64,000 nt of DNA from Phenylobacterium sp. Its GTDB lineage: Bacteria; Pseudomonadota; Alphaproteobacteria; Caulobacterales; Caulobacteraceae. Position numbers and translations under genes: made by a program. The notes beneath the pieces are model-generated. The model did not search any database and was not told the origin of the DNA. It was given only the letters and a program-made list of their open reading frames with translations. Below, piece after piece: positions 1-64,000 of this stretch; within the stretch, counting starts at the first letter, position 1; the number at the start of each line of letters is the position of its first letter. The DNA lies in NCBI GenBank assembly GCA_018001015.1, contig JAGNIV010000005.1, positions 1 to 64,000 of the forward strand, read 5' to 3'.

Positions 1-357
1 CCTCCGCCCCCGCCGGCGTATGAAGCCCGGCAGTTCATCGTCTACTTCCCGTTCGATCAGTACGTCCTGACGCCGGAAGCCCAGACGGTGGTCTCGGAAG
101 CTGCGAACTACGCCAACGGCGGCCGGGCGACCCAAGTGGTTGTCGTCGGTCACACCGACTCCTCCGGTTCGCCGGCCTACAACGTCCGCCTGTCGGAACG
201 TCGGGCCAAGGCCGTGGCTGACGCGCTCGTCGGTCAAGGCGTCGGCGCCGGCTCGCTGCAAGTCGATTGGAAGGGCGAAACCATGCTCGCCGTTCCCACC
301 GGCGACGGCGTGAAGGAACCGCTGAACCGCCGTTCGACGATCGACATCAACTTCTAA
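1..357 (+). CDS. OmpA-like C-terminal domain protein (5' truncated)
   Basis: Only the 3' end of the gene is present; the frame is open from the first base and gives 118 residues. A short proline run (PPPPPAYE) is followed by an OmpA/MotB-type peptidoglycan-binding domain: FIVYFPFDQYVLTPEA, then GHTDSSGSPAYN and NVRLSERRAKAV, the usual GHTD and NxxLSxxRA signatures that contact diaminopimelate in peptidoglycan. The protein ends RRSTIDINF. A proline hinge before the domain suggests an outer-membrane protein (beta-barrel or lipoprotein) anchored to the cell wall, but the N-terminal part that would show this is outside the window. A strong terminator follows, so this is the last gene of its transcript. 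Confidence 0.9.
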   Translation, partial: PPPPPAYEARQFIVYFPFDQYVLTPEAQTVVSEAANYANGGRATQVVVVGHTDSSGSPAYNVRLSERRAKAVADALVGQGVGAGSLQVDWKGETMLAVPTGDGVKEPLNRRSTIDINF

Positions 358-392
358 GATATCGATCTCGGCGGTTCGCCGAACTAAGCGAG

Positions 393-420
393 GGGCCCGG
401 TCGCAAGACCGGGCCCTTTT
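393..420 (+). terminator. Rho-independent terminator after the OmpA-like gene
   Basis: A perfect 10-bp stem, GGGCCCGGTC / GACCGGGCCC, closes a GCAA tetraloop and is followed directly by TTTT. It lies 35 bp after the stop codon of the OmpA-like gene. Confidence 0.93.
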
Positions 421-541
421 GCTATGGCGCTTTCGTCAGGTCCTCGGGCGTACCTGCCCGACTCAAGCGGTCAAGTTTTCGCGTCCTCCTTGTGTTTTCC
501 GCAACAATTTTGCATTTTCGGCCCCGGTGTGAGGGTCAGAC

Positions 542-3500
542 ATGTCTTGGGACGATCTCGATCGGGATAAATTTATTGATGAGCGCGCGGCGGTCGCCGC
601 CCTGCTCGCCCGCCGGCCTCTGAGTGCGGAGGATCGGGAAGAGGTTCGCCAGGAAGCCGAGGCCCTGGTCCGCTTCGCTCGCAAGGGCGCCGCCAGGCAG
701 GGGGTGGTGGAGAGCTTCCTGCAGGAGTTTTCGCTGTCGACCCGCGAGGGCCTGGCCCTGATGTGCCTGGCAGAAGCCCTGCTGCGCACCCCCGATGAGG
801 GGACCCGCGACCGGCTGATCGCCGAGAAGATCGCCTCGGCGGACTGGGCCAGTCACCTGGGCCGTTCCGACAGCCTGCTGGTCAACGCCTCCACCTGGAG
901 CCTGATGCTCACCGGCAAGCTGATCGACCCCGACGAGGAGGCCCGCGCCGATCTGCCAGGCTTCATCCGCCGGCTGGCTGGCCGGCTGGGGGAGCCGGTG
1001 ATCCGTCAGGCCGTGGGCGCGGCGGTCAAGATCATGGGCGAACAGTTCGTCCTGGGGCGGACCATAGACCAGGCCATCAAGCGTGCGGGCGCCGATGGCT
1101 TTGTCTGTTCCTTCGACATGCTGGGGGAGGGGGCCCGCACTGCCGCTGACGCCGACAAGTACGAGAGGGCCTATGCCGACGCCCTCACCGTGGTGGGCCA
1201 TCGGGCCAAGGGCGAGGGCCCCGAAGCCGGCCACGGCGTCTCGGTGAAGCTCTCGGCGCTGTCGCCGCGCTATGAGGCGCGCCAGGAAGACAGGGTTTGG
1301 GCCGATCTCTATCCGCGCCTCCTGAGGCTGGCCACGATCGCCGCCGCCGCCAATATCAACCTGACCCTGGACGCCGAGGAGGCCGACCGCCTCGTCCTGT
1401 CGCTCAAGCTGCTGGAGCGCCTGGCGGGGGAGCCGGAGCTGGGGACCTGGAAGGGCCTCGGCCTCGCGGTGCAGGCCTATCAGAAGCGAGCCCCCCAGAC
1501 CGTCGCCGCCGTGGCCGACATCGCACGCGCCACCGGCCGCCGGCTGATGGTCCGCCTGGTCAAGGGCGCCTATTGGGATTCGGAGATCAAACGCGCCCAG
1601 GTCGGCGGTCTGCCCGGCTATCCTGTCTTCACCACCAAGGCGGCCACCGACCTGTCGTACCTGGCCTGCGCCCGGGTGCTGCTGGCCGCGGCCCCGGCGC
1701 TCTATCCGCAGTTCGCCACCCACAACGCCCATACGCTCGCCGCCGTCCGGCAGATGGCGCGGCAGGCCAATGTGGAGCCGGAGTTCCAGCGCCTGCACGG
1801 CATGGGCGAGGCCCTCTATGCGGGGGCCGTGGACCGCTATGGCCCCATGAAACTGCGGGTCTACGCCCCCGTCGGTGGGCACGAGGACCTGCTGCCCTAT
1901 CTGGTGCGACGCCTGCTGGAGAACGGCGCCAACACCTCCTTCGTCCACGCCCTGCTGGACGAGAAGACCCCGGTGAGCATGGTGGTGGGTGACCCCATCG
2001 GCGCCGTGGAAGCGGCCGGCGGCGCGCCGCACCCGCGCATTCCCCTGCCGGTGGATCTGTATGGCTCGGCCCGCAAGAACTCGACCGGGGTGGATCTCTC
2101 CATTGCGGCCGAGCGCGACCGGCTCGCCGTCGCCGTCGCGGAGTTGGACTTTCTCACCGCCCGGCCCATCGTGGCGGGCAAGGAGACCGGGACCGGCGCC
2201 AGCTCCCCGCGCACCTCCCCCAGCGACCGTAAGCGGATGATCGGCCAGGTCTGGGACGCCGGAGCGGGGGACATCGGCCAGGCGTTCGCCGCTGCCAGGG
2301 CCGCGCAAGGCCCTTGGGACGCCCGGGGCGGCCACGGTCGAGCCCAGGTGCTACGGGCCATGGCTGATGCCCTGGAAGCCCAACGCGACCGGCTGATCGC
2401 CATCTGCACGTTGGAGGCCGGCAAGACCTATGGCGACGGCGCCGCCGAGGTGCGCGAGGCCGCCGACTTTTGCCGCTACTACGCCCACCTGGCGGAGCGC
2501 CAGTTTTCGGGCCCTGAAACCCTCAAAGGACCGGTTGGGGAGGTGAATCAGCTTTCCCTGCACGGAAGGGGGGTGTTCGCCTGCATCAGCCCCTGGAACT
2601 TTCCGCTGGCCATCTTCACCGGCCAGATCGCCGCGGCCTTGGCCGCCGGCAACGCCGTGGTGGCCAAGCCGGCCGAACAGACCCCGCTGATCGCCGCCGA
2701 GGCCGTGAGGCTGTTCCACAAGGCCGGCCTGCCGGTCGATGTGCTACATCTGCTGCCCGGCGACGGCGCGGGGGTGGGCGGCGCCCTCGTCGGCCACCGC
2801 GACTGCGCGGGCGTCGCCTTCACCGGCGGCACGGACACCGCCTCGGCCATCAACCGGACGTTGGCGGCCCGGCCCGGCCCCATCTTGCCCTTCATCGCCG
2901 AGACCGGCGGGCTCAACGCCATGTTCGTCGACACCACCGCCCTGCGCGAGCAGGTGGTCGACGACGTCATCAGCTCCGCCTTCGGATCGGCCGGCCAGCG
3001 CTGTTCGGCCCTGCGCATCCTGTTCGTCCCGCGCGAGACCGCAGACCAGCTGATCGAGGGACTCGCCGGCGCCATGGACGCCTTGGTGCTGGGGGACCCC
3101 GCCGATCCGCGCACGGACATCGGCCCGGTGATCGACGAGGAGGCCCGGGCCGTCCTCGAGGCCCACCTGGCGCGCCTGACCCGGGAGGCCAAGGTGGTGC
3201 GCCGGATGACCAGGCCTGACACCGGTGTCTTCTTCGCCCCGACCCTGGCGGAAATTCCATCCGCAGCCTTCCTGCAGAAGGAGGTGTTCGGTCCGGTCCT
3301 GCACGTCGTCCGCTACGACGCCGCCAAGCTGGATGAGGCGGCCGGTCCCCTGGCGGCCGCGGGCTATGGCCTGACGCTCGGCATCCACAGCCGCATCGAG
3401 GGCTTCGCTGACCAGGTGCGCGCCGCGGTCCCCGCCGGCAACGCCTATGTGAACCGCTCGATGATCGGTGCCGTGGTGGGGGTGCAGCCCTTCGGCGGCG

Positions 3501-3631
3501 AGGGCCTGTCAGGGACTGGTCCCAAGGCGGGAGGCCCGCACGCGCTGCTGCGCTATGCGGTGGAGCGCGCGGTGAGCGTCAATATCGCAGCCCAGGGGGG
3601 GGATCCGGCGCTCCTGAACCTGAATCCCTGA
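542..3631 (+). CDS. putA: Bifunctional proline dehydrogenase / L-glutamate-gamma-semialdehyde dehydrogenase PutA
   Basis: PutA oxidises proline to glutamate in two steps, passing electrons to the respiratory chain through FAD and reducing NAD+. The 1029-residue protein shows the FAD-binding proline dehydrogenase barrel first (about residues 190-480; SVKLSALSPRYE, LVKGAYWDSEIKRAQ, FATHNAHT, EFQRLHGMGE), then the aldehyde dehydrogenase domain (about 540-1010; SPWNFPLAIFTGQ, AETGG with Glu787, SAGQRCSAL with catalytic Cys821, KEVFGPVLHV, QPFGGEGLSGTG). There is no N-terminal ribbon-helix-helix domain, so unlike E. coli PutA it should not repress its own gene; a short form of about 1000-1050 residues is usual in alphaproteobacteria. 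No Lrp-type PutR gene is adjacent. The start ATG follows GAGGG at modest spacing. Confidence 0.96.
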   Translation: MSWDDLDRDKFIDERAAVAALLARRPLSAEDREEVRQEAEALVRFARKGAARQGVVESFLQEFSLSTREGLALMCLAEALLRTPDEGTRDRLIAEKIASADWASHLGRSDSLLVNASTWSLMLTGKLIDPDEEARADLPGFIRRLAGRLGEPVIRQAVGAAVKIMGEQFVLGRTIDQAIKRAGADGFVCSFDMLGEGARTAADADKYERAYADALTVVGHRAKGEGPEAGHGVSVKLSALSPRYEARQEDRVWADLYPRLLRLATIAAAANINLTLDAEEADRLVLSLKLLERLAGEPELGTWKGLGLAVQAYQKRAPQTVAAVADIARATGRRLMVRLVKGAYWDSEIKRAQVGGLPGYPVFTTKAATDLSYLACARVLLAAAPALYPQFATHNAHTLAAVRQMARQANVEPEFQRLHGMGEALYAGAVDRYGPMKLRVYAPVGGHEDLLPYLVRRLLENGANTSFVHALLDEKTPVSMVVGDPIGAVEAAGGAPHPRIPLPVDLYGSARKNSTGVDLSIAAERDRLAVAVAELDFLTARPIVAGKETGTGASSPRTSPSDRKRMIGQVWDAGAGDIGQAFAAARAAQGPWDARGGHGRAQVLRAMADALEAQRDRLIAICTLEAGKTYGDGAAEVREAADFCRYYAHLAERQFSGPETLKGPVGEVNQLSLHGRGVFACISPWNFPLAIFTGQIAAALAAGNAVVAKPAEQTPLIAAEAVRLFHKAGLPVDVLHLLPGDGAGVGGALVGHRDCAGVAFTGGTDTASAINRTLAARPGPILPFIAETGGLNAMFVDTTALREQVVDDVISSAFGSAGQRCSALRILFVPRETADQLIEGLAGAMDALVLGDPADPRTDIGPVIDEEARAVLEAHLARLTREAKVVRRMTRPDTGVFFAPTLAEIPSAAFLQKEVFGPVLHVVRYDAAKLDEAAGPLAAAGYGLTLGIHSRIEGFADQVRAAVPAGNAYVNRSMIGAVVGVQPFGGEGLSGTGPKAGGPHALLRYAVERAVSVNIAAQGGDPALLNLNP

Positions 3632-3671
3632 CGCGCGTTTCCCGCCCAGGCTTTTGGGCTGGGGGAACGGG

Positions 3672-5456
3672 ATGACTCATCAACAGGCGCTGGCCTTCGG
3701 TCTGATCGGCGTGACCATCGGCGCCTTCGTCTGGGGACGCTTCCGGTATGACCTGATCGCGCTGGTCTCACTGCTGGCGGGCGTGCTGCTGGGGGTGGTG
3801 CCGGCCAGGAACGCCTTTGACGGCTTTTCCAACGACATCACGGTGATCATCGCCAGCGCCCTGGTGGTCAGCGCCGCCTTCGCGCGGTCGGGGATCATCG
3901 AGGCGATGTTGCGGCCGCTGCTGCCGCATCTGAAGACCGAGCGCAGCCAGGTCCCGGTGCTGACCGCCGCCGTCACTCTGCTGTCGACCGCCACCAAGAA
4001 TGTCGGCGCCCTGGCCATCATGATGCCCGTGGCGTTGCAGGTGGCGCGTCGCACCGGGACATCCCCAGGCCGCCTGCTGATGCCGATGTCCTTCGGGGCC
4101 CTGCTCGGGGGGTTGGTCACCCTGGTGGGGACCGCGCCCAACATCATCGTCTCCCAGGTGCGCGAGGACATCCTGGGCAAGCCCTTCGGCATGTACGACT
4201 ACGCCCCCGTGGGTCTTGGCCTCGCGGCGTTGGGGGTGCTGTTCCTCTCCTTCGCCTACCGAATGCTCCCCAAGGGCCGCACGCCGGCCACGAACATCGA
4301 CGCGGCCCTGGCGGCCAACGCGTATTTCACCGAGGTGAAGGTTCCCGACGGCTGGACCTTCGAGAAGAACAGGGTCGCCGACTTCAACCACATGGCGCAC
4401 AACGAGGTGCGGGTGATGGCTCTGCTGCGGAGCGGCAAGCGCAAGTCCCAGCCTCACCCCAACACCAAGATCCTGCCCGGCGACACCCTGCTGTTGGAGG
4501 GCGAACCCCACGGCCTGGATGACCTGATCACCCGAGCCCGCCTCCGGCTGACCCGGGCCGACAAGCCGCTCTCCATGGAGGAACCCACCGAGGAGGTGCG
4601 GGTGGTGGAGGCCGTGGTGGGGGCGGAGTCGGGCCTGATAGGCGAAACCGCCCAGCATGCGGATCTGCACGGCCAGCATGGGGTGAACCTCCTGGCGGTC
4701 AGCCGCTCGGGTTTCCGGCTCAGCCAGCACCTCAACCGCGTCCGCCTGCGGGCCGGGGACGTCATCGTGCTGCAGGGCGGCGAGCGCAGCCTGCCCGGCG
4801 CGCTCAAGGCGCTGGGCCTGCTGCCCCTGGCCGAGCGGGAGGTTCGCCTGGGCGGCATCCGCCACGCCGTTGCGCCGGCCGTGATCCTCGCGGCGGCGAT
4901 GATCCTGGTCGCCTTCCAGGTGATCCCGGTGGCCATCGCCTTCTTCGGCGCCGCGGTGGTGATGATCGCCCTCGGCTCCATCCGCATGCGCGAGGCCTAT
5001 GCCGCCCTAGATGGTCCGGTCCTGGTGCTGATCGCCGCTCTGATACCGGTGTCTCAGGCGATCCAGACCACGGGCGGGGCGGACCTCATCGGTGGCTGGC
5101 TGTCGGCGATGTTCCAGGGCCAGGCGCCGATGCTGGCCCTGGCCGCGATCATGGCCGTGGCCATGGCCGCCACGCCATTCCTGAATAACGCCGCCACAGT
5201 GCTGATCGTGGCGCCGGTGGGGGCGGCCCTGGCCCTCAAGCTGGGGCTCAATCCTGACCCGTTCCTGATGGCCGTCGCGGTGGGCGCGGCCTGCGACTTC
5301 CTCACCCCCATCGGCCATCAGTGCAATACCCTGGTGATGGGGCCGGGCGGCTACAGGTTCAGCGACTATCCCCGGCTGGGGACGCCGCTGACCCTGCTGG
5401 TCCTGGTGGTGGGGACGCCGCTGATCACGCTGTTCTGGCCCCTGGTCCGCGGCTAG
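3672..5456 (+). CDS. SLC13/DASS-family permease with two internal TrkA-C domains
   Basis: A 594-residue membrane protein of the sodium:anion (sulfate/dicarboxylate) symporter type. Hydrophobic segments fill residues 1-200 and 395-590. Between them lie two soluble RCK_C/TrkA-C-like domains (ends ILPGDTLLLEGEPHGL and LRAGDVIVLQGGERSL), an architecture typical of bacterial SLC13 permeases often annotated as sulfate or citrate transporters. The substrate cannot be read from sequence. The ATG was chosen over an in-frame TTG 18 bp upstream because GGGGGAA sits about 5 bp before it. It follows putA by 40 bp on the same strand. Its TAG overlaps the stop of the convergent GDT1 gene in a shared CTAG. 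Confidence 0.85.
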   Translation: MTHQQALAFGLIGVTIGAFVWGRFRYDLIALVSLLAGVLLGVVPARNAFDGFSNDITVIIASALVVSAAFARSGIIEAMLRPLLPHLKTERSQVPVLTAAVTLLSTATKNVGALAIMMPVALQVARRTGTSPGRLLMPMSFGALLGGLVTLVGTAPNIIVSQVREDILGKPFGMYDYAPVGLGLAALGVLFLSFAYRMLPKGRTPATNIDAALAANAYFTEVKVPDGWTFEKNRVADFNHMAHNEVRVMALLRSGKRKSQPHPNTKILPGDTLLLEGEPHGLDDLITRARLRLTRADKPLSMEEPTEEVRVVEAVVGAESGLIGETAQHADLHGQHGVNLLAVSRSGFRLSQHLNRVRLRAGDVIVLQGGERSLPGALKALGLLPLAEREVRLGGIRHAVAPAVILAAAMILVAFQVIPVAIAFFGAAVVMIALGSIRMREAYAALDGPVLVLIAALIPVSQAIQTTGGADLIGGWLSAMFQGQAPMLALAAIMAVAMAATPFLNNAATVLIVAPVGAALALKLGLNPDPFLMAVAVGAACDFLTPIGHQCNTLVMGPGGYRFSDYPRLGTPLTLLVLVVGTPLITLFWPLVRG

Positions 5457-6016
5457 CCCCAGATGAGAATCCACAGGCCGATGGCGGCGAAGGAGATCGC
5501 CGCTGCGATGCGGATCGCCTTCAGCGGCAGCCGCGTGGCCGCGACCTCGCCCAGGAACACCGCCGGCGTATTGGCCAGCATCATGCCCGCCGTCGTGCCC
5601 GCCGCCACCAGGGCCACCTCGTGGAACCGCGCGCCCAGCGCCACGGTGGCGACCTGGGTCTTGTCGCCCATCTCCACGAAGAAGAACGCCACCACCGTGG
5701 TCCAGAAGATCGAAGCGCCGGCCCGGTCGCGCGGCGCGTCCTTGTCTTCGAAGGTGTCGGGAATCAGCGCCCAGGCGGCGAAGGCGAGGAAGGCCAGGCC
5801 CAGCACCCACTTCATCCAGGGACCGTCGAAGAAGGTCCCCGCCACCGAGCCGACGGCGGCGGCCAAGGCGTGGTTGGCGATGGTGGCCACGAAGATCCCA
5901 AGCAGGATGGGGACGGGCTTGCGGAACCGCGCGGCCAGCAGGATGGCCAGCAGCTGGGTCTTGTCACCGATTTCGGCGATGGCCACGAGGCCGGTGGAGA
6001 CGAGGAAGGCTTCCAT
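5453..6016 (-). CDS. GDT1/UPF0016 family transporter (probable Mn2+ exporter)
   Basis: A 187-residue integral membrane protein with two copies of the family signature E-x-G-D-K-T-Q (EIGDKTQLLAILLAARF near residue 15; EMGDKTQVATVALGARF in the second half), each followed by hydrophobic helices. UPF0016/TMEM165 proteins (MneA in Vibrio and Xanthomonas) export Mn2+. The start MEAFLVSTG was chosen because the longer open frame upstream runs through a conserved riboswitch that must be untranslated. The riboswitch, which senses Mn2+ in other bacteria, independently supports a role in manganese efflux. The gene is convergent with the SLC13 permease. Confidence 0.93.
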   Translation of the reverse strand: MEAFLVSTGLVAIAEIGDKTQLLAILLAARFRKPVPILLGIFVATIANHALAAAVGSVAGTFFDGPWMKWVLGLAFLAFAAWALIPDTFEDKDAPRDRAGASIFWTTVVAFFFVEMGDKTQVATVALGARFHEVALVAAGTTAGMMLANTPAVFLGEVAATRLPLKAIRIAAAISFAAIGLWILIWG

Positions 6017-6091
6017 TGAGACAGACGTCCTGGGCGGGGTCGGGCACAACCAATGGCTTTCCGCGCCGCCGACCCCGCAAAAGGACAGCGC

Positions 6092-6212
6092 ACGAAAGCC
6101 AAAGGTCTCGCCAAGCTCAATCGCCGGACGCGCCATGCTCGGGGCGGGAAAACCCTCTGCAAGTCTGTTGACGCGTCCCCTGCTGGAACCGCAGGCGGCT
6201 ACTCCCCAGTGA
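6092..6212 (-). ncRNA. yybP-ykoY riboswitch (Mn2+ sensing) upstream of the GDT1 gene
   Basis: Read on the minus strand, the leader carries the hallmark 5' element GGGGAGUAGCC (6197-6207), an internal GCGUCAACAGACUUG-like segment, and the 3' element GGCGAGACCUUUGGC (6098-6112). These are the conserved parts of the yybP-ykoY class, which binds Mn2+. Between this aptamer and the start codon is a second hairpin with a perfect 10-bp stem, GCGGGGTCGG / CCGACCCCGC (6034-6043 with 6069-6078). Its 3' arm ends close to a candidate AGGA ribosome-binding site. There is no U-run, so control is probably translational. The aptamer ends are approximate. Confidence 0.9.
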
Positions 6213-6354
6213 CGGCGTGGGGATAGGTCGCAGGGCGTCCGGGCGCAAGTCGAAAACCGCCCGCGCGGCGGGCGAGGTCATTTGTCACACTGTCGTGAGC
6301 AATCGTCCCCAGGCGCCTCGGAAAGCCTTGCTCATCAATCGCCGGAGGGCGACG

Positions 6355-6370
6355 TTAAGACCTCGTTAAC
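6355..6370 (+). promoter_or_regulatory. CtrA-type box upstream of nrdA
   Basis: The sequence reads TTAA, seven bases, TTAAC, an exact match to the full Caulobacter CtrA consensus TTAA-N7-TTAAC. TTAA is scarce in this GC-rich window. It lies 158 bp upstream of the nrdA start, in the intergenic gap shared with the divergent riboswitch leader. A GANTC site (GAGTC, 6409-6413), the CcrM methylation target, lies about 40 bp downstream. Binding is inferred, not shown. Confidence 0.6.
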
Positions 6371-6423
6371 GAAAAAGCCTGGGGACGCGTCCATTCCCCC
6401 CGTTGACGAGTCATTAGCATCGG

Positions 6424-6470
6424 CCCCCATATGCTGCGTGTCTGGGGCGGGCGACCACTAGATGTAGGGC
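6424..6470 (+). promoter_or_regulatory. Pair of NrdR boxes in the nrdA promoter
   Basis: Two 16-bp sites resembling the NrdR consensus ACACwAyATawyGTGT lie exactly 31 bp apart: CCCCCATATGCTGCGT (6424-6439) and CCACTAGATGTAGGGC (6455-6470). Paired boxes about three helical turns apart are the usual arrangement for NrdR, the (d)ATP-sensing repressor of ribonucleotide reductase genes. The same spacing and a similar core recur upstream of nrdB. A TTGACG hexamer (6404-6409) just upstream could be a -35 element. Confidence 0.7.
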
Positions 6471-6527
6471 TTGCCGTGTTGGGGCGGTTCTAAGACCGAA
6501 CCGCCTGATAGTTATGGATTTTGGAAC

Positions 6528-8393
6528 ATGAGCAGCAGTGAAGCGGTATTGCGGACGGTCTCGGAAGCCAGCGCCGCGGCCCCGGAACGAGCCGATCGAC
6601 CGCAGTTGCAACTGGTCCGCAAGGTCGAGGTCGACCGCTCGCGCGACGCCCTGCTCACCGATTTCGGCAAGACCACCCTGGAAGACCGCTACCTGCTGCC
6701 GGGCGAGAGCTATCAGGACATGTTCGCCCGCGTCGCCACGGCCTACGCTGACGACGCCGACCACGCCCAGCGGGTCTATGACTACATCTCGAACCTCTGG
6801 TTCATGCCCTCGACCCCGGTGCTGTCGAACGGAGGCGCCGACCGCGGCCTGCCGATCTCCTGCTTCCTCAACGCGGTCAGCGATTCGCTGGACGGCATCC
6901 AGAGCGTCTGGAACGAGAACGTCGCGCTGGCCTCCAACGGCGGCGGCATCGGCACCTACTGGGGCGGCGTCCGCTCCATCGGTGAGAAGGTCAAGGGCGC
7001 GGGCCAGACCAGCGGCATCATCCCCTTCATCCGCGTGATGGACTCACTCACCCTGGCCATCAGCCAGGGCTCCCTGCGCCGCGGCTCGGCGGCGGTCTAT
7101 CTGGATATCCACCACCCGGAGATCGAGGAGTTCCTGGAAATCCGGAAGCCCTCGGGCGACTTCAACCGCAAGTCCCTCAACCTGCACCACGGCATCTCCA
7201 TCAGCGACGCCTTCATGGAGGCCGTCCGTGACGGTCAGCTGTTCGGCCTGCGCTCGCCCAAGACCGGCGAGGTGGTCAAGGAAGTCGACGCCCGCAGCCT
7301 CTGGCAGAAGATCCTCGAGATCCGCCTACAGACCGGCGAGCCCTACCTGATCTTCGCCGACACCGTGAACCGCTCCATGCCGCAGCATCAGCGTGACCTG
7401 GGCCTGAAGGTGCGGCAGTCGAACCTGTGCTCGGAGATCATGCTGCACACCGGTCCCGACCACCTGGGCGCCGAGCGCACCGCGGTCTGCTGCCTCTCCT
7501 CGGTCAACGCCGAGAAATTCCTGGAATGGCGCGACCACCCGACCTTCATCGAGGACGTCATGCGCTTCCTCGACAACGTGCTGCAGGACTTCATCAACCG
7601 CGCGCCGCCGGAAATGAAGAACGCCGTCTACGCCGCCACCCGTGAGCGGTCGGTCGGGCTGGGCCTGATGGGCTTCCACACCCTGCTCCAGGCCCAGAAC
7701 GTGCCCTTCGAGAGCGCGCTGGCCAAGTCCTGGAACATGCGCCTCTTCAAGCATCTGCGCCGCCAGTGCGATGCGGCCTCCCGCACGCTCGCCGCCGAGC
7801 GCGGCCCCTGCCCGGACGCCGCCGACGCCGGCGTCATGGAGCGCTTCAGCCACAAGCTGGCCATCGCGCCGACGGCCTCGATCTCGATCATCTGCGGCGG
7901 CACGAGCGCCGGCATCGAGCCGATCCCGGCCAATATCTACAGCCACAAGACCCTTTCGGGCACCTTCGCGGTGAAGAACCCCTATCTGGAGCGCCTGCTT
8001 GAGGAAAAGGGCCAGAACACCGCCGCTGTCTGGGATTCGATCCTGGAGAACGAGGGTTCGGTCCAGCACCTGGAGTTCCTCAGCCAGGACGACAAGGATG
8101 TCTACAAGACCGCCTTCGAGCTGGACCAGCGCTGGGTGATCGAGCTGGCCGCCGACCGCACACCCGATATCTGCCAGTCGCAGTCGGTGAACATCTTCCT
8201 CGCCGGCGATGTCGATAAGTGGGACCTGCACATGCTGCACTGGCAGGCCTGGGAGCGCGGCTGCAAGTCGCTCTACTACATGCGCTCCAAGTCGGTTCAG
8301 CGCGCCGCCCACGCCGGTGGCGAAGGACAGTTCATGGTCGAGGCGGGACCGTCCGAAAAGACGGACTACGACGAGTGCCTCGCCTGCCAGTAG
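6528..8393 (+). CDS. nrdA: Class Ia ribonucleoside-diphosphate reductase, alpha subunit
   Basis: The catalytic subunit that reduces ribonucleotides to deoxyribonucleotides. In order, the 621-residue protein has SCFLNAVSDSLDGI (redox cysteine), NLCSEI (Asn-x-Cys-x-Glu active site with the thiyl cysteine), AVCCLSSVN (second redox cysteine), PTASISIICGGTSAGIEP, SLYYMRS (tyrosine pair of the radical path) and the C-terminal thioredoxin-accessible tail ECLACQ. It begins directly in the ten-helix region, without the N-terminal ATP-cone that gives E. coli NrdA (761 residues) its overall activity switch. The ATG was chosen over an in-frame TTG 57 bp upstream that would overlap the NrdR box. The partner nrdB is 2.5 kb downstream rather than adjacent. 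Confidence 0.96.
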   Translation: MSSSEAVLRTVSEASAAAPERADRPQLQLVRKVEVDRSRDALLTDFGKTTLEDRYLLPGESYQDMFARVATAYADDADHAQRVYDYISNLWFMPSTPVLSNGGADRGLPISCFLNAVSDSLDGIQSVWNENVALASNGGGIGTYWGGVRSIGEKVKGAGQTSGIIPFIRVMDSLTLAISQGSLRRGSAAVYLDIHHPEIEEFLEIRKPSGDFNRKSLNLHHGISISDAFMEAVRDGQLFGLRSPKTGEVVKEVDARSLWQKILEIRLQTGEPYLIFADTVNRSMPQHQRDLGLKVRQSNLCSEIMLHTGPDHLGAERTAVCCLSSVNAEKFLEWRDHPTFIEDVMRFLDNVLQDFINRAPPEMKNAVYAATRERSVGLGLMGFHTLLQAQNVPFESALAKSWNMRLFKHLRRQCDAASRTLAAERGPCPDAADAGVMERFSHKLAIAPTASISIICGGTSAGIEPIPANIYSHKTLSGTFAVKNPYLERLLEEKGQNTAAVWDSILENEGSVQHLEFLSQDDKDVYKTAFELDQRWVIELAADRTPDICQSQSVNIFLAGDVDKWDLHMLHWQAWERGCKSLYYMRSKSVQRAAHAGGEGQFMVEAGPSEKTDYDECLACQ

Positions 8394-8464
8394 AACCCAG
8401 GCGCCAGACTCTGATATCTGGGTTATCGCTAACGCATTAGCGGCGCGGCGCCTCCGGGGTGGGA

Positions 8465-9427
8465 ATGCGGTTTCTTGCGGTTACGGCGGTGACGATCGGG
8501 TGTGCGGCGACCACCGCCGCGCTCGGCGCCGCCGTCTTCCCCGCGCCGCGACTGGAAACCTCGCCCGGTGACCAGGTCTTCCAGGAGAACTGGCAGGACC
8601 TGAGGTCCGCCGTCTTCGCCAGGACCGACGCCGTCGCCGCAGACTTCAGCGCGATAGCTCCCCAGGCGGCCACCGTTGACAGGCCCTTGGTGGAGGCCGG
8701 GCTTGAACCCGCCTTCAGTCAGCCGGCCTATACGGGTACGAGGCTCGACCGCACCCATGCGCTGGCGTCGGAGACCTATGTGCCGGGCGAGGGGGTCGCC
8801 CGTTGGAAAGTGGCCGAGGTGGCCTTCGCTCGGCCGGCCCTGGGCGCCGTAGACGCCCTGCGGGTCTCCGTCGGCCAGATCGCCCGCACCCCCGGCGCCC
8901 TGCCGCCCCGGCCGGGACAGGCCGTGGCGACCGACACCGGCGCCTATGCGGTGAGCTATACCCGCGGCTGGCCGAATCTGTGGGCGGTGGAGGCCGGCAA
9001 GTTCGACGTGGACTTCACACCGCACGCCGGGGTGGGCCTCTCAAACGCCGGCGGCGAGGCCGAGGCGGGCGCCGTGGTCCGCTTGCGCAAGAAGGCCGAG
9101 GGCTGGGCCAACAGCCTGGGGGTTCGCGACGGCGCCCGATTTGGCGACCAGGGACGCTGGTATCTGTTCGCCGCCGCCAGCGGCCGGGCCGTGGGTCTCA
9201 ATCTACAGCGGTCCAATGGCGACTGGGGCAATCGGGGGCTTTCCACCGATACCTCCAGCGCCCTGATCAACGATATCCAGGCCGGCGTTGGCTGGCGGAG
9301 GGGGTCCATGCAGGCCTCTCTGGCCTGGATGCGGCGTAAGGTGAAGGCGGCCCATACCCTCATGGGCTGGGACCATCGCGACGACTCGATGGTGGCCGTC
9401 ACCGTTTCGGTCAAGCCGAGGCGCTGA
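8465..9427 (+). CDS. Predicted outer-membrane protein, LpxR/DUF2219-like (copy 1)
   Basis: A 320-residue exported protein with signal peptide MRFLAVTAVTIGCAATTAALGAA. Its C-terminal half (PHAGVGLSNAGGEAEAGA, then GRWYLFAAASGRAVGLNLQ, DIQAGVGWRRGSMQASLAW, ending VSVKPRR) resembles the last strands of the LpxR/DUF2219 outer-membrane beta-barrels, where the corresponding region includes a phrase like GRAV.hN and a terminal series of amphipathic strands. The N-terminal half, where LpxR keeps its catalytic residues, is not recognisable, so lipid A deacylase activity is not supported. The downstream gene is a clear paralogue. The start is the ATG after GGGGTGGGA, two codons inside a GTG. Confidence 0.6.
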   Translation: MRFLAVTAVTIGCAATTAALGAAVFPAPRLETSPGDQVFQENWQDLRSAVFARTDAVAADFSAIAPQAATVDRPLVEAGLEPAFSQPAYTGTRLDRTHALASETYVPGEGVARWKVAEVAFARPALGAVDALRVSVGQIARTPGALPPRPGQAVATDTGAYAVSYTRGWPNLWAVEAGKFDVDFTPHAGVGLSNAGGEAEAGAVVRLRKKAEGWANSLGVRDGARFGDQGRWYLFAAASGRAVGLNLQRSNGDWGNRGLSTDTSSALINDIQAGVGWRRGSMQASLAWMRRKVKAAHTLMGWDHRDDSMVAVTVSVKPRR

Positions 9428-9564
9428 TCTTGCAGGGAAAAACGCAACCCCCGAGGGCGCGGCGATTAAGCATGGGAACCGAATTTGCCGTTGCGCTCTT
9501 CTCTAGGCGTGGAAAGATGTCGCTAGGCCGTACGCTTGGCGACGCGGCAAGGGGAGAAGGCCTC

Positions 9565-10416
9565 ATGAGGTCGATGGCTGGGCTGGCCACCGTCTTCGGG
9601 ATGTGCGGCGGGATGTGCGCGACGAGCGCCTTCGCGCAGTCGACGTCCCTCACCCTCGACTCCGGCGCCGCGCAGCTGATGAGCGCGGCCTTCGACGGCA
9701 AGACCTTTTCGCCGCGCGCTGACTCGGGCGACCTCATCGGCAACCTGCTGGATCGGGAAACCTTTGGGCCGGCCGGTCCCGTGCGCTGGGACAACAGCAA
9801 GGTCACCCTGGGCGACAACGGCGGGGCGGTTGATTCGCTCAGACTCTCGGTCGGCGGAACCCTGCGCGCGCCGGGCGGCGTGCCGATCAATGTCGATCGC
9901 GCCGAATTCCAGGCCCAGGCCTATGAGATCGCCGTCACCCGCGACTGGCCCGACGCGGTCAGCTTCGCCACCGAACGCTATGACGTCTCGCTGTCGCCCC
10001 ACGCGGGCGTCGGCATGTCCAGCGCGGGCGGCTCGGCCGAGGCCGGCGCCATGCTGACCCTGGGCCAGAAGGCCTCCGACGGCCTGAAATCCAGCCTGGG
10101 CGCGATGGGCGTCCGCGACGGCGCCGTGTTTGGAAACGAGGGACGCTGGTATCTGTTCGCCGCGGCCAGCGGCCGGGCCGTGGGCCTGAACATGCAGCGC
10201 GACAACGGCGACTGGAACGGCGCCGGCTGGTCCACAGATCCCTCCAGCGCCCTGATCGGCGACGCCCAGCTCGGGGTCGGCTGGCGCAAGGGGGCCATGC
10301 AGACCTCCTTCGGCTACATCCACCGCGAGGTGAAGGGCCAGCACATGGTCTGGGGCCAGGAGACCAAGGACGATTCGATGGTCGCCTTCTCGCTCTCCAT
10401 CAAACCTCGGCACTAA
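9565..10416 (+). CDS. Predicted outer-membrane protein, LpxR/DUF2219-like (copy 2)
   Basis: A 283-residue paralogue of the preceding gene. The shared block is nearly identical in places: PHAGVGMSSAGGSAEAGA, GRWYLFAAASGRAVGLNMQ, SSALIGDAQLGVGWRKGAMQ and a final SLSIKPRH. The signal peptide is MRSMAGLATVFGMCGGMCATSAFAQ. The start was set at this ATG because it begins the signal peptide and is preceded by GGGGAGAAGG; an open frame 45 codons upstream lacks both. The paralogues differ most in their N-terminal thirds. As in copy 1, the fold assignment rests on the C-terminal beta-strand pattern and function is unknown. Confidence 0.65.
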   Translation: MRSMAGLATVFGMCGGMCATSAFAQSTSLTLDSGAAQLMSAAFDGKTFSPRADSGDLIGNLLDRETFGPAGPVRWDNSKVTLGDNGGAVDSLRLSVGGTLRAPGGVPINVDRAEFQAQAYEIAVTRDWPDAVSFATERYDVSLSPHAGVGMSSAGGSAEAGAMLTLGQKASDGLKSSLGAMGVRDGAVFGNEGRWYLFAAASGRAVGLNMQRDNGDWNGAGWSTDPSSALIGDAQLGVGWRKGAMQTSFGYIHREVKGQHMVWGQETKDDSMVAFSLSIKPRH

Positions 10417-10422
10417 GCCAAA

Positions 10423-10730
10423 AGGCAGGCCTTCCCAGCCTTGGTGGAAGCCCATCCGGTCCTCCCATAGGGCGTGCAGGCATCGGGTCGATGTCCACCC
10501 GCCGCACCACATCCCCCATCTTCGGCGCAACCTCATAGAACCGCGTCCTGCGCGGGCGGAACCTGGCGCATCGGATTGGCTTTCAGCACCTGGTCGCCGC
10601 TGGCCGAATCGTCGTGGTCCCAGGTGTAGGCGTTGGTCAGGCTGTAGGGGACTTCAAGCAGGGTCAGGGCCGCCTCGACGGGGACCGCGCCGGACCCCCG
10701 TGCGCCATAGAGGGTGAGGCCGCGCGTCGC
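10423..10730 (-). pseudogene. Glutathione S-transferase remnant
   Basis: Translating the minus strand from about 10721 gives a GST N-terminal domain: LTLYGARGSGAVPVEAAL, then LLEVPYSLTNAYTWD and KANPMRQVPPAQDAVL, including the NPxxxVP glutathione-binding loop. It ends at a TGA after about 60 residues. No start codon precedes it, only an in-frame TAG. Further on, in other frames, VAPKMGDVVRRVDIDP and ALWEDRMGFHQGWEGL match the C-terminal end of alphaproteobacterial GSTs. The central helical domain is missing and at least one frameshift separates the pieces. It is a decayed gene in the nrdA-nrdB interval. Confidence 0.8.
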
Positions 10731-10748
10731 TGTCTATCCCCATGCAAT

Positions 10749-10795
10749 TCACAACATCTTGGGTGGGTGCGTTAACTCGCCGCTAGATGTTGTCG
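10749..10795 (+). promoter_or_regulatory. Pair of NrdR boxes in the nrdB promoter
   Basis: TCACAACATCTTGGGT (10749-10764) and CCGCTAGATGTTGTCG (10780-10795) both resemble the NrdR consensus and start exactly 31 bp apart, the same geometry as upstream of nrdA. The first copy matches about 13 of 16 consensus positions. A separate promoter for nrdB is expected because it is 2.5 kb from nrdA. Confidence 0.75.
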
Positions 10796-10864
10796 TGGAT
10801 CGATGGCTAAAGTTAATCCGATGACGCGTCGTCCGTCGAATCCGTCCTGCTGGAAAGTCCGCCC

Positions 10865-11905
10865 GTGACCGCCTCTAAAATCGCCCTGCCCGGCCTGCTC
10901 ACTCCTTCCTACGCCTACAAGCCGTTCCGCTATCCGTGGGCCTACGAGTTCTGGAAGAAGCAGCAGCAGGTTCACTGGATGCCGGAGGAGGTCCCGCTCG
11001 GTGAGGACTGCAAGGACTGGGCGACCAAGCTCAACGACCGTGAGCGCAATCTGCTGACCCAGATTTTCCGCTTCTTCACCCAGTCGGACGTCGAGGTGAA
11101 CGACAACTACATGGAGCGCTATTCCCGCGTCTTCAAACCGACCGAAGTGAAGATGATGATGTCGGCCTTCTCCAACATGGAGACGATCCACATCGCGGCC
11201 TACGCCCTGCTGCTCGAAACCATCGGCATGCCCGACAGTGAGTTCACCGCCTTCCTGGATTACCAGGAGATGCGCGACAAGCATGACTACATGCAGAAGT
11301 TCGGCGTCGAGACCAACGCCGACATCGCCCGGACGCTGGCCATGTTCGGCGGCTTCACCGAGGGCCTGCAGCTGTTCGCCAGCTTCGCCATGCTGATGAA
11401 TTTCCCGCGCCACAACAAGATGAAGGGCATGGGCCAGATCGTCTCCTGGTCAGTGCGCGACGAGAGCCTGCACTGCGAGGGCATCATCAAGCTCTACCAC
11501 GCCTTCAACGCCGAGACCGGCGTGGTCACCAAGTCGGTGGCCGACGACATCATCGACTGCTGCAAGACCGTGGTGGGCCTGGAGGACAAGTTCATCGACC
11601 TGGCCTTCTCGGCCGGCGAGGTCCAGGGCATGACGCCTGAGGACATCAAGGCCTATATCCGCTTCATCGCCGACTGGCGCCTGCGCCAGCTGCACCTGCC
11701 GGAAGTGTTCGGCGGCGCGCGCGAAAACCCGCTGCCCTGGCTGCAGTCCATGCTGTCGGGGGTCGAGCACGCCAACTTCTTCGAGGCCCGCTCGACCGAA
11801 TATTCCAAGGCCGCCACCAAGGGCCAATGGCACGGCGAGGCCGGCGTCTGGGCTGAATTCGACCGTTCCCTGTCGCGGCGCGCGGAAGACATTCCGGCGG
11901 AGTGA
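10865..11905 (+). CDS. nrdB: Class Ia ribonucleoside-diphosphate reductase, beta subunit
   Basis: The radical-generating subunit that houses the diiron-tyrosyl cofactor and docks to NrdA. The 346-residue ferritin-like protein shows the diiron ligand segments WMPEEV, NMETIHIAAYA (E-x-x-H-x-x-x-Y, with the radical tyrosine in this neighbourhood) and DESLHCEGI (E-x-x-H). The C-terminal end is short and acidic (RAEDIPAE), as expected for the peptide that binds NrdA. The start is GTG, preceded by GGAAAG at about 8 bp. No ATP-cone is fused to the N-terminus, so the specialised cone seen in some NrdB families is absent too. Control of the enzyme by dATP would then have to come from NrdR acting on transcription. 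Confidence 0.95.
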   Translation: MTASKIALPGLLTPSYAYKPFRYPWAYEFWKKQQQVHWMPEEVPLGEDCKDWATKLNDRERNLLTQIFRFFTQSDVEVNDNYMERYSRVFKPTEVKMMMSAFSNMETIHIAAYALLLETIGMPDSEFTAFLDYQEMRDKHDYMQKFGVETNADIARTLAMFGGFTEGLQLFASFAMLMNFPRHNKMKGMGQIVSWSVRDESLHCEGIIKLYHAFNAETGVVTKSVADDIIDCCKTVVGLEDKFIDLAFSAGEVQGMTPEDIKAYIRFIADWRLRQLHLPEVFGGARENPLPWLQSMLSGVEHANFFEARSTEYSKAATKGQWHGEAGVWAEFDRSLSRRAEDIPAE

Positions 11906-11937
11906 GGGTCCGCCTCCCGAGGTGAGCGGTCTGGGGG

Positions 11938-12876
11938 CTAGCTGGACCAGGGACCCCGCTCGGCGGGGCTCACCGGCACCGCCGTTCCCGACCGCCGCGA
12001 CCCGCCGCTCACCGTGGGGCCCCGCCCGGCCAACTTCATCAGCTCGGCCACCCGGTTTTGGGTCGCCGGATGGGTGGAGAACAGGTTGTCGGCGCCCTCG
12101 CCTGACAGCGGGTTGATGATGAACATGTGGCTGGTGGCCGGATTGCGCTCGGCCTGATGGTTGACCATGCCGCCCCGCGCATAGGCCTCGATCTTCTGCA
12201 GGGCTGAGGCGAGCGCCTCCGGATCACCGCAGATCTCGGCCCCGCCGGCGTCGGCGCCGTATTCCCGGTGGCGGCTGATGGCCATCTGCACCAGGGCCGC
12301 GGCGATGGGCGCCAGGATGGCGATGGCGATCACGCCGAGGATCCCGCCCGGCCGATCACGGTCATTGCCCTGGAAGAAGAAGGCGAAGTTGGCGAGCGCC
12401 GAGATGGCGCCGGCGATGGTCGCGGTCACGGTCATGGTGAGCGTATCGCGGTTGCGCACATGGGCCAGCTCGTGGGCCATCACGCCCCGGATTTCCCGGC
12501 GGTCCAGCATCCGCAGCAGGCCGAGATTGGCCGCCACCGCAGCGTGCTCGGGGTCGCGGCCGGTGGCGAAGGCGTTCGGCTGGTCGGAATCGATTAGATA
12601 GACCTTCGGGCGCGGCATGCCGGCCCGGTCGGACATCTCATGGACGTCGGCGGCGAAATTGGCGATCAGGCGGTCGGGATGGGTCTCGTCCACCTTCTGG
12701 GCGCCGTACATCCGCAGCACGATCTTGTCGGAGTTCCAGTAGCTGACGGCGTTCATCGCCACCGCCAGCACCAGGGCGATGGCCATGCCGCCGGCCCCGC
12801 CGATCAGGTAGCCGGCGCCGACGAAGAGGGCGGTCATCGCCGCCAGCAACATGAAGGTTCGAAGATGGTTGTGCAT
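11938..12876 (-). CDS. htpX: Membrane zinc metalloprotease HtpX
   Basis: HtpX is an M48 endopeptidase of the inner membrane that helps degrade misfolded membrane proteins. The 312-residue protein has two N-terminal membrane segments (residues 7-28 and 30-48), the zinc motif HELAH at 135-139, two further hydrophobic stretches (about 148-170 and 180-200) and the third ligand region in [14 protein letters not shown]. The start [10 protein letters not shown] was chosen because the frame upstream is only an open shadow. The C-terminal tail after AELMKLAGR is Ser/Gly/Arg-rich and longer than in E. coli. It is convergent with nrdB. Confidence 0.93.
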
Positions 12877-12932
12877 GGGTCCCTTGGGGCCAGTGTGGTC
12901 CCAGGGGATATGGGGGCGCGCGGGCCGGTAGG

Positions 12933-14444
12933 CTAGCCCGCCCGCCGCGACCGGGCCGGCGCGACAGCGGGCAGGGGGCCGGTCGCCGCCGCGCTTTGCC
13001 GAAGACGCACCTCCACCGCCTCGGCCGGCATGGGCCGCGCGAACAGGAAGCCCTGCAGGCGGTCGCAACCGGCGGCCCGCAGGAACAGGGCCTGAGCCTC
13101 GTCCTCCACGCCCTCCGCGACGATGCGGCACTCCAGCGACTTGGCGGCGTTCAGCATGGCCCGCACCAGCTTGGAGACCCGCGGCTCGCGGCCCACATCG
13201 CCGATCAGCGATTGGTCCAGCTTCACGGTATGGATCGGCAGCTGCATGAGGGCGCGAAGGTTCGAATAGCCGGTGCCGAAGTCGTCCAGCGCCACGCGGA
13301 CGCCGCAGGCGGCCAGCCGCTCGATGTGCCGCCGCGCCAGGTCCAGGTCGTCCACCAGGAAGGTCTCGGTGATCTCGACGGTCAGCGCCGTGGCCGGCAG
13401 GTCGGTCGCCCGCAGGCGGCCGATCAGGTCGCGGGAGAAGGATGGATCCAGCAGCTCCCGCGGCGAGACGTTGCACGAGATGGTGTCGATCAGGCCCTCT
13501 GCGACCCAGGGCGCGGCGCGCTGGCAGGCGGCGGCGAACACCGTGGCGTCCATCTGGCCGATCAGGCCCAGTTCCTCGGCCAGCGGCACGAAGGCCCCCG
13601 GCAGCAGCAGGCCCTGCTCGGGGTGGTTCCAGCGCGCCAGCACCTCCACCCCGACGATGCGGCTGTCCTGCGCGTTCACCACCGGCTGATACCAGGGGAC
13701 GATCTCGCCGGCGGGGATGGCGCGGCGCAGGTCGGTTTCCAGACTGCTACGCCGGTTGCTGGCCTCGCGCAGCGCGTTGTCGAACACCGAGGCGCGGCGG
13801 CCGCCGCCGGCCTTGGCGCGGTAGAGGGCCATGTCGGCGAAGCGCTGCAGGGCCGTGGCGTCCTCGGCGTCGCCGGGGAACACCGCCACGCCCATCGAGG
13901 CGCTGGGGGCCACCGTGCGGCCGTAGATCCAAAAGGGCTGAGCCAGGGCCGCGGTGATCTGGTCGGCGCGGGCGGCCACATCGCCATGGAAGCTGATCAG
14001 GGCGAACTCGTCGCCGCCCAGACGGGCCACCAGGTCGCCAGGCCGGGCCTGGGCCCGCAGCCGGGCGCCGATCTCGTTCAGCAGCAGGTCGCCAGCGTGG
14101 TGGCCCAGGGTGTCGTTGAGATGCTTGAAACGGTCCAGGTCGATGACGAACAGGGCCACGGGCTCGCCCGCCTCCTGGGCGTCCTCCAGCCGCTCGATCA
14201 GGGCCGAGGTGAAGGCGCCGCGATTGAGCAGGCCGGTCAGGGCGTCGGTCCGGGCCAGGTGCAGGGTCAGGGACCGCTCGGCCTCCAGCTCAGCGACCCG
14301 AACGCTGAGCGCGGCGCTCATCGCGCGGAAATCCTCGCCGGCCTGATGCAGCTCTTGGGTGCGGGTCTCAAGCAGGGCCTCGGCCTCGCGTCGCGCGCGG
14401 CCGTCCTCCCTGCGTCTCTCCGTCGAGCCGTTCAAGCCCGCCAT
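12933..14444 (-). CDS. GGDEF-EAL cyclic-di-GMP signalling protein
   Basis: A 503-residue soluble protein with a short N-terminal coiled-coil (about 10-62), a GGDEF domain and an EAL domain. GGDEF is intact at 143-147, preceded by an RxxD inhibitory site (RPGD, 134-137), so diguanylate cyclase activity is plausible. The EAL signature reads EVL (267-269), which keeps the catalytic glutamate; downstream residues [38 protein letters not shown] and [10 protein letters not shown] all match active phosphodiesterases. It has no membrane segment or recognised sensory domain. It is transcribed alone and lies 56 bp upstream of htpX. Confidence 0.93.
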
Positions 14445-14504
14445 TGCCGTTCCCCCAGGCTTCTGCCCGCGGGACGAACTTAGACGGAAGGGCGGAATCG
14501 ACCG

Positions 14505-15878
14505 TTAACGGCGTCTGGCGAAGTCAGGCCTGGGCGGCGGTCGCCCCTCCGGCAGTCTCAGGAGGCTCACCAGGCCCGCCAGCAGCGCCATGACCGCACC
14601 GATCCCGAGCCCGATCCTTGGGGCGGCCATCGTGGAGGTCAGGCTGAACAGCAGGGTCATCACCAGCGCCCCGGCGGTCTGGCCCGTCAGCCGCGCGGTC
14701 GCCTGCAGGCCCCCCGCCGCACCACTGCGGCTCAGAGGCGCGGCCAGGAACATGTTGCGGTTGTTGGGCGTCTGAAAGAGGCCGAAGCCCAGGCCGCAGA
14801 GCACGGTGATCGGCACGAGCAGGCCAGGGTCGGCCCGCAGCGGTGCGAGCGCCGCGGCCGCCAGCCCGAGCGCCAGGCAGCCCCCGCCCATGGCGCAGAG
14901 CCGGGTGGTGGACACCCTGTCGGCCAGACGGCCTGCGAGCGTGGCGGTCAGGGCGACGCACAACGGCCAGGGGGTCATGTAGAGGCCCGCCGTCAGGGGC
15001 GTCTGGCCAAGCCCATGCTGCAGATAGAAGGGCAGGGCCACCAGGGCGGCGGCCTGGCCGGTGAAGCAGCAGACCGAGGCGATCACGGAGAGGCGGAAGG
15101 CGCGGCCCCGCAGCAGGTCCAGCGGGATCAGCGGCGCGGTCTTCGGCAGCTCCCGGAGGACCAGGGCCGCCAAGCCCAAGGCGGAGCCCGCCAGCAGGGA
15201 CAGGGCCTGGCCCGGCGCGGTGGGAAGCCGCTCGGCCCCCACCACCAGGCCGCCGAACACCAGGCCGTTGAGGCCGATGCTGCGCAGGTCTAGCCGCGTT
15301 CCCGTCCCTTCCGATCGCGGCAGTGCGCGGCCGGCGAGCAGCGCCGCCACGCCGATCGGCAGGTTTATCGCCCAGAGCCAGGGCCATTCGGCGACGGAGA
15401 GGATCACCGCGCCGAGGCTGGGCGCCGCAGCCGAGGCCAGGGCGACGGTCAGGGCGTTCCAGCCGATCGCGGCGCCCAGCTTGGAGGACGGAACACAGAC
15501 GCGGAGCAGCGCGATCCCCAGCGCCATCACCGCAGCGCCCCCCAGCCCCTGGACGAACCGCGCCGCCAGCAGCCAGGGCAGGGATGGCGACAGGGCGCAC
15601 GCCGCCGACGCGACCGTGAAGAGGGCGACGCCGCTGCTGAACACCCGACGGTCGCCGAACCTCTCGCCCAGGGCGGCGCAGGGCAGCAGGGCCATGACCA
15701 GGGCGGTCTGGTAGGCGGTGACGATCAGCACCGCCTCGGCCGGCGCCGCCTGCAGGGCGCGCGCCAGGTTCGGCAGGGCGACATTGACGATGCCTGCGTC
15801 CAGCACCACGAGGGTCATGGCGGCCAGCACCGCGCTGATCGCGACCCGTCCGCGGCCCGTCGGGAGACCGCCGGTCAT
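14505..15878 (-). CDS. MFS transporter of the DHA2 (EmrB/QacA) type
   Basis: A 457-residue polytopic protein with about 14 hydrophobic segments. The first helix carries VVLDAGIVNVALPNLA, the DHA2 drug:H+ antiporter motif; helices 2-3 hold ALGERFGDRRVF (motif A). Export of a drug or metabolite is likely, substrate unknown. The start MTGGLPTGRG overlaps the stop of the upstream cupin-like gene by 4 bp (ATGA), so the two are translationally coupled. The divergent LysR gene beyond the cupin gene is the probable regulator. Confidence 0.9.
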   Translation of the reverse strand: MTGGLPTGRGRVAISAVLAAMTLVVLDAGIVNVALPNLARALQAAPAEAVLIVTAYQTALVMALLPCAALGERFGDRRVFSSGVALFTVASAACALSPSLPWLLAARFVQGLGGAAVMALGIALLRVCVPSSKLGAAIGWNALTVALASAAAPSLGAVILSVAEWPWLWAINLPIGVAALLAGRALPRSEGTGTRLDLRSIGLNGLVFGGLVVGAERLPTAPGQALSLLAGSALGLAALVLRELPKTAPLIPLDLLRGRAFRLSVIASVCCFTGQAAALVALPFYLQHGLGQTPLTAGLYMTPWPLCVALTATLAGRLADRVSTTRLCAMGGGCLALGLAAAALAPLRADPGLLVPITVLCGLGFGLFQTPNNRNMFLAAPLSRSGAAGGLQATARLTGQTAGALVMTLLFSLTSTMAAPRIGLGIGAVMALLAGLVSLLRLPEGRPPPRPDFARRR

Positions 15879-16417
15879 GCGCCTGTGGTCCAGGCGCCGT
15901 CCCGCTCCACATAGCGGGTCACGCGGTGTTCCTGCCGGTCCTCGACCTTCAGGTCGCGCTCGGTGAACCGGAACAGCAGGGCCGGGCTGGGCCCGCAGCG
16001 CGTGTCGTGGATGTCCCCGGGCAGGTAGACCTGGGCCTGACCCGCGCCGACCCGGGTGGCGTTCCGCTTTACCAGCCGCACCTGGCCGTCGGGCTGGGCG
16101 ACCCGGGCATAGGTCCCCATCTCGCTCTCGCCGTCCTGCACCGCATAGATCACCCAGGCGCGGCCGTGGTCGTGGGGCGGCCGGTAAAGCCCTCCCGGCT
16201 CGGCGTGGGCCAGCAGCACGAACCCGTGGTCGGGATCGCGGTAGAGTTCCTGGCTCAGCGGCCGGTCGCGATGCAGCTGGGCCAGCCAGTGCTCCGAGGG
16301 CGAGGCCCGAACCAGCTGTTCCAGGCCCTGACGGCACTCGGCGGCCAGTTCGCTGGTCAGCGGTCCCCAGGCCGCCCGCGCCCTTTCGATGAATGTTTCC
16401 AGAGCGTTCCGCGCCAT
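15875..16417 (-). CDS. Cupin-like (double-stranded beta-helix) metal-dependent protein
   Basis: A 180-residue protein of the cysteine-dioxygenase-like cupin group (predicted metal-dependent double-stranded beta-helix proteins). The metal site is visible as PPHDHGRAWVIYA, with a later histidine in YLPGDIHDTR. No substrate can be assigned. The start MARNAL was preferred to an ATG eight codons upstream because AAGGAAGGACAGGAC lies just before it. It is the first gene of a two-gene operon with the MFS exporter (4-bp overlap), which suggests it modifies or destroys the molecule that the pump exports. Confidence 0.75.
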   Translation of the reverse strand: MARNALETFIERARAAWGPLTSELAAECRQGLEQLVRASPSEHWLAQLHRDRPLSQELYRDPDHGFVLLAHAEPGGLYRPPHDHGRAWVIYAVQDGESEMGTYARVAQPDGQVRLVKRNATRVGAGQAQVYLPGDIHDTRCGPSPALLFRFTERDLKVEDRQEHRVTRYVERDGAWTTGA

Positions 16418-16557
16418 CGTCCTGTCCTTCCTTGGGTCCATGGGGGTTGACCAGGGAAGGGTACGGACAGCGAGAATGCGGCGGAAGACGCAGCATTTGC
16501 AGGTTATTGTTGCATCAAACGCGCTATATTCAGCGCGGCCTACGCTAGGCTCGCCCC

Positions 16558-17448
16558 ATGTCCACGCCTGACTTCAATCTGCTGCTGACCCTCGACATCC
16601 TGCTGACCGAGGGCAGCGTGGCGCGGGCCGCCCGGCGGCTGCAGCTGAGTCCCTCGGCGATGAGCCGCGCCCTGTCGCGCCTGCGCGAGACCACCGGGGA
16701 TCCCCTGCTGGTCCGGGCGGGGCGTGGTCTGGTTCCCACCCCCCGGGCCCTGGCTCTGCGCGAGGAGGTACGTCGGCTGGTGCAGGATGTCCAAGCGGTT
16801 CTACGGCCCGACGAGACGCTCGATCTGCCACGCCTGACACGAACCTTCACCCTGCGGACCAGCGACGGCTTCGTCGAAAGCTTCGGCGCCGCGCTGCTCG
16901 CCGCGATCGCCGAGGAGGCTCAGGGCGTGCGGCTGCACTTCCTGCAGAAGCCGGACAAGGACAGCGCCCCGCTGCGTGACGGCCGGGTGGACCTGGAAAC
17001 CGGGGTCATCGAGGCCTCGCTGGGCCCCGAGGTGCGCAGCCAAGCCCTGTTCGCCGACCGGCTGCTGGGCGTCGTGCGCGGCGGGCATCCCCTGTGCAAT
17101 GGCTCGATCACCGCGCGGCGCTATGCCGAGGGCAGGCATGTCATCGTCTCACGGACCGGTCTTGAGGGTGACGCCGTCGATCTGCCGTTCCTGCCGCCCG
17201 GCCTGGTCCGCAAGGTCGACACCCTCGTCAGCGGCTTCTCGTCGGCCCTGGCCCTGGCGCGGGCCTCGGACCTGATCGCCACGGTCCCTGAGCGGCACAC
17301 CCAAAACCTGCGGGACGGGATGTTCAGTTTTCCCCTGCCGGTGGCGTCACAGGTCTTCACCGTCTCGATGCTCTGGCACCCGCGCCTGGACGCCGACCCG
17401 GCGCACCGCTGGCTGCGTGGAAAGCTCCGCCGGGTCTGCACTGGCTAG
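16558..17448 (+). CDS. LysR-family transcriptional regulator
   Basis: A 296-residue LysR-type regulator. The N-terminal winged helix-turn-helix is clear (LTEGSVARAARRLQLSPSAMSRALSRLRE, residues about 15-45, followed by LLVRAGRGLVPTPRA). The rest is the two-lobed effector-binding domain, of the NodD/PcpR-like group where TRTFTLRTSDGF opens lobe one. It is divergent from the cupin-MFS operon across a 140-bp gap, the standard position for a LysR regulator of that operon. Confidence 0.9.
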   Translation: MSTPDFNLLLTLDILLTEGSVARAARRLQLSPSAMSRALSRLRETTGDPLLVRAGRGLVPTPRALALREEVRRLVQDVQAVLRPDETLDLPRLTRTFTLRTSDGFVESFGAALLAAIAEEAQGVRLHFLQKPDKDSAPLRDGRVDLETGVIEASLGPEVRSQALFADRLLGVVRGGHPLCNGSITARRYAEGRHVIVSRTGLEGDAVDLPFLPPGLVRKVDTLVSGFSSALALARASDLIATVPERHTQNLRDGMFSFPLPVASQVFTVSMLWHPRLDADPAHRWLRGKLRRVCTG

Positions 17449-17452
17449 GGTC

Positions 17453-17800
17453 TCAGCAGGCGCGGCCTTCGCCGCCGTCGCGGCTGATGGCGGCGAGCGG
17501 CGGGCAGATCTCCGCCCGGCCCGCGCAGCAGTCCTCCATCAGGAAGGTCAGCAACTCGCGCATGGCGTCATAGCCGGCGCTGTAGATGATCGACCGCCCC
17601 TCGCGGCGCGAGGTCACCAGCCCCGCCGCCGCGAGGATATTCAGGTTGGTGGACAGGGTGTTGGCCAGGATGCCGGTGGCGCGTGCGACGTCGCCGGCCG
17701 CCATGCCCTGCGGCCCGGCCTGGACCAGCAGGCGGAAGATCTCGAGGCGGCCCGCATGGGCCAAGGCGCTGAGCGTACCGGCGGCGTTCTGAATTTCCAT
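17453..17800 (-). CDS. arsR: ArsR-family metalloregulator with C-terminal cysteine site
   Basis: A 115-residue winged-helix repressor. Residues 8-80 form the helix-turn-helix (ALAHAGRLEIFRLL, GILANTLSTNLNILAAAGLV, REGRSIIY). Cysteines sit in the C-terminal helix at 91, 92 and 99 (DCCAGRAEIC), with another at the last residue. This placement resembles Acidithiobacillus ferrooxidans ArsR, which binds As(III) through a C-terminal cysteine trio, rather than the E. coli CxC site. It lies 41 bp downstream of arsI on the same strand, and a half-copy of the upstream operator (TATAGAACG) lies in that gap. Autoregulation of the operon is likely. Confidence 0.88.
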   Translation of the reverse strand: MEIQNAAGTLSALAHAGRLEIFRLLVQAGPQGMAAGDVARATGILANTLSTNLNILAAAGLVTSRREGRSIIYSAGYDAMRELLTFLMEDCCAGRAEICPPLAAISRDGGEGRAC

Positions 17801-17841
17801 GGTTCGCGGATGCCAGAAATATAGAACGCCGCCAAGTCGCG

Positions 17842-18288
17842 TCAGCAGCAGGCGCTGGCGGGCGCGGGGGCCGGCTTGGCCTGACGGGCTTCCAGCGCGA
17901 TCTGCGCCGGGTCCTCGCCATAGGTCGTGGCCTCGCCGAAGGTGTGGAAGGTTTCCCAGCGCACCCCGGCCGGGTCGCTCACCCAGCTCTTGTCGGACTT
18001 CGCGTAGCAGCAGGTGGCGCCCTGCTGGTCGAAGGTCTGGGCGCCGGCGGCCTTCAGGCGCCCCGACAGCTCGGCCAACTCCGCGGTGCTGTCGACCTGG
18101 ATGCCCACGTGATCGAGCCCGGCCGCCCGGTTCTGCACCGAGATGGCGAAGTTCACCCGCGGGTCCTCCAGCATCCACTTGGCGTAGTCGTCCTTCACCA
18201 CCGACGGCGCGGCGCCGAACAGCGATTCGTAGAAGGCGATGGACTGGGCGAGGTCGGGCACGCTCACGTGCATATGCAGACGCTTCAT
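17842..18288 (-). CDS. arsI: ArsI/CadI-family glyoxalase-fold protein (probable C-As lyase)
   Basis: A 148-residue vicinal-oxygen-chelate protein. Its residues match ArsI, the non-heme iron dioxygenase that cleaves the carbon-arsenic bond of trivalent organoarsenicals: metal ligands His5 (MKRLHMHV), His60 (GLDHVGIQ) and Glu112 (RWETF), and the vicinal cysteine pair Cys93-Cys94 (ATCCYAKSDK) that binds arsenic. It ends in another CC. A CadI-type cadmium protein cannot be excluded by sequence alone. The ATG follows GAAGGAG. A perfect palindrome just upstream is the likely ArsR operator. No arsenate reductase or arsenite pump is adjacent. Confidence 0.85.
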   Translation of the reverse strand: MKRLHMHVSVPDLAQSIAFYESLFGAAPSVVKDDYAKWMLEDPRVNFAISVQNRAAGLDHVGIQVDSTAELAELSGRLKAAGAQTFDQQGATCCYAKSDKSWVSDPAGVRWETFHTFGEATTYGEDPAQIALEARQAKPAPAPASACC

Positions 18289-18310
18289 AGGTGTTCTCCT
18301 TCAGATCAAT

Positions 18311-18344
18311 GACGATTCTATAATTCGGGAAATATAGAATCGTC
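18311..18344. promoter_or_regulatory. Palindromic operator upstream of arsI-arsR
   Basis: Two perfect 12-bp inverted arms, GACGATTCTATA and TATAGAATCGTC, flank a 10-bp centre, 22 bp before the arsI start. Size, AT-rich arms in GC-rich DNA and position fit an ArsR dimer site. The half-site TATAGAACG recurs at 17820-17828 between arsI and arsR. Confidence 0.85.
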
Positions 18345-18390
18345 AAGAGCTGAATGGGAATCCGAACCCGAACCCCGCCGAATGGAGCCC

Positions 18391-19068
18391 TTAGCCGTCG
18401 AAGCCGACGAAGACCGTGGCCTCCTCCACCGCCTTGCGCTCCGAGACCACCGCATTGGCCGGGAAGTCGTCGTCAGGCCAGCCCAGCGCGATGGATTTCA
18501 TGATCACCTGATCCTCGGCGATGCCGGCATGCTCGCGCACCACCGGCGACTGCATGATCCCCTGGCTGTTGATCACGGCGCCGAGGCCGCGCGACCAGGC
18601 GGCGTTGACCAGGGCCGTGGTCACCGCGCCGCAGTCGAAGGGGGTGTCGTCGCTGCCGTCCAGCACCTTGTCATAGGTGACGATGATGCAGACCGGCGCG
18701 TCGAACTGGCGGAAGCCGCGCAGCACCCAGTCCTGGCGCATCTCCTTGTCGTCGCGGGCGATCCCCATGGCGGCGAACAGCTGCTTGGCCACACCCACCT
18801 GCCGGTCGCGATGCTGGCCGGCGAAGGCCTGGCCCTGGCGGAACTCGCGCGACTGCGGCACGCCCGCCACCATCCGCTCGGTGTTGCCCTTGCGGATCTT
18901 GTCCAGCGGCTCGCCGGTGATGACGTAGAAATTCCACGGCTGGGTGTTCATCGACGATGGCGCCCGCATGGCCAGGCCGATGATCTCCTCAATCAGCTCG
19001 CGCGGCACCGGATCGGGCTTGTAGCCGCGGATGCTGCGGCGACCGAGGATAACGTCGTCAAACTTCAT
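18391..19068 (-). CDS. Nitroreductase-family flavoprotein
   Basis: A 225-residue FMN-dependent oxidoreductase of the nitroreductase superfamily. FMN-contact motifs are GRRSIRGYKPDPVP near the start and MRAPSSMNTQPWNFYVITG at about 33-51; the C-terminal GAVINSQGIMQSP and LGWPDDDFPAN segments complete the site. These enzymes reduce nitroaromatics or related electrophiles with NAD(P)H; the natural substrate is unknown. It stands alone, upstream of but separate from the ars operon. Confidence 0.9.
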   Translation of the reverse strand: MKFDDVILGRRSIRGYKPDPVPRELIEEIIGLAMRAPSSMNTQPWNFYVITGEPLDKIRKGNTERMVAGVPQSREFRQGQAFAGQHRDRQVGVAKQLFAAMGIARDDKEMRQDWVLRGFRQFDAPVCIIVTYDKVLDGSDDTPFDCGAVTTALVNAAWSRGLGAVINSQGIMQSPVVREHAGIAEDQVIMKSIALGWPDDDFPANAVVSERKAVEEATVFVGFDG

Positions 19069-19310
19069 GGAAGGTCCCTGAGAGAATTGCTGCGCGCGCT
19101 CAGCCTAGCGCTGCTGCGCTGTAGATGCGCGCGAGATTTTGTGCGCCCGCGGGGCGGGCGCTATTCCGTAGACGGTCCCGGCAGCGTGGAAACAGGCTGT
19201 CGCCTCTGGTGCGCCCGTCCCCGAATTCCATGCGTGTACGGGGGAGTCCAGCCCGTAAAGAACCTCTCCACGACGATCACCACGCACGCCTCCCTGCGTG
19301 AGACTTCCCC

Positions 19311-20564
19311 CTACGCCACCTTCACCGCAGCATCCTCCTCCGGCAGCTCGATCTGCTTTTCCCACTTGGCCACCACGGCGGCGGCGACGGAGTTGCCCAC
19401 CACGTTGGTGGCTGAGCGGCCCATGTCCAGCAGGTGGTCGACCGCGAGGATCAGGATCAGGCCGGCCTCGGGCAGGTTGAAGTAGGAGAGCGTCGCGGCG
19501 ATCACCACCAGGGAGGCGCGCGGCACCCCGGCCATGCCCTTGGAGGTCACCATCAGCAGGGCCAGCATGGTGATCTGCTGGCCGATGGTCAGGTCGATGC
19601 CGTAGGCCTGGGCGATGAACAGCACCGCGAAGGTGCAGTACATCATCGAGCCGTCGAGGTTGAAGGAATAGCCCAGCGGCAGGACGAAGCTGGCCACCTT
19701 CCGCGACACGCCCCACTTCTGCAGCTCCTCCAGCGTGCGCGGATAGGCGGCTTCCGAGGAGGCGGTGGAGAAGGCCAGCAGGGCCGGCTGCCGGATGGCG
19801 GAAACCAGCTTCATGCCGCGCCCGCCGACGATCAGGATCAGCACCCCCACCAGCAGGGCCCAGAGGATGCCCAGCGACAGGTAGAAGCCGCCGACGAAGG
19901 CCGCATAGGTGCCGAGGATCTCCAGCCCCTGGACGGCGATGGTGGAGGCCAGGGCGGCGAAGATGGCGAGCGGCGCGGTCTTCATCACATAGCCGGTGAC
20001 CTTCAGCATGATGGAGGCGATCTGCTCCACGAGGGCCAGGACCGCCGGCGCCTTGTCGTCGATGGACGCCACGGCGGTGCCGACGAACACCGAGAAGATG
20101 ACGATCTGCAGGATCTCGTTGTTGGCCATGGCCTCGACGATCGACTTGGGCACCAGATGGGTGACGAAGTCGCGCAGGGTGAATTTCGAGACGTCCACCG
20201 TGGCGCCGGCCACCGCGTCCGGATTGGGCAGGGCCAGGCCCGCGCCGGGATGCAGCAGGTGCGACATCACCAGGCCGATGGTCAGGGAGACGATGGAGGC
20301 GGTGATGAACCAGCCCAGCGCCTTGGCCCCGACCCGGCCGACCGTGGCGGCGTCCTCCATGTGGGCGATGCCGGCCACCAGGGTGGCGAACACCAGGGGA
20401 GCGATGATCATCTTGATCAGCCGCAGGAAGACGTCGGTGATGATCGAGAGGTTGGAGGCGACCTCCTTGGCCTGCTCGGGACTGGCGTACTGGTTCACCC
20501 CCCAGCCGACGGCGACCCCAAGCACCATGGCGCCGACGATGAAGGCGGTGAACAGGCGATTCAT
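19311..20564 (-). CDS. dctA: Dicarboxylate/amino acid:cation symporter (DAACS family)
   Basis: A 417-residue inner-membrane symporter of the DctA/GltP family with about eight helices and two re-entrant hairpins. Diagnostic motifs are FSTASSEAAYPRTLEEL (hairpin 1 serine-rich tip), GYSFNLDGSMMY (NxDG cation site) and AVDHLLDMGRSATNVVGN (D-x-x-x-D-x-x-R/S-x-x-N substrate site). It imports C4-dicarboxylates such as succinate, fumarate and malate, or glutamate/aspartate, with protons or sodium. It is divergent from amn across a 114-bp gap. The 242 bp downstream to the nitroreductase gene hold only a GC-rich hairpin (19143-19161) without a T-run. Confidence 0.93.
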   Translation of the reverse strand: MNRLFTAFIVGAMVLGVAVGWGVNQYASPEQAKEVASNLSIITDVFLRLIKMIIAPLVFATLVAGIAHMEDAATVGRVGAKALGWFITASIVSLTIGLVMSHLLHPGAGLALPNPDAVAGATVDVSKFTLRDFVTHLVPKSIVEAMANNEILQIVIFSVFVGTAVASIDDKAPAVLALVEQIASIMLKVTGYVMKTAPLAIFAALASTIAVQGLEILGTYAAFVGGFYLSLGILWALLVGVLILIVGGRGMKLVSAIRQPALLAFSTASSEAAYPRTLEELQKWGVSRKVASFVLPLGYSFNLDGSMMYCTFAVLFIAQAYGIDLTIGQQITMLALLMVTSKGMAGVPRASLVVIAATLSYFNLPEAGLILILAVDHLLDMGRSATNVVGNSVAAAVVAKWEKQIELPEEDAAVKVA

Positions 20565-20678
20565 GGACGACCCCTTGGCGACACTCTCAGCCGACCTTTG
20601 TCGCCGGGAAGCGGGGCGGCGTCCATCCCCACGGTCTGCGTGTCTCGAAACCTTGGTCGCGGTGCGCTAAAGTGCGCC

Positions 20679-22133
20679 ATGACCCCAGAGACCCAGGCGG
20701 CGGCGATCGTCGCCCAGCTGAACACCGAATACCAAAAGACCGTCAGCGCCCTGCGCGACGCCCTGAAAACCTTCCTGGCCGGAGGGGCGCCGCCGGACCC
20801 GGCGGCGCGGGCGGGCGGCGCCTTCGTCTATCCCGAGCTGCGCCTGACCTGGCCGCGGGGCGAGGTCTATCCACGCCTCAGCCGCGCCTATGCCCGGCTG
20901 TCGGCGCCAGGCGACTATGCGGTGACGGTCACGCGGCCGGACCTGTTCGGTGACTATCTGCGCGAGCAGATCACCCTGCTGCTGGCCGACTTCAAGGTCG
21001 AGATCACGGTCGGTCGATCCAGCCAGGAGATGCCCTTCCCCTATGTGCTGGACGGGGCCGTGGACATCGCCATGGCCGATATCGGCTCGGCCGACATCGC
21101 CCGGCATTTTCCGACCACCGAGCTCTCGCAGATCGGCGACGAGATCGCCGACGGCTTCTGGAGCCCGGCCCTGGAGGAGGCCCGGCCGCTGGCCCTGTTC
21201 GACGGCCTGCGCACCGACTTCTCGCTGGCCCGCCTGACCCACTACACCGGGGCCCCGGCCGAGCACGTCCAGCAGTACATCCTGTTCACCAACTACCACC
21301 GCTATGTCGACGAGTTCGTCCGCTGGGGCTGCGAGCAGCTGAAGGTCCCGGGCAGCCGCTACACCCAGCTGTCGGCCTCCGGTCGGGTCGTGGTCACCGC
21401 CGACAGCGAGAACCCCGAGCAGCAGATCGCCGACGGGTCATGGCGCCGCCACCAGATGCCGGCCTATCACCTGATGGCCGACGACCGTACCGGCATCACC
21501 CTGGTCAACATCGGGGTCGGGCCCTCCAACGCCAAGACCATCACCGACCACCTGGCGGTGCTGCGGCCCCAGGCCTGGCTGATGATCGGCCACTGTGGCG
21601 GGCTGCGCGGCAGTCAGACCATCGGCGACTATGTCCTGGCCCACGCCTATCTGCGCGACGACCACGTGCTGGACGACGTGCTGCCGCCGGCCATCCCGAT
21701 CCCGCCGATCGCCGAGGTGCAGGTGGCGCTGGGCAAGGCCGCCGAGCTGGTGACCGGCGAGACCGGCGAGGTGCTGAAGAAGCGGCTGCGCACCGGCACC
21801 GTGGTGACCACCGACGACCGCAACTGGGAGCTCCGCTACTCGGTCAGCGCCCTGCGCTTCAACCAGTCCCGCGCCGTGGCCATCGACATGGAGAGCGCCA
21901 CCATCGCCGCCCAGGGCTACCGGTTCCGGGTGCCCTACGGGACCCTGCTCTGCGTCTCCGACAAGCCCCTGCACGGGGAGATCAAGCTGCCCGGTCAGGC
22001 CAACGCCTTCTACGAACGCGCCATCGGCCAGCACCTGCAGATCGGCATCGCCTCCATCGACCTGCTGCGCCGGGAGGGGCCTGGACTGCATTCGCGCAAG
22101 CTGCGGAGCTTCGACGAGCCGCCATTCCGATGA
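20679..22133 (+). CDS. amn: AMP nucleosidase
   Basis: AMP nucleosidase splits AMP to adenine and ribose 5-phosphate, setting the adenylate pool. The length of 484 residues equals that of E. coli Amn. The N-terminal regulatory domain runs to about residue 190; the catalytic purine-nucleoside-phosphorylase fold follows, with NIGVGPSNAKT, MIGHCGGLRGSQ, AIDMESATIAAQGYRF (the M-E-S phosphoribosyl/ribose contact) and LLCVSDKPLHGEIK (catalytic Asp). The ATG starting MTPETQAAAIV was chosen; the frame is open far upstream but that stretch is antisense to dctA. Confidence 0.93.
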   Translation: MTPETQAAAIVAQLNTEYQKTVSALRDALKTFLAGGAPPDPAARAGGAFVYPELRLTWPRGEVYPRLSRAYARLSAPGDYAVTVTRPDLFGDYLREQITLLLADFKVEITVGRSSQEMPFPYVLDGAVDIAMADIGSADIARHFPTTELSQIGDEIADGFWSPALEEARPLALFDGLRTDFSLARLTHYTGAPAEHVQQYILFTNYHRYVDEFVRWGCEQLKVPGSRYTQLSASGRVVVTADSENPEQQIADGSWRRHQMPAYHLMADDRTGITLVNIGVGPSNAKTITDHLAVLRPQAWLMIGHCGGLRGSQTIGDYVLAHAYLRDDHVLDDVLPPAIPIPPIAEVQVALGKAAELVTGETGEVLKKRLRTGTVVTTDDRNWELRYSVSALRFNQSRAVAIDMESATIAAQGYRFRVPYGTLLCVSDKPLHGEIKLPGQANAFYERAIGQHLQIGIASIDLLRREGPGLHSRKLRSFDEPPFR

Positions 22134-22252
22134 ACATGTCGGCCGCCGTGGATGGAAGAAAACGGGTTTGACCGCGGGTGGCCGCCAAGCCTTGCCAGGC
22201 AAGGGAAATCTGGCCCGCCGACCAACCAACATGTGCCAGTATGTGACCGACG

Positions 22253-22426
22253 ATGACCGACCAACCCGCCGTTCCGAAGCGCCCGACGAAGCCCGATCCG
22301 ATGGAGTGCTGCCGGCGGGGCTGCTACCCCTGCATCTTCGACTACCATGACACGGCGACCGAACGTTGGGAGGCAAGGGTGCGGGCGCTCGGCCTGGACC
22401 CGGACGCGATCCCGGTCGAGGACTAG
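22253..22426 (+). CDS. Oxidoreductase-like small Cys-rich protein
   Basis: A 57-residue protein with the signature of the 'oxidoreductase-like' domain: PKRPTKPDPMECCRRGC followed by YPCIFDYHD. Four cysteines (19, 20, 24 and 27) in a CC-x3-C-x2-C arrangement suggest metal or disulfide chemistry; this small domain is also found in eukaryotic proteins and is poorly characterised. It ends in a tail typical of the family (RALGLDPDAIPVED). Its TAG overlaps the stop of the next, convergent gene in a shared CTAG. Confidence 0.75.
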   Translation: MTDQPAVPKRPTKPDPMECCRRGCYPCIFDYHDTATERWEARVRALGLDPDAIPVED

Positions 22427-22647
22427 GGTCGCCAGCGCCATCCGCCGTCTGTGGTCTTGTAGCAAATGAGCGCGAAGGCGCAGATCAGGGCGGTCACGGT
22501 CACTGGGCGCGCAAGCCCGTGAAGAAACGCCAAGCTCAGGCCCAGGCCGACAAAGAAGCCGACGAAGACGACCCAGCCTTGCCAGGCGATTGGCCAACTG
22601 GAACCGTAGCCCACGGCCTTGGGGGCGAACCACGCGCGTTCGGTCAT
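22423..22647 (-). CDS. Small two-helix membrane protein
   Basis: A 74-residue protein with two hydrophobic segments (WQGWVVFVGFFVGLGLSLAF, about 23-42, and PVTVTALICAFALIC, about 48-62) and a basic/aromatic C-terminus (TTDGGWRWRP). A good ribosome-binding site (GGAGG) precedes the ATG. The pattern fits small alphaproteobacterial membrane proteins of unknown function that end in G-W-x-W. No role can be assigned. Confidence 0.65.
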   Translation of the reverse strand: MTERAWFAPKAVGYGSSWPIAWQGWVVFVGFFVGLGLSLAFLHGLARPVTVTALICAFALICYKTTDGGWRWRP

Positions 22648-22763
22648 GGGCGTATCCTCCAGGTGCGCAACCTAGCAGCGATCGCCCTGGGCGAAAAGCG
22701 CAACCGGATGGATCGACGCCGCGCAAGATTGCCTTCCCCGGGGTCGCGGCGTTAGACAATTCC

Positions 22764-23540
22764 ATGACCCGGCACATCGACTTCGAAGGCATCGACAACT
22801 TCCGCGACCTCGGCGGTTACGACACCGCCTGCGGGCGCGGCATGAAGGCCGGCGTGGTCTACCGCTCGGCCAATCACGGTCAGGCCACCGACGCCGACCT
22901 GGCGAAGATGGCCGACCTCGGGATCACCACCATCGTCGACCTGCGCCGCCGCCGCGAGCGCGACCGGGAGCCGTCCCGCCGCTGGCCGGGCTTCGCCGGC
23001 CAGGTGATCGAGAACGACATCGAGGGCGTCGAGGTCGACTGGGCCGAGGGCATCGCCGCGGCCGAGCGTGTCGACGCCGACTGGTTCCGGCAGGACAGCC
23101 TGGGCTTCTACCGCGAGGCCCCGCACCAGCCCCGCCACGTCGACCTGTTCCGCCGCTACTTCCAGGCGCTGGCCGAGACCAACGGCGCCCTGGTGGTCCA
23201 CTGCGCAGCGGGCAAGGACCGCACCGGCCTGATCTGCGCGCTCACCCACCACATCGCCGGCGTCCATCGCGACGACACGCTGGCCGACTACCTGATGACC
23301 AACAACGAGGCGCGGATGGCCGCGCGCATCGACTTCCTGCGCAGCTACATCCTCGACCTGACCGGCAAGCTGGTGGACGACGAGGGCCTGCGCCAGGCCG
23401 CCAGCGTGCACCCGGACTATCTCGACCATGGCCTGTCGGTGATCTCGCAGAGCCACGGCCACATCGACAACTACCTGGCCGAGGTGCTGGGCGTGGACAG
23501 CGCCCTGCGCGGCAAGATCGAGGCGCGCATCCTGCGCTGA
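22764..23540 (+). CDS. Tyrosine/phosphoinositide-type protein phosphatase (Y_phosphatase3)
   Basis: A 258-residue cytosolic phosphatase. The family opening NFRDLGGYDT is at residues 12-21 and the cysteine-dependent P-loop HCAAGKDRTG is at 146-155, with Cys147 as nucleophile and Arg153 as phosphate binder. The lysine after the glycine (HCxxGKDRTG) is typical of LipA/PtpB-like bacterial phosphatases that can act on phosphotyrosine, phosphoserine or phosphoinositides. The start ATG gives the domain at its expected distance; open sequence upstream overlaps the small membrane protein on the other strand. Confidence 0.9.
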   Translation: MTRHIDFEGIDNFRDLGGYDTACGRGMKAGVVYRSANHGQATDADLAKMADLGITTIVDLRRRRERDREPSRRWPGFAGQVIENDIEGVEVDWAEGIAAAERVDADWFRQDSLGFYREAPHQPRHVDLFRRYFQALAETNGALVVHCAAGKDRTGLICALTHHIAGVHRDDTLADYLMTNNEARMAARIDFLRSYILDLTGKLVDDEGLRQAASVHPDYLDHGLSVISQSHGHIDNYLAEVLGVDSALRGKIEARILR

Positions 23541-23637
23541 CCCAAACCCCTTCGCCGGGACGAGCGGATTGGACCTGACATTGCGCTGAAGGCCCTTGCG
23601 GCCTAATCGTCCCCGGCCATTTGTTCGGGGACACCTC

Positions 23638-24807
23638 ATGCAGAGCTTCCAGCCGCCGCGCCGCATCCTGATGGGGCCTGGCCCCTCCGACGTCAGCCCC
23701 CGTGTGCTGGCCGCCCTGGCGCGGCCCACCATCGGCCACCTGGACCCGGCGTTCCAGGACCTGATGGAGGAGATCAAGGCCGGGCTGTCGCGGCTGTTCA
23801 ACGCCGACGGCTATGCCTGCGTGCCCCTGCCCGCGCCGGGCACCGCCGGGATGGAAGCGGCCATCATGAACCTGCTGGAGCCCGGCGACCGGGCGGTGAT
23901 CGCCATCAACGGCGCCTTCGGCGGCCGCATGGCCGACATGGCCGACCGGGCGGGCGCCGAGGTGATCAAGGTTGAGTTCGAGTGGGGCCAGCCCGTCGAT
24001 CCCGCCAAGGTGGAAGCCGCCATGGCCGGCGGTCCGGTGAAGGTTCTGGCCTTCGTCCACGCCGAGACCTCGACCGGCGCCAAGAGCGACGCCGCGGCGC
24101 TGTGCGCCATCGCCCGCAAGCACGGCGCCCTGTCGGTGGTGGACTGCGTCACCTCGCTCGGCGGCATCCTGGTCGACGCCGCGGCCTGGGACGCCGACGT
24201 CATCTATTCCGGCACCCAGAAATGCCTCTCGGCGCCGCCCGGCCTGTCGCCGATCTGCCTGTCCAAGCGCGCCCAGGACGCGATCAGCGGCCGCAAGACC
24301 AAGGTCCGCAACTGGCTCTTGGATTTCAATCTGCTGATGGCCTACTGGGGCGGCGAGGGCGGCCGGACCTATCACCACACGGCCCCGATCAACGCATTGT
24401 ATGGGCTGCATGAAAGCCTGGTGGCCCTGTTCGAGGAAGGCCAGCAGGCGGTCCTCGTCCGGCACGCCCGGTCTCACGAGGCGCTGGCCGCCGGCATCGA
24501 GGCCGCGGGCCTGAGCTTCCTGGTCGACCCCGCCCACCGCCTGCCGCAGCTCAACGCGGTGATCGTGCCCGAGGGGGTCGATGAGGCCGCCGTCCGCGCC
24601 TACGTCCTGGCCAAATGGGACCTGGAGCTGGGCGCCGGCCTTGGCCCCTTGAAGGGCAAGATCTGGCGCATCGGCCTGATGGGCGCCTCGGCCACCGCCT
24701 GGCACGTACGGGTCTGCCTGACGGCGTTGTGCGAAGCCCTCAACGCCCAGGGCTTCAAGGCCGACGGCGCCGCCGCGGTGGCCGCGGCGGACGGCAAGCT
24801 CGCCTAG
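23638..24807 (+). CDS. Alanine/serine-glyoxylate-type aminotransferase (class V, PLP)
   Basis: A 389-residue fold-type I PLP enzyme. The N-terminus MGPGPSDVSPRVLAAL and LPAPGTAGMEAA match the alanine-glyoxylate/serine-pyruvate aminotransferase group; VVDCVTSLGG carries the PLP-pyridine aspartate and SGTQKCLSAPPG gives the Schiff-base Lys195. The amino donor cannot be fixed between alanine and serine. A 7-bp hairpin (GTCCCCG / CGGGGAC, 23609-23632) sits immediately before the ATG where a ribosome-binding site would be expected and might damp translation. The gene stands alone. Confidence 0.88.
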   Translation: MQSFQPPRRILMGPGPSDVSPRVLAALARPTIGHLDPAFQDLMEEIKAGLSRLFNADGYACVPLPAPGTAGMEAAIMNLLEPGDRAVIAINGAFGGRMADMADRAGAEVIKVEFEWGQPVDPAKVEAAMAGGPVKVLAFVHAETSTGAKSDAAALCAIARKHGALSVVDCVTSLGGILVDAAAWDADVIYSGTQKCLSAPPGLSPICLSKRAQDAISGRKTKVRNWLLDFNLLMAYWGGEGGRTYHHTAPINALYGLHESLVALFEEGQQAVLVRHARSHEALAAGIEAAGLSFLVDPAHRLPQLNAVIVPEGVDEAAVRAYVLAKWDLELGAGLGPLKGKIWRIGLMGASATAWHVRVCLTALCEALNAQGFKADGAAAVAAADGKLA

Positions 24808-24814
24808 AGTTTCC

Positions 24815-25060
24815 CAGCCTCTCCACCCTCTTGGGGCGGGGCAATGGCATATGGCGGAGGGCTTGATCGTCAGATGCTCCCCCCGCTGGGGGAACTCCCG
24901 GCGCAAGGCCGGGTGAGGGGGACTTTGACTCTAGTTTCGGGGTTCGGGGGTCAACGACGTTGATCCCCCTCCGGCCCGCCGCTTCACGGCGCCCCACCTC
25001 CCCCACATCGGCGCTTCGCGCCTGGGGGAGGATCTAGTCGCCCCCATCCCGTCGAGCCCA
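24815..25060. repeat. GC-rich palindromic intergenic repeat region
   Basis: Between two convergent genes, several nested inverted repeats fill the gap. Examples are CTCCCCCCGCTGGGGGA, then CCCGGCGCAAGGCCGGG, GTGAGGGGGAC answered by GATCCCCCTCCGG about 50 bp later, and CCTCCCCCACATCGGCGC with CGCCTGGGGGAGG. No open frame of interest was seen. It looks like one of the palindromic repeats of this genome rather than a gene. Confidence 0.6.
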
Positions 25061-25090
25061 TTCCATAGCGACAGCCCCCTCGGGGCGGGA

Positions 25091-25876
25091 TCAGCGGGAC
25101 GGGTAGTCCAGTTCCCCATCCAGGAAGTCGAAGACGGCGGCCTTGGTCAGCGCGTGGGGGATGGCGGAGAAGTGGTCGCAGCCGGGCACGGTGATCCCGT
25201 GGGCGTGGGGGAAGACCGCCGCCAGATCGGCGGGGTCGCCGGCCCCGGTGTCGCCCTGGCCCGCCACCACCAGCACCGGCATGGGCAGCATCGCCATGGC
25301 GTCGCGGTCGAAGGCCGGGTTCTGGGCGCCGGTCATGGCGGCCAGGGCCTGGCGGTCCTCTCCCTGCTCATCGGCGAACTGGCGGAAGCTCTTGAGCATC
25401 GGCTGGGTGATGGTCTCGGGGTCCTCGGCCAGCATGGCTTCGGCCATCGGATTGCCGCCGGGCAGGGCGCGCTCGCCGATCAGTGTCCCGCCCACGCCGC
25501 CCAGCATCAGGTTGGAAATGCGGTCGGGGGCCATGAGCGCGGTGGCCAGGGCCGTGCGTGAGCCCATGGAATAGCCGAACAGGTCCACCCGGTTCAGGCC
25601 CAGATGATCCAGCAGGGCGATGACGTCGCCCGCCAGCTTCGCCCGCGTATAGGCCTCCGCCTCGTGCGGCTTGGCGCTCTCGCCGTGGCCGCGCTGGTCG
25701 AGGGCGATGCAGCGGATGCGGCGGCGGTCGAAGGCGGTGTACCAGCCGGTCCGCTTCCAGCCCTCGTTCCGGTTGGACGAGAACCCGTGGACCAGGACGA
25801 TGGTGCGCTCCCCACCGCCGGGTGGGATGTTGTCGTCATAGGCCAGGGTCAGGCCGTCGGAGATGAAGCTCGGCAT
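25091..25876 (-). CDS. Alpha/beta-hydrolase
   Basis: A 261-residue alpha/beta-hydrolase. The oxyanion motif is LVHGFSSN (about 28-35), the nucleophile elbow is GYSMGS with Ser103, the acid is likely the aspartate in VVAGQGDTGAGDP and the histidine is in GCDHFSAIP. It lacks a signal peptide. The family includes esterases, lactonases and ring-cleavage hydrolases and the substrate cannot be told. It may share a transcript with the M15 carboxypeptidase gene 50 bp upstream. Confidence 0.88.
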   Translation of the reverse strand: MPSFISDGLTLAYDDNIPPGGGERTIVLVHGFSSNRNEGWKRTGWYTAFDRRRIRCIALDQRGHGESAKPHEAEAYTRAKLAGDVIALLDHLGLNRVDLFGYSMGSRTALATALMAPDRISNLMLGGVGGTLIGERALPGGNPMAEAMLAEDPETITQPMLKSFRQFADEQGEDRQALAAMTGAQNPAFDRDAMAMLPMPVLVVAGQGDTGAGDPADLAAVFPHAHGITVPGCDHFSAIPHALTKAAVFDFLDGELDYPSR

Positions 25877-25927
25877 AAGGCGGTTTCCTCAAGCGGCTCT
25901 TCATGACCGCATCGCCCCAATCATGGC

Positions 25928-26794
25928 CTACGGCGCCTGCCCGATCCACTCCCAGTGCCAGGGTTCGAACGGATAGTTCACGAAGCCGTACTTCCCCGCA
26001 TTGGCCAGCAGCCAGCGATAGGTGGGGGTGTTGGTCATGAACAGCCGGTTGGGATCGGCGCTGGAGTCCGGCTTGAACCCGGGCGCCTCGCCCACATAGA
26101 GGTCGAGCGCCAGGCCGGTGCGGTGCGGTGAGCAGGTCGCCCGCGCCACCCCGTCGCAGTTGCCGTCCGCCACACAACGGGCCGCGTCGGCGTCCGGGTC
26201 GCGGAAGCCGGAGAAGATGGTCAGGTTGCGGCTGTCCTTGGCGATGGCCGGGACCCGCTTGGCGGCGGCCGCCATCCGCCGATAGGCGTCCAGGGTCCCG
26301 GGCCGCAGAGGTATGGTCTTGCCGCCGTAGCTTTCGGCCGGGGCGGCGATGGCCAGGCTCGCGGGGTCGGGGGGCGGCGGACAGAACCCGTGCTGATTGA
26401 CCATCACGAAGGGTCGGCGTTCCTGCCAGACACCCTTGAAGACGTTGAAGGTGGCCGCGTCCATCTCGCCTGTGCCCTTCAGGCGGAAGCGTCTCTGGAA
26501 ACCGGCCAGCAGTTGCGAGAACCGCGAGGTGTCAGGCGCGCAGAGCGTCCTCAGTTCGCGTTGGATCAGCGGGGCATAGGTTTCCCACCCCACCTCGTCG
26601 CGGCGGAAAGGCGCCCAGGAGAGGCTGCGCAGGGAGGACGCGTTGATGCGCGCCGGAGGCTCAAAGGTGGCCACAGTGCAGGCCGAGGGCGGGGTCTGGG
26701 CGTAGGCCGCCACACCGCCCAGCGTGACGGCGCCGGCCGCCATCGCCCCGGCCAACCGCCGGAACCGTCCAGGGCTTGAGGGCTTCCCCGTCAC
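25928..26794 (-). CDS. M15-family (VanY-like) D-alanyl-D-alanine carboxypeptidase, secreted
   Basis: A predicted periplasmic peptidoglycan peptidase of 288 residues. Zinc motifs of M15B enzymes are both present near the C-terminus: [12 protein letters not shown] (S-x-H-x-x-G-x-A-x-D) and [11 protein letters not shown] (E-x-W-H-x-E). A signal peptide covers the first 32 residues ([22 protein letters not shown]). I chose the GTG that follows AAGGGG; an ATG 18 codons upstream would overlap the divergent L,D-transpeptidase gene and its ribosome-binding site. The central region ([16 protein letters not shown]) has a peptidoglycan-binding look. The divergent arrangement with an L,D-transpeptidase suggests joint control of cell-wall trimming and cross-linking. 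Confidence 0.85.
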
Positions 26795-26832
26795 GACGCC
26801 CCTTGTGCGCGGCTTATGGCGGAGATCCCCTG

Positions 26833-27948
26833 ATGAACTGGTCTGCATCGATCCTTGTCCTCACGGTCGCGCTCGCCGCCTGTTCCGAGCCGCCGCCCGG
26901 CAGCAAACCCGCCACCGCCTCCGCAGCTAACGCGCAAGCTACGCCGTCGCTGCAAAATATCTCCACCGAGCCCCTGGCGTCGCCGCCGGTGATCGCCGCC
27001 TCGGTCTCGGAACAGGGCAAGGCGATCGACGCCGCCCTCCTGCCCGCCGCCACGGTGAAGGATCCCGTGGCGCTGAAAGCCGCGATCATCCGCGCCCAGG
27101 TCCTGCTGGATCGCGCCCACTTCTCTCCCGGCGTCATCGACGGCGCCAGGGGCGAGAACCTGCGTCAGGCGGTGGCCGCCTTCCAGACCGCGAAAAACCT
27201 GACGGCGTCGGGTGAACTGGACGAGGCCACCTGGACGGCGCTCACCGCGGGCGCGAGCCCGGTGACCCAGGACTATGTGATCACCGCCGACGACCTGAAG
27301 GGGCCGTTCGTGGCCATCCCGGCCAAGAGCGAGGATCAGGCCAAGCTCGACCACCTCGGCTACTCCAGCTCGTCCGAGATGTTCGCCGAGCGCTTCCATA
27401 TGGACGAGAAGCTGCTGAAGGCCCTGAACCCGGGCGCGGACTTCGCCGTGGCCGGGACCACCCTCGTCGTGGTGACGCCGGGCGCCGACAGGTTGGACGC
27501 CGCCGTCACCCGCATCGAGGTGGACAAGGCCGAGCGTGAGGTCCGCGCCTACGGCGAGGGCGATGTCCTGCTGGCGGTCTACCCGGCCTCCGTGGGCTCG
27601 ACGGACCGCCCCGCGCCTTCCGGCGAATGGGCCGTCAACACCATCGCCCCCAACCCGACCTGGATCTACGATCCCAAACGCCTGACCTTCGGCGAGGGCA
27701 AGAAGGCCGGCAAGTTCACCATCGCCGCTGGCCCCAACAATCCGGTGGGCTCCATGTGGATCGACCTGACCAAGGACACCTACGGTATCCACGGCGGTCC
27801 TGATCCCAGCCACATTGGCAAGACCGACAGCCACGGCTGCGTGCGCCTGACCAACTGGGACGCCAACGAACTGGGCGCCGCCGTCAAAAAGGGCGCTGTG
27901 GTGGTGTTCCTTGGGTCTGAAACTAAGGCGGGAAAAACAACAGCGTGA
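26833..27948 (+). CDS. L,D-transpeptidase lipoprotein (YkuD domain)
   Basis: An exported cell-wall cross-linking enzyme of 371 residues. The signal ends in a lipobox (LTVALAAC), so the mature protein should be lipid-anchored. A PG_binding_1 domain lies at about residues 85-140 ([21 protein letters not shown]), a LysM-like segment at about 155-215, and the catalytic YkuD domain at about 220-365 with HGGPDP and [11 protein letters not shown], the histidine and cysteine of the active site. The start MNWSASILV, with GGAGA 7 bp upstream, was preferred to an open frame 19 codons longer that would spoil the signal. It is divergent from the M15 carboxypeptidase across about 38 bp. Confidence 0.93.
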
Positions 27949-28043
27949 TCAACTAGCTGAGCCATTTTAACCGCTCAGTCAGAAACCGGGGTTACTCAAG
28001 AATTACCCAGAATGGGTGTGACGATGAGTCTCGGAGTTGCAAA

Positions 28044-29054
28044 ATGTCAGGGCAAGCGGCGAAGACCGTGATCGCGACGATGAACCGGATCGACCGGGCG
28101 ACGAAGCGCACCCTCAGGGATCGGGAGCGCAAGCAGCGCCCAGCGGCCCGCGCCAAGAAGCCCGACACCATGGCGGCGAACGCGGCCAAGTACGAGAAGC
28201 TGGTGGAGAACCTCACCCGCGCCCATTGCATCAAGTATGCCCGCAAGGACTGGAACACGATCGCCTCCCTAGGCCTGGTGGAGCCCGCGCCGCGCACCCA
28301 CACCAAGGAGCAGATCGCCCGCAAGAAGCTGGCGCGTTATGAGCCGGGCCTGATCGACGCCCTGTTCGGTTTGGGCGCGGATCGGCGCCGGGCTCTGGCC
28401 GAGGCGGTGCTCGTCGCGGCCAAGGAGGACGCCGACCTCTACAATCGCGGCAAGCGCGCCGCCGAGGCGCACAATCTCGACGTCAACCTGGCCGCCAGCG
28501 TGCTGGCTCGGGACCTTGGGGCCATTGAGCAGACCCTGCGAATCAACCTCGACATGGAGGCCATCACCCCGGCGCTTGAGGGTTTCGCCATCGCCATGCC
28601 GGCCTCGGGGCGGACCATCGTCTATCTCGACGCCCTGGAACTGGACGCCCTTCCGGACGAGGCGATCATCGCCGTCGACAATGAGCGGGCCGGATATGCG
28701 GCGCTGCCCTACGCCAACATCCAGGAGATGCACATCTCCAACGTCTGCTCCATCTCACTGCGCATCGGGACCGAAGTGCTTTCGGTGGTGGGCGGGGATT
28801 CTGTCGAGGTGGTGACCCGCTGCCACCTGCTGGACCGCAGCGGAGAATACGAGCAGCATCCGGTGCTCTATCTGCGACTGCCGCATGCGGCTCTGTCGCG
28901 CATGGATATGACCCGGCTGGAGCCGGTTTCCTGCGTCACCGCGCTCGGCGGCCGCCTGGACTGGGACGCCTCCCGCGGCTTCGCCCCTATCCGCATCGAC
29001 GACCTGCGCCTCACCGACCCCACACCCGAGGCCACGCCGCGTCAGGTGGCTTAG
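28044..29054 (+). CDS. Protein of unknown function (336 aa)
   Basis: I do not recognise a family. The first 60 residues are highly basic (NRIDRATKRTLRDRERKQRP, then ARAKKP) and look like a nucleic-acid-binding or disordered tail. A helical region follows (residues 60-175; EPGLIDALFGLGADRRRALAEAV, VLARDLGAIEQTL). The C-terminal half is beta-rich (TIVYLDALELDAL, EMHISNVCSISLRIGTEVLSVVGG, HPVLYLRLPHAA). There is no signal peptide or membrane segment. The ATG follows CGGAG at 7 bp. It is flanked by the L,D-transpeptidase on the same strand (95 bp upstream) and is convergent with the DUF2272 gene. Confidence 0.7.
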   Translation: MSGQAAKTVIATMNRIDRATKRTLRDRERKQRPAARAKKPDTMAANAAKYEKLVENLTRAHCIKYARKDWNTIASLGLVEPAPRTHTKEQIARKKLARYEPGLIDALFGLGADRRRALAEAVLVAAKEDADLYNRGKRAAEAHNLDVNLAASVLARDLGAIEQTLRINLDMEAITPALEGFAIAMPASGRTIVYLDALELDALPDEAIIAVDNERAGYAALPYANIQEMHISNVCSISLRIGTEVLSVVGGDSVEVVTRCHLLDRSGEYEQHPVLYLRLPHAALSRMDMTRLEPVSCVTALGGRLDWDASRGFAPIRIDDLRLTDPTPEATPRQVA

Positions 29055-29082
29055 GGCGAAAGCCTCCCCCCGAGGATGACGG

Positions 29083-30378
29083 TCAGAGGGTCGGAGCGCG
29101 CGCTGACTCGTCCGCGGGCTCGTCGGATTCGTTCGATACGGCAGGATCGGCCAAGGGCGCTGGCTCGGGCGTCGGCGCCGCGATGGGCGTCGGCTCAGGC
29201 GGCGGAGGCCCGGGTTCGGGAGCCGGAGGCGGTGCAGGCGCAGGCTCCGGCGCAGGCTCCGGCGGGGGCGGCGGAGGTTCCGGCGCCGGCTCGGGCGGTG
29301 GCGGAGGTGTCGGCTCGGGTGTCGGCGCGGGCGCGGGTTCCGGCGCTGGAGGAACGGGGGGTTCGGGCGCGGGCGGCGGAATGGGCGCCGGCGGCGGAAT
29401 GGGCGCAGGTGGCGGGACCGGCGTCGGCGGGGCTGCCGTCGGATCAGGCTTCAGGACCAGGACCGCGATCCAGGCGATGGGCCGCCCGGTGGTGATGGGA
29501 CCGCCGGCCAGGGCGCGCTCGGTCTTGGTGACCGTGTCCCCGACATTGCCGCCGATGGAGTGGACGATGTGCTTGGGGGCTCGCGCCACCTGGCTGACGA
29601 TGTCGCAGTGGCTCTCGTAGGCATAGGCGCCCCGGCTGGCGGACGCCTGCTCGACCCCGGCCAGGACCTGGGTGAAGGCGCGCACCGGGCTCGAATTTCG
29701 CGAATAGCAGATCACGTCTCCGACGCGAGGCTCGATCCAGCTCGGGTCGCAGGGCAGATAGGCGTAGGCCGAGCGCTTATAGCCGTAGGCATCGACGGCG
29801 GCCTGGATATAGCCCGCATGGGCCGCGGCCGGCCGGAACTGGTCGCTGGTCAGGCCGGCCCGCTTCATGACCGAGGAGACGAACACCGCCGACCAGGGCA
29901 GGCTTGAGGTGCTCGACCGCTTGATGGCCCCGGCGATGGCCCGCGCCGGGGGCGTGCCGGCCCCGAACTTGGCCGTCGCCGCATCGATGTTGGCCTTGCT
30001 GTTGGCCTTCAGAATCTGCGGCGCGCCGCCCTTGATGACCACCTCATAGGGGAAGGTCAGCATGTTGTCGTAGCCGGTGAAGGCCCAGAACTGCCAGACG
30101 GCGTCCCAGGACAGCGACCCGGCCAGCGCCCCGTCCCCCTGTTTCTCGATCACCGCGTCGGCGGCGGTCTCCTTGACCCGGCCATAGCCGAACTTGGCCC
30201 ATTGGTCGGTGGCCACCCGGGCGATCTCGGTCCCGATCGGCGGCGGCGGCCGGGCGGCGGCCGAGGTGCAGGCGGCCTTCAGCTCGGCGCGGTCGATGAC
30301 GTAGCCGGCCGCCCGGGCCGGCGGCGGGGCGGCGACCACGCAGGTGGCCAGGGCGCCGGCCAGCAGCAGGGCCCTCAT
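29083..30378 (-). CDS. Secreted DUF2272 protein with proline-rich C-terminal tail
   Basis: A 431-residue exported protein. The signal peptide is MRALLLAGALATCVVAAPPPARA. Residues about 50-310 form a DUF2272-type domain with the characteristic PWSAVFVSSVMKRAGL, AAAHAGYIQAAV, EPRVGDVICYSR, SHCDIVSQV and HSIGGNVGDTV blocks. The invariant-looking Cys/His pairs and NlpC/CHAP-like layout suggest a papain-like amidase, but this is inference. The last 110 residues are an almost pure Pro/Glu/Ala tail (PPPAPIPPPAPEPP, PEPAPAPTPEPTPPP), an extended spacer or wall-spanning segment. Its ATG overlaps the stop of the upstream secreted-protein gene by 4 bp, so the two form an operon. Confidence 0.8.
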   Translation of the reverse strand: MRALLLAGALATCVVAAPPPARAAGYVIDRAELKAACTSAAARPPPPIGTEIARVATDQWAKFGYGRVKETAADAVIEKQGDGALAGSLSWDAVWQFWAFTGYDNMLTFPYEVVIKGGAPQILKANSKANIDAATAKFGAGTPPARAIAGAIKRSSTSSLPWSAVFVSSVMKRAGLTSDQFRPAAAHAGYIQAAVDAYGYKRSAYAYLPCDPSWIEPRVGDVICYSRNSSPVRAFTQVLAGVEQASASRGAYAYESHCDIVSQVARAPKHIVHSIGGNVGDTVTKTERALAGGPITTGRPIAWIAVLVLKPDPTAAPPTPVPPPAPIPPPAPIPPPAPEPPVPPAPEPAPAPTPEPTPPPPPEPAPEPPPPPPEPAPEPAPAPPPAPEPGPPPPEPTPIAAPTPEPAPLADPAVSNESDEPADESARAPTL

Positions 30379-31607
30379 GGGAGGCCTCCCGGGCAAGTGG
30401 GCAGGAACACCACGTCGCAAGGCGGGACATAGGCCTCCTCGGTCAGGCCGACATCGCTGGCCTTCAGGCGACTGTTCTTGATCCAGGACGCGCGCTCGGT
30501 GTCGTCCAGGCCTTCCTGGCCGAGCGCGTCGACGAAATAGACCGCGTCCCGACCGATCTGGTAGCTGCGCGCGCCGGGCGAGGAGAACGGTGTGACATTG
30601 GCGATCAGCCGGCGCGCCTGCCAGTTGGTCATGTGTCCGTCGCACACCCTGGCCGACAGTTCTGCGATCTGCGCCTCGGTCAGGGGCGGATAGTCCAGCG
30701 AGCGGTCCAGGAAATAGGCGAAGTCCATCTTGGTGGGCGCAAGCCCCGCCCGCGCATAAAGGTCGTAGTGCCGGGCGATGCGGCGGCCGAGATAGCCGTC
30801 CGGCCCCAGGAAATAGCTGTCATAGCCGGCGCGGATCTCGGGCCGTCCGGCCAGCTTGGCGAAGATGATGCGGAAATTCTCCCGCCGCTCGGAGTCGTCG
30901 AACACCGGCTTGAGGATCGTCGCGGCCCCCGCGCACCAGTCGGGCTCCGACTGGTCGATCAGCTGGTCCAGCAGCGGACCTTCCTCCGCGAAGGCCTCGC
31001 GGACCATGGGGCCGGTAGTCGGGTTTGCGGCCAGCACCGAGAGGACCCGCTGGAAGGTGCAGCCGTGGCCGGCGGTGGACTTGTAAGGCCCCCAGCTGAA
31101 GATCGCCGCCGGGTCGGCGCTGGTGAAGCCCGAGCCGCGGTCCCAGTCCCACAGGGTGCGGTCATAGTCCGGCGTCAGGGGCGCGGCGGTAAAGGCGATC
31201 ACCTTGGCGCGGTCCAGGGTGGAGGGAACCGGCTGGCCGACGATCTTCAGCCACAGCTTCTCGTCGGCGGCGCCGGCCGGCGTGGTTTTCTCGAACCACC
31301 GCTTGCGGCAGCTGCGCAGGGCCGTGAGCGCCTCGGCCGAGGCCTTGTCCAGGCGGTTCGGCGACATCTGCAGCGGCCCGGCGACGGCGGGGTCGACCTT
31401 CTTGCAGGTCTCCAGCTCGCGGGCGACGGCGGTCGAGAGCGGGCTGATGAACCCCCAGTTGGAGTCCGTCAGCCGCCAGGTGCGGGCCTGGGCGCTGAGG
31501 TTCACATAGGCCGGCGCGCGGACCAGAACGCCGGCCGCGGCCGGCGCGGCGCAAGTCAGCCAGACGCTCAGTCCAATGATCAGATGTCTGGAGCGGCCCC
31601 ACGCCAT
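30375..31607 (-). CDS. Secreted protein of unknown function, co-operonic with the DUF2272 gene
   Basis: A 410-residue exported protein with signal peptide MAWGRSRHLIIGLSVWLTCAAPAAA. I do not recognise a domain. Visible features are a tryptophan-rich block (LWDWDRGSGFTSADP, IFSWGPYKSTAGHGCTF), acidic pairs and several cysteines spaced through the sequence (TCKKVD, LRSCRKRW, GHGCTF, DWCAGA, RVCDGH, PPCDVV, PTCPGG) that could form disulfides. The GPYK-GHGC region faintly recalls glycan hydrolases of the chitosanase/lysozyme group, but I would not assign that. The ATG was chosen over a GTG three codons earlier because AGGGGG is correctly spaced for it. The 4-bp overlap with the DUF2272 gene implies a joint role at the cell wall. 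Confidence 0.75.
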   Translation of the reverse strand: MAWGRSRHLIIGLSVWLTCAAPAAAGVLVRAPAYVNLSAQARTWRLTDSNWGFISPLSTAVARELETCKKVDPAVAGPLQMSPNRLDKASAEALTALRSCRKRWFEKTTPAGAADEKLWLKIVGQPVPSTLDRAKVIAFTAAPLTPDYDRTLWDWDRGSGFTSADPAAIFSWGPYKSTAGHGCTFQRVLSVLAANPTTGPMVREAFAEEGPLLDQLIDQSEPDWCAGAATILKPVFDDSERRENFRIIFAKLAGRPEIRAGYDSYFLGPDGYLGRRIARHYDLYARAGLAPTKMDFAYFLDRSLDYPPLTEAQIAELSARVCDGHMTNWQARRLIANVTPFSSPGARSYQIGRDAVYFVDALGQEGLDDTERASWIKNSRLKASDVGLTEEAYVPPCDVVFLPTCPGGLP

Positions 31608-31661
31608 CTCACGCACCCCCTAGGGTAGAGCGTCGCGCGCGAACGCTGTTAGGTCAACGCC

Positions 31662-32768
31662 TCAGCTTCGCCACTTCAGGACGGCGGCCTCGACCGGATT
31701 GCGGAACGGGCGGCCTTCCTTGCGGCTGGCGGTCCATTCGCGCTTCAGCTGCTGGTACCACTTGGCCTGGCGGTCGGCGTCGTCGATCCACAGCAGGGAG
31801 GGGTCGTAGCGCAGGCCCTCGTTCTGCAGGTTCACCATGTCGCCGTCCTGGCGCAGGAAAATCCGCGCGCCCCAGGCCACGAAGGGCTTGAGGAAGAAGA
31901 AGGCCGGGTGGTCGGACCAGACGATCTGGGTGATCTTGGTCCTGCTCTCGGTGATCGGCGTCAGGCAGGTCAGCGACAACACCTGATGCTTGCCCACCGT
32001 CACATGCTCCCAGCGCAGGCCTGGGATGGCGAAGGTGATCTCGGTCAGGGGCTCGCCACCCAGGATGACGTAGGCGCGGCTGTTCTTCGACGGCTCGTGG
32101 CGGACCATCGAGAAGCCATTGTCGCGCGGCTCGAACTTCTTGGCCTTGTCGTGCTGGCTCTTGGCCGACCGCCACCACCACTGCTGGTGCACGTAGGGAC
32201 CATGGGCGGGGTCCATCAGGCCGACGACCGCGTGGTCGATATGGGCGTCGAATTCCATGCGATCAACAAGCTTCGGCCCGCCGCCCACCACGCCGGGAAA
32301 CACCGGCGGCGCCACGTCGGGCACGCCCTCGAAGCGGGGATCGGAGCTGAGCCAGACGAAGACCAGGCCCTGGCTCTCGGTCACCGGAAAGGAACGGACC
32401 TTGATGCGGCTGACGTCCATCGCCTGTTCGGCCACCAGGGACGGGATCGCCGTGCAGGCCCCGTCGCCCCCGAACCGCCAGCCGTGATAGGGGCAGGCCA
32501 CCACCTCGCGGCCGTCGGCCTCGGTGGTCAGCGTCCCGGCCGACAGCGGCGCGGCCCGGTGCGGGCAGATATCGCGCATGGCGTGGGCCACGCCCTTGCG
32601 GTCCCGGTACAGCAGCACGGGCTCGCCCAGCAGCTCGTAGCGGGCCAGCTTGCCGGGCTTCAGGTCGCTGGAAAGCGCCGCGAAGTACCAGATGTCAGCC
32701 AGGAACCCGCTGCCGAACCTGACGTCGGCGGCGGGGGCTTTCGCAGTCTTGGTGTCACCGTCGGCCAT
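31662..32768 (-). CDS. Rieske non-heme iron aromatic-ring-type oxygenase
   Basis: A 368-residue oxygenase component. The Rieske [2Fe-2S] cluster motif is complete: CPHRAAPLS (Cys68, His70) and CPYHGWRFG (Cys92, His95). The mononuclear iron site lies in HIDHAVVGLMDPAHGPYVH, providing the Asp/His residues. The organisation matches the VanA/CmtAb-like oxygenases that demethylate or hydroxylate aromatics or sterol-like substrates; the substrate is unknown. No ferredoxin or reductase gene is adjacent, so it must use electron carriers from elsewhere. The ATG follows AAGGA at 5 bp. Confidence 0.9.
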   Translation of the reverse strand: MADGDTKTAKAPAADVRFGSGFLADIWYFAALSSDLKPGKLARYELLGEPVLLYRDRKGVAHAMRDICPHRAAPLSAGTLTTEADGREVVACPYHGWRFGGDGACTAIPSLVAEQAMDVSRIKVRSFPVTESQGLVFVWLSSDPRFEGVPDVAPPVFPGVVGGGPKLVDRMEFDAHIDHAVVGLMDPAHGPYVHQQWWWRSAKSQHDKAKKFEPRDNGFSMVRHEPSKNSRAYVILGGEPLTEITFAIPGLRWEHVTVGKHQVLSLTCLTPITESRTKITQIVWSDHPAFFFLKPFVAWGARIFLRQDGDMVNLQNEGLRYDPSLLWIDDADRQAKWYQQLKREWTASRKEGRPFRNPVEAAVLKWRS

Positions 32769-32785
32769 GGGGTCCTTGTAGCGGT

Positions 32786-34387
32786 TCAGGGCCGCCGGAT
32801 GAAGGCTACACCGTAGGGAGCTAGTTCGATCCGTCCGGCGTCCGCCTTGGCCTGGATCAAACCGGGCAGGGAAACCGCCTCGCCAGTCAGGCCCGACTGC
32901 TCGAAGCTGGCCGGCTCGGCGCCCATGTTGAACAGGCACAGCACCTGCTCGGCGCCTTCCGTGCGCGTGAAGGCCAGCACCTGGCCTGCCGCCGGCGCCA
33001 TCTCGATCTCGCCCCGCGTCAGGGCCGCCGAACCCTTGCGCAGGGCGATCAGGGCCTTGGAGAAGGCCAGGGTTGAGCCGGCGTCCGCCGCCTGGGCCGC
33101 CACCGTCAGCTCCCGGTGCTCGGGCGCGCTGGGCAGCCAGGGCTTGGCGCTGGAAAAGCCGAGGTTTTCGCCCGGCGCCCAGGGCATCGGGGTGCGCGAA
33201 CCGTCGCGGCCCTTGGAGATCGGCCAGTAGAGGTCGCCCACCGGATCGCGGATCTGGGTGCGCGTCAGGCTCTGGGCCTCGGGCAAACCCAGCTCCTCGC
33301 CCTGATAGAGCAGGGTGGTGCCTTTCAGCGACAGCAGCAGGGCCAGCATCAGCCGCGCGATGGCTTCGCCGCCGCCGAACCGGGTGGCGGTGCGCATGAT
33401 GTCGTGGTTGCAGAAGCTGATGCAGGGCCAGTGGCCGGGATGGCGCGCCAGGGTCTCGAAATGGTCGCGGAAGATCTGCGGATTGAGCTTGCGCGCGTGC
33501 AGCAGCACGAAGGTGTAGGCCGAGTGCAGGCCGTCCTCCGGGGTGCAGTAGGCGCCGCAGCGCTCCTCCTCTTCCGAGAACTCGCCGAACACGAAGCGGT
33601 CGCCGTGGGCGTCCACCCGGGTGCGAATCTCCTCCAGCAGGGGGATGTTCTCGGGCAGGTTGCTATCGTGCAGGTGGACCTGCATCTCGCTGGCGTGGGC
33701 CCAGTGATGCCGGGTCCGCTCGGGCGCGGGCACGGCGGGGTTATCGGTCAGGGTGTCGTCGTGCAGGAAGGTGCCGGCCACATCCAGGCGGAAGCCGTCG
33801 ATCCCCTTGGCCAGCCAGAAGTCCAGCACGCTGATGGCGGCCTCCTTGGCGTCCGGGTTGCGCCAGTTCAGCTTGGGCTGCTGCCTGAGGAACTTGTGGT
33901 GATAGTGCTGCCGCCGCGCCGGTTGATAGGCCCAGGCCGGACCGCCGAACACCGACAGCCAGTTGTTGGGCGCCGTCCCATCGTCGGCCGGATCGGCCCA
34001 GACGTACCAGCTGGCCTTCTCGCCCTCAGGCCCGCCGTCGCGGCTGGCGGCGAACCAGGCGTGCTCGTCGGAGGTGTGGGACAACACCTCATCCAGCATG
34101 ACCTTCAGGCCGCGCCCGTGGGCGGCGGCGACCAGGGCCTCGAGGTCGGCCATCGATCCGTAGTCGGGATGCACGCCCTCGAAGTCGGAGACGTCATAGC
34201 CCCAGTCGCGGTTGGGCGAGGGGTGAACCGGCGACAGCCAGATGGCGTCGACCCCGAGGTCGCAAATGTAGTCCAGCTTGGCCGTGACGCCCCTCAGGTC
34301 GCCATGGCCGTCACCATCGCTATCGAAGAAGCTGCGGACATAGATGTGATAGACGACCGCGCCCTTCCACCAGGGCGCGGCCGACAC
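32786..34387 (-). CDS. GH13 alpha-glucosidase
   Basis: A 533-residue cytoplasmic glycoside hydrolase of the alpha-glucosidase/oligo-1,6-glucosidase type. The catalytic triad is visible: nucleophile Asp202 (IDGFRLDVAG), acid/base Glu269 (FVFGEFSEE) and transition-state stabiliser Asp329 (CNHDIMR). DAIWLSPVHPSPNRDWGYDVSDF and DEVLSHTSDEH are the other conserved GH13 regions. No signal peptide is present. The GTG start lies one base after the stop of the clpP-like gene, so translation is probably coupled; an ATG-initiated frame further upstream only overlaps clpP. Maltose or isomaltose breakdown is likely. Confidence 0.92.
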   Translation of the reverse strand: MSAAPWWKGAVVYHIYVRSFFDSDGDGHGDLRGVTAKLDYICDLGVDAIWLSPVHPSPNRDWGYDVSDFEGVHPDYGSMADLEALVAAAHGRGLKVMLDEVLSHTSDEHAWFAASRDGGPEGEKASWYVWADPADDGTAPNNWLSVFGGPAWAYQPARRQHYHHKFLRQQPKLNWRNPDAKEAAISVLDFWLAKGIDGFRLDVAGTFLHDDTLTDNPAVPAPERTRHHWAHASEMQVHLHDSNLPENIPLLEEIRTRVDAHGDRFVFGEFSEEEERCGAYCTPEDGLHSAYTFVLLHARKLNPQIFRDHFETLARHPGHWPCISFCNHDIMRTATRFGGGEAIARLMLALLLSLKGTTLLYQGEELGLPEAQSLTRTQIRDPVGDLYWPISKGRDGSRTPMPWAPGENLGFSSAKPWLPSAPEHRELTVAAQAADAGSTLAFSKALIALRKGSAALTRGEIEMAPAAGQVLAFTRTEGAEQVLCLFNMGAEPASFEQSGLTGEAVSLPGLIQAKADAGRIELAPYGVAFIRRP

Positions 34388-34388
34388 C

Positions 34389-34997
34389 TTAGGCCTCGTC
34401 CGCGCGGCTGATGATGCGGGAAACGATGCCGTAGTCCTTGGCGGCCTCGGCCCCCATCCAGAAGTTCCGGATCGTGTCCTTGACCACCTTCTCGTAGGGC
34501 TGGCCGGTCTCACGCGCGATCATGCGGTTGACCCGCTCGCGCATCTTCACGATCTCCTCGGCCTCGATCTCGATGTCCGAGGCCTGGCCGCGCACGCCGC
34601 CCGAGGGCTGGTGCAGCAGGAAGCGGGTGTTGGGCAGGCACATCCGGTTTTCCTTGGGCGCGCCCAGATAGATGTGGGCGCCGGCGCTGGCGACCCAGCC
34701 GGTGCCGATCATCTTCACCTTGGGACCGCAGAAGGTGATCATGTCGTGGATGGTGTCGCCGCTCTCGACGTGGCCGCCGGGGGAATTGACGATCACCCGG
34801 ATGTCGGCGTCGCTGTCGTTGGACAGAGCCAGCAGCTGGGCCGTGACCCGTTCGGCCAGCCGCATGTCGATCTCACCAAAGATCAGCACGGTGCGGGACT
34901 TGTAGAGCCCGTTCTGCACGGGGCCCGCCGTCATCGGCATGTCGGGCTTGCGGGCGCCGTCGCCCTCTTCGTCTTCGTCCAACCGCCAATTGCGCAT
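34389..34997 (-). CDS. ClpP-like serine protease subunit with Ser-His-Asn triad
   Basis: A 202-residue ClpP homologue. It aligns with E. coli ClpP without gaps over residues 95-195 ([34 protein letters not shown]). The catalytic Ser104 and His129 are present, but the position of the triad aspartate (ERDRF in E. coli) is occupied by Asn178 (TIRNFWM). Listeria ClpP1 also has Asn here and is poorly active alone. The N-terminal extension of about 30 residues is acidic and atypical. This is probably a second ClpP paralogue rather than the main housekeeping copy, since no tig or clpX is near. It is the first gene of a unit with the alpha-glucosidase. Confidence 0.88.
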
Positions 34998-35114
34998 TCG
35001 AAAAGTCTCCAGGTCTCAAGTTGGACGGAACGTGCGTTGCGCCGCAGCGGATCGCAAGGTCTGCAGGGTTAACCTGCGGCGATTTATCGGGGTTTTTGCC
35101 GCTTTCCCCACTCC

Positions 35115-35210
35115 GTCATCCCGGGCGACCCGCAGGGGAGACCCGGGATCCAGGGGGATTGTTTGCGGCCCCTGGGTCCCGGCTCTCCGCTTCGCTGCGG
35201 CCGGGATGAC
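35115..35210. repeat. Palindromic repeat, GTCATCCCGG family (copy 1)
   Basis: A 96-bp element bounded by GTCATCCCGG and CCGGGATGAC. Internal parts include GGGATCCAGGGG and, at the 3' end, CCTGGGTCCCGGCTCTCC running to the end of the element. The 3' half is nearly identical to the copy at 45227. It occupies the gap upstream of the clpP-like gene. It resembles REP/ERIC-type mosaic repeats. Confidence 0.85.
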
Positions 35211-35218
35211 GTTGACGC

Positions 35219-36697
35219 CTATCGCGCCGCGGTGGCGATCAGCCGGGCGTAGAACTGCACGCACTGCTCCAGGTTGGTCAGCGACAGGTGCTCGTTGGTG
35301 CCGTGGATCATGGTGGTGTCGGCCAGTGCGAAGGTCATGGGCTGGAAGCGATAGACGTCCTTGGCCACGCCGGCGAGATAGCGACTGTCGGTGCCGGCGG
35401 TGACCAGACCCGGCGCGACCGGCGCCTTGGCCAGGTCGCCCGCCACGGCGGCGATGGTCTTCCAGCCCAATGAGCGGGTGGAGGACACAGGGGAGGGTTC
35501 GTCGGGGGTCTTCACCCAAGTCAAGTCGACCGGCAGGTCGCCCACCGCCGCCTTGGCCTGGGCCATCACCTTGGCCGAGGTGTCGCCGGGCGCGATGCGG
35601 TAGTTGATCCACGCCGTGGCGTCCTGCGGCAGGACGTTCTCCTTGGGGCTGCCCTTCAGCATGGTGGGCGCGATGGTGGTGTGCAGCAGGGCCGCGCCCG
35701 ATGGCGTCGCGGCCGTCTGGGAGATGATCAGCGGGCCGAACAGCCAGCTGTTGGCCACCGCCATCTTGATCGGCGCTGGGCCATCGGGGGCCAGGCTGCT
35801 GAGCATGGCCGCGCCCGGGCCGGAGAACTTCATCGGGAACGGGTGCTCGGCGATGGCGGTCACCGCCTTTGAGAGCGTCACCACCCCGCCGCCACCCTCG
35901 GGCGGGGCCGACGAGTGGCCGCCGGGCGCGCGGGCGGTGACCTTCAGGGTGGCGTAGCCCTTCTCGGCCAAACCGATCAGCGCCACCGGCCCGCCGGTGA
36001 TGGGGTTGTCGGAGATCACCGCCTGCCCCTCGTCCAGCACGAACTCGGCGCGGATGCCCTTGGCCTTCATCCAGGCCGCGGCGGCCCGCGCGCCCTCGCC
36101 GCGCACCTCCTCGTCGTGGCTGGAGATGATCATCACCGTGCGGCGCGGCGCAAAGCCCTGCCTGGCCAGGATCTCGGCCCCCTCGAACAGGGTCACCAGC
36201 GAGCCCTTGTCATCGATGGCCCCGCGCCCCCAGACCGCGTCTTCAGCGATCACCCCGGCCAACGGCGGATGCTTCCAATCGGCCTCGGCGCCCGGCGTCA
36301 CCGGCACCACGTCCTGGTGCGCCATCAGCACGATGGGGGCGAGCGAGGGGTCCGAGCCCTTCCAGGTGTAGATCAGGGTGTGGCCGGCCACGACCTCGCG
36401 GCCCATGGCGGCGTGGGCGGCGGGATAGGTCGCGGCAAGCCAGGCGTGCAGCCGGTCCCACTCGGCGGGCTGATCGTCAGCCCTGTCCTGGTGACTGATG
36501 GTCTGGATCTGGATGGCCTGTGACAGGTGCAGGGCGGCCTGCGCACGGTCCACCTTCACCGCCGGCGCCAGGTTCACGCTGGAGAGATCCGCCGCCGCCG
36601 GCGCCTTGAAGGTCACGGTGCGCACCGTGATGACGGCCGCCAGCAGGACCACGGCCCCGCCCAGGCCCAGACCGATCTTCGCCGCCGTTCTCATCAT
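35219..36697 (-). CDS. M20-family metallopeptidase with N-terminal membrane anchor (PM20D1/carboxypeptidase S-like)
   Basis: A 492-residue zinc peptidase. A single hydrophobic helix near the N-terminus (KIGLGLGGAVVLLAAVITV) anchors it in the membrane. Metal-site motifs follow the M20 order: LMAHQDVVPV, GRGAIDDKGSLV (bridging Asp), SSHDEEVRGEGA (the Glu-Glu pair) and IHGTNEHLSL near the C-terminus. The length and anchor match yeast carboxypeptidase S and mammalian PM20D1, which acts on N-acyl amino acids. The first of two adjacent ATGs was taken, after GGGGGCAGG. It is divergent from the extensin-like gene. Confidence 0.85.
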   Translation of the reverse strand: MMRTAAKIGLGLGGAVVLLAAVITVRTVTFKAPAAADLSSVNLAPAVKVDRAQAALHLSQAIQIQTISHQDRADDQPAEWDRLHAWLAATYPAAHAAMGREVVAGHTLIYTWKGSDPSLAPIVLMAHQDVVPVTPGAEADWKHPPLAGVIAEDAVWGRGAIDDKGSLVTLFEGAEILARQGFAPRRTVMIISSHDEEVRGEGARAAAAWMKAKGIRAEFVLDEGQAVISDNPITGGPVALIGLAEKGYATLKVTARAPGGHSSAPPEGGGGVVTLSKAVTAIAEHPFPMKFSGPGAAMLSSLAPDGPAPIKMAVANSWLFGPLIISQTAATPSGAALLHTTIAPTMLKGSPKENVLPQDATAWINYRIAPGDTSAKVMAQAKAAVGDLPVDLTWVKTPDEPSPVSSTRSLGWKTIAAVAGDLAKAPVAPGLVTAGTDSRYLAGVAKDVYRFQPMTFALADTTMIHGTNEHLSLTNLEQCVQFYARLIATAAR

Positions 36698-36815
36698 CCT
36701 GCCCCCAAGTGATCGACGGACCCTAGGCTCTTCTCGCAAGGGCAGGGAAGAGGCGTGCTAGGGTCGTCGCGCACGCCCGAGGAAACCATGACCAAGCTGC
36801 GCCGTTAGTCACCCC

Positions 36816-37568
36816 ATGGCCTATCGCGCGCCCCGGCACCCCCACATCGAAAAGCATGCCCGCCACCAGACCATCATGGCCCGGGTGGTGGGCCTGGTGC
36901 TGATCTGGGGCATCGTCGGCATCATGGCTTTGCTGGCCGAACGCAGCATCCCCGCCCAGCACCTGCCCTGGAAGACGCTCAGTGTGATCGATCCCATCGG
37001 CGTCGCCACCAAGGCCAAGGCCGCCCGCACCGGCGAGGACGCCGCCGCCTGCCGTGCGGTGCTGACCCAGGGCGGCATCTCCTTCAAGGAGGCGCAGGAA
37101 GCGTCGGCCGACGGCATGTGCCAGGTGCGTGACGCCCTCCGCTTCACCGGCGGCATGGCGCCGCTCAAGCCCGCCGATGTCTCCATGACCTGCAAGGAGG
37201 CCCTGGCCGTCTCCATCTGGGAGCGCCAGGTGGTGCAGCCCATCGCCTTTGAGGAGCTGGGGGAGGCGGTGGTGGCCATCGAGAACTACGGCTCCTATGC
37301 CTGCCGCCGCATCTACGGCCAGGCCGAGGGCCCGATCAGCGAACACGCCAGCGCCAACGCCCTGGACGTGGCCGGTTTCCGCCTGGCCAATGGCGAGACC
37401 ATCAGTGTGCTGAAGGACTGGAATGACTCGGGTCCCAAGGGCCGGTTCCTGCGCCGGATCCGCGACGGGGGCTGCCGCGTCTTCATCACCGTGCTCTCTC
37501 CCGATTACAACGCCGCCCACGCCAACCATCTGCACCTCGACATGGGCGGCGGGGCGCTCTGTCGGTGA
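36816..37568 (+). CDS. Extensin-like C-terminal domain protein, membrane-anchored
   Basis: A 250-residue protein with an N-terminal transmembrane segment (ARVVGLVLIWGIVGIMALLA, about 22-41) and an Extensin_like_C domain in the periplasm. Typical motifs are CRAVLTQGGISFKE, YGSYACRRIYG, ISEHASANALDVAGF and ANHLHLDMGGG (histidine-rich end); the fold resembles M15/VanY-type carboxypeptidases with SEHxxxxAxD and H-x-H zinc ligands. A role in wall trimming is inferred. A six-codon frame (MTKLRR, 36788-36808) with a better ribosome-binding site (GAGGAAACC) lies just upstream, while the gene's own ATG has none; see findings. Confidence 0.82.
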   Translation: MAYRAPRHPHIEKHARHQTIMARVVGLVLIWGIVGIMALLAERSIPAQHLPWKTLSVIDPIGVATKAKAARTGEDAAACRAVLTQGGISFKEAQEASADGMCQVRDALRFTGGMAPLKPADVSMTCKEALAVSIWERQVVQPIAFEELGEAVVAIENYGSYACRRIYGQAEGPISEHASANALDVAGFRLANGETISVLKDWNDSGPKGRFLRRIRDGGCRVFITVLSPDYNAAHANHLHLDMGGGALCR

Positions 37569-37686
37569 GCCGGGTCAGGCTTGGGCGTGCCGTTTCGAGA
37601 ACAAACCGAGCCTTAAGACAAAATTCACTATGGTTAACAGATGGAACCTAGGGTGAACGAACCGGGCCCGAATCGGAGTCGCTCTC

Positions 37687-37826
37687 CCTTCCCCCTCGAT
37701 GGGGGAAGGGCGGGGTTGGGGGTGAACCGAGAGCGGTGACGGCTGACCCAGGTCGGCGCCGCCTGGGCGTTCTCTCCAACTCAGCAGTCTCACCCCCATC
37801 CAACCTTCCCCCATCGAGGGGGAAGG
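37687..37826. repeat. Inverted-repeat element, CCTTCCCCCTCGATGGGGGAAGG family (copy 1)
   Basis: A 140-bp element. Both ends carry the 23-bp palindrome CCTTCCCCC(T/A)TCGA-type arm, followed inward by GGGGTTGGGGGTG on one side and its near-inverse CACCCCCATCCAA on the other. About 70 bp of unique sequence lies inside. The same design recurs at 40045. It fills the gap between the convergent extensin-like and DAHP synthase genes. Confidence 0.85.
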
Positions 37827-37830
37827 CTTT

Positions 37831-38916
37831 CTAAGCCATCGCCCCTTCCTTCACCCCTTGCGCCGTCACCGCCCGCCGCGCCCGGACGCCGTCGGCCAGG
37901 CGCTCCAGCACCGCCACCGAGCTGTCCCAGTCGATGCAGCCGTCGGTGATGCTCTGGCCGTAGACCAAGGGTTGGCCCGCCACGAGATCCTGGCGACCGG
38001 CCTCGATGTGGCTCTCCACCATCACGCCGACGATGCGCCGTTCGCCCACGCTAAGTTGCCGGGCGACGTCGTCCATCACCTTGGGCTGGTTGGCCGGGTC
38101 CTTGGACGAGTTGGCGTGGCTGGCGTCGATCATCAGGGCGGGACGCAGACCCGATTTCTCGATCACGGCGCAGGCCGCCGCCACGCTGGCCGCGTCATAG
38201 TTGGTCGTCGTCCCGCCCCGCAGCACCACATGGCAGTCCTCATTGCCGGTGGTGGCGGCGATCGACGAGCGGCCGTCCTTGCTCACCGCCAGGAAATGAT
38301 GCGGCTGGCTGGCGGCCTTGCAGGCGTCGACGGCGATCTTCACGTCGCCGCCGGTGCCGTTCTTGAACCCCAACGGGCAGGAGAGTCCCGAGGCCATCTC
38401 GCGGTGGATCTGGCTCTCGGTGGTCCGCGCCCCGATCGCCCCCCAGCCCACCAGGTCGGCCAGGTACTGGGGCGTGATCACATCCAGGAACTCCACCGCC
38501 GCCGGCAGCCCCATGTCGTTGATGTCCAGCAGCAGGCCGCGGGCCAGGCGCAGGCCCTCGTTGATGGCGAAGGTGCCGTCCAGATAGGGATCGTTGATCA
38601 AGCCCTTCCACCCGACCGTGGTCCGGGGCTTTTCGAAATAGACGCGCATCAGGATTTCCAGCTCGCCGCCGAACCGCTGGCGCTGCTTCAGCAGCCGGCC
38701 GGCATAGTCCATGGCCGCCTCCGGATCGTGGATCGAGCAGGGGCCGATCACCACGGCCAGCCGGTCGTCCTGGCCGTGCAGGATGCGATGCAGGGCGTGG
38801 CGGGCGGCGGTGACCGTCACGCTGGCGGACGGCGTGCGGGCGAATTCCGCCATCACCCGGGACGGCGGGCTGAGTTCGGTTAGGCTGGTGATGCGAAGGT
38901 CGTCGGTGCTGGACAT
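37831..38916 (-). CDS. aroG: 3-deoxy-7-phosphoheptulonate (DAHP) synthase, class I
   Basis: DAHP synthase catalyses the first step of aromatic amino acid biosynthesis, condensing phosphoenolpyruvate and erythrose 4-phosphate. The 361-residue protein is of the AroF/AroG/AroH (class I-alpha) type: VVIGPCSIHDPEAA, RVYFEKPRTTVGWKGLINDP, GARTTESQIHREMASG, GFKNGTGGD, LRGGTTTNYD, IDASHANSSKDP and GQSITDGCIDW. It is preceded by a 5' leader with a small peptide and an intrinsic terminator (see separate entries), so expression should be set by charged aromatic tRNA levels in addition to any allosteric control. The ATG follows GGAG. Confidence 0.94.
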   Translation of the reverse strand: MSSTDDLRITSLTELSPPSRVMAEFARTPSASVTVTAARHALHRILHGQDDRLAVVIGPCSIHDPEAAMDYAGRLLKQRQRFGGELEILMRVYFEKPRTTVGWKGLINDPYLDGTFAINEGLRLARGLLLDINDMGLPAAVEFLDVITPQYLADLVGWGAIGARTTESQIHREMASGLSCPLGFKNGTGGDVKIAVDACKAASQPHHFLAVSKDGRSSIAATTGNEDCHVVLRGGTTTNYDAASVAAACAVIEKSGLRPALMIDASHANSSKDPANQPKVMDDVARQLSVGERRIVGVMVESHIEAGRQDLVAGQPLVYGQSITDGCIDWDSSVAVLERLADGVRARRAVTAQGVKEGAMA

Positions 38917-38953
38917 GGGGATCTCCGGTCGGGGAGGTCACCGTGGCGGGCAT

Positions 38954-38979
38954 AAAAAAACCGCCAGGGTGACTGGCGG
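38954..38979 (-). terminator. Attenuator terminator in the DAHP synthase leader
   Basis: On the minus strand CCGCCAG, GTCACC-type loop and CTGGCGG form a 7-bp stem followed by TTTTTTT. It lies 38 bp before the aroG start codon, upstream of the coding region, so it terminates the leader transcript rather than a preceding gene. A second copy of CTGGCGG (39029-39035) lies in the leader reading frame and can pair with the same 5' arm, giving a competing antiterminator. Confidence 0.9.
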
Positions 38980-39005
38980 TGGGTGGGGGCTTGTCTAGGA
39001 CGCTG

Positions 39006-39083
39006 TCACGTCACGCCAAGTCCTTCCTCCGCCAGGGGCGTCGGAAAGCTAAAATACCAGGTGCTGGCGGCGAGGCGGGTCAT
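39006..39083 (-). CDS. Aromatic leader peptide of the DAHP synthase attenuator
   Basis: A 25-residue frame, MTRLAASTWYFSFPTPLAE then EGLGVT, with Trp9, Tyr10, Phe11 and Phe13 clustered. Ends 26 bp before the terminator stem. The antiterminator arm CTGGCGG is about seven codons after the TGG codon, so a ribosome stalled at the aromatic codons leaves it free, whereas one that reads on to the stop would mask it. This is the layout of a transcription attenuator. No strong ribosome-binding site is visible. The peptide itself need not have another function. Confidence 0.85.
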   Translation of the reverse strand: MTRLAASTWYFSFPTPLAEEGLGVT

Positions 39084-39125
39084 GACGGTAAAGCCGATAC
39101 ACCAGGACGAAATCGGAGTCATCCC

Positions 39126-40034
39126 TTGAGCACCCCCGTCCACAACGCCGCCGTCGGGGTCCCGCCCGCCGAGGTGGAGATCAACATCGGCCTGGTTCGC
39201 GCCCTGCTGGCCGATCAGCGCGGCGAGTTCGCCCACCTGCCCATCGAGCCCCTGGCGTCGGGGTGGGACAACGAGATGTTCCGGCTGGGCGACGACATGG
39301 CCGTGCGGATGCCGCGACGCCACGTCGCCGTGGACCTGCTGCGCAATGAGCAGCGCTGGCTGCCGACCCTGGCGGACGGGTTGCCCCTGCCGGTTCCTGT
39401 CCCGCTCCACCGTGGGGGCCCCGGCCGAGGCTATCCCTGGCCGTGGAGCATTCTGCCCTGGATGCCCGGCGGCCCGGCCGACCTCGATCCCCTGCGCGCC
39501 GATCAGGCCCCGGTGCTGGCCGGCTTCCTCAAGGCCCTGCACCAGCCGCCCAAGCATCCCGGGACGCCGCACAATCCCCATCGCGGCGTCCCCCTGGCCG
39601 ACCGCGCGGACTATCTCGCCCCCCGCTTCGCGCGGCTGGCGGCGGAGACCGGCTTCATCACGCCCCGCATCCGTCAGGTCTGGGACCGCGCCCTGGCGGC
39701 CCCCATCGACGTCGAGCCGACCTGGCTGCACGGCGACCCCCACGCCCGCAACGTGCTGTCCCAGGCTGGCCGCCTCACCGCCTTCATCGACTGGGGCGAC
39801 ATGTGCGGCGGCGACCGCGCCACCGACCTCTCCAGCCTCTGGATGCTGCTGCCGGACATCGCCGCCCGCCACGACGCCATGGCCGCCTACGGCGCCAGCG
39901 AGGCGACCTGGGCCCGCGCCGCCGGCTGGGCGGTGAACTACGCCGTGGTCCTGGTGGACGCCGGCCGCGTCAACGATCCCCGCCTGGCGGCCATGGGGGC
40001 GAAGACCTTCGCGATGGTGGAGGCGGGGGGCTGA
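39126..40034 (+). CDS. APH-family phosphotransferase
   Basis: A 302-residue protein with the aminoglycoside-phosphotransferase/choline-kinase fold. The catalytic loop is WLHGDPHARNVL (H-G-D-x-x-x-x-N) and the metal-binding segment is AFIDWGDMCGGD. An early RMPRR segment and LPWMPGGPADLDP also fit the family. Such proteins phosphorylate antibiotics, sugars or other small alcohols; substrate is unknown and resistance should not be assumed. The TTG start was chosen because CGGAG lies 8 bp before it and no ATG is available. It is divergent from the DAHP synthase leader, so the two promoters overlap. Confidence 0.82.
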   Translation: MSTPVHNAAVGVPPAEVEINIGLVRALLADQRGEFAHLPIEPLASGWDNEMFRLGDDMAVRMPRRHVAVDLLRNEQRWLPTLADGLPLPVPVPLHRGGPGRGYPWPWSILPWMPGGPADLDPLRADQAPVLAGFLKALHQPPKHPGTPHNPHRGVPLADRADYLAPRFARLAAETGFITPRIRQVWDRALAAPIDVEPTWLHGDPHARNVLSQAGRLTAFIDWGDMCGGDRATDLSSLWMLLPDIAARHDAMAAYGASEATWARAAGWAVNYAVVLVDAGRVNDPRLAAMGAKTFAMVEAGG

Positions 40035-40044
40035 TCCTCCAAAG

Positions 40045-40192
40045 CCTTCCCCCTCGATGGGGGAAGGTTGGATGGGGGTGTGACCGCTGAATCTGGCGAG
40101 GCGTGCTGTTGGGCGCAGAGCCACCTGAGCCACCTGCCTCGACGCCCTGCACTCACCCCCATCCCCGACCCTTCCCCCATCGAGGGGGAAGG
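40045..40192. repeat. Inverted-repeat element, CCTTCCCCCTCGATGGGGGAAGG family (copy 2)
   Basis: A 148-bp element with the same terminal palindromes as the 37687 copy: CCTTCCCCCTCGATGGGGGA then AGGTTGGATGGGGGTG at one end, and CACCCCCATCCCCGACCC with a final CCCCCATCGAGGGGGAAGG at the other. The middle differs between copies. It also lies between convergent genes. Confidence 0.85.
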
Positions 40193-40201
40193 GAGGCAAA
40201 C

Positions 40202-40813
40202 TCACCACATGCTCGCCGCCGCCCGCGCGGGCCACTCGGCGTCATAGGCGGCCCCGCCCTGCGCGCCCGAGCTCGCCGCGCTCAGCATCTGGCCAGCGGT
40301 GGGCAGGCGCGCCGGATCCACGTGCCGGGCGGGGTTCCAGAGGTCGGCCCGGATCACCGCCCGGGCGCACTGGAAGAAGACGGTCTCAATGGTGATCACG
40401 ATCACACAGCGCGGCGGCTTGCCCTCCATCCGGAAGGCCTCCAGCAGGTCGGTGTCGGTGCGCAGTTCCGCCCGCCCGTTGACCCGCATTGTCGAGCCCG
40501 AGCCGGGGATCAGGAACAGCAGGGCCACCCGTGGGTCGCGCACGATATTGCGCAGGGAGTCGGCGCGGTTGTTGCCCCGCCGGTCGGGCATCAGCAGGGT
40601 CCGGGCGTCCGCGATGCGTACCACCTCGCCCGCGTCCCCGCGCGGCGAGCAGTCCAGGCCCTCCGGTCCGACCGTCGCCAGGGCCGCGAAGGGCGAGGCC
40701 TCGATCACGCGGCGGTATTCGGCGTTCAGCTGGTCCAGCTCCTTCAGGGCCGAGGCGGGGCCTGGCTGGCCGTAAATCGCTTCCAGGTCTTCGAGCGTCG
40801 TCAGGGCGGGCAT
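40202..40813 (-). CDS. Pyridoxamine 5'-phosphate oxidase-family flavoprotein (MSMEG_1061-like)
   Basis: A 203-residue FMN-binding split-barrel protein. ASPFAALATVGPEGLDCSPRGD opens the flavin-binding barrel; LLMPDRRGNNRADSLRNIVRDPRVALLFLIPG is the signature of the MSMEG_1061/COG3576 group; CARAVIRADLWNP is near the C-terminus. These proteins reduce or bind small redox substrates with FMN; none can be named here. It is divergent from a LysR regulator across 93 bp and is its probable target. Confidence 0.88.
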   Translation of the reverse strand: MPALTTLEDLEAIYGQPGPASALKELDQLNAEYRRVIEASPFAALATVGPEGLDCSPRGDAGEVVRIADARTLLMPDRRGNNRADSLRNIVRDPRVALLFLIPGSGSTMRVNGRAELRTDTDLLEAFRMEGKPPRCVIVITIETVFFQCARAVIRADLWNPARHVDPARLPTAGQMLSAASSGAQGGAAYDAEWPARAAASMW

Positions 40814-40906
40814 GTGTGAGCTTTCATCAACGGGCCGCCATGGTGGCCCAACCAGAACGCTGACAAAATTGACTACGGCGCCATCTTCGGTGAGAATTTC
40901 TCACAG

Positions 40907-41785
40907 ATGCGCCAGCTTCCACCCCTCTCGGCCCTCCGGGCCTTCGACGCCACGGCCCGCCTGGGCTCGGTGACCCGCGCCGCCGAGGAGCTTGGCCGGA
41001 CTCACGGCGCGGTCAGCCGCCAGATCCGCAGCCTGCAGGACCATCTGGGCGCCCCCCTGTTCGACAAGGCCGGCGCCGGCCTGCGCCTCAACGCCCAGGG
41101 GCAAGCCCTCCAGGTGGTCGTCGCCGAGGCGCTGGACCGGCTGGAGCAGGGCTGGCGGCGTGTGCGCGACGAGGCCCGCGGTCCCGGCGTGCATGTGGCC
41201 TGCAGCGCCACCTTCGCCACCCGCTGGCTGGCCCCGCGCCTGGCCGACTTCTACCGCGCCCACCCCGACGTCCGCGTCCGGCTCTCCATGACCTCGGCCC
41301 GGGAGCTGCGCGACGAGGGCGCCGACCTGGTGATCGCCTGGGACTGGAAGGCCTTCCCCGCCGCCGACCAGGCCCGCGCCATCCCGCTGGCCGCTGTGGC
41401 CTTCGGCCCGGTCTGCGCACCGGGCTACCCCCTGGACGAGGTGCTGGGCCGCGAGATCGCCGTGCCCTGCCGCATCGCCCACGACTTCACCTCCAGCGCC
41501 TGGGACCAGTGGAGCGCCGCCACCGGCCGCACGGTGACGGGGGCGACCGAACTCAGCTTCCCCCACACCCATCTCTGCATCGAGGCGGCCATCACCGGTC
41601 TCGGGGTCGCCCTGGTGGAGCGACGGCTGATCGGCGCCGAACTGGCCGACTGCCGCCTGCGGGCGCCCTGCGGCTTCGCGCCCTTCCACCAGGGCCTGGT
41701 GGCCATTCCATCCGGCGAGCGCGCCCTGTCATCGTCGGCGCGGCTGTTCATCGATTGGCTCACCGGCGCGCTTGTGACAGCCTGA
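40907..41785 (+). CDS. LysR-family transcriptional regulator (GcvA-like)
   Basis: A 292-residue LysR regulator. LSALRAFDATARLGSVTRAAEELGRTHGAVSRQIRSLQ forms the helix-turn-helix, in the form usual for GcvA-type proteins, and the effector domain starts at VHVACSATFATRWLAPRL. The protein faces the PPOX-family gene and probably controls it; it could also act on the M20 amidohydrolase 25 bp downstream, which lies on the same strand and may be cotranscribed. Confidence 0.9.
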   Translation: MRQLPPLSALRAFDATARLGSVTRAAEELGRTHGAVSRQIRSLQDHLGAPLFDKAGAGLRLNAQGQALQVVVAEALDRLEQGWRRVRDEARGPGVHVACSATFATRWLAPRLADFYRAHPDVRVRLSMTSARELRDEGADLVIAWDWKAFPAADQARAIPLAAVAFGPVCAPGYPLDEVLGREIAVPCRIAHDFTSSAWDQWSAATGRTVTGATELSFPHTHLCIEAAITGLGVALVERRLIGAELADCRLRAPCGFAPFHQGLVAIPSGERALSSSARLFIDWLTGALVTA

Positions 41786-41810
41786 AGGCCGTTCACTTGG
41801 GAGCCGCGCC

Positions 41811-43013
41811 ATGACCTCGCCCACCCCCTGGCTGGAAGACGCCCGCGCCCTGCAGGCCAGGACCGTCGCCTTCCGGCGCGACATCCACCAGCATCCGGAA
41901 CTGGGCCTTGACCTGCCCCGCACCACCGCGGCGGTGCGCGCGGCCCTGCAGGGCCTGGATGTGGACATCGTCCAGGGGACCTCCAACTCCGGCCTGATCG
42001 TCACGCTGAAGGGCGATCCGAAGGGTGCCACCATCCTGCTGCGCGGCGACATGGACGCCCTGCCGATGGACGAGCACACCGACGTGCCGTTCAGGTCGCA
42101 GGTCCCCGGCGCCATGCACGCCTGCGGTCACGACGCCCACACCGCCATGCTGGTCTCCGCCGTCCACCTGATGCACGCCCACCGCGACCGCCTGGCCGGC
42201 ACGGTGAAGTTCATGTTCCAGCCGGGGGAAGAGGGCGACTTCGGCGCCCGCCACATGATCGAGGACGGCCTGCTGGACCTGGCGCCCGTGCCCCAGGCCG
42301 CCTTCGCCATCCATATCAGTCCCAATATCCCGGCCGGGGTGATCGCCTCCAAGCCCGGCGCCTTCATGGCCGCGCCCGACCAGATCGCCATCAGGATCAA
42401 GGGCCAGGGCGGCCACGCCTCGACCCCGCACCTGGCGCGCGACCCGATCCCCGTGGCCGCCGAGATGGTCATGGCGCTGCAGGCCCTGGTGGCCCGGCGC
42501 ATCGACGCCTTCGACCCCGTGGTCCTGACCATCGCCAAGATCGAAGCCGGCACCACCCACAACGTCATCCCCGAGAGCGCCCACATGCTGGGCACCCTGC
42601 GTACCTTCTCCGAGCGCTCGCGCGCCAAGGCCCACGAAGGCATCCGCCGCATCGTCACCAAGGTGGCCGAGGCGCACGAGATGGAGGGCCAGGTGGAGAT
42701 CACCGCCGGCTATCCGGTGACCGTCAACAACGCCGCCTTCGTCGAGCGGGTGAAGGGCGTCGCCACCGCCTTGCTGGGCGAAAAGGGCTACCGCGACATG
42801 CCCAGCCCGGTGATGGGGGCCGAGGACTGGTCCTATGTCCTGCAGCGGCTGCCCGGCGCCATGGTCTTCCTCGGCGTCGCCCCGCCGGAGGTGAAGCCGG
42901 CCCACGCCCACTCCTGCCACTCCAACCGCATGGTCATGGACGAGGACGCGATGGCCCACGGCGTGGCCCTGCACGCCGCCATCGCCGAGGAATACCTGGC
43001 GAGCGCGCGCTAA
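41811..43013 (+). CDS. M20-family amidohydrolase (hippurate hydrolase/IAA-amino acid hydrolase type)
   Basis: A 400-residue zinc/manganese amidohydrolase. The family motifs are RRDIHQHPELGLDLP, LLRGDMDALPMDEHTD, MHACGHDAHTAML (metal-bridging Cys and His), FQPGEEGDFGARHMIEDG and a final HSCHSNRMVMDEDAM. Substrates of close families are N-acyl amino acids (hippurate, N-acetyl amino acids). There is no signal peptide. It follows the LysR gene by 25 bp. Its TAA overlaps the stop of the convergent epoxide-hydrolase-like gene by 4 bp. Confidence 0.92.
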   Translation: MTSPTPWLEDARALQARTVAFRRDIHQHPELGLDLPRTTAAVRAALQGLDVDIVQGTSNSGLIVTLKGDPKGATILLRGDMDALPMDEHTDVPFRSQVPGAMHACGHDAHTAMLVSAVHLMHAHRDRLAGTVKFMFQPGEEGDFGARHMIEDGLLDLAPVPQAAFAIHISPNIPAGVIASKPGAFMAAPDQIAIRIKGQGGHASTPHLARDPIPVAAEMVMALQALVARRIDAFDPVVLTIAKIEAGTTHNVIPESAHMLGTLRTFSERSRAKAHEGIRRIVTKVAEAHEMEGQVEITAGYPVTVNNAAFVERVKGVATALLGEKGYRDMPSPVMGAEDWSYVLQRLPGAMVFLGVAPPEVKPAHAHSCHSNRMVMDEDAMAHGVALHAAIAEEYLASAR

Positions 43014-43975
43014 AGGCCCTTCAGCCAGGGGATCAGCCGGGCGTTGACCTCGTCGGGCCGTTCCTGCTGGGTCCAGTGGCCGCAGCCTTCCAGGATGTCG
43101 GCGCCGCGCAGGTCGGTCATCTGCTCGCCCATGATCTCCAGCAGGTCGCCGCGCCCCAGCATGGAGAGCACCAGGTCGCGCTCGCCGCCGATGAACAGCG
43201 ACGGCTGCTCGATCTTGCGGCCGGCGAACTTCGACAGATATTCGAAGTCCCGCTGGTGGTTGCGGTAGCGGCTGACCGGACCGAAGAAGCCCGAGCCCGA
43301 GAACTCGGCGGTGTAATAGTCCAGGTCGGCGTCGGTCAGCCAGGCGGGGAAGGGATCGGGGTCCACCAACCCCTCCAGCAGGCTCTGGCCGTGGACCTTG
43401 TCGTTGGGCCAGGTCCCGTCCGGGGCGTCGCCGCTGATGGCGTAGTAGAACTTGCGGATGCTCAGGCGCGGATCGGCCTCCAGCTCGGCCTCCGGCGGCC
43501 CCACCTCCTGGAACCAGGCCTGGTAGAAGAACTTGCCCCGCTGGGTGAACACCTTGTCCACCAGGTCCATGAAGCTCGCCCGCGGCACGCCGGTATAGGG
43601 CACCGACAGGCCGGCCACCGCGCGCACCCGGTCTGGCCGGATGAGCGCCGAGTTCCAGACGATGGGCGCGCCCCAGTCGTGGCCCACCAGAACCGCCTTC
43701 TCGCCCGGCGTCAGGTGTTCGATGAGGGCGGCGACATCGCCCACCATGTGCTCCATGTCATAGGCGCTGATGTCGGCGGGCTTGCCCGAGCCGCCATAGC
43801 CGCGCACGTCGATCGCGCAGGCGGTGAAGCCGGCGGCCGCGATCGGCCCCATCTGGTGGCGCCAGCTGTACCAGCTCTCCGGGAAGCCGTGGACCAGGAC
43901 CACCAGCGGACCGGCGCCCTCCATCGCCACCCTCAGGGAGACATCGGGCAGGTCGATGGTGTGGAACTCGGGCAT
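43010..43975 (-). CDS. Epoxide-hydrolase-like alpha/beta-hydrolase
   Basis: A 321-residue alpha/beta-hydrolase. HGFPESWYSWRHQM is the oxyanion loop of epoxide hydrolases; the nucleophile is Asp100 in VGHDWGAP (an Asp, not Ser, as in epoxide hydrolases and dehalogenases); RYRNHQRDFEY in the cap supplies the usual tyrosine region; FIGGERDLV and EGCGHWTQQE hold the acid and histidine. Hydrolysis of an epoxide is the most likely reaction. A strong ribosome-binding site (AGGAGG) precedes the ATG. Confidence 0.9.
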   Translation of the reverse strand: MPEFHTIDLPDVSLRVAMEGAGPLVVLVHGFPESWYSWRHQMGPIAAAGFTACAIDVRGYGGSGKPADISAYDMEHMVGDVAALIEHLTPGEKAVLVGHDWGAPIVWNSALIRPDRVRAVAGLSVPYTGVPRASFMDLVDKVFTQRGKFFYQAWFQEVGPPEAELEADPRLSIRKFYYAISGDAPDGTWPNDKVHGQSLLEGLVDPDPFPAWLTDADLDYYTAEFSGSGFFGPVSRYRNHQRDFEYLSKFAGRKIEQPSLFIGGERDLVLSMLGRGDLLEIMGEQMTDLRGADILEGCGHWTQQERPDEVNARLIPWLKGL

Positions 43976-44030
43976 GGGCGATCCTCCTGGATGGTCAGGC
44001 TAGGCGCATGACGGTGGGGCCGCCAAACGC

Positions 44031-44060
44031 AAAAAAGCCCGCCGGGGAGGGCGGGCTTTT
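44031..44060. terminator. Bidirectional terminator downstream of urcA copy 1
   Basis: An 11-bp stem, AAAAGCCCGCC / GGCGGGCTTTT, closes a GGGGAG loop, with A-run upstream and T-run downstream so that it can act on both strands. It separates the minus-strand urcA gene from the next minus-strand gene, the epoxide hydrolase. Confidence 0.9.
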
Positions 44061-44095
44061 CGGCTGTGATCCCCGGCTGGGGAGGAGAGGATCGA

Positions 44096-44425
44096 TCAGC
44101 GGGCGGCGAGTTCCGAGCGGCCGTAGGCGGCGACCTGGCTGCGCTGCGACTGGGTCAGGCTGTCCATCGCCTCGGCGCGGACCGCCTCGACGCAGCCGTC
44201 GGTGTTGACGATGCGGGGCCCGACGTCCTGGCGTTGGGCCGCGCACATCTTATTGGCGACCCTGTCCAGGCGCTGCTCGAAGGCCGCGACGCCGGCGGCG
44301 GTGGAGAGGTCGCCGACCTTCAGGCTCATCGGCGCGGCGTGGGCCGCCGTGGTCAGGGCGAGCATGGGAATGGCGGCCAGGGCGAGCGTGGCGGCCGAAA
44401 CGATCTTGGTGGTGAGCTTGGACAT
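44096..44425 (-). CDS. UrcA-family exported protein (copy 1)
   Basis: A 109-residue protein with signal peptide MSKLTTKIVSAATLALAAIPMLALTTAAHA. The mature part has the UrcA-family layout: VGDLSTAAGVAAFEQRLDRVANKMC, then VNTDGCVEAVRAEAMDSL and SQRSQVAAY, with two cysteines (CAAQ, DGC) likely disulfide-bonded. The family is common in alphaproteobacteria and its function is unknown. The start was set at the ATG that begins the signal; the open frame runs 41 codons further upstream. It is a tandem duplicate of the gene at 44694. Confidence 0.88.
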   Translation of the reverse strand: MSKLTTKIVSAATLALAAIPMLALTTAAHAAPMSLKVGDLSTAAGVAAFEQRLDRVANKMCAAQRQDVGPRIVNTDGCVEAVRAEAMDSLTQSQRSQVAAYGRSELAAR

Positions 44426-44630
44426 GGTGCGGTTCCCTCTGGGTCTCTGATGTGGTGGGCGGCGACACGCCGCCGATGACTGAGGAGATAGACCCGTTGT
44501 TCGCCGATGTCCCGTGAAGTTCAAGTAATGACAGAGATTTAAGATCATTACGGGAAGTACATGTTTGTTACCGTCGTCACGTTACTTAACGGGCGGTAAC
44601 AATCGGGATCGCGGCGTAACCCAACGCAAA

Positions 44631-44660
44631 GAAGCCCGCCGGTGAGGGCGGGCTTCCAGG
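44631..44660. terminator. Terminator downstream of urcA copy 2
   Basis: A 10-bp stem, GAAGCCCGCC / GGCGGGCTTC, with a GGTGAG loop lies 35 bp after the urcA copy 2 stop codon on the minus strand, followed by TTTG. It is a near copy of the terminator at 44031 and was presumably duplicated with the gene. Confidence 0.85.
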
Positions 44661-44693
44661 CTGGGCGTCCCCGACTGGGGAGGAAAGGACGTC

Positions 44694-45023
44694 CTAGCGA
44701 ACGGCGAGTTCCGAGACGCCGCTTGCGGCGATCTGGCTGCGCTGGGTGGCCGACAGCTTGTCGATGGCTTCCGAGCGGACCGCCTCGCGGCAGTCGCCAG
44801 TGTTGACCATGCGGGTCCCGACGCCCTCCGTCAGGCCATGGCAGACATTGGCGGCGACCTTGTCGATGCGCTGCTCGAAGGCGGCGACACCGGCGGCGGT
44901 GGAGAGGTCGCCGACGGTCACGCGCATCGGGGCGGCGTGGGCGGCGGTGGTCAGGGCCAGCATCGGAACGGCGGCCAGGGCCAGGGAAGCGATGCCGGAA
45001 ACGGTGTGGGTCAGCTTGAACAT
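44694..45023 (-). CDS. UrcA-family exported protein (copy 2)
   Basis: A 109-residue paralogue of the preceding gene, equal in length. Its signal peptide is MFKLTHTVSGIASLALAAV with PMLALTTAAHA in common with copy 1; the mature region reads VGDLSTAAGVAAFEQRIDKVAANVC then VNTGDCREAVRSEAIDKL. About 60% of the positions are shared. The two cysteines are kept. The untranslated region also resembles copy 1, so promoter, gene and terminator were duplicated together. Function unknown. Confidence 0.88.
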   Translation of the reverse strand: MFKLTHTVSGIASLALAAVPMLALTTAAHAAPMRVTVGDLSTAAGVAAFEQRIDKVAANVCHGLTEGVGTRMVNTGDCREAVRSEAIDKLSATQRSQIAASGVSELAVR

Positions 45024-45120
45024 GGTGGGGTCCCTCTAGGTCTCGAATGTGTGTGGCTGCGTTGCGCCGCCGATGACTTCGAGATACGAGGGTCGACTTC
45101 GTAAGTCTTGTGAATACCAG

Positions 45121-45139
45121 GTAATGGCAGAGATTTAAG
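45121..45139 (-). promoter_or_regulatory. Conserved upstream element of the urcA pair (copy 2; copy 1 at 44525-44543)
   Basis: GTAATGGCAGAGATTTAAG lies 98 bp upstream of urcA copy 2 and GTAATGACAGAGATTTAAG 100 bp upstream of copy 1 (18 of 19 bases identical), although the intervening leader DNA has diverged. Further out, both have ACTTAACGG(C/G)CG with GTAA. The retention suggests a functional promoter or operator. The identity of the factor is unknown. Confidence 0.6.
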
Positions 45140-45226
45140 GGAGTTACGGAACCTACATACATGACATGCGGGTAACAGTACTTAACGGCCGTGTAATGTT
45201 TGCCGCCCTCCGCTCAAAGCCACGAC

Positions 45227-45326
45227 GTCATCCCGGCCAAGGCCCTTGGGCCGCAGAGCCGGGATCCAGGGGCCCAGCTCACCGCCTCTGGGTCCCGGCT
45301 CTCCGCTTCGCTGCGGCCGGGATGAC
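45227..45326. repeat. Palindromic repeat, GTCATCCCGG family (copy 2)
   Basis: A 100-bp element bounded by GTCATCCCGG and CCGGGATGAC. GGGATCCAGGGG and the 3' part starting CTGGGTCCCGGCTCTCC are shared with the copy at 35115. It occupies the gap between urcA copy 2 and the spermidine-synthase-like gene; the rest of that 357-bp gap holds the urcA upstream element and nothing else recognised. Confidence 0.85.
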
Positions 45327-45380
45327 GGGTTGAGTTTGGCCCAGGCTCTCGGCCGCGCCTGGCGAGACAGAAACCGCTCC

Positions 45381-46052
45381 TCAGCCCGGATTCGTCGCCA
45401 GCCAGATCACGTGGCGCGCGCCGCGCTTGCCGCCGCCGGCCCGCACCGGGACCACCTCGACGGCGAACCCCGCCGAGGTCAGCCGCTTGGTGAAGGCCTC
45501 GCTGGGACCGGAGGACCACACCGCCAGCACGCCGCCCGGCGACAGGGCCGCCCGCGCCGCCGCCAGTCCAACGCGGCTATAGAGGCGGTCGTTCTCCTTG
45601 CGGCTCAGCCCCTCGGGTCCGTTGTCCACGTCCAGCAGGATGGCGTCATAGGCCTTGGCGCCGGCCCCGATCGCCCGGCTCACATCGCCCAGCACCACGC
45701 GCACCCGCGGGTCCTCCAGGCAGCCGGCCGCCAGATGCGCCATCGGCCCGCGGGCCCAGTCCACCACTTGAGGGACCAGCTCGGCCACCACCAGCTTGGC
45801 GGCGGGACCCAGGGCCGCCAGCGCCGCGCGCAGGGTGAAGCCCATGCCATAGCCGCCGATCAGCAGCCGCGCCGCCGGCCCCACGCGGGCGATGACCAGG
45901 GTCGCCAGGGCCTCCTCCGACCCGCTCAGCCGGCTGTTCATCAGCTCGATGGCGCCGGTCATGATGGAATATTCGGCGCCCCGCCGCATCAGCCGCAGTT
46001 CGCCGCCCGCGTCGGGCACGGTGGCGGTGTCGAGGTGTTCCCAGGCGATCAT
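45381..46052 (-). CDS. Spermidine-synthase-like class I methyltransferase-fold protein
   Basis: A 223-residue Rossmann-fold protein. LLIGGYGMGFTLRAAL is the nucleotide-binding glycine loop, AKLVVAELVPQVVDWARG the acidic ribose-binding strand, VLGDVSRAI and DAILLDVDNGPEGLS the catalytic-face motifs (the aspartates that bind polyamine in true spermidine synthases). The protein is shorter than SpeE (about 280-300 residues) and lacks its N-terminal strand domain, so an actual polyamine synthase role is uncertain. It lies 26 bp downstream of nudC on the same strand. Confidence 0.8.
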   Translation of the reverse strand: MIAWEHLDTATVPDAGGELRLMRRGAEYSIMTGAIELMNSRLSGSEEALATLVIARVGPAARLLIGGYGMGFTLRAALAALGPAAKLVVAELVPQVVDWARGPMAHLAAGCLEDPRVRVVLGDVSRAIGAGAKAYDAILLDVDNGPEGLSRKENDRLYSRVGLAAARAALSPGGVLAVWSSGPSEAFTKRLTSAGFAVEVVPVRAGGGKRGARHVIWLATNPG

Positions 46053-46078
46053 GGGCGTCTCTTTAGCGCCGGCCGCGC

Positions 46079-47002
46079 CTAGCTTTCCGCCCAGGCCTTG
46101 ATGAGTTGGTGGGCGATGGCCATCGGGCCCGGTGCGAAGGTGTTGGGCAGCTTGCCGGCCAGCAGGGTGCGGGCCTCTTCCTTGGTGAACCAGCGGACTT
46201 CGGACAGTTCGGTCTGGTCCGGCGCGGCGTCGTCGTCCTCCACCTGGGCGATCAGGCCGATCATCAGCGACGACGGATAGGGCCAGGGCTGGGTGGAGTG
46301 GTAGACGACGGAGGCGGTCTTGAGACCCGCCTCCTCGTGCAGTTCGCGGGCGCAGGCCTCCTCGATCGTCTCGCCGGGTTCCAGGAACCCGGCCAGGGAG
46401 GAGAACATGCCCGCCGGCCAGATTTCCTGGCGGCCCAGCATGCAGCGCTCACCATGCACGGCCAGCATGATCACCACGGGATCGGTGCGGGGGAAGTGCT
46501 CGGCCTTGCAGGCGGGGCAGGCGCGCTTCCAGCCGCCTTCCGCCACCAGGGAGGGCTCGCCGCAATTGGCGCAGTGCTTGTGGCGGCGGCGCCATTCGAA
46601 CATCTGCTTGGCGGTCGCCAGGATGGCCGCGTCGGCGTGGGGCAGGCGGGTGGCCAGCGCGCGCAGGTCTTCAAATCGCCCCAGGCCGGCCAGCGGCCCG
46701 TCGCAGGGGTCGGCGCCCCCGTCCAGGTCGACGGCGAAGACCGCGGTCTCTTTCCAGAGGCCCATGAACAGTAGCGTCTCGGCCCCGCCAGACAGCTCGG
46801 CCACCATCTTGGCCGGCAGATAGGCGATCTGCACCCCGCCGTCCTTGCTGGTCTCCACCAAGGGCTTGCCGTTCCACAGCGCAATCCCGAGGGAGTCGTC
46901 GGACTTCAGCTGTGCGTTGAGCCAGTCGTCGTCCTTACGGCGCTCGCTGGCGCGGTTCAGGGGGTTTCCGGCGAAGGTGTTCTGGAAGGAAGAAAGAGCC
47001 AT
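46079..47002 (-). CDS. nudC: NAD(H) pyrophosphatase NudC
   Basis: NudC hydrolyses NADH to NMNH and AMP and removes NAD caps from RNA. The 307-residue protein has an N-terminal domain (to about 150), the four-cysteine zinc ribbon HCANCGEPS and CPACKAEHFPRTDPVV, and the Nudix box GFLEPGETIEEACARELHEEAG (family G-x5-E-x7-REUXEEXG) followed by SQPWPYPSSLM, the NudC-specific SQPWPFPxS-type motif (here TQPWPYPSS). The start MALSSFQN was chosen because GAGAGG lies 5 bp upstream. It is divergent from the SRP RNA and dnaX. Confidence 0.93.
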   Translation of the reverse strand: MALSSFQNTFAGNPLNRASERRKDDDWLNAQLKSDDSLGIALWNGKPLVETSKDGGVQIAYLPAKMVAELSGGAETLLFMGLWKETAVFAVDLDGGADPCDGPLAGLGRFEDLRALATRLPHADAAILATAKQMFEWRRRHKHCANCGEPSLVAEGGWKRACPACKAEHFPRTDPVVIMLAVHGERCMLGRQEIWPAGMFSSLAGFLEPGETIEEACARELHEEAGLKTASVVYHSTQPWPYPSSLMIGLIAQVEDDDAAPDQTELSEVRWFTKEEARTLLAGKLPNTFAPGPMAIAHQLIKAWAES

Positions 47003-47060
47003 GAAACCTCTCATAGCTTCGCCCAAGCTTGCGCGCGAGCCTCAAGGTCGCGATATAGGG

Positions 47061-47160
47061 GGTGGAGATCGGCGACGGGCGGACGCCTCGCCAACCCGGT
47101 CAGGTCCGGAAGGAAGCAGCCGCAACGAGTTTCGCTCCGGGTCGTCGTTCGGTCTCCACC
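47061..47160 (+). ncRNA. ffs: Signal recognition particle RNA (small bacterial 4.5S type)
   Basis: The sequence contains the conserved SRP domain IV: GTCAGGTCCGGAAGGAAGCAG (47099-47119) with the GGAA tetraloop and the asymmetric internal loops. Terminal strands GGTGGAGA and TCTCCACC pair to close a rod of 100 nt. The RNA binds Ffh to target membrane proteins co-translationally. It lies directly upstream of dnaX, a common place for ffs. Confidence 0.96.
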
Positions 47161-47196
47161 CAATCTAGCTTTGAAAGCGCCAACGGCGCGGGGCGC

Positions 47197-48990
47197 ATGG
47201 CCGACGAAGATCTCTCGCTCGATCCCGAAACGCCCGAGCGTGATCCCAATACGACGGACATGTTCGGAGCGCCGCCGCCCGCGCCCGTGACACCTCGCGA
47301 AGAGGCCTCGGCCGCCTACACCGTCATCGCCCGGAAGTACCGGCCCCGCACCTTCGACGACCTCTATGGCCAGGAAGCCATGGTGCGGACGCTGAAGAAC
47401 GCCTTCTCCACCGGCCGCATCGCCCACGCCTTCATGCTCACCGGCGTGCGCGGCGTGGGCAAGACCACTACCGCCCGCCTGCTGGCCCGCGCGCTGAACT
47501 ACGAGACCGACGCCATCCACGAGCCGACCCTGGATCTCCGCGAGGAGGGCCGGCACTGCAAGGCGATCATCGAAGGCCGGCACATGGACGTGCTGGAGCT
47601 CGACGCCGCCAGCCGCACCAAGGTCGAGGACATGCGCGAGCTGCTGGACGGGGTGCGCTACGCCCCCGTCGAGGCGCGCTACAAGGTCTACATCATCGAC
47701 GAAGTGCACATGCTCTCCACCTCGTCCTTCAACGCCCTGTTGAAGACCCTGGAAGAGCCGCCGCCGCACGTGAAGTTCATCTTCGCCACCACCGAGATCC
47801 GCAAGGTGCCGGTGACCATCCTGTCGCGCTGCCAGAGGTTTGACCTGCGCCGGGTGGAGCCCGACGTGATCGTCAAGAACCTGGAGATGATCACCGAGGC
47901 CGAAGGCGTCCGCGTCGACGCCGAGGGCCTGCTGCTGATCGCCCGGGCCGCCGAGGGCTCGGTGCGCGACGCCCAGTCGATGCTCGATCAGGCCATTGTC
48001 CAGGGGGAACCCGGCCAGACGGTGCCGGCCACCCTGATCCGCGACATGCTGGGCCTGGCCGACCGCGCCCAGACCATCACTCTCTTCGAACAGACCATGC
48101 GCGGCGAGCCCGGGCCCGCCATCGAGACCTTCCGCACCCTCTACGGCTACGGCGCCGATCCGGGCCAGGTGATCCTGGATCTGCTGGAGCATGCGCACGC
48201 AGCGTCTGTGGCCAAGGCCATCGGGGCGCACGCCCTGATCATGCCCAAGGAACAGGCCGGACGGCTGGCGGCGATCGGCGCCTCGGTCTCGGCCGGCGTC
48301 CTGTCGCGCCTGTGGCAGATGCTGCTCCGGGCCCATGACGAGGTGCGGCGCTCGCCCGATCCGGCCGCGGCCGTGGACATGGCGCTGATCCGCCTGGCCT
48401 ACGCCGCCGACCTCCCCGGGCCGGAGGAGGCTCTGCGGCGCATCCAGACCGGCGCGCCGGTCGGCGGCGCGCCGGGGCCTTCCGGCGGCGGCGGTGGCGC
48501 GAGCCAGGGCGGTGGCGGGAGCGTCACGGCCCAGGCCCGAGTCCTGGCGCCCGAGCCCCAGGCGGCCGAGGCCCCGCCGGTGCTGCAGTCTTTCGCCGAT
48601 GTCATCGCCCTGATTGAGAAGAAGCGCGATATCGCGCTCCGCCTGGACGTGGAGCGCTATGTGCGCCCGGTCAGCTTCCGGCCCGGGGCCATTGAGTTCG
48701 AGCCGGCGCCCGGCGCGCCCGCCAACCTCGCCCAGCGCCTGATCGGGCGCCTGCGGGAATGGACAGGGCAGCCCTGGCTGATCGCCGCCCGGGGCGGCGG
48801 CGGGGCCGAAAGCCAGTGGGAACGCCAGAAGCGCGAGGAGCGCGAGGTCCGCTCGGAGATCGAGCAGGATCCTTTTATCCTCTCGGTGATGGCGAGTTTC
48901 CCGGGCGCCGAGATCGTCAGCATCCGCAACCTTCCGACGCCGGAGGCCTCCCCGGCCGACGCGCCGCCGGAAGAGGACGAAGATGAGTGA
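47197..48990 (+). CDS. dnaX: DNA polymerase III subunit gamma/tau
   Basis: The clamp-loader ATPase of 597 residues. The AAA+ core runs from about residue 40: VIARKYRPRTFDDLYGQ, Walker A GVRGVGKTT (83-91), DExx box YIIDEVHMLS, ATTEIRKVPVTILSRCQRFD (sensor and SRC arginine finger). The stretch that in E. coli holds the four zinc-binding cysteines retains only Cys121 (NYETDAIHEP, EEGRHCKAI), so the zinc module is lost, as is usual in Caulobacter relatives. A glycine-rich linker (SGGGGGASQGGGGS) precedes the tau-specific C-terminal domain, and the end is very acidic (APPEEDEDE). No frameshift signal for a separate gamma product is apparent. Confidence 0.95.
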   Translation: MADEDLSLDPETPERDPNTTDMFGAPPPAPVTPREEASAAYTVIARKYRPRTFDDLYGQEAMVRTLKNAFSTGRIAHAFMLTGVRGVGKTTTARLLARALNYETDAIHEPTLDLREEGRHCKAIIEGRHMDVLELDAASRTKVEDMRELLDGVRYAPVEARYKVYIIDEVHMLSTSSFNALLKTLEEPPPHVKFIFATTEIRKVPVTILSRCQRFDLRRVEPDVIVKNLEMITEAEGVRVDAEGLLLIARAAEGSVRDAQSMLDQAIVQGEPGQTVPATLIRDMLGLADRAQTITLFEQTMRGEPGPAIETFRTLYGYGADPGQVILDLLEHAHAASVAKAIGAHALIMPKEQAGRLAAIGASVSAGVLSRLWQMLLRAHDEVRRSPDPAAAVDMALIRLAYAADLPGPEEALRRIQTGAPVGGAPGPSGGGGGASQGGGGSVTAQARVLAPEPQAAEAPPVLQSFADVIALIEKKRDIALRLDVERYVRPVSFRPGAIEFEPAPGAPANLAQRLIGRLREWTGQPWLIAARGGGGAESQWERQKREEREVRSEIEQDPFILSVMASFPGAEIVSIRNLPTPEASPADAPPEEDEDE

Positions 48991-49008
48991 TTCAAGGATG
49001 AGGGTTCG

Positions 49009-49335
49009 ATGAAGGATTTGGGCGGCCTGATGAAGCAGGCCCAGGCGATGCAGCAGAAGCTGGCCGAGGCGCAGGAGCGCCTGGCGCAGCTTTCCATCGA
49101 GGGAACCTCGGGCGGCGGCATGGTCAAGCTCACCCTGAAGGGCACGGGCGAGTTGGCCAATGTCTGGCTGGATGAGAGCCTGCTCGCGCCGGGCGAAGGC
49201 GAGGTGATCTCCGACCTGATCGTCGCGGCCCACGCCGACGCCAAGCGCAAGCTGGACGAACAACAGGCGCAGTTGATGCGCGACGCGGCCGGACCCCTGG
49301 CCGGCATGGGCCTGCCGGGCATGCCGAAGTTCTAG
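49009..49335 (+). CDS. ybaB: YbaB/EbfC-family nucleoid-associated protein
   Basis: A 108-residue DNA-binding protein that forms homodimers and coats DNA. The start MKDLGGLMKQAQAMQQKLAEAQERL is the amphipathic coiled-coil characteristic of the family, followed by the beta-rich core (SIEGTSGGGMVKLTLKGTGEL) and LIVAAHADAKRKLDEQ helix. It lies 18 bp after dnaX and completes the usual dnaX-ybaB-recR set, although here recR is separated from it by an opposing acetyltransferase gene. Confidence 0.94.
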   Translation: MKDLGGLMKQAQAMQQKLAEAQERLAQLSIEGTSGGGMVKLTLKGTGELANVWLDESLLAPGEGEVISDLIVAAHADAKRKLDEQQAQLMRDAAGPLAGMGLPGMPKF

Positions 49336-49336
49336 G

Positions 49337-49855
49337 TTAGAGCTTCAGTTCCAGCCGGGCGACCTGGTTGGTGCGGTCCATCAACTCCTGCGTGGCGGTC
49401 CCCACCGGAACGAACCCGTGGCGCAGCCAGAAGCGCAGGGCGGCCGGGTTCTGCTCCTGGACGATCAGGCGGATGGCCCGGCCGTCCTGGGCGATGATCC
49501 AGGCCTTCACGACCGCCAGGATCTGCTCGCCCAACCCCTGACCCCGGTCCTCCGGCGCCACGAGCAGCAGGCCCAGATACCAGACATGACGCTCGGGGAA
49601 GTCCCGCAGCAGCTCCACGGCGGCGGTCAGGCCCTGGTCGGTCCAGGCCCCGATGACGAACTTGTCCCGTAGCGGATGATCAGGCGGGGCGTCGGCCAGC
49701 AGGGCCTGCGCGGCATAGGGACCCGGCGGATGGCCGGTGACCAACACCTCGAAGTCCTCGCAGCGCTCCAGCAGAACCTGAAGCTCCTCCACCGCCGAAC
49801 CGGAGATGAGGGCCAATTGGGCGCCCTCGACGAGGGGCAGATCGGGCGTGGTCAT
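49337..49855 (-). CDS. GNAT-family N-acetyltransferase
   Basis: A 172-residue acetyltransferase. The acetyl-CoA-binding motif is LLLVAPEDRGQGLGEQILAVVKAW (Q/R-x-x-G-x-G/A), and the final part VQEQNPAALRFWLRHGFVPVGT is the typical C-terminal GNAT strand-helix. Substrate unknown. It is inserted between ybaB and recR on the opposite strand, breaking the usual order. An alternative start seven codons upstream exists; the chosen ATG has AGGG at about 10 bp. Confidence 0.85.
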   Translation of the reverse strand: MTTPDLPLVEGAQLALISGSAVEELQVLLERCEDFEVLVTGHPPGPYAAQALLADAPPDHPLRDKFVIGAWTDQGLTAAVELLRDFPERHVWYLGLLLVAPEDRGQGLGEQILAVVKAWIIAQDGRAIRLIVQEQNPAALRFWLRHGFVPVGTATQELMDRTNQVARLELKL

Positions 49856-49919
49856 GGCGCGGGTCGCCCTCGACATCTACATAGGAACCACCTGACAATG
49901 CCTTGAATCGCCCCCGCCT

Positions 49920-50034
49920 GGATCACGATCATCTAGGATCGAGTCGATCCCAGATGATGAACGTGATCCACTTTTGATAGTTAGAGCGGGAATCGGGCGG
50001 AAAACCGGTTCCCACTTTTCCTATTCCCGCCCTA
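49920..50034. repeat. Composite inverted-repeat element between GNAT and recR
   Basis: Two adjacent imperfect palindromes. The first has arms GGATCACGATCATCT and AGATGATGAACGTGATCC (49920-49969). The second has TTAGAGCGGGAAT and ATTCCCGCCCTAG around GGCGGAAAACCGGTTCCCAC (49981-50034). Both are of a kind common in GC-rich alphaproteobacterial intergenic DNA. No promoter was identified with confidence, although recR must start transcription here. Confidence 0.65.
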
Positions 50035-50046
50035 GCAGGAGCCAGT

Positions 50047-50649
50047 TTGGCCGCCTCCGCCGGACCTGAAATCGAGCGCCTGATCGCGCTGCTGTCGAAG
50101 CTGCCGGGCCTGGGCCCGCGCTCGGCGCGCCGCGCGGCGCTGGCCCTGCTCAAGCGGCGGGAACAGCTGCTGCAGCCCCTGGCCGAGGCCCTGGCGGTGG
50201 CGGCCGACCGGGTCAAGACCTGCTCGACCTGCGGCTCCCTGGACACCCAGGACCCCTGCGCCATCTGTGACGACCGCTCCCGTGACCCGACCCTGGTCTG
50301 CGTGGTGGAGGAGGTGGGCGCGCTGTGGGCGATGGAGCGGGCCAGCGCCTTCCGCGGCCGCTACCACGTGCTGGGCGGCCTGCTCTCGGCGCTCGACGGC
50401 GTGGGGCCGGAGGCGTTGCGGGTCAATTCCCTGGTGACCCGGGCCATGGAGGAGGGGGTGACCGAGGTGATCCTCGCCCTGCCGGCCACGGTGGACGGCC
50501 AGACCACAGCCCATTACCTCGCCGAGCGGCTCTCCAACGCCCACGTCTCGGTGACCATGCTGGCGCGCGGCGTCCCGGTGGGCGGCGAACTTGACTGGCT
50601 GGACGACGGCACCATCGCCCAGGCCATGCGGGCGAGGCGGCCCGCCTAG
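50047..50649 (+). CDS. recR: Recombination mediator protein RecR
   Basis: RecR works with RecF/RecO to load RecA on gapped DNA. The 200-residue protein has the N-terminal helix-hairpin-helix ([19 protein letters not shown]), a zinc finger (Cys59, Cys62, Cys71, Cys74: [16 protein letters not shown]), the Toprim core ([20 protein letters not shown] and [13 protein letters not shown]) and the final [17 protein letters not shown]. The start is TTG with GGAG 7 bp upstream. It ends in a CTAG shared with the convergent LysR gene. Confidence 0.94.
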
Positions 50650-51530
50650 GTCTGGGCCTGGGTGAGCTCGAAATAGGCGCGCGCCGAGGCTGACGCGCGC
50701 TCTGAAACCACGGCGAAGACCCGCATCCGTAGCGGGAAGGTGGGCAGCGGCCGCATCACCACGCCGGTCGGCGCGGCATGGACCAGGCTCTCCTGCACCA
50801 TGGCCATGCCCACCCCGGCCGCCACGAGACCGAGGATGGTCGCCGGTTCGATGGCCTCGACTTGGACGTCGGGGGTGAAGCCCGCGGCGCGGCAGGCGGC
50901 GATCCAATCGGCGCGGGCCTGGGGATTGCCCCGCTCGGGCAGGGCGATGAAGGCCTCGCCGTCCAGGCGTGCTTCGGTGAGGGCGGCGTCGGCCGCGAGC
51001 GGGTGGTCGGCGGGGATGGCCAGGCGGTAGGGCTCCTCGGCGACGAGGGCCACATGCAGGCCCGAGGAATCGGCGGGGGGCGTGTAGATGTGGCCGATAT
51101 CCAGGGCGCCGTCGCCCAGGGCCTGGACCTGATCGCCGGAGCGCATCGCCCGCAGCTCGATCCGCACGCCGGGCCGTTCCCGCCGGAACCGCCGCAACGC
51201 CCGGCCCAGGACGCCGGCATGCACCGCGCCCTCGACAAACCCCACGGACAGCCGCCCGCCCTCGCCCCGGCCCGCTGCGCGGGCCTGTCGTTCGACGCCG
51301 TCGGCATGGGCCAATAGGGTGCGCGCCTGGTCGAGGAACAGCCGGCCGTCGGCGGTCAGGCGCAGCCGCTTTCGCTCTCGGTGGAAGAGGACCAGGCCCA
51401 GTCCGGCCTCAAGCTCGCGGATGCGCTGGCTGAGCGGCGATTGCGAGACGCCCAGGCGCGTGGCGGCGCGACCGACATTCTCCTCCTCCGCGACCGCCAC
51501 GAAGTAGGCCAGGCGCCACAGCTCCAGCAT
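50646..51530 (-). CDS. LysR-family transcriptional regulator
   Basis: A 294-residue LysR regulator of the BenM/CatR-like type. The N-terminal [20 protein letters not shown]-like region ([20 protein letters not shown]) and [18 protein letters not shown] form the helix-turn-helix; [19 protein letters not shown] opens the effector domain. It is divergent from the DUF6506 gene across 90 bp, its most likely target. Confidence 0.9.
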
Positions 51531-51620
51531 CAGATCAACAAGGTCTCAAATCAGTCCGGATCAGACTTGGACAGGCTTATCGCTCGGATCGCAAGGTGAA
51601 CGTCTTTGGAGGAGGGGCCC

Positions 51621-51923
51621 GTGGCGCTCAGCAAGTTCGGTTTCATCGTGACAGGGGCGGGCTTTGAGCCGGCCGGAAAACGCGTGGTGTTGTCCAGCGA
51701 GGCTTTCGAGATGATCGCCGTGGGGGTTCCGGCGCCTGCGGACGCCCTCGTCGTCGCGCGCCAGTTGGCGTCCGAGGGGGTGCAGCTCCTGGAACTCTGT
51801 GGCGGGTTCGGACCGGTGTGGACGGCCAAGGTCATCGAGGCGGTGGGGCCCGGCGTTCCCGTGGGTTCGGTGGGCTACGGACCGGAGTCGATCGACGTCA
51901 TGCACGCCCTCTTCAAGGCCTGA
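51621..51923 (+). CDS. DUF6506-family protein
   Basis: A 100-residue protein of a family without known function. The conserved blocks are KFGFIVTGAGFEPAGKRV, VGVPAPADALVVARQLASE, GVQLLELCGGFGPVWTAKV and VPVGSVGYGPESIDVMHAL. The GTG start was chosen because GGAGGAGGGG lies just before it; a TTG 15 bp upstream would place this Shine-Dalgarno inside the protein. The LysR gene faces it. Its last 11 bp overlap the 3' end of the convergent acetyltransferase gene. Confidence 0.85.
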   Translation: MALSKFGFIVTGAGFEPAGKRVVLSSEAFEMIAVGVPAPADALVVARQLASEGVQLLELCGGFGPVWTAKVIEAVGPGVPVGSVGYGPESIDVMHALFKA

Positions 51924-52443
51924 AGCCGCCCGACCGCGCCACCCAGACCAGGCCCGACCAGCTATGGCCGTCATAGGTCGCGGTGAAGTCGAGGGTTGCC
52001 TCCCGCTGCAGTCCCAGTTTGCGCATCACCGCCTGGGACCGGTGGTTCGCAGCCTCGGTGTAGCTGAGCACCTGGTCGAGGCCGCAGCGGGTGAAGCCAT
52101 CGACGAGGCTGGCGCGGGCGGCCTCGGTGGCGATGCCGCGACCCCAGCTTGCGCGCGTCAGGCGCCAGCCGATCTCCACGTTTGGCGACCGGGGATGCCA
52201 GGTGTCGATGGGCATGATCCCGACATAGCCGAGGAAGGCGCCCGCGTGGTCGGTGACCACCCAGCGGGTGTAGCCCAGGCGGTCATGAGCGGCGCGGTAG
52301 CGGGCCATCTTGGCCGCAGCGGCGTCGCGATCCACCGGTCCGCCGGCGTCGGCCTGGACCTCGGGGTCGGCCAGCATATCGGCGAAGGCGTCGAGGTCGG
52401 TGTCGCGCCAGGGTCGCAGGATCGTCCGCTCAGTGGTGATCAT
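51913..52443 (-). CDS. GNAT-family N-acetyltransferase (RimJ/RimL-like)
   Basis: A 176-residue acetyltransferase of the RimJ/RimL subgroup. TTERTILRPWRDTDLDAFADM at the start, IGWRLTRASWGRGIATEAARA as the acetyl-CoA loop and YTEAANHRSQAVMRKLGL as the final motif are typical. Substrate unknown; ribosomal-protein N-termini and small amines are both known in the group. The start MITTERTIL was preferred to one five codons upstream because AGGGGAACGCC precedes it. Confidence 0.88.
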   Translation of the reverse strand: MITTERTILRPWRDTDLDAFADMLADPEVQADAGGPVDRDAAAAKMARYRAAHDRLGYTRWVVTDHAGAFLGYVGIMPIDTWHPRSPNVEIGWRLTRASWGRGIATEAARASLVDGFTRCGLDQVLSYTEAANHRSQAVMRKLGLQREATLDFTATYDGHSWSGLVWVARSGGFRP

Positions 52444-52505
52444 GGCGTTCCCCTGCATTCGCGGGAATCTGGTAGCACGGCGGCAGGCCGATGAACGAGG
52501 CGCCC

Positions 52506-53240
52506 ATGTACGGAATCCTTTGCGCGACCCCGGAGGAGCTGGCGGCCCTGCAGGCGCGGTTGTCGGTGACCTCGCCGCCGGTGACCTACGGTCCGACCCA
52601 GGTCTGGACGGGAACCCACCAGGGCGCCGACTTCACCCTGGCGCTGGCCGGCATGGGCAAGGTCAACGCGGCGGCGGCGGCCACCTTGCTGCTGTCGGTG
52701 TTCCACGCCGACACCCTGATTTTCGCGGGCGTCGCCGGCGGACTGAACCCGGCCCTGGGAGTCGGCTCGGTGCTGTTGGCTCAGCGGCTGGACATCCACG
52801 ACTACGGTCATCTCTTCGAGGGCGCCTTCACGCCGACGCGGTCGGGCGAGATGCCGATCGGCGCGCCCCGCCTGACCGCCCTGACACCGGTGGCGCCCAC
52901 CGTCGCGGCCAATCTCGCCAGGCTGCGGGACGCCGTCGCCGGCGAACTGGGCCACCCCATCGTCCTGGGCGGCGTGGTCACCGCCGACTACTTCCTCAAC
53001 TGCGCCGTCACGCGCGACCAGCTGCACGCGACCTTCGCCGCCGACGCCATCGACATGGAGTCCGGCGCCGTCGACCAGGTGGCCCTGGCCTGGGGCAAGC
53101 CGCTCTATGTGATCCGCACCCTGTCGGACCTGGCCGGCGAGGAGAGCCATCTCAGCTATCTGGAGATGGCGCAGATGGCGGCGGACAACTCGGCCCTCTG
53201 CGTCCCGGCCCTGCTGGCGATCCTTTCCGACTCCGCGTAA
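52506..53240 (+). CDS. mtnN: 5'-methylthioadenosine/S-adenosylhomocysteine nucleosidase
   Basis: A 244-residue nucleosidase that removes adenine from methylthioadenosine and S-adenosylhomocysteine. MYGILCATPEELAAL (catalytic Glu region), GMGKVNAAAAATLL, FAGVAGGLNPALGVGSV, AIDMESGAVDQVA (ribose-binding Met-Glu) and RTLSDLAGEESH (catalytic Asp) match the MTAN layout. An in-frame ATG five codons upstream is also possible; I took the one that begins at the first beta-strand, preceded by GAGG. It heads an operon with rmuC (10 bp) and def (14 bp after rmuC). Confidence 0.88.
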   Translation: MYGILCATPEELAALQARLSVTSPPVTYGPTQVWTGTHQGADFTLALAGMGKVNAAAAATLLLSVFHADTLIFAGVAGGLNPALGVGSVLLAQRLDIHDYGHLFEGAFTPTRSGEMPIGAPRLTALTPVAPTVAANLARLRDAVAGELGHPIVLGGVVTADYFLNCAVTRDQLHATFAADAIDMESGAVDQVALAWGKPLYVIRTLSDLAGEESHLSYLEMAQMAADNSALCVPALLAILSDSA

Positions 53241-53250
53241 AGAACGGAGC

Positions 53251-54516
53251 ATGAACTCCCTGCTGATCTTCCTCGTCATCGCCCTCGTGGCGGCCGCCAT
53301 CGGCTTCACCTGGGCCCTGATGGAGCGCGGCCGCGCCAACCGGGCCGAGGCGCGGGCCTGGGACCTGCAGGATTCGGCCTCGCGCCTGAAGCTCATCGAG
53401 GAGCAGGGCGGGCGCAACGCCGCCATCATCCAGGCCGAGGCCGCCAACGCCATCGCCGAGCAGGTGCTCAAGCGCGCCGATGAGACCTTCCACAACCGCG
53501 AGCAACTGGCCCAGGCGCGCCTGGAGGCCCAGCTCAAGCCCGTCGCCGAGAGCCTGGCCAAGTTCCAGGAACAGGTGGTCGCCGTCGAGAAGACCCGCGC
53601 GGAGGAGACCGGCGGCCTGAAGGCCCAGATCAGCCAGTTGCTGCTGGCGTCCACCGCCACCCAGGAAGAGGCCCGCAAGCTGTCGGCCGCCCTGCGCCGG
53701 GGGGCCGGCGTCCAGGGACGCTGGGGCGAGCAGACCCTGCGCAACGTCCTGGAGGCCGCGGGCCTGCACAACCGCTACGACTTCGACGAACAGACCTCCA
53801 CGGATACGGAGGAGGGCCGCCGTCGCCCCGATGTCACCGTGCGCCTGCCGGGCGGGGCGGTGTTCGTCATCGACGCCAAGTGCTCGCTGAACGCCTTCCT
53901 CGACGCCCAGGACGCCACCGACGACGCGATCCGCGAGGCCTGCTACGTCCGCCACGCCCAGAGTGTGCGGAGCCACATGATCGGCCTGTCGGGCAAGACC
54001 TACTGGGACCAGTTCAACCAGGGCTCGCCGGACTTCGTGGCCATGTTCATCCCCGGCGACAGTTTCCTGGCCGCGGCCCTGGACCGCATGCCCGAACTGA
54101 TGACCGAGGCCATGGACAAGCGGGTGCTGGTGGTGACGCCCACCACGCTGTTCGCGCTCTGCAAGGCGGTGGTCTACGGCTGGCGGGTGGAGGAGCAGGC
54201 GGCCAACGCCCAGGAGATCTCCAAGCTGGGGCGCGAGCTCTACAAGCGCCTGTCGGTGATGGGCGGTCACGCCGCCTCTGTGGGCAAGGCGCTGGAGGCC
54301 GCCGTGGGGCGCTACAATTCCTTCGTGGGCTCGCTGGAGACCCAGGTCATGACCCAGGCGCGACGCTTCGAGGACCTGCAGGTGGACCACGAGGGCAAGG
54401 AACTTCCCGAGCTCGGCCCGGTCGAGACCGGCATCCGGCCGCTCACCAAGCTCGCCATCGAGGCGTCGGACGCGGACACGCCCTCGGCCGCCGTCTTGAC
54501 GCTCAAAGGCGGCTGA
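53251..54516 (+). CDS. rmuC: DNA recombination protein RmuC
   Basis: A 421-residue protein of the RmuC family, which limits DNA rearrangements at inverted repeats. An N-terminal membrane helix ([20 protein letters not shown]) is followed by a long coiled-coil (about 25-160) and a PD-(D/E)XK nuclease-like core: [41 protein letters not shown] (catalytic D-x-K), [16 protein letters not shown] and [19 protein letters not shown]. Membrane anchoring of a nuclease domain is characteristic of this family. Confidence 0.93.
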
Positions 54517-54530
54517 CCTACCTGAAAACC

Positions 54531-55040
54531 ATGGCTCTTCGCGAAATCCTCGTCGTCCCCGATCCCGTGCTGAAGCAGGTCTCCACCCCCGTCGAGGTGG
54601 TGGACGATGAGCTGCGCGCCCTCATGGACGACATGCTGGAGACCATGTACGCCGCGCCGGGCATCGGCCTGGCGGCGATCCAGGTGGGGGTTCCAAAGCA
54701 GGTGATCGTCATGGACCTGGCGGCGCCGGATACCGAGCCGCAGCCCCGTTACTTCGTGAACCCGGAAATCCTCTGGGCTTCGGACGACACCGCCCCCTAC
54801 GAAGAGGGATGTCTGTCGGTCCCCGAAATCTATGACGAGGTCGAGCGCCCCGCCCGGGTGAAGCTGAAGTACCTGAACTACCAGGGCGAGGAAGTGATCG
54901 AGGATGCCGAGGGCCTGTTCGCCGTCTGCATCCAGCACGAGATGGATCACCTGAAGGGCGTGCTGTTCATCGACTACCTCTCGCGCCTGAAGCGCGACCG
55001 GGCGGTCGCCAAGGTGAAGAAGCTGGTCCGGGCCGCCTAA
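54531..55040 (+). CDS. def: Peptide deformylase
   Basis: Removes the formyl group from the N-terminal methionine of new proteins. All three motifs are present in the 169-residue protein: [17 protein letters not shown] (Cys94 metal ligand) and QHEMDHLKG (His136, Glu137, His140). It is the last gene of the mtnN-rmuC-def operon. The partner fmt gene is 1.6 kb downstream, separated by a regulator and a lipoprotein gene. The 251 bp after the stop contain two short hairpins (GACCC/GGGTC and the palindrome CTCCCGCGCGGGAG, 55041-55070) without a T-run and nothing else recognised. Confidence 0.96.
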
Positions 55041-55291
55041 GACCCTCGTGAGGGGTCTCCCGCGCGGGAGGGGAAGGCCGGTCATGGACGTGACCGATCG
55101 CCCCGACCAGATCCCCCCCGGGATCCGATCCCGACCTCACCCGATAATCCTTTTCAGGGCCGCGGTTCGATCGGTTGCCTACGCGGGCCGGTAAGCGCTC
55201 CGGACCTGGCGGCTGGATACCAACCCAGCCAAAGGGCTGTGATGGCGTTTTCTGGTACGGTCCCCAATCTGAGGTTTTGTTCGCGGCGCCC

Positions 55292-56182
55292 ATGACCGAC
55301 TCTTCGCCGCCCGGTCACAACCGGCCCTTTCCGTACAACAGGCTCGAGGGGTTTCTCGCCCAGCCGGGGCTGGACGACGCCATGCGCGCCTCGGTTCACG
55401 GCGCGGTCGCCTACTACGACACCGCCCCCACGTTGCATCGGGACGTCAAGGACGTGGGCCGCTTCATGCTGGGGGTGCTGGCCCTGTATCTGGACGCCAG
55501 CGGCGGCCTGACCCATCGGCGGCTGCGGGAGCTGTCGGGCAAGAGTGGCATCGTCAGCGCCGGGACCGCGACGGCGGTTCTGCTGCGCCTGCAAATGATC
55601 GGCTACGTGACCCGAGCGGAGGCCAGCAACGGCCACAGCCGACCCTACAAGCCCACCGCGGCCATGGAGGCGGCGTTCCGGGACCGTATGCGGATCGAGT
55701 TCGAGGCCCTGACCCACATCACCCGCGAGGTCGACCAGATCCTGACCCGGTTCGATGAGCCGGAGGTCTTCGCCATGCTGATGGCCATGATGGGGGACCA
55801 GGCGATGCAGGCGGCCGGGTCGCCAAACCCCGACATCGAGGCGTTCAACAAGCTGGCCGTGCGCTCGGCGGGCCTGCTGATTCTATTTGATCTGATGCGC
55901 CGGGCCGATACCGGCGGAGCCTTTCCGCCGGTCGGCGAGGTGCAGGTCTCGGTGGCCGCCATTGCGCGGCATTACGATGTCTCGCGCAGCCACGCGCTGT
56001 CGGTGCTGAGGGATATCGAGCGGGCCGGCTGGATCGACAAGCGCCCTGGTGATGGTGTTTGGTTCCTGACGCAGGCCCTGAGGGACGACATCCGAACCTT
56101 CTATGGCATCACCTATCTGGGCCTGATCCGCGCCGCGGAGATGGCGTTCGAACAGCTGGCGGCGGAGACGGTGGCGAGCTGA
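55292..56182 (+). CDS. Winged-helix transcriptional regulator-like protein (296 aa)
   Basis: A 296-residue soluble protein with two apparent winged-helix units. The first (residues about 70-125: GGLTHRRLRELSGKSGIVSAG then TVLLRLQMIGYVTRAEA, with a HSRPYKPT wing) and second (about 215-270: VSVAAIARHYDVSRSHALSVL then DIERAGWIDKRPGDGVW) both look like DNA-binding domains. A bundle of helices links them. It resembles uncharacterised MarR-like regulators of alphaproteobacteria. The ATG begins the conserved MTDSSPPGHNRPFPYN; open sequence upstream is noncoding in character. No target is evident. Confidence 0.75.
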   Translation: MTDSSPPGHNRPFPYNRLEGFLAQPGLDDAMRASVHGAVAYYDTAPTLHRDVKDVGRFMLGVLALYLDASGGLTHRRLRELSGKSGIVSAGTATAVLLRLQMIGYVTRAEASNGHSRPYKPTAAMEAAFRDRMRIEFEALTHITREVDQILTRFDEPEVFAMLMAMMGDQAMQAAGSPNPDIEAFNKLAVRSAGLLILFDLMRRADTGGAFPPVGEVQVSVAAIARHYDVSRSHALSVLRDIERAGWIDKRPGDGVWFLTQALRDDIRTFYGITYLGLIRAAEMAFEQLAAETVAS

Positions 56183-56186
56183 CGCC

Positions 56187-56522
56187 CTACTTCTTCGCGT
56201 CGGCTGCAGCCCTGTCGATCTTGGCGTCGGCGGTGGCGGCGGCCTCGTTGGCCTTGTCGCCGGCCTTCTCCGCGCCCTGCTTCAGCTCGGTCCCGGCGGT
56301 GGCGAACGCGTCCTTGGCCGCGGCGCCGGCTTCCGCCGCGCCTTGCCTGATATCGGCGCCCACCGCCTTCATCTCAGGGCTGGTGGCGACTTCCTTGGTG
56401 GCTTCACCGATCTTGACGGCGGCGGCCTTGGCGTTCTCACCGGCGTCGGACTGTTCGGACTTGGAGCAGGCGGCGACCGACAGGGCGGCGACGGCGAACG
56501 AGACGATGAGGGCGTGGCGCAT
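56187..56522 (-). CDS. Small lipoprotein with Ala/Lys-rich helical body
   Basis: A 111-residue predicted lipoprotein: signal [16 protein letters not shown] with lipobox VAAC, followed by an alanine-rich amphipathic helical stretch ([59 protein letters not shown]). The repeating AxxAK pattern resembles late-embryogenesis-abundant-like or CsbD-like stress helices, but the match is to composition only. It sits between the regulator gene and fmt on the opposite strand. Confidence 0.7.
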
Positions 56523-56608
56523 GGGCAGATCTCCGGATGAAGCCTGCGGGTAACGGCCACGCTTGCTTGCGGTTCCCTATTGCGCCCCACGCCGCTAAAC
56601 CGACCGCC

Positions 56609-57535
56609 ATGCGCCTGGCCTTCCTTGGAACTCCCGACTTCGCCGTCGCCTGCCTCTCCGCCCTGGCGGCGGCGGGTCACGAGATCGCGGTGGTCTATTC
56701 CCAGCCTCCCGCGCCGCGCGGCCGCGGCCAGGAGCTGAAGCCCTCGCCCAGCCATGCCTTCGCGATCACGCACGGAATTCCCGTGCGGACACCGGTTTCC
56801 ATGCGCGACCCGGCCGAGATCGAGGCCTTCGCCGCCCTCAACCTCGACGCCGCCGTGGTAGTGGCCTTCGGCCAGATCCTGCCGGGTGATGTGCTCGATG
56901 CGCCGCGGCTCGGGTCCTTCAACCTGCACGCCTCGCTGCTGCCCCGCTGGCGCGGGGCGGCGCCGATCCAGCGGGCGATCATGGCCGGTGACACGGTGAC
57001 CGGGGTCGAGGTCATGCGGATGACCGAGGGCCTCGACGAGGGACCGGTCCTGGCCTCGGAGACCCTGCGCATCGACGCCCTGGAAACCGCCGGGACCCTG
57101 CATGACCGCTTGGCCCGCGTGGGCGCCGACCTGCTGGTGCGCACCATGGCGGCGGTGGAGACCGGCGAAGCGGTGGCCAAGGCCCAGGCCGAGGACGGCC
57201 TAACCTACGCCAAGAAGATCCGGCCCAAGGAAGCCCGTCTGCGCTGGACCAAGCCCGCCGCCGAATTGGACCGCAAGATCCGTGGCCTGTCACCCTTCCC
57301 GGGCGCCTGGTTCGAGCTGCCCACCGAAAAGGGAACCGTGCGGGTCAAGGCGCTGCTGTCGCGGGTGGAGGACGGTTTCGGCGCCCCAGGCCAGGTTCTC
57401 GATGACCGCCTGCTGATCGCCTGCGGCGACGGGGCCGTGCGCCTGCTGCGGGTTCAGCGGGAGGGCAGGGGACCGCAGGAGGCCGAGGTCTTCCTGCGCG
57501 GCTTGCCCATCGCGGCGGGAACGGTCGTGCTCTGA
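56609..57535 (+). CDS. fmt: Methionyl-tRNA formyltransferase
   Basis: Formylates initiator methionyl-tRNA using 10-formyl-tetrahydrofolate. The 308-residue protein contains [15 protein letters not shown] at the start, [37 protein letters not shown] (catalytic Asn/His and SLLP folate motif), [17 protein letters not shown] and the C-terminal OB-like domain ([13 protein letters not shown]). Overlaps the truA start by one base (TGATG), so translation is coupled. Confidence 0.96.
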
Positions 57536-58272
57536 TGCCCCGCTACCGCATGACCATCGAGTATGATGGCCGGCCCTATAAAGGCTTCCAGGCCCAGGCC
57601 GACCTGCCCACGGTGCAGGGCTCGCTGGAGCGGGCGGCGCGCGCCTTCTGTGGCGAGGACGTGCGGGTGAATGCGGCGGGGCGCACCGACACCGGTGTCC
57701 ATGCCCTTGGCCAGGTGATCCACATCGACCTCGAAAAAGACTGGCGGCCGGAGGTGGTGCGCAACGCCATCAACGCCCACCTGGTCCCCGAGCCCATCGC
57801 AATCCTGGACTGCGAGATCGCTGTCGGCGACTGGCACGCCCGGTTCTCGGCCACCGAGCGCCGCTATCTCTACCGCATCCTCAACCGCGAGAGCCCGCCC
57901 GCCCTGGACCGGGGGCGGGTCTGGCATGTGAGGAAGCCGCTGGACGCGCAGGCCATGCACGCCGCGGCCCAAACCCTGATCGGCCACCACGACTTCACGA
58001 CGTTCCGCGACCTCGCCTGCCAGGCCAAGTCGCCGATGAAGACCATGGATGTCGCCCGGGTCCGTCGCGAGGGCGATGAGGTGGTGCTGGAGTTCGCGTC
58101 GCGCTCCTTCCTGCACCGCCAGGTCCGCTCCATGGCCGGCACCCTGGCCGAGGTGGGCGTCGGCCGCTGGGAGGTCGAGGATGTCCGGGCCGCCCTGGAG
58201 GCCCGCGACCGCACGGCCTGCGGGCCGGTGGCGCCGTCCGATGGGCTCTATCTGACGGGCGTGAGCTACTAG
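57535..58272 (+). CDS. truA: tRNA pseudouridine(38-40) synthase TruA
   Basis: Makes pseudouridine at positions 38-40 in the anticodon arm. The catalytic Asp52 is in NAAGRTDTGVHALGQV; other TruA markers are YRMTIEYDGRPYKGFQAQ, RRYLYRILNRESPPAL, GHHDFTTFRDLACQAKSP and RSFLHRQVRSMAGTLAEVG. At 245 residues it is of normal length. Cotranscribed with fmt; the TAG overlaps the stop of the convergent dapE gene (CTAG). Confidence 0.96.
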   Translation: MPRYRMTIEYDGRPYKGFQAQADLPTVQGSLERAARAFCGEDVRVNAAGRTDTGVHALGQVIHIDLEKDWRPEVVRNAINAHLVPEPIAILDCEIAVGDWHARFSATERRYLYRILNRESPPALDRGRVWHVRKPLDAQAMHAAAQTLIGHHDFTTFRDLACQAKSPMKTMDVARVRREGDEVVLEFASRSFLHRQVRSMAGTLAEVGVGRWEVEDVRAALEARDRTACGPVAPSDGLYLTGVSY

Positions 58273-59414
58273 GCTTTGAAGGCCTCGAAGTACCTGTTGA
58301 TCAGCCGCTCATAGACCGCCTGCAGCTGATGGATCTCGGAGACCGGCGCGCGTTCATCGACGGCGTGCATGGTCTTGCCCACCAGGCCCAGCTCCACGAC
58401 CGGGCAGAGCGCCCGAATGAAGCGGGCGTCCGAGGTGCCCCCGGTGGTGGAAAGCTCGGGGCCCTTGCCGGTGACGTCGGCCACCGCGGCGGCCACCACG
58501 TCGGTGAAGGGGCCGGGCTCGGTGAGGAAGGCCTCGCCGCTGATGGAGGGCGTCACGACGATATTGCCCTGGAAGCCGGCCAGGGCCTCACGGGCCTCAT
58601 CTTGGATCCAGTCGGCCAGGGCCTGGCCCGTGTGATTGGGGTTGAAGCGGATGTTGAGGCGGCCCCGCGCCGAGGCCGGGATGAGGTTGGTGGTCTGGTT
58701 GCCCACGTCGACCGTGGTGACCTCCAGGTTCGAGGGCTGGAAGCCGAGGAAACCGGTGTCCAGCTCATGCTCGCTCAGGCGGTGCAGCAGGGCGACCAGC
58801 ATCGGGACGGGATTGGCGGCGCGGTGCGGATAGGCCACGTGGCCCTGGACGCCCTCCACCACGATCTCGACATTGATCGAGCCGCGGCGGCCGATCTTGA
58901 TCATGTCCCCGAAGGTCTCGGCGCTGGAGGGCTCGCCCACCACGCAGTGGTCGATGATCTCGCCTTCGGCCTGGAGCGCCTGGACCACCATCTTGGTGCC
59001 GTGGGTGGCGATCCCCTCCTCGTCCCCGGTGATCAGGAAGGACAGGGAGCCCGCGACCTGGCCCGCCGCGATAGCCTTGGCGGAGGCTGCGGCGAAGGCG
59101 GCCACGCCGCTCTTCATGTCCACCGAGCCCCGGCCGATCAGCACCCCGTCGATGATCTCTGCGGCGAAGGCCTCGGAACTCCAGGCGCCCGCGTCCCCCA
59201 CCGGCACCACGTCGGTATGGCCGGCGAAGCAGAGGTTGGGGCTGGCGGTCCCGTAGCGGGCGTAGAGATTCTCGATCTCCCCGAACTTCATGCGTCGGCA
59301 GGAAAAGCCGAGGCCTTCCAGGGTCTGCTGGACAATGTCCATGGCGCCGGCGTCAACCGGGGTCACCGACGGGCGGCGGATCAGGTCCTGGGTCAGGGCG
59401 ACGGCGTCGAGCAT
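58269..59414 (-). CDS. dapE: Succinyl-diaminopimelate desuccinylase
   Basis: Hydrolyses N-succinyl-L,L-diaminopimelate in lysine and peptidoglycan-precursor synthesis. The 381-residue M20A enzyme has LCFAGHTDVVPVGD (first metal His), GRGSVDMKSGVAAF (bridging Asp), SFLITGDEEGIATHGT (catalytic Glu-Glu), GRRGSINVEIVVEG and STTGGTSDARFI, LVGKTMHAVDERAP near the C-terminus. It lies 4 bp downstream of dapD on the same strand, in one operon. Confidence 0.95.
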   Translation of the reverse strand: MLDAVALTQDLIRRPSVTPVDAGAMDIVQQTLEGLGFSCRRMKFGEIENLYARYGTASPNLCFAGHTDVVPVGDAGAWSSEAFAAEIIDGVLIGRGSVDMKSGVAAFAAASAKAIAAGQVAGSLSFLITGDEEGIATHGTKMVVQALQAEGEIIDHCVVGEPSSAETFGDMIKIGRRGSINVEIVVEGVQGHVAYPHRAANPVPMLVALLHRLSEHELDTGFLGFQPSNLEVTTVDVGNQTTNLIPASARGRLNIRFNPNHTGQALADWIQDEAREALAGFQGNIVVTPSISGEAFLTEPGPFTDVVAAAVADVTGKGPELSTTGGTSDARFIRALCPVVELGLVGKTMHAVDERAPVSEIHQLQAVYERLINRYFEAFKA

Positions 59415-59418
59415 GGGT

Positions 59419-60248
<830 letters not shown>

Positions 60249-60249
<1 letters not shown>

Positions 60250-60911
60250 CAGGCGGCTTCCTTCAGACGCGCGCCCGTGAGGAACGGCGTGAGCTTGGTG
60301 GTGCGGTGGTTCACGAAAGGTGCGGTGGAGTGCTGCGCCTGGGGTCCCACGAGCACCGTGGTCATGCCCAGGTCGAAGGCGGGCTTCAGGTTGCGCTCGG
60401 AATCCTCGAAGAAGGTCGTCGCGCGGGGATCCAGGCCGTGGGCGTCGAGCATCCGCTGGAAGCCCAGGGGATCGGGCTTGGGGGTGAAGCCGAAGGAATG
60501 GATGTGGAAGACGTCGTCAAACAGGTCGGCGAGCCCCAGGTGCGCCAGGACCCGCTCGGCGTGCCTGTCGTCGGCGTTGGTGAAGATGAAGCGGCGGCCG
60601 GGCAGTTGGGCCAGCGCGCTCACCAGGTCCGGATCCTGGGCCAGCAGCTCCAGGGATAGGTCGTGGAAAAGGGCGTGGAAGTCGGCGGGGTCGACGCCGT
60701 GGTTCAGCATCAGGCCGCGCAGGGTCAGGCCGTGCTCGGCGAGGTACTTCTTCTGAAGGACATAGGCTTGGTCGCGCGGCAGGTCGGTGACCTTGGCCAC
60801 GAAGTCGGTCATCCGACCCTCCACCTGGCGCATGAAGCCCGACTCCTCCGGATAGAGGGTGTTGTCGAGATCAAACAGCCAGGTGTCGATGTGGGTCAGG
60901 TCAGCGGTCAT
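60249..60911 (-). CDS. HAD-superfamily pyrimidine 5'-nucleotidase
   Basis: A 220-residue HAD hydrolase of the SDT1/YjjG-like pyrimidine 5'-nucleotidase group. The nucleophile motif is [18 protein letters not shown] (D-x-D-x-T), motif II is [15 protein letters not shown], the lysine is in [16 protein letters not shown], and [12 protein letters not shown] supplies motif IV. It lies between argB and dapD with 4-bp and 1-bp overlaps, so argB, this gene, dapD and dapE are read as one transcript. Confidence 0.9.
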
Positions 60912-61822
60912 CGGGTGATGAGGGTGCCCGCGCCGTGCTCGGTGAACAGCTCCACCAGCATGGCGTGGGGACGGCGGCCATCCAGGATGACCACGGCCTC
61001 CACGCCGGACTCCACCGCGGCGATAGCGGTCTCCAGCTTGGGGATCATGCCCCCCGAGGCGACGCCAGTGGCGATGGCGTCGCGGGCCTGGGTGACGCTC
61101 ATCTCACGGATCAGCTCGCCGTCGGCGCCCAGCACGCCGGTGACGTCGGTGAGCAGCAGCATGCGCTTGGCCTTCAGCGCGCCGGCCAGGGCGCCGGCCA
61201 CCGTGTCGGCGTTGATGTTGTAGGTCTGGCCTTCCTCGGAGACGCCGATGGGGGCGATCACCGGGATGTAGTCATGGTCGGCCGAGATCAGCCCCTGGAT
61301 CAGCTGCGGATCGATGCGGGTGGGTTCCCCCACAAAGCCCAGGTCGACGGCCTTCTCGATATTGCTGTCAGGGTCGATCTTGGTGCGCTCGACCTTTCGG
61401 ACGGTGATCAGACGGGCGTCCTTGCCCGACAGGCCCACGCCACGCACGTCGGCCTCGGCGCCGGCCAGGGTGATCCAGTTGGCGATCTCCTTGTTGATGG
61501 CGCCCGACAGCACCATCTCGGCGACCTCCATGGTGGCCTCGTCGGTCACCCGCAGGCCGTCGATGAAGGTCGACTTCACCCCGGCCTTGTTCAGCATGCG
61601 GGAGATCTGCGGGCCGCCGCCGTGCACCACGACCGGGTGCAGGCCCAGCAACTTCAGCAGCACGGCGTCGGCGGCGAACAGGCGGGCCACCGACTCCTCG
61701 CCCATGGCGTGTCCGCCGTACTTGATCACCACCGTCTCGCGGTCGTAGCGCTGGATGTAGGGCAGGGCCTCGGCCAGGGTCTTCGCGGTGGCCCAGCCTT
61801 GCTCTTCGGGGGTCTCGGTCAC
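60908..61822 (-). CDS. argB: Acetylglutamate kinase
   Basis: Phosphorylates N-acetyl-L-glutamate in arginine synthesis. The 304-residue amino-acid kinase has [70 protein letters not shown] and [16 protein letters not shown], all conserved in ArgB. It heads the argB-HAD-dapD-dapE transcript. A single arginine-pathway gene placed with lysine/DAP genes is common in alphaproteobacteria. Confidence 0.96.
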
Positions 61823-61870
61823 GGCGCGCGGCGCTCCATCAACTTGGAGGGGTCCTATAGCCGAGGGGGG

Positions 61871-62629
61871 CTAGATGTCCACCTCGGGCAGCAACCGGGC
61901 GAAGTGGTCCTCGACGGCCTCATAGCATTCGCAGGCGACCCGCTCGAGGCCCTTGCGGTCGAGGATTTCGACCCGGCCGCGCAGGGTCTTTATCAGGCCC
62001 CGCGCGGCCAGGGCCGAGGTGACGGCCGAGACGGTGGTGCGCTGGACCCCCAACATCTCGGCGAGCGACTCCTGGGTGAGCTGGATGAGGTGGTCGCCGG
62101 CCCGGTCGTGGGTGGCCAACAGCCAGCGGGCGCAGCGTTCCTCCACCGAATGCAGGGCGTTGCAGGCCACCCCCTGCATCATCTGGGCGAGCAGGGCGTC
62201 GGCGTATCGCGAGAACAGATCGCCGAACCGCGTGGAGCCGAGCTTGGCGGCCTCCAGGTGGCTGGTGGCGATGACGAAGGCTGAACCCGGGACCTGGACG
62301 ACGGCGCGGCCGAAGGCGGGCTTGTGGCCCTCGCTGACGATCCCGCCAACCGCGCTCTCGCGGCCGATGGTGGCGGCCTCCACCTCGCGGCCGTCGCGGG
62401 TGACGATCAGCAGCGAGACCATGGTGCGCTGGCAGGGGAAATAGGTGGTGTGAACATCGTCGCCGGGCTCGAACAGCACCTTGCCGCGCGCCAGGGCGAC
62501 CGGTTCAAGGTGAGGCTCCAGCACCGCGAAGTCGCGGGCGCCAAGCGCACCCAACAGGCGGTTGGCCCGCCTGGGATGCGGTTCGCTGGCTTGCGGCTCT
62601 TGAGCCGGCGCGCTGATGATCCTGTTCAT
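61871..62629 (-). CDS. Crp/Fnr-family transcriptional regulator
   Basis: A 252-residue regulator: an N-terminal cyclic-nucleotide-binding-like jelly roll (about 30-150; FEPGDDVHTTYFPCQRTMVSLL, RESAVGGIV) followed by a winged-helix domain (about 165-235; TQESLAEMLGVQRTTVSAVTSALAARGLI). It has no CooA- or FNR-type cysteine cluster at the N-terminus and the phosphate-binding cassette of cAMP-binding Crp is not clear, so the ligand is unknown. The ATG with GGGGAG 7 bp upstream was chosen over a TTG five codons earlier. Confidence 0.9.
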   Translation of the reverse strand: MNRIISAPAQEPQASEPHPRRANRLLGALGARDFAVLEPHLEPVALARGKVLFEPGDDVHTTYFPCQRTMVSLLIVTRDGREVEAATIGRESAVGGIVSEGHKPAFGRAVVQVPGSAFVIATSHLEAAKLGSTRFGDLFSRYADALLAQMMQGVACNALHSVEERCARWLLATHDRAGDHLIQLTQESLAEMLGVQRTTVSAVTSALAARGLIKTLRGRVEILDRKGLERVACECYEAVEDHFARLLPEVDI

Positions 62630-62734
62630 CTGACAACTCCCCAAGGTCCGACCCGGGAAGAACGCGCATTTTCCCAGATGGCTCCGCTTGTTCGATAGCC
62701 GACACGGTGAGTTCGGCGGACCGGGGAGGCCGGG

Positions 62735-63409
62735 TCAGCCGGCGTCCGGCTCTGGCGTGCGCGGCAGAATCTCGCAGGTGGCGGCGATCTCCGCGCGCAG
62801 CTCGGGGATGCCGGTCCCCTTCTCAGAAGAGGTGGCCAGCACGCGGGGGAAGGCGGCGGGGCGCTTGATGATGGCGGCCTGGGTCTTGGCCACCAGGGCC
62901 TCGACCTCGGCGGGCTTCATCTTGTCGGCCTTGGTGAGGATGATCTGATAGGAGACGGCGGCCTTGTCGAAGGCGTCCATCGGCTCCTTGTCCACGTCCT
63001 TCAGCCCGTGGCGGGCGTCGATCAGCAGATAGGCGCGCTTCAGGTTCACCCGGCCGCGCAGGTAGTCGCGGCCGAGGTTCTGGAACTTCTTGGTGGTGAC
63101 CTTCGACGCCCGGGCCCAGCCGTAGCCGGGCAGGTCGACAAGCCGGATGGCCTCGTCGAGGACGAAGAAGTTCACCTCGCGGGTGCGGCCGGGCTCATTG
63201 GAGGCCCGCGCCAGCTTCTTGTGACCCACCAGGGCGTTGATCAGCGAGGACTTGCCGACGTTGGAGCGGCCGGCGAAGGCCACCTCGGGCAGGTCGGCCG
63301 GCGGCAGGCCGTCCACCGACACCGCGCCCATCAGGAAGGTCGCCTGGCGCGCGAAGAGGATGCGGGCGGCCTCGATCTCCGCTTCGTCGTAGGTCCCCTC
63401 GATCTTCAC
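62735..63409 (-). CDS. engB: Ribosome biogenesis GTP-binding protein EngB (YsxC/YihA)
   Basis: A 224-residue GTPase needed for assembly of the large ribosomal subunit. The G1 motif is [17 protein letters not shown]3 is [12 protein letters not shown]4 is ILTKADKM and G5 is ATSSEKGTG. The N-terminal segment ([21 protein letters not shown]) is the typical EngB helix. Its start overlaps the stop of yidC by 4 bp, so the two genes form an operon, the common order in alphaproteobacteria. Confidence 0.96.
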
Positions 63410-64000
63410 TCTTGCGCCTTGGGCTTGCCGGAGAACCGGGCGATCAGGTCGTCGATGGGGTTATCGACCTTGAACCGGCGCATGATGATGTACTGCTGGC
63501 CGATCGTCAGCACGTTGGACCAGGTCCAGTAGATCAGCAGGCCCACGGCGAAGGGGGCCATGATGAAGGTGAAGATGATCGGCATGAACTGGAAGATCTT
63601 CTGCTGGATGGGGTCCCCGGCCGGCGGGTTCATCGCCGTGGTCAGCCACATGGTCACGCCATAGGCGAGCGCCAGGGCGCCGATGTGCAGGGAGCCGTCC
63701 AACAGGCCGCCGATCAGCGGCGTCGTGGCCGGGTGCCAGGGGATCAGGCCAAACAGGTTCCAGACAGTCGACGGATCGCGGGCCGAGAGGTCCTGGATCC
63801 AGCCGAAGAAGGGTGCGTGCCGCATCTCGATAGTGACGGTCAGCACCTTGTACAGGGCGTAGAACACGGGGATCTGCAGCAGCATGGGAAGACAGCCGGT
63901 GATCGGGTTGATCTTCTCTTTCTGATAGAGCGCCATCAGCTCGGTCTGCTGCTTGGTGGCGTCGTCCTTGTATTTGGCTCGCAGCGCCTCGATCTGGGGC
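63406..64000 (-). CDS. yidC: Membrane protein insertase YidC (5' truncated; C-terminal part)
   Basis: The final 197 residues of YidC are present; the start lies beyond the window end. Visible are [38 protein letters not shown], the conserved cytoplasmic loop and membrane helix that insert inner-membrane proteins, then [45 protein letters not shown], the last two helices, and a short basic tail ([11 protein letters not shown]). The architecture is that of Gram-negative YidC. Cotranscribed with engB through a 4-bp overlap. Confidence 0.95.

Follow-up and report, generated by a model that had tools for sequence, protein, structure and literature searches.

Ribosome-mediated attenuation is a textbook mechanism of gene control, and multivalent attenuators such as the thr and ilvGMEDA leaders hold, in a single leader, codons for more than one end product. 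Those leaders serve other pathways; the end products of concern here are the aromatic amino acids, whose synthesis is entered at DAHP synthase. For the aromatic regulons of Proteobacteria, the available part of one account names attenuation for trp and pheA and describes TyrR and TrpR control for gamma-proteobacterial lineages (PMC5343134). A DAHP synthase attenuator is described for C. glutamicum, where the aroR-aroF leader has Phe-Tyr-Phe codons and responds to Phe, according to the accessible parts of two reports (PMC11802643, PMC4046766). In S. meliloti, the trpL leader (rnTrpL/peTrpL) is made as an RNA starting at its own ATG and forms a terminator or an antiterminator in a ribosome-dependent manner, as described in the accessible part of the source (PMC7298713).

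Within a 64,000-nucleotide stretch of Phenylobacterium DNA (henceforth the window), we found a leader that, judged from its sequence, is very probably a ribosome-mediated transcription attenuator standing before a class I DAHP synthase gene. It resembles aroR-aroF in placing an aromatic-codon leader peptide before a DAHP synthase, a system in which, from the sections seen, ribosome stalling raises transcription. By contrast, aroR-aroF is actinobacterial, responds to Phe and is described in those sections with no mention of a Trp codon, such that the likeness is one of function by description. The window leader shares with S. meliloti trpL an alpha-proteobacterial setting, a terminator/antiterminator pair and an RNA start at the ATG, the last being putative here, whereas trpL has Trp codons and precedes trpE(G) in the portion of the source at hand (PMC7298713). 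The Phe_leader family (RF01859) also combines a Phe-rich leader peptide, a terminator and alternative pairing, but it controls pheA or pheS. At its gathering cut-off, RF01859 matched none of 10 DAHP synthase loci and both control loci (pheA and pheS). No Rfam 15 family matched the leader at its gathering cut-off, and none matched in four loci at E 0.1. The Trp leader and the T-box are among these Rfam 15 families. The best weak match at relaxed thresholds, sroD (22.4 bits), was set aside, as the alignment showed a terminator of similar make-up; gathering and relaxed thresholds thus yielded no aromatic leader family for the window. The literature searched held no DAHP synthase attenuator in Proteobacteria, with Vitreschak et al. 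2004 and Panina et al. 2001 outside that search. A prior description is possible, and what appears new from the sequences is the breadth of the arrangement, its Phe/Tyr/Trp codon set with variable Trp, and its absence from Rfam.

The leader is encoded on the minus strand (Table 1). A sequence-only reading of this DNA had proposed a 25-residue peptide with Trp-Tyr-Phe-Ser-Phe at residues 9-13, and rereading 39083-39006 bore this out. Both copies of CTGGCGG that it had named, one in the peptide frame (39035-39029) and one in the 3' arm of a terminator (38967-38961) ahead of seven T (38960-38954), were recovered as well. It had also called the complementary CCGCCAG single, which is wrong: a second copy lies at 39070-39064, in codons 5-7. 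An intrinsic terminator is present between the leader ORF and the DAHP synthase gene, and a terminator scan gives it a stem of 8 pairs (38980-38960) running into seven T. Upstream of the leader lies a divergent APH-family gene, and the terminator therefore ends no upstream gene on the leader's strand. The combination of an aromatic cluster (four of five residues), a soon-stopping frame and a strict T5 hairpin is found at a single place in the window, this leader, and was absent from 20 Markov-1 windows.

Table 1. Coordinates of the leader, its predicted pairing strands and the gene downstream.
Feature	Position	Strand	Evidence or remarks
Putative -35-like hexamer ATGACT	39117..39122	-	17 nt before -10; GTGACA/ATGACA-like there in many alpha-proteobacterial homologues
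Putative -10-like hexamer TATCGG	39094..39099	-	10 nt before leader ATG; weak by itself
Leader peptide ORF	39006..39083	-	25 residues + stop; reads MTRLAASTWYFSFPTPLAEEGLGVT*
Extra CCGCCAG, codons 5-7	39064..39070	-	could pair with strand 2; few other leaders have one (alignment, by eye)
Control codons TGG TAT TTT AGC TTT (Trp Tyr Phe Ser Phe)	39045..39059	-	sequence, folding
1:2 hairpin (predicted): CTTTCC 39048-39043 (control-codon side) against GGAAGG 39027-39022, strand 2 inside	39022..39048	-	folding
Strand 2, CTGGCGG, in peptide frame	39029..39035	-	alignment, sequence
Strand 3, ACCGCCAG, including CCGCCAG 38979-38973	38973..38980	-	partner of strand 2 (antiterminator) or strand 4 (terminator)
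Strand 4, CTGGCGGT, terminator 3' arm, including CTGGCGG 38967-38961	38960..38967	-	terminator scan, alignment
T7 tract of terminator	38954..38960	-	terminator scan, sequence
Class I DAHP synthase, 361 aa, gene under predicted control	37831..38916	-	PF00793, E 5.6e-92

If the leader is an attenuator of this gene, related genes should be preceded by similar leaders. We assembled 116 regions upstream of class I DAHP synthase genes from relatives, the enzyme family (30 loci) and named genome contigs, some of them near-copies. The named contigs were limited to the best 80 out of at least 581 relatives and the family to 30 loci, which biases the set towards close kin of the window's enzyme. Left out beforehand were L002 (at a contig end, terminator visible), L015 (truncated) and L016 (a spurious match). 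Of these 116 close-kin genes, 111 are preceded by an aromatic leader ORF and then a G/C-T tract, defined as G/C letters before T4 or more, with no hairpin required. Among the five regions not counted, the beta-proteobacterial L072 and L084 have no leader by reading, another frame ending there; L100 sits at the edge of its contig, the sequence of L112 is masked, and in L106 the peptide is present but the T-tract pattern fails. The leaders come from alpha-, beta- and gamma-proteobacteria, with named carriers including Xanthomonas, Stenotrophomonas, Rhodanobacter, Bordetella, Achromobacter, Massilia, Duganella, Devosia, Kaistia, Inquilinus and Bradyrhizobium. The arrangement had been proposed for Caulobacterales, a scope that proved too narrow, as it is also found in beta-, gamma- and other alpha-proteobacteria.

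From the 111 leaders we kept a non-redundant set of 63 (less than 88% identical) and built from it a covariance model (R1), which could become an RNA family. In the window's own genome, R1 gave a single full match, the window leader, at 99.3 bits, with the next match at 20.3. Among 387 genomes of the class, the 18 that encode the enzyme (E 1e-60 or better) are the same 18 that have a full-length leader match (34 bits or more); both counts refer to one draw of genomes, as judged by their labels, and the leader scan used stricter filters. In 17 of the 18 the leader lies directly before the gene, by coordinates or by downstream reading, and the last (G442) is at a contig edge. Across 397 genomes of the phylum, R1 matched 70 times at E 1e-6: 55 matches lie before DAHP synthase (53 by coordinates, 2 by Pfam), 4 before pheA, 8 before pheS (by Pfam) and 3 before neither, two of these being partial. 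The model thus picks up the known Phe attenuators of pheA and pheS, at 34.9-44.0 bits. As 220 of the 397 genomes have a class I DAHP synthase at 1e-60 or better, many relatives of the enzyme must either be without the leader or have one below threshold. Two genomes of about 2 Mb, G977 and G890, encode strong class I DAHP synthases (549 and 543 bits) and gave no leader match at E 1e-6, possibly reflecting leader loss in small genomes.

We then asked what is conserved within the leader. Throughout the 63 sequences, GGCGG in strand 2, CCGCC in strand 3 and GGCGG in strand 4 are nearly invariant. In the terminator (3:4), 96.0% of cells are paired versus 91.5 in shuffles, and 23 cells are changed on both sides versus 4.9, a figure as high in 0/500 shuffles, which do not preserve the relatedness among leaders. 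The closing G-C is replaced by A-U in 15 sequences, and two loop-adjacent pairs are also double-changed; the number of double-changed pairs (3) was reached by 120/500 shuffles. In the antiterminator (2:3), 82.7% of cells are paired versus 80.8 in shuffles, a small excess because there is hardly any variation in the core; 41/63 leaders leave the outermost pair open. Changes on both sides nonetheless occur there at four pairs (as high in 1/500 shuffles) and in 15 cells (0/500). Two cases illustrate how the strands vary. In L105 (Bradyrhizobium sp. LHD-71), strand 2 reads CTGGCAG and strand 3 CTGCCAG, such that 2:3 is perfect and 3:4 contains a G-U; all ten Oxalobacteraceae read GGCGGT / ACCGCC / GGCGGT, one change carried across all three strands. 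For the 1:2 hairpin, 86.8% of cells are paired versus 84.3 in shuffles, with four double-changed pairs (as high in 15/500 shuffles), and the GGC of strand 2 is paired upstream in 46/63 predicted folds. RNAalifold run on the 63 leaders returned six terminator pairs and nothing else, as expected of a method that returns one structure.

A further argument comes from nine of the 111 leaders (L008-L012, L025, L028, L029 and L075, one Phenylobacterium group), which carry an extra T after the aromatic codons. This T shifts the frame of the peptide tail and leaves the letters of strand 2 almost unchanged, indicating that RNA pairing, and not the peptide tail, is conserved. We also considered an internal pause site of the Shine-Dalgarno kind (GGAGGAAGG, downstream of strand 2), and a similar motif is present in 49/63 leaders; we do not claim it, since its anti-SD pairing is barely above that of same-letter shuffles (-8.8 versus -8.5).

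To see how a ribosome on the leader could bear on these pairings, we folded each RNA covered to 12 nt past the A-site codon, with strand 4 absent and strand 3 taken from the alignment. In these occlusion folds, 2:3 forms upon a stall at 44/45 Trp codons, 130/140 Tyr codons and 187/192 Phe codons, and 62/63 leaders have at least one aromatic codon whose stall frees the antiterminator, the exception being L032, which has none. With the ribosome at the stop codon, the antiterminator is absent in 63/63 when 12 nt are covered and in 61/63 when 15 nt are covered, one of the 62 leaders assessed at that width forming it. In the window leader, stalls at Trp9, Tyr10 or Phe11 give the same antiterminator of -27.9 kcal/mol, a stall at Phe13 gives a weaker one (-20.2 kcal/mol), and a ribosome at the stop codon gives none. 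The equal antiterminator at the three codons implies that the geometry of the leader lets each of three amino acids work the switch. When the whole RNA is folded with a ribosome at the middle aromatic codon, the lowest-energy fold keeps the terminator in 52/63, the window included. Because the terminator usually prevails as soon as strand 4 has been made, the decision must be kinetic, with the antiterminator forming first and persisting. Without a ribosome, RNA up to strand 3 forms 2:3 in 36/63, so shut-off should need translation of the leader. The pairing counts, together with these folds (strand 4 absent), support the earlier proposal that terminator and antiterminator exclude each other through strand 3, and the same counts and folds indicate that the alternative pairing is kept in the 63 homologous leaders.

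From the anatomy of the leader, its conservation and the predicted folds, we propose the following sequence of events. When charged tRNA-Trp, -Tyr or -Phe is scarce, the ribosome would stall at codons 9-11 (less well at 13) and leave strand 2 uncovered. Once free, strand 2 (CTGGCGG) would pair with CCGCCAG of strand 3 while strand 4 has yet to be made; the terminator would then come too late and the DAHP synthase gene would be transcribed. When all three are plentiful, the ribosome would proceed and cover strand 2, or the 1:2 hairpin would capture it; with strand 2 occupied, 3:4 would pair and transcription would end at the T7 tract. The switch thus probably turns the DAHP synthase gene on at aromatic amino acid shortage. 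Leader-peptide attenuation of DAHP synthase, as first suggested for this locus, is supported by the anatomy, the conservation, the compensatory changes and the predicted occlusion folds; stalling and termination themselves are predicted from the same features.

A major question for such a switch is which amino acids it senses. Phe and Tyr codons are present in all leaders tallied (63/63 non-redundant, 17/17 in the class sample and 28/28 in the phylum sample). Exactly one Trp codon is found in the control cluster of each of 17 Caulobacteraceae, 13 other alpha-proteobacterial and 9 gamma-proteobacterial leaders, while Trp is present in 4/10 Oxalobacteraceae and 0/10 Alcaligenaceae; adding the other four leaders brings the count to 45/63. 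Homologous leaders thus keep the aromatic codons as a group. In the class sample, 9 of the 17 alpha-proteobacterial leaders besides the window's have Trp in the control cluster and 8 do not (L129, L130, L133, L135, L137, L139, L142 and L143), which compares with 30/30 alpha-proteobacterial leaders in the close-kin set. Trp is also present in 26 of the 28 best leaders of the phylum sample. By its codons, then, Trp is a frequent but lineage-bound input, missing from some alpha-proteobacterial leaders too. The sequence-only reading had pointed to one switch for Trp, Tyr and Phe, a possibility that fits the codons and the geometry of the window leader; many homologues have no Trp codon. Which amino acids are sensed is likely to follow from these codons. 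Leaders with and without Trp behind the same RNA switch also make a natural series on which to learn which control codon counts. One of the class-sample leaders, L142 (G518), has an R1 match of 52.5 bits and only one Phe and one Tyr codon, and is perhaps decaying or retuned. Codon choice within the clusters is skewed as well: 158 Phe codons are TTT and 34 are TTC, compared with 49 TTT and 336 TTC in the DAHP synthase genes that these leaders precede, a preference that could possibly come from slow decoding or from an unpaired T-rich stall site.

For the leader to work as proposed, its RNA would have to start upstream of the ORF. Within the 45 nt that precede the leader ATG, and hence upstream of the ORF, the highest-scoring promoter-like pair consists of the hexamers ATGACT and TATCGG, 17 nt apart; a strict promoter scan at the window locus found no promoter. 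Over 110 of the 111 upstream stretches, the mean best score of such pairs is 7.92 versus 5.79 in base shuffles. In most alpha-proteobacterial, gamma-proteobacterial and Alcaligenaceae leaders, the end of the predicted -10 lies 6-10 nt upstream of the ATG, and in Oxalobacteraceae a TATAGT-like element is read further upstream. The leader mRNA probably begins only a few bases from its ATG, which would make it near-leaderless. In Caulobacter crescentus, leaderless mRNAs are common (375), according to the part of the source available (PMC4117421).

How widely the window leader senses admits two readings of one attenuator. We put forward tentatively, as close to an even call, that it is an OR gate for shortage of Phe, Tyr or Trp, in which Phe and Tyr are constant inputs and Trp was gained or lost by lineage, that it was inherited with the class I gene since before the alpha-, beta- and gamma-proteobacterial forms parted, and that it does the work that in E. 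coli falls to three isoenzymes under separate control. It is also possible, though we rather doubt it, that the same attenuator in practice senses one or two amino acids, most likely Phe, perhaps with Tyr, the Trp codon being minor. This would agree with the presence of Phe and Tyr codons in every leader, with the absence of Trp from the cluster in 18/63 leaders and 8/17 of the class sample, and with the C. glutamicum aroF leader, whose Phe-Tyr-Phe codons respond to Phe and not to Tyr in the portion of the report available (PMC11802643). Against it stand the single Trp codon kept in all 17 non-redundant Caulobacteraceae leaders, the predicted folds in which a Trp stall frees strand 2 as well as a Phe stall does (44/45 Trp codons), and the place of Trp as first control codon in the window leader.

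The remaining explanations give the leader another role. That the terminated leader (about 130 nt, from near the ATG) or its peptide also acts in trans, like S. meliloti rnTrpL/peTrpL, is unlikely; the predicted -10 at 6-10 nt before the ATG would indeed give a (near) leaderless small mRNA like rnTrpL, as far as the available part of its description goes (PMC7298713), but in the nine frame-shifted leaders the tail of the peptide is not kept as protein. We consider it very improbable that the hairpin is a plain insulating terminator with a meaningless open frame in front. Similar terminators are common, as judged by the many partial R1 matches below 33 bits in the class sample, and one full-length match of 36.6 bits (L266) is unrelated; yet 111/116 DAHP synthase upstream regions, from three classes, share the aromatic ORF and strand 2, and with the upstream gene divergent there is no gene on this strand to end. 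Equally hard to credit is direct sensing of an aromatic compound by the leader, as a riboswitch or through a bound protein; the existence of a conserved 5' leader speaks for it and nothing beyond, no Rfam family matches the leader, and what is conserved in it are the codons and the pairing strands. Ribosome-mediated attenuation offers a ready answer as to how one class I DAHP synthase may be controlled across a range of alpha-, beta- and gamma-proteobacteria.

We wished to know how the attenuated gene relates to other DAHP synthases. The same genome encodes a class II DAHP synthase on another contig (G000:C6:5908-7224, L190), with no such leader and no T6 tract upstream. A class II enzyme is present in 55/60 genomes of the relatives sample, the window's included, and the class I enzyme in 14/35 other genomes of the same genus, one of these genes being truncated by the end of its contig; a spurious match was left uncounted. 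No such leader was found at 30 class II loci; five aromatic frames in front of class II loci were rejected, as they look like the tails of one upstream gene and have no T6 tract. With a class II gene elsewhere and without the leader, the attenuated class I gene looks like a second, regulated entry into the pathway.

The distribution of the leader also bears on its age. In a tree of 116 DAHP synthase proteins made by a quick method, the beta-proteobacterial sequences form one clade (support 98) and the alpha-proteobacterial ones lie on one side (84); the gamma-proteobacterial ones need a single change, with support 0, and the root is a drawing root only. As the same leader with the same three strands is found in alpha-, beta- and gamma-proteobacteria, the simplest account is that the union of leader and gene predates the split of the gene forms. 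We set aside recent horizontal spread of the unit, because with the beta-proteobacteria together and the alpha-proteobacteria on one side inheritance with the class is simpler; an old transfer may have occurred. The same tree bears on the genus of the window, as the enzymes of two same-genus genomes are identical there to those of named Phenylobacterium records (L018 with L040, L029 with L075), which points to Phenylobacterium. It also places the DAHP synthase of L041 with Inquilinus (99 and 96), although the title of its contig is Mycobacterium sp. KBS0706; the gene has a similar leader, and the record is probably misnamed or holds foreign sequence.

Two other RNAs were recognized in the window. 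A bacterial small SRP RNA (RF00169, 61.2 bits) lies at 47063-47161 on the plus strand. A yybP-ykoY manganese riboswitch (RF00080, 59.3 bits) at 6034-6219 on the minus strand overlaps the start of the minus-strand frame 5453-6136, which matches GDT1, a divalent cation/proton antiporter family (PF01169).
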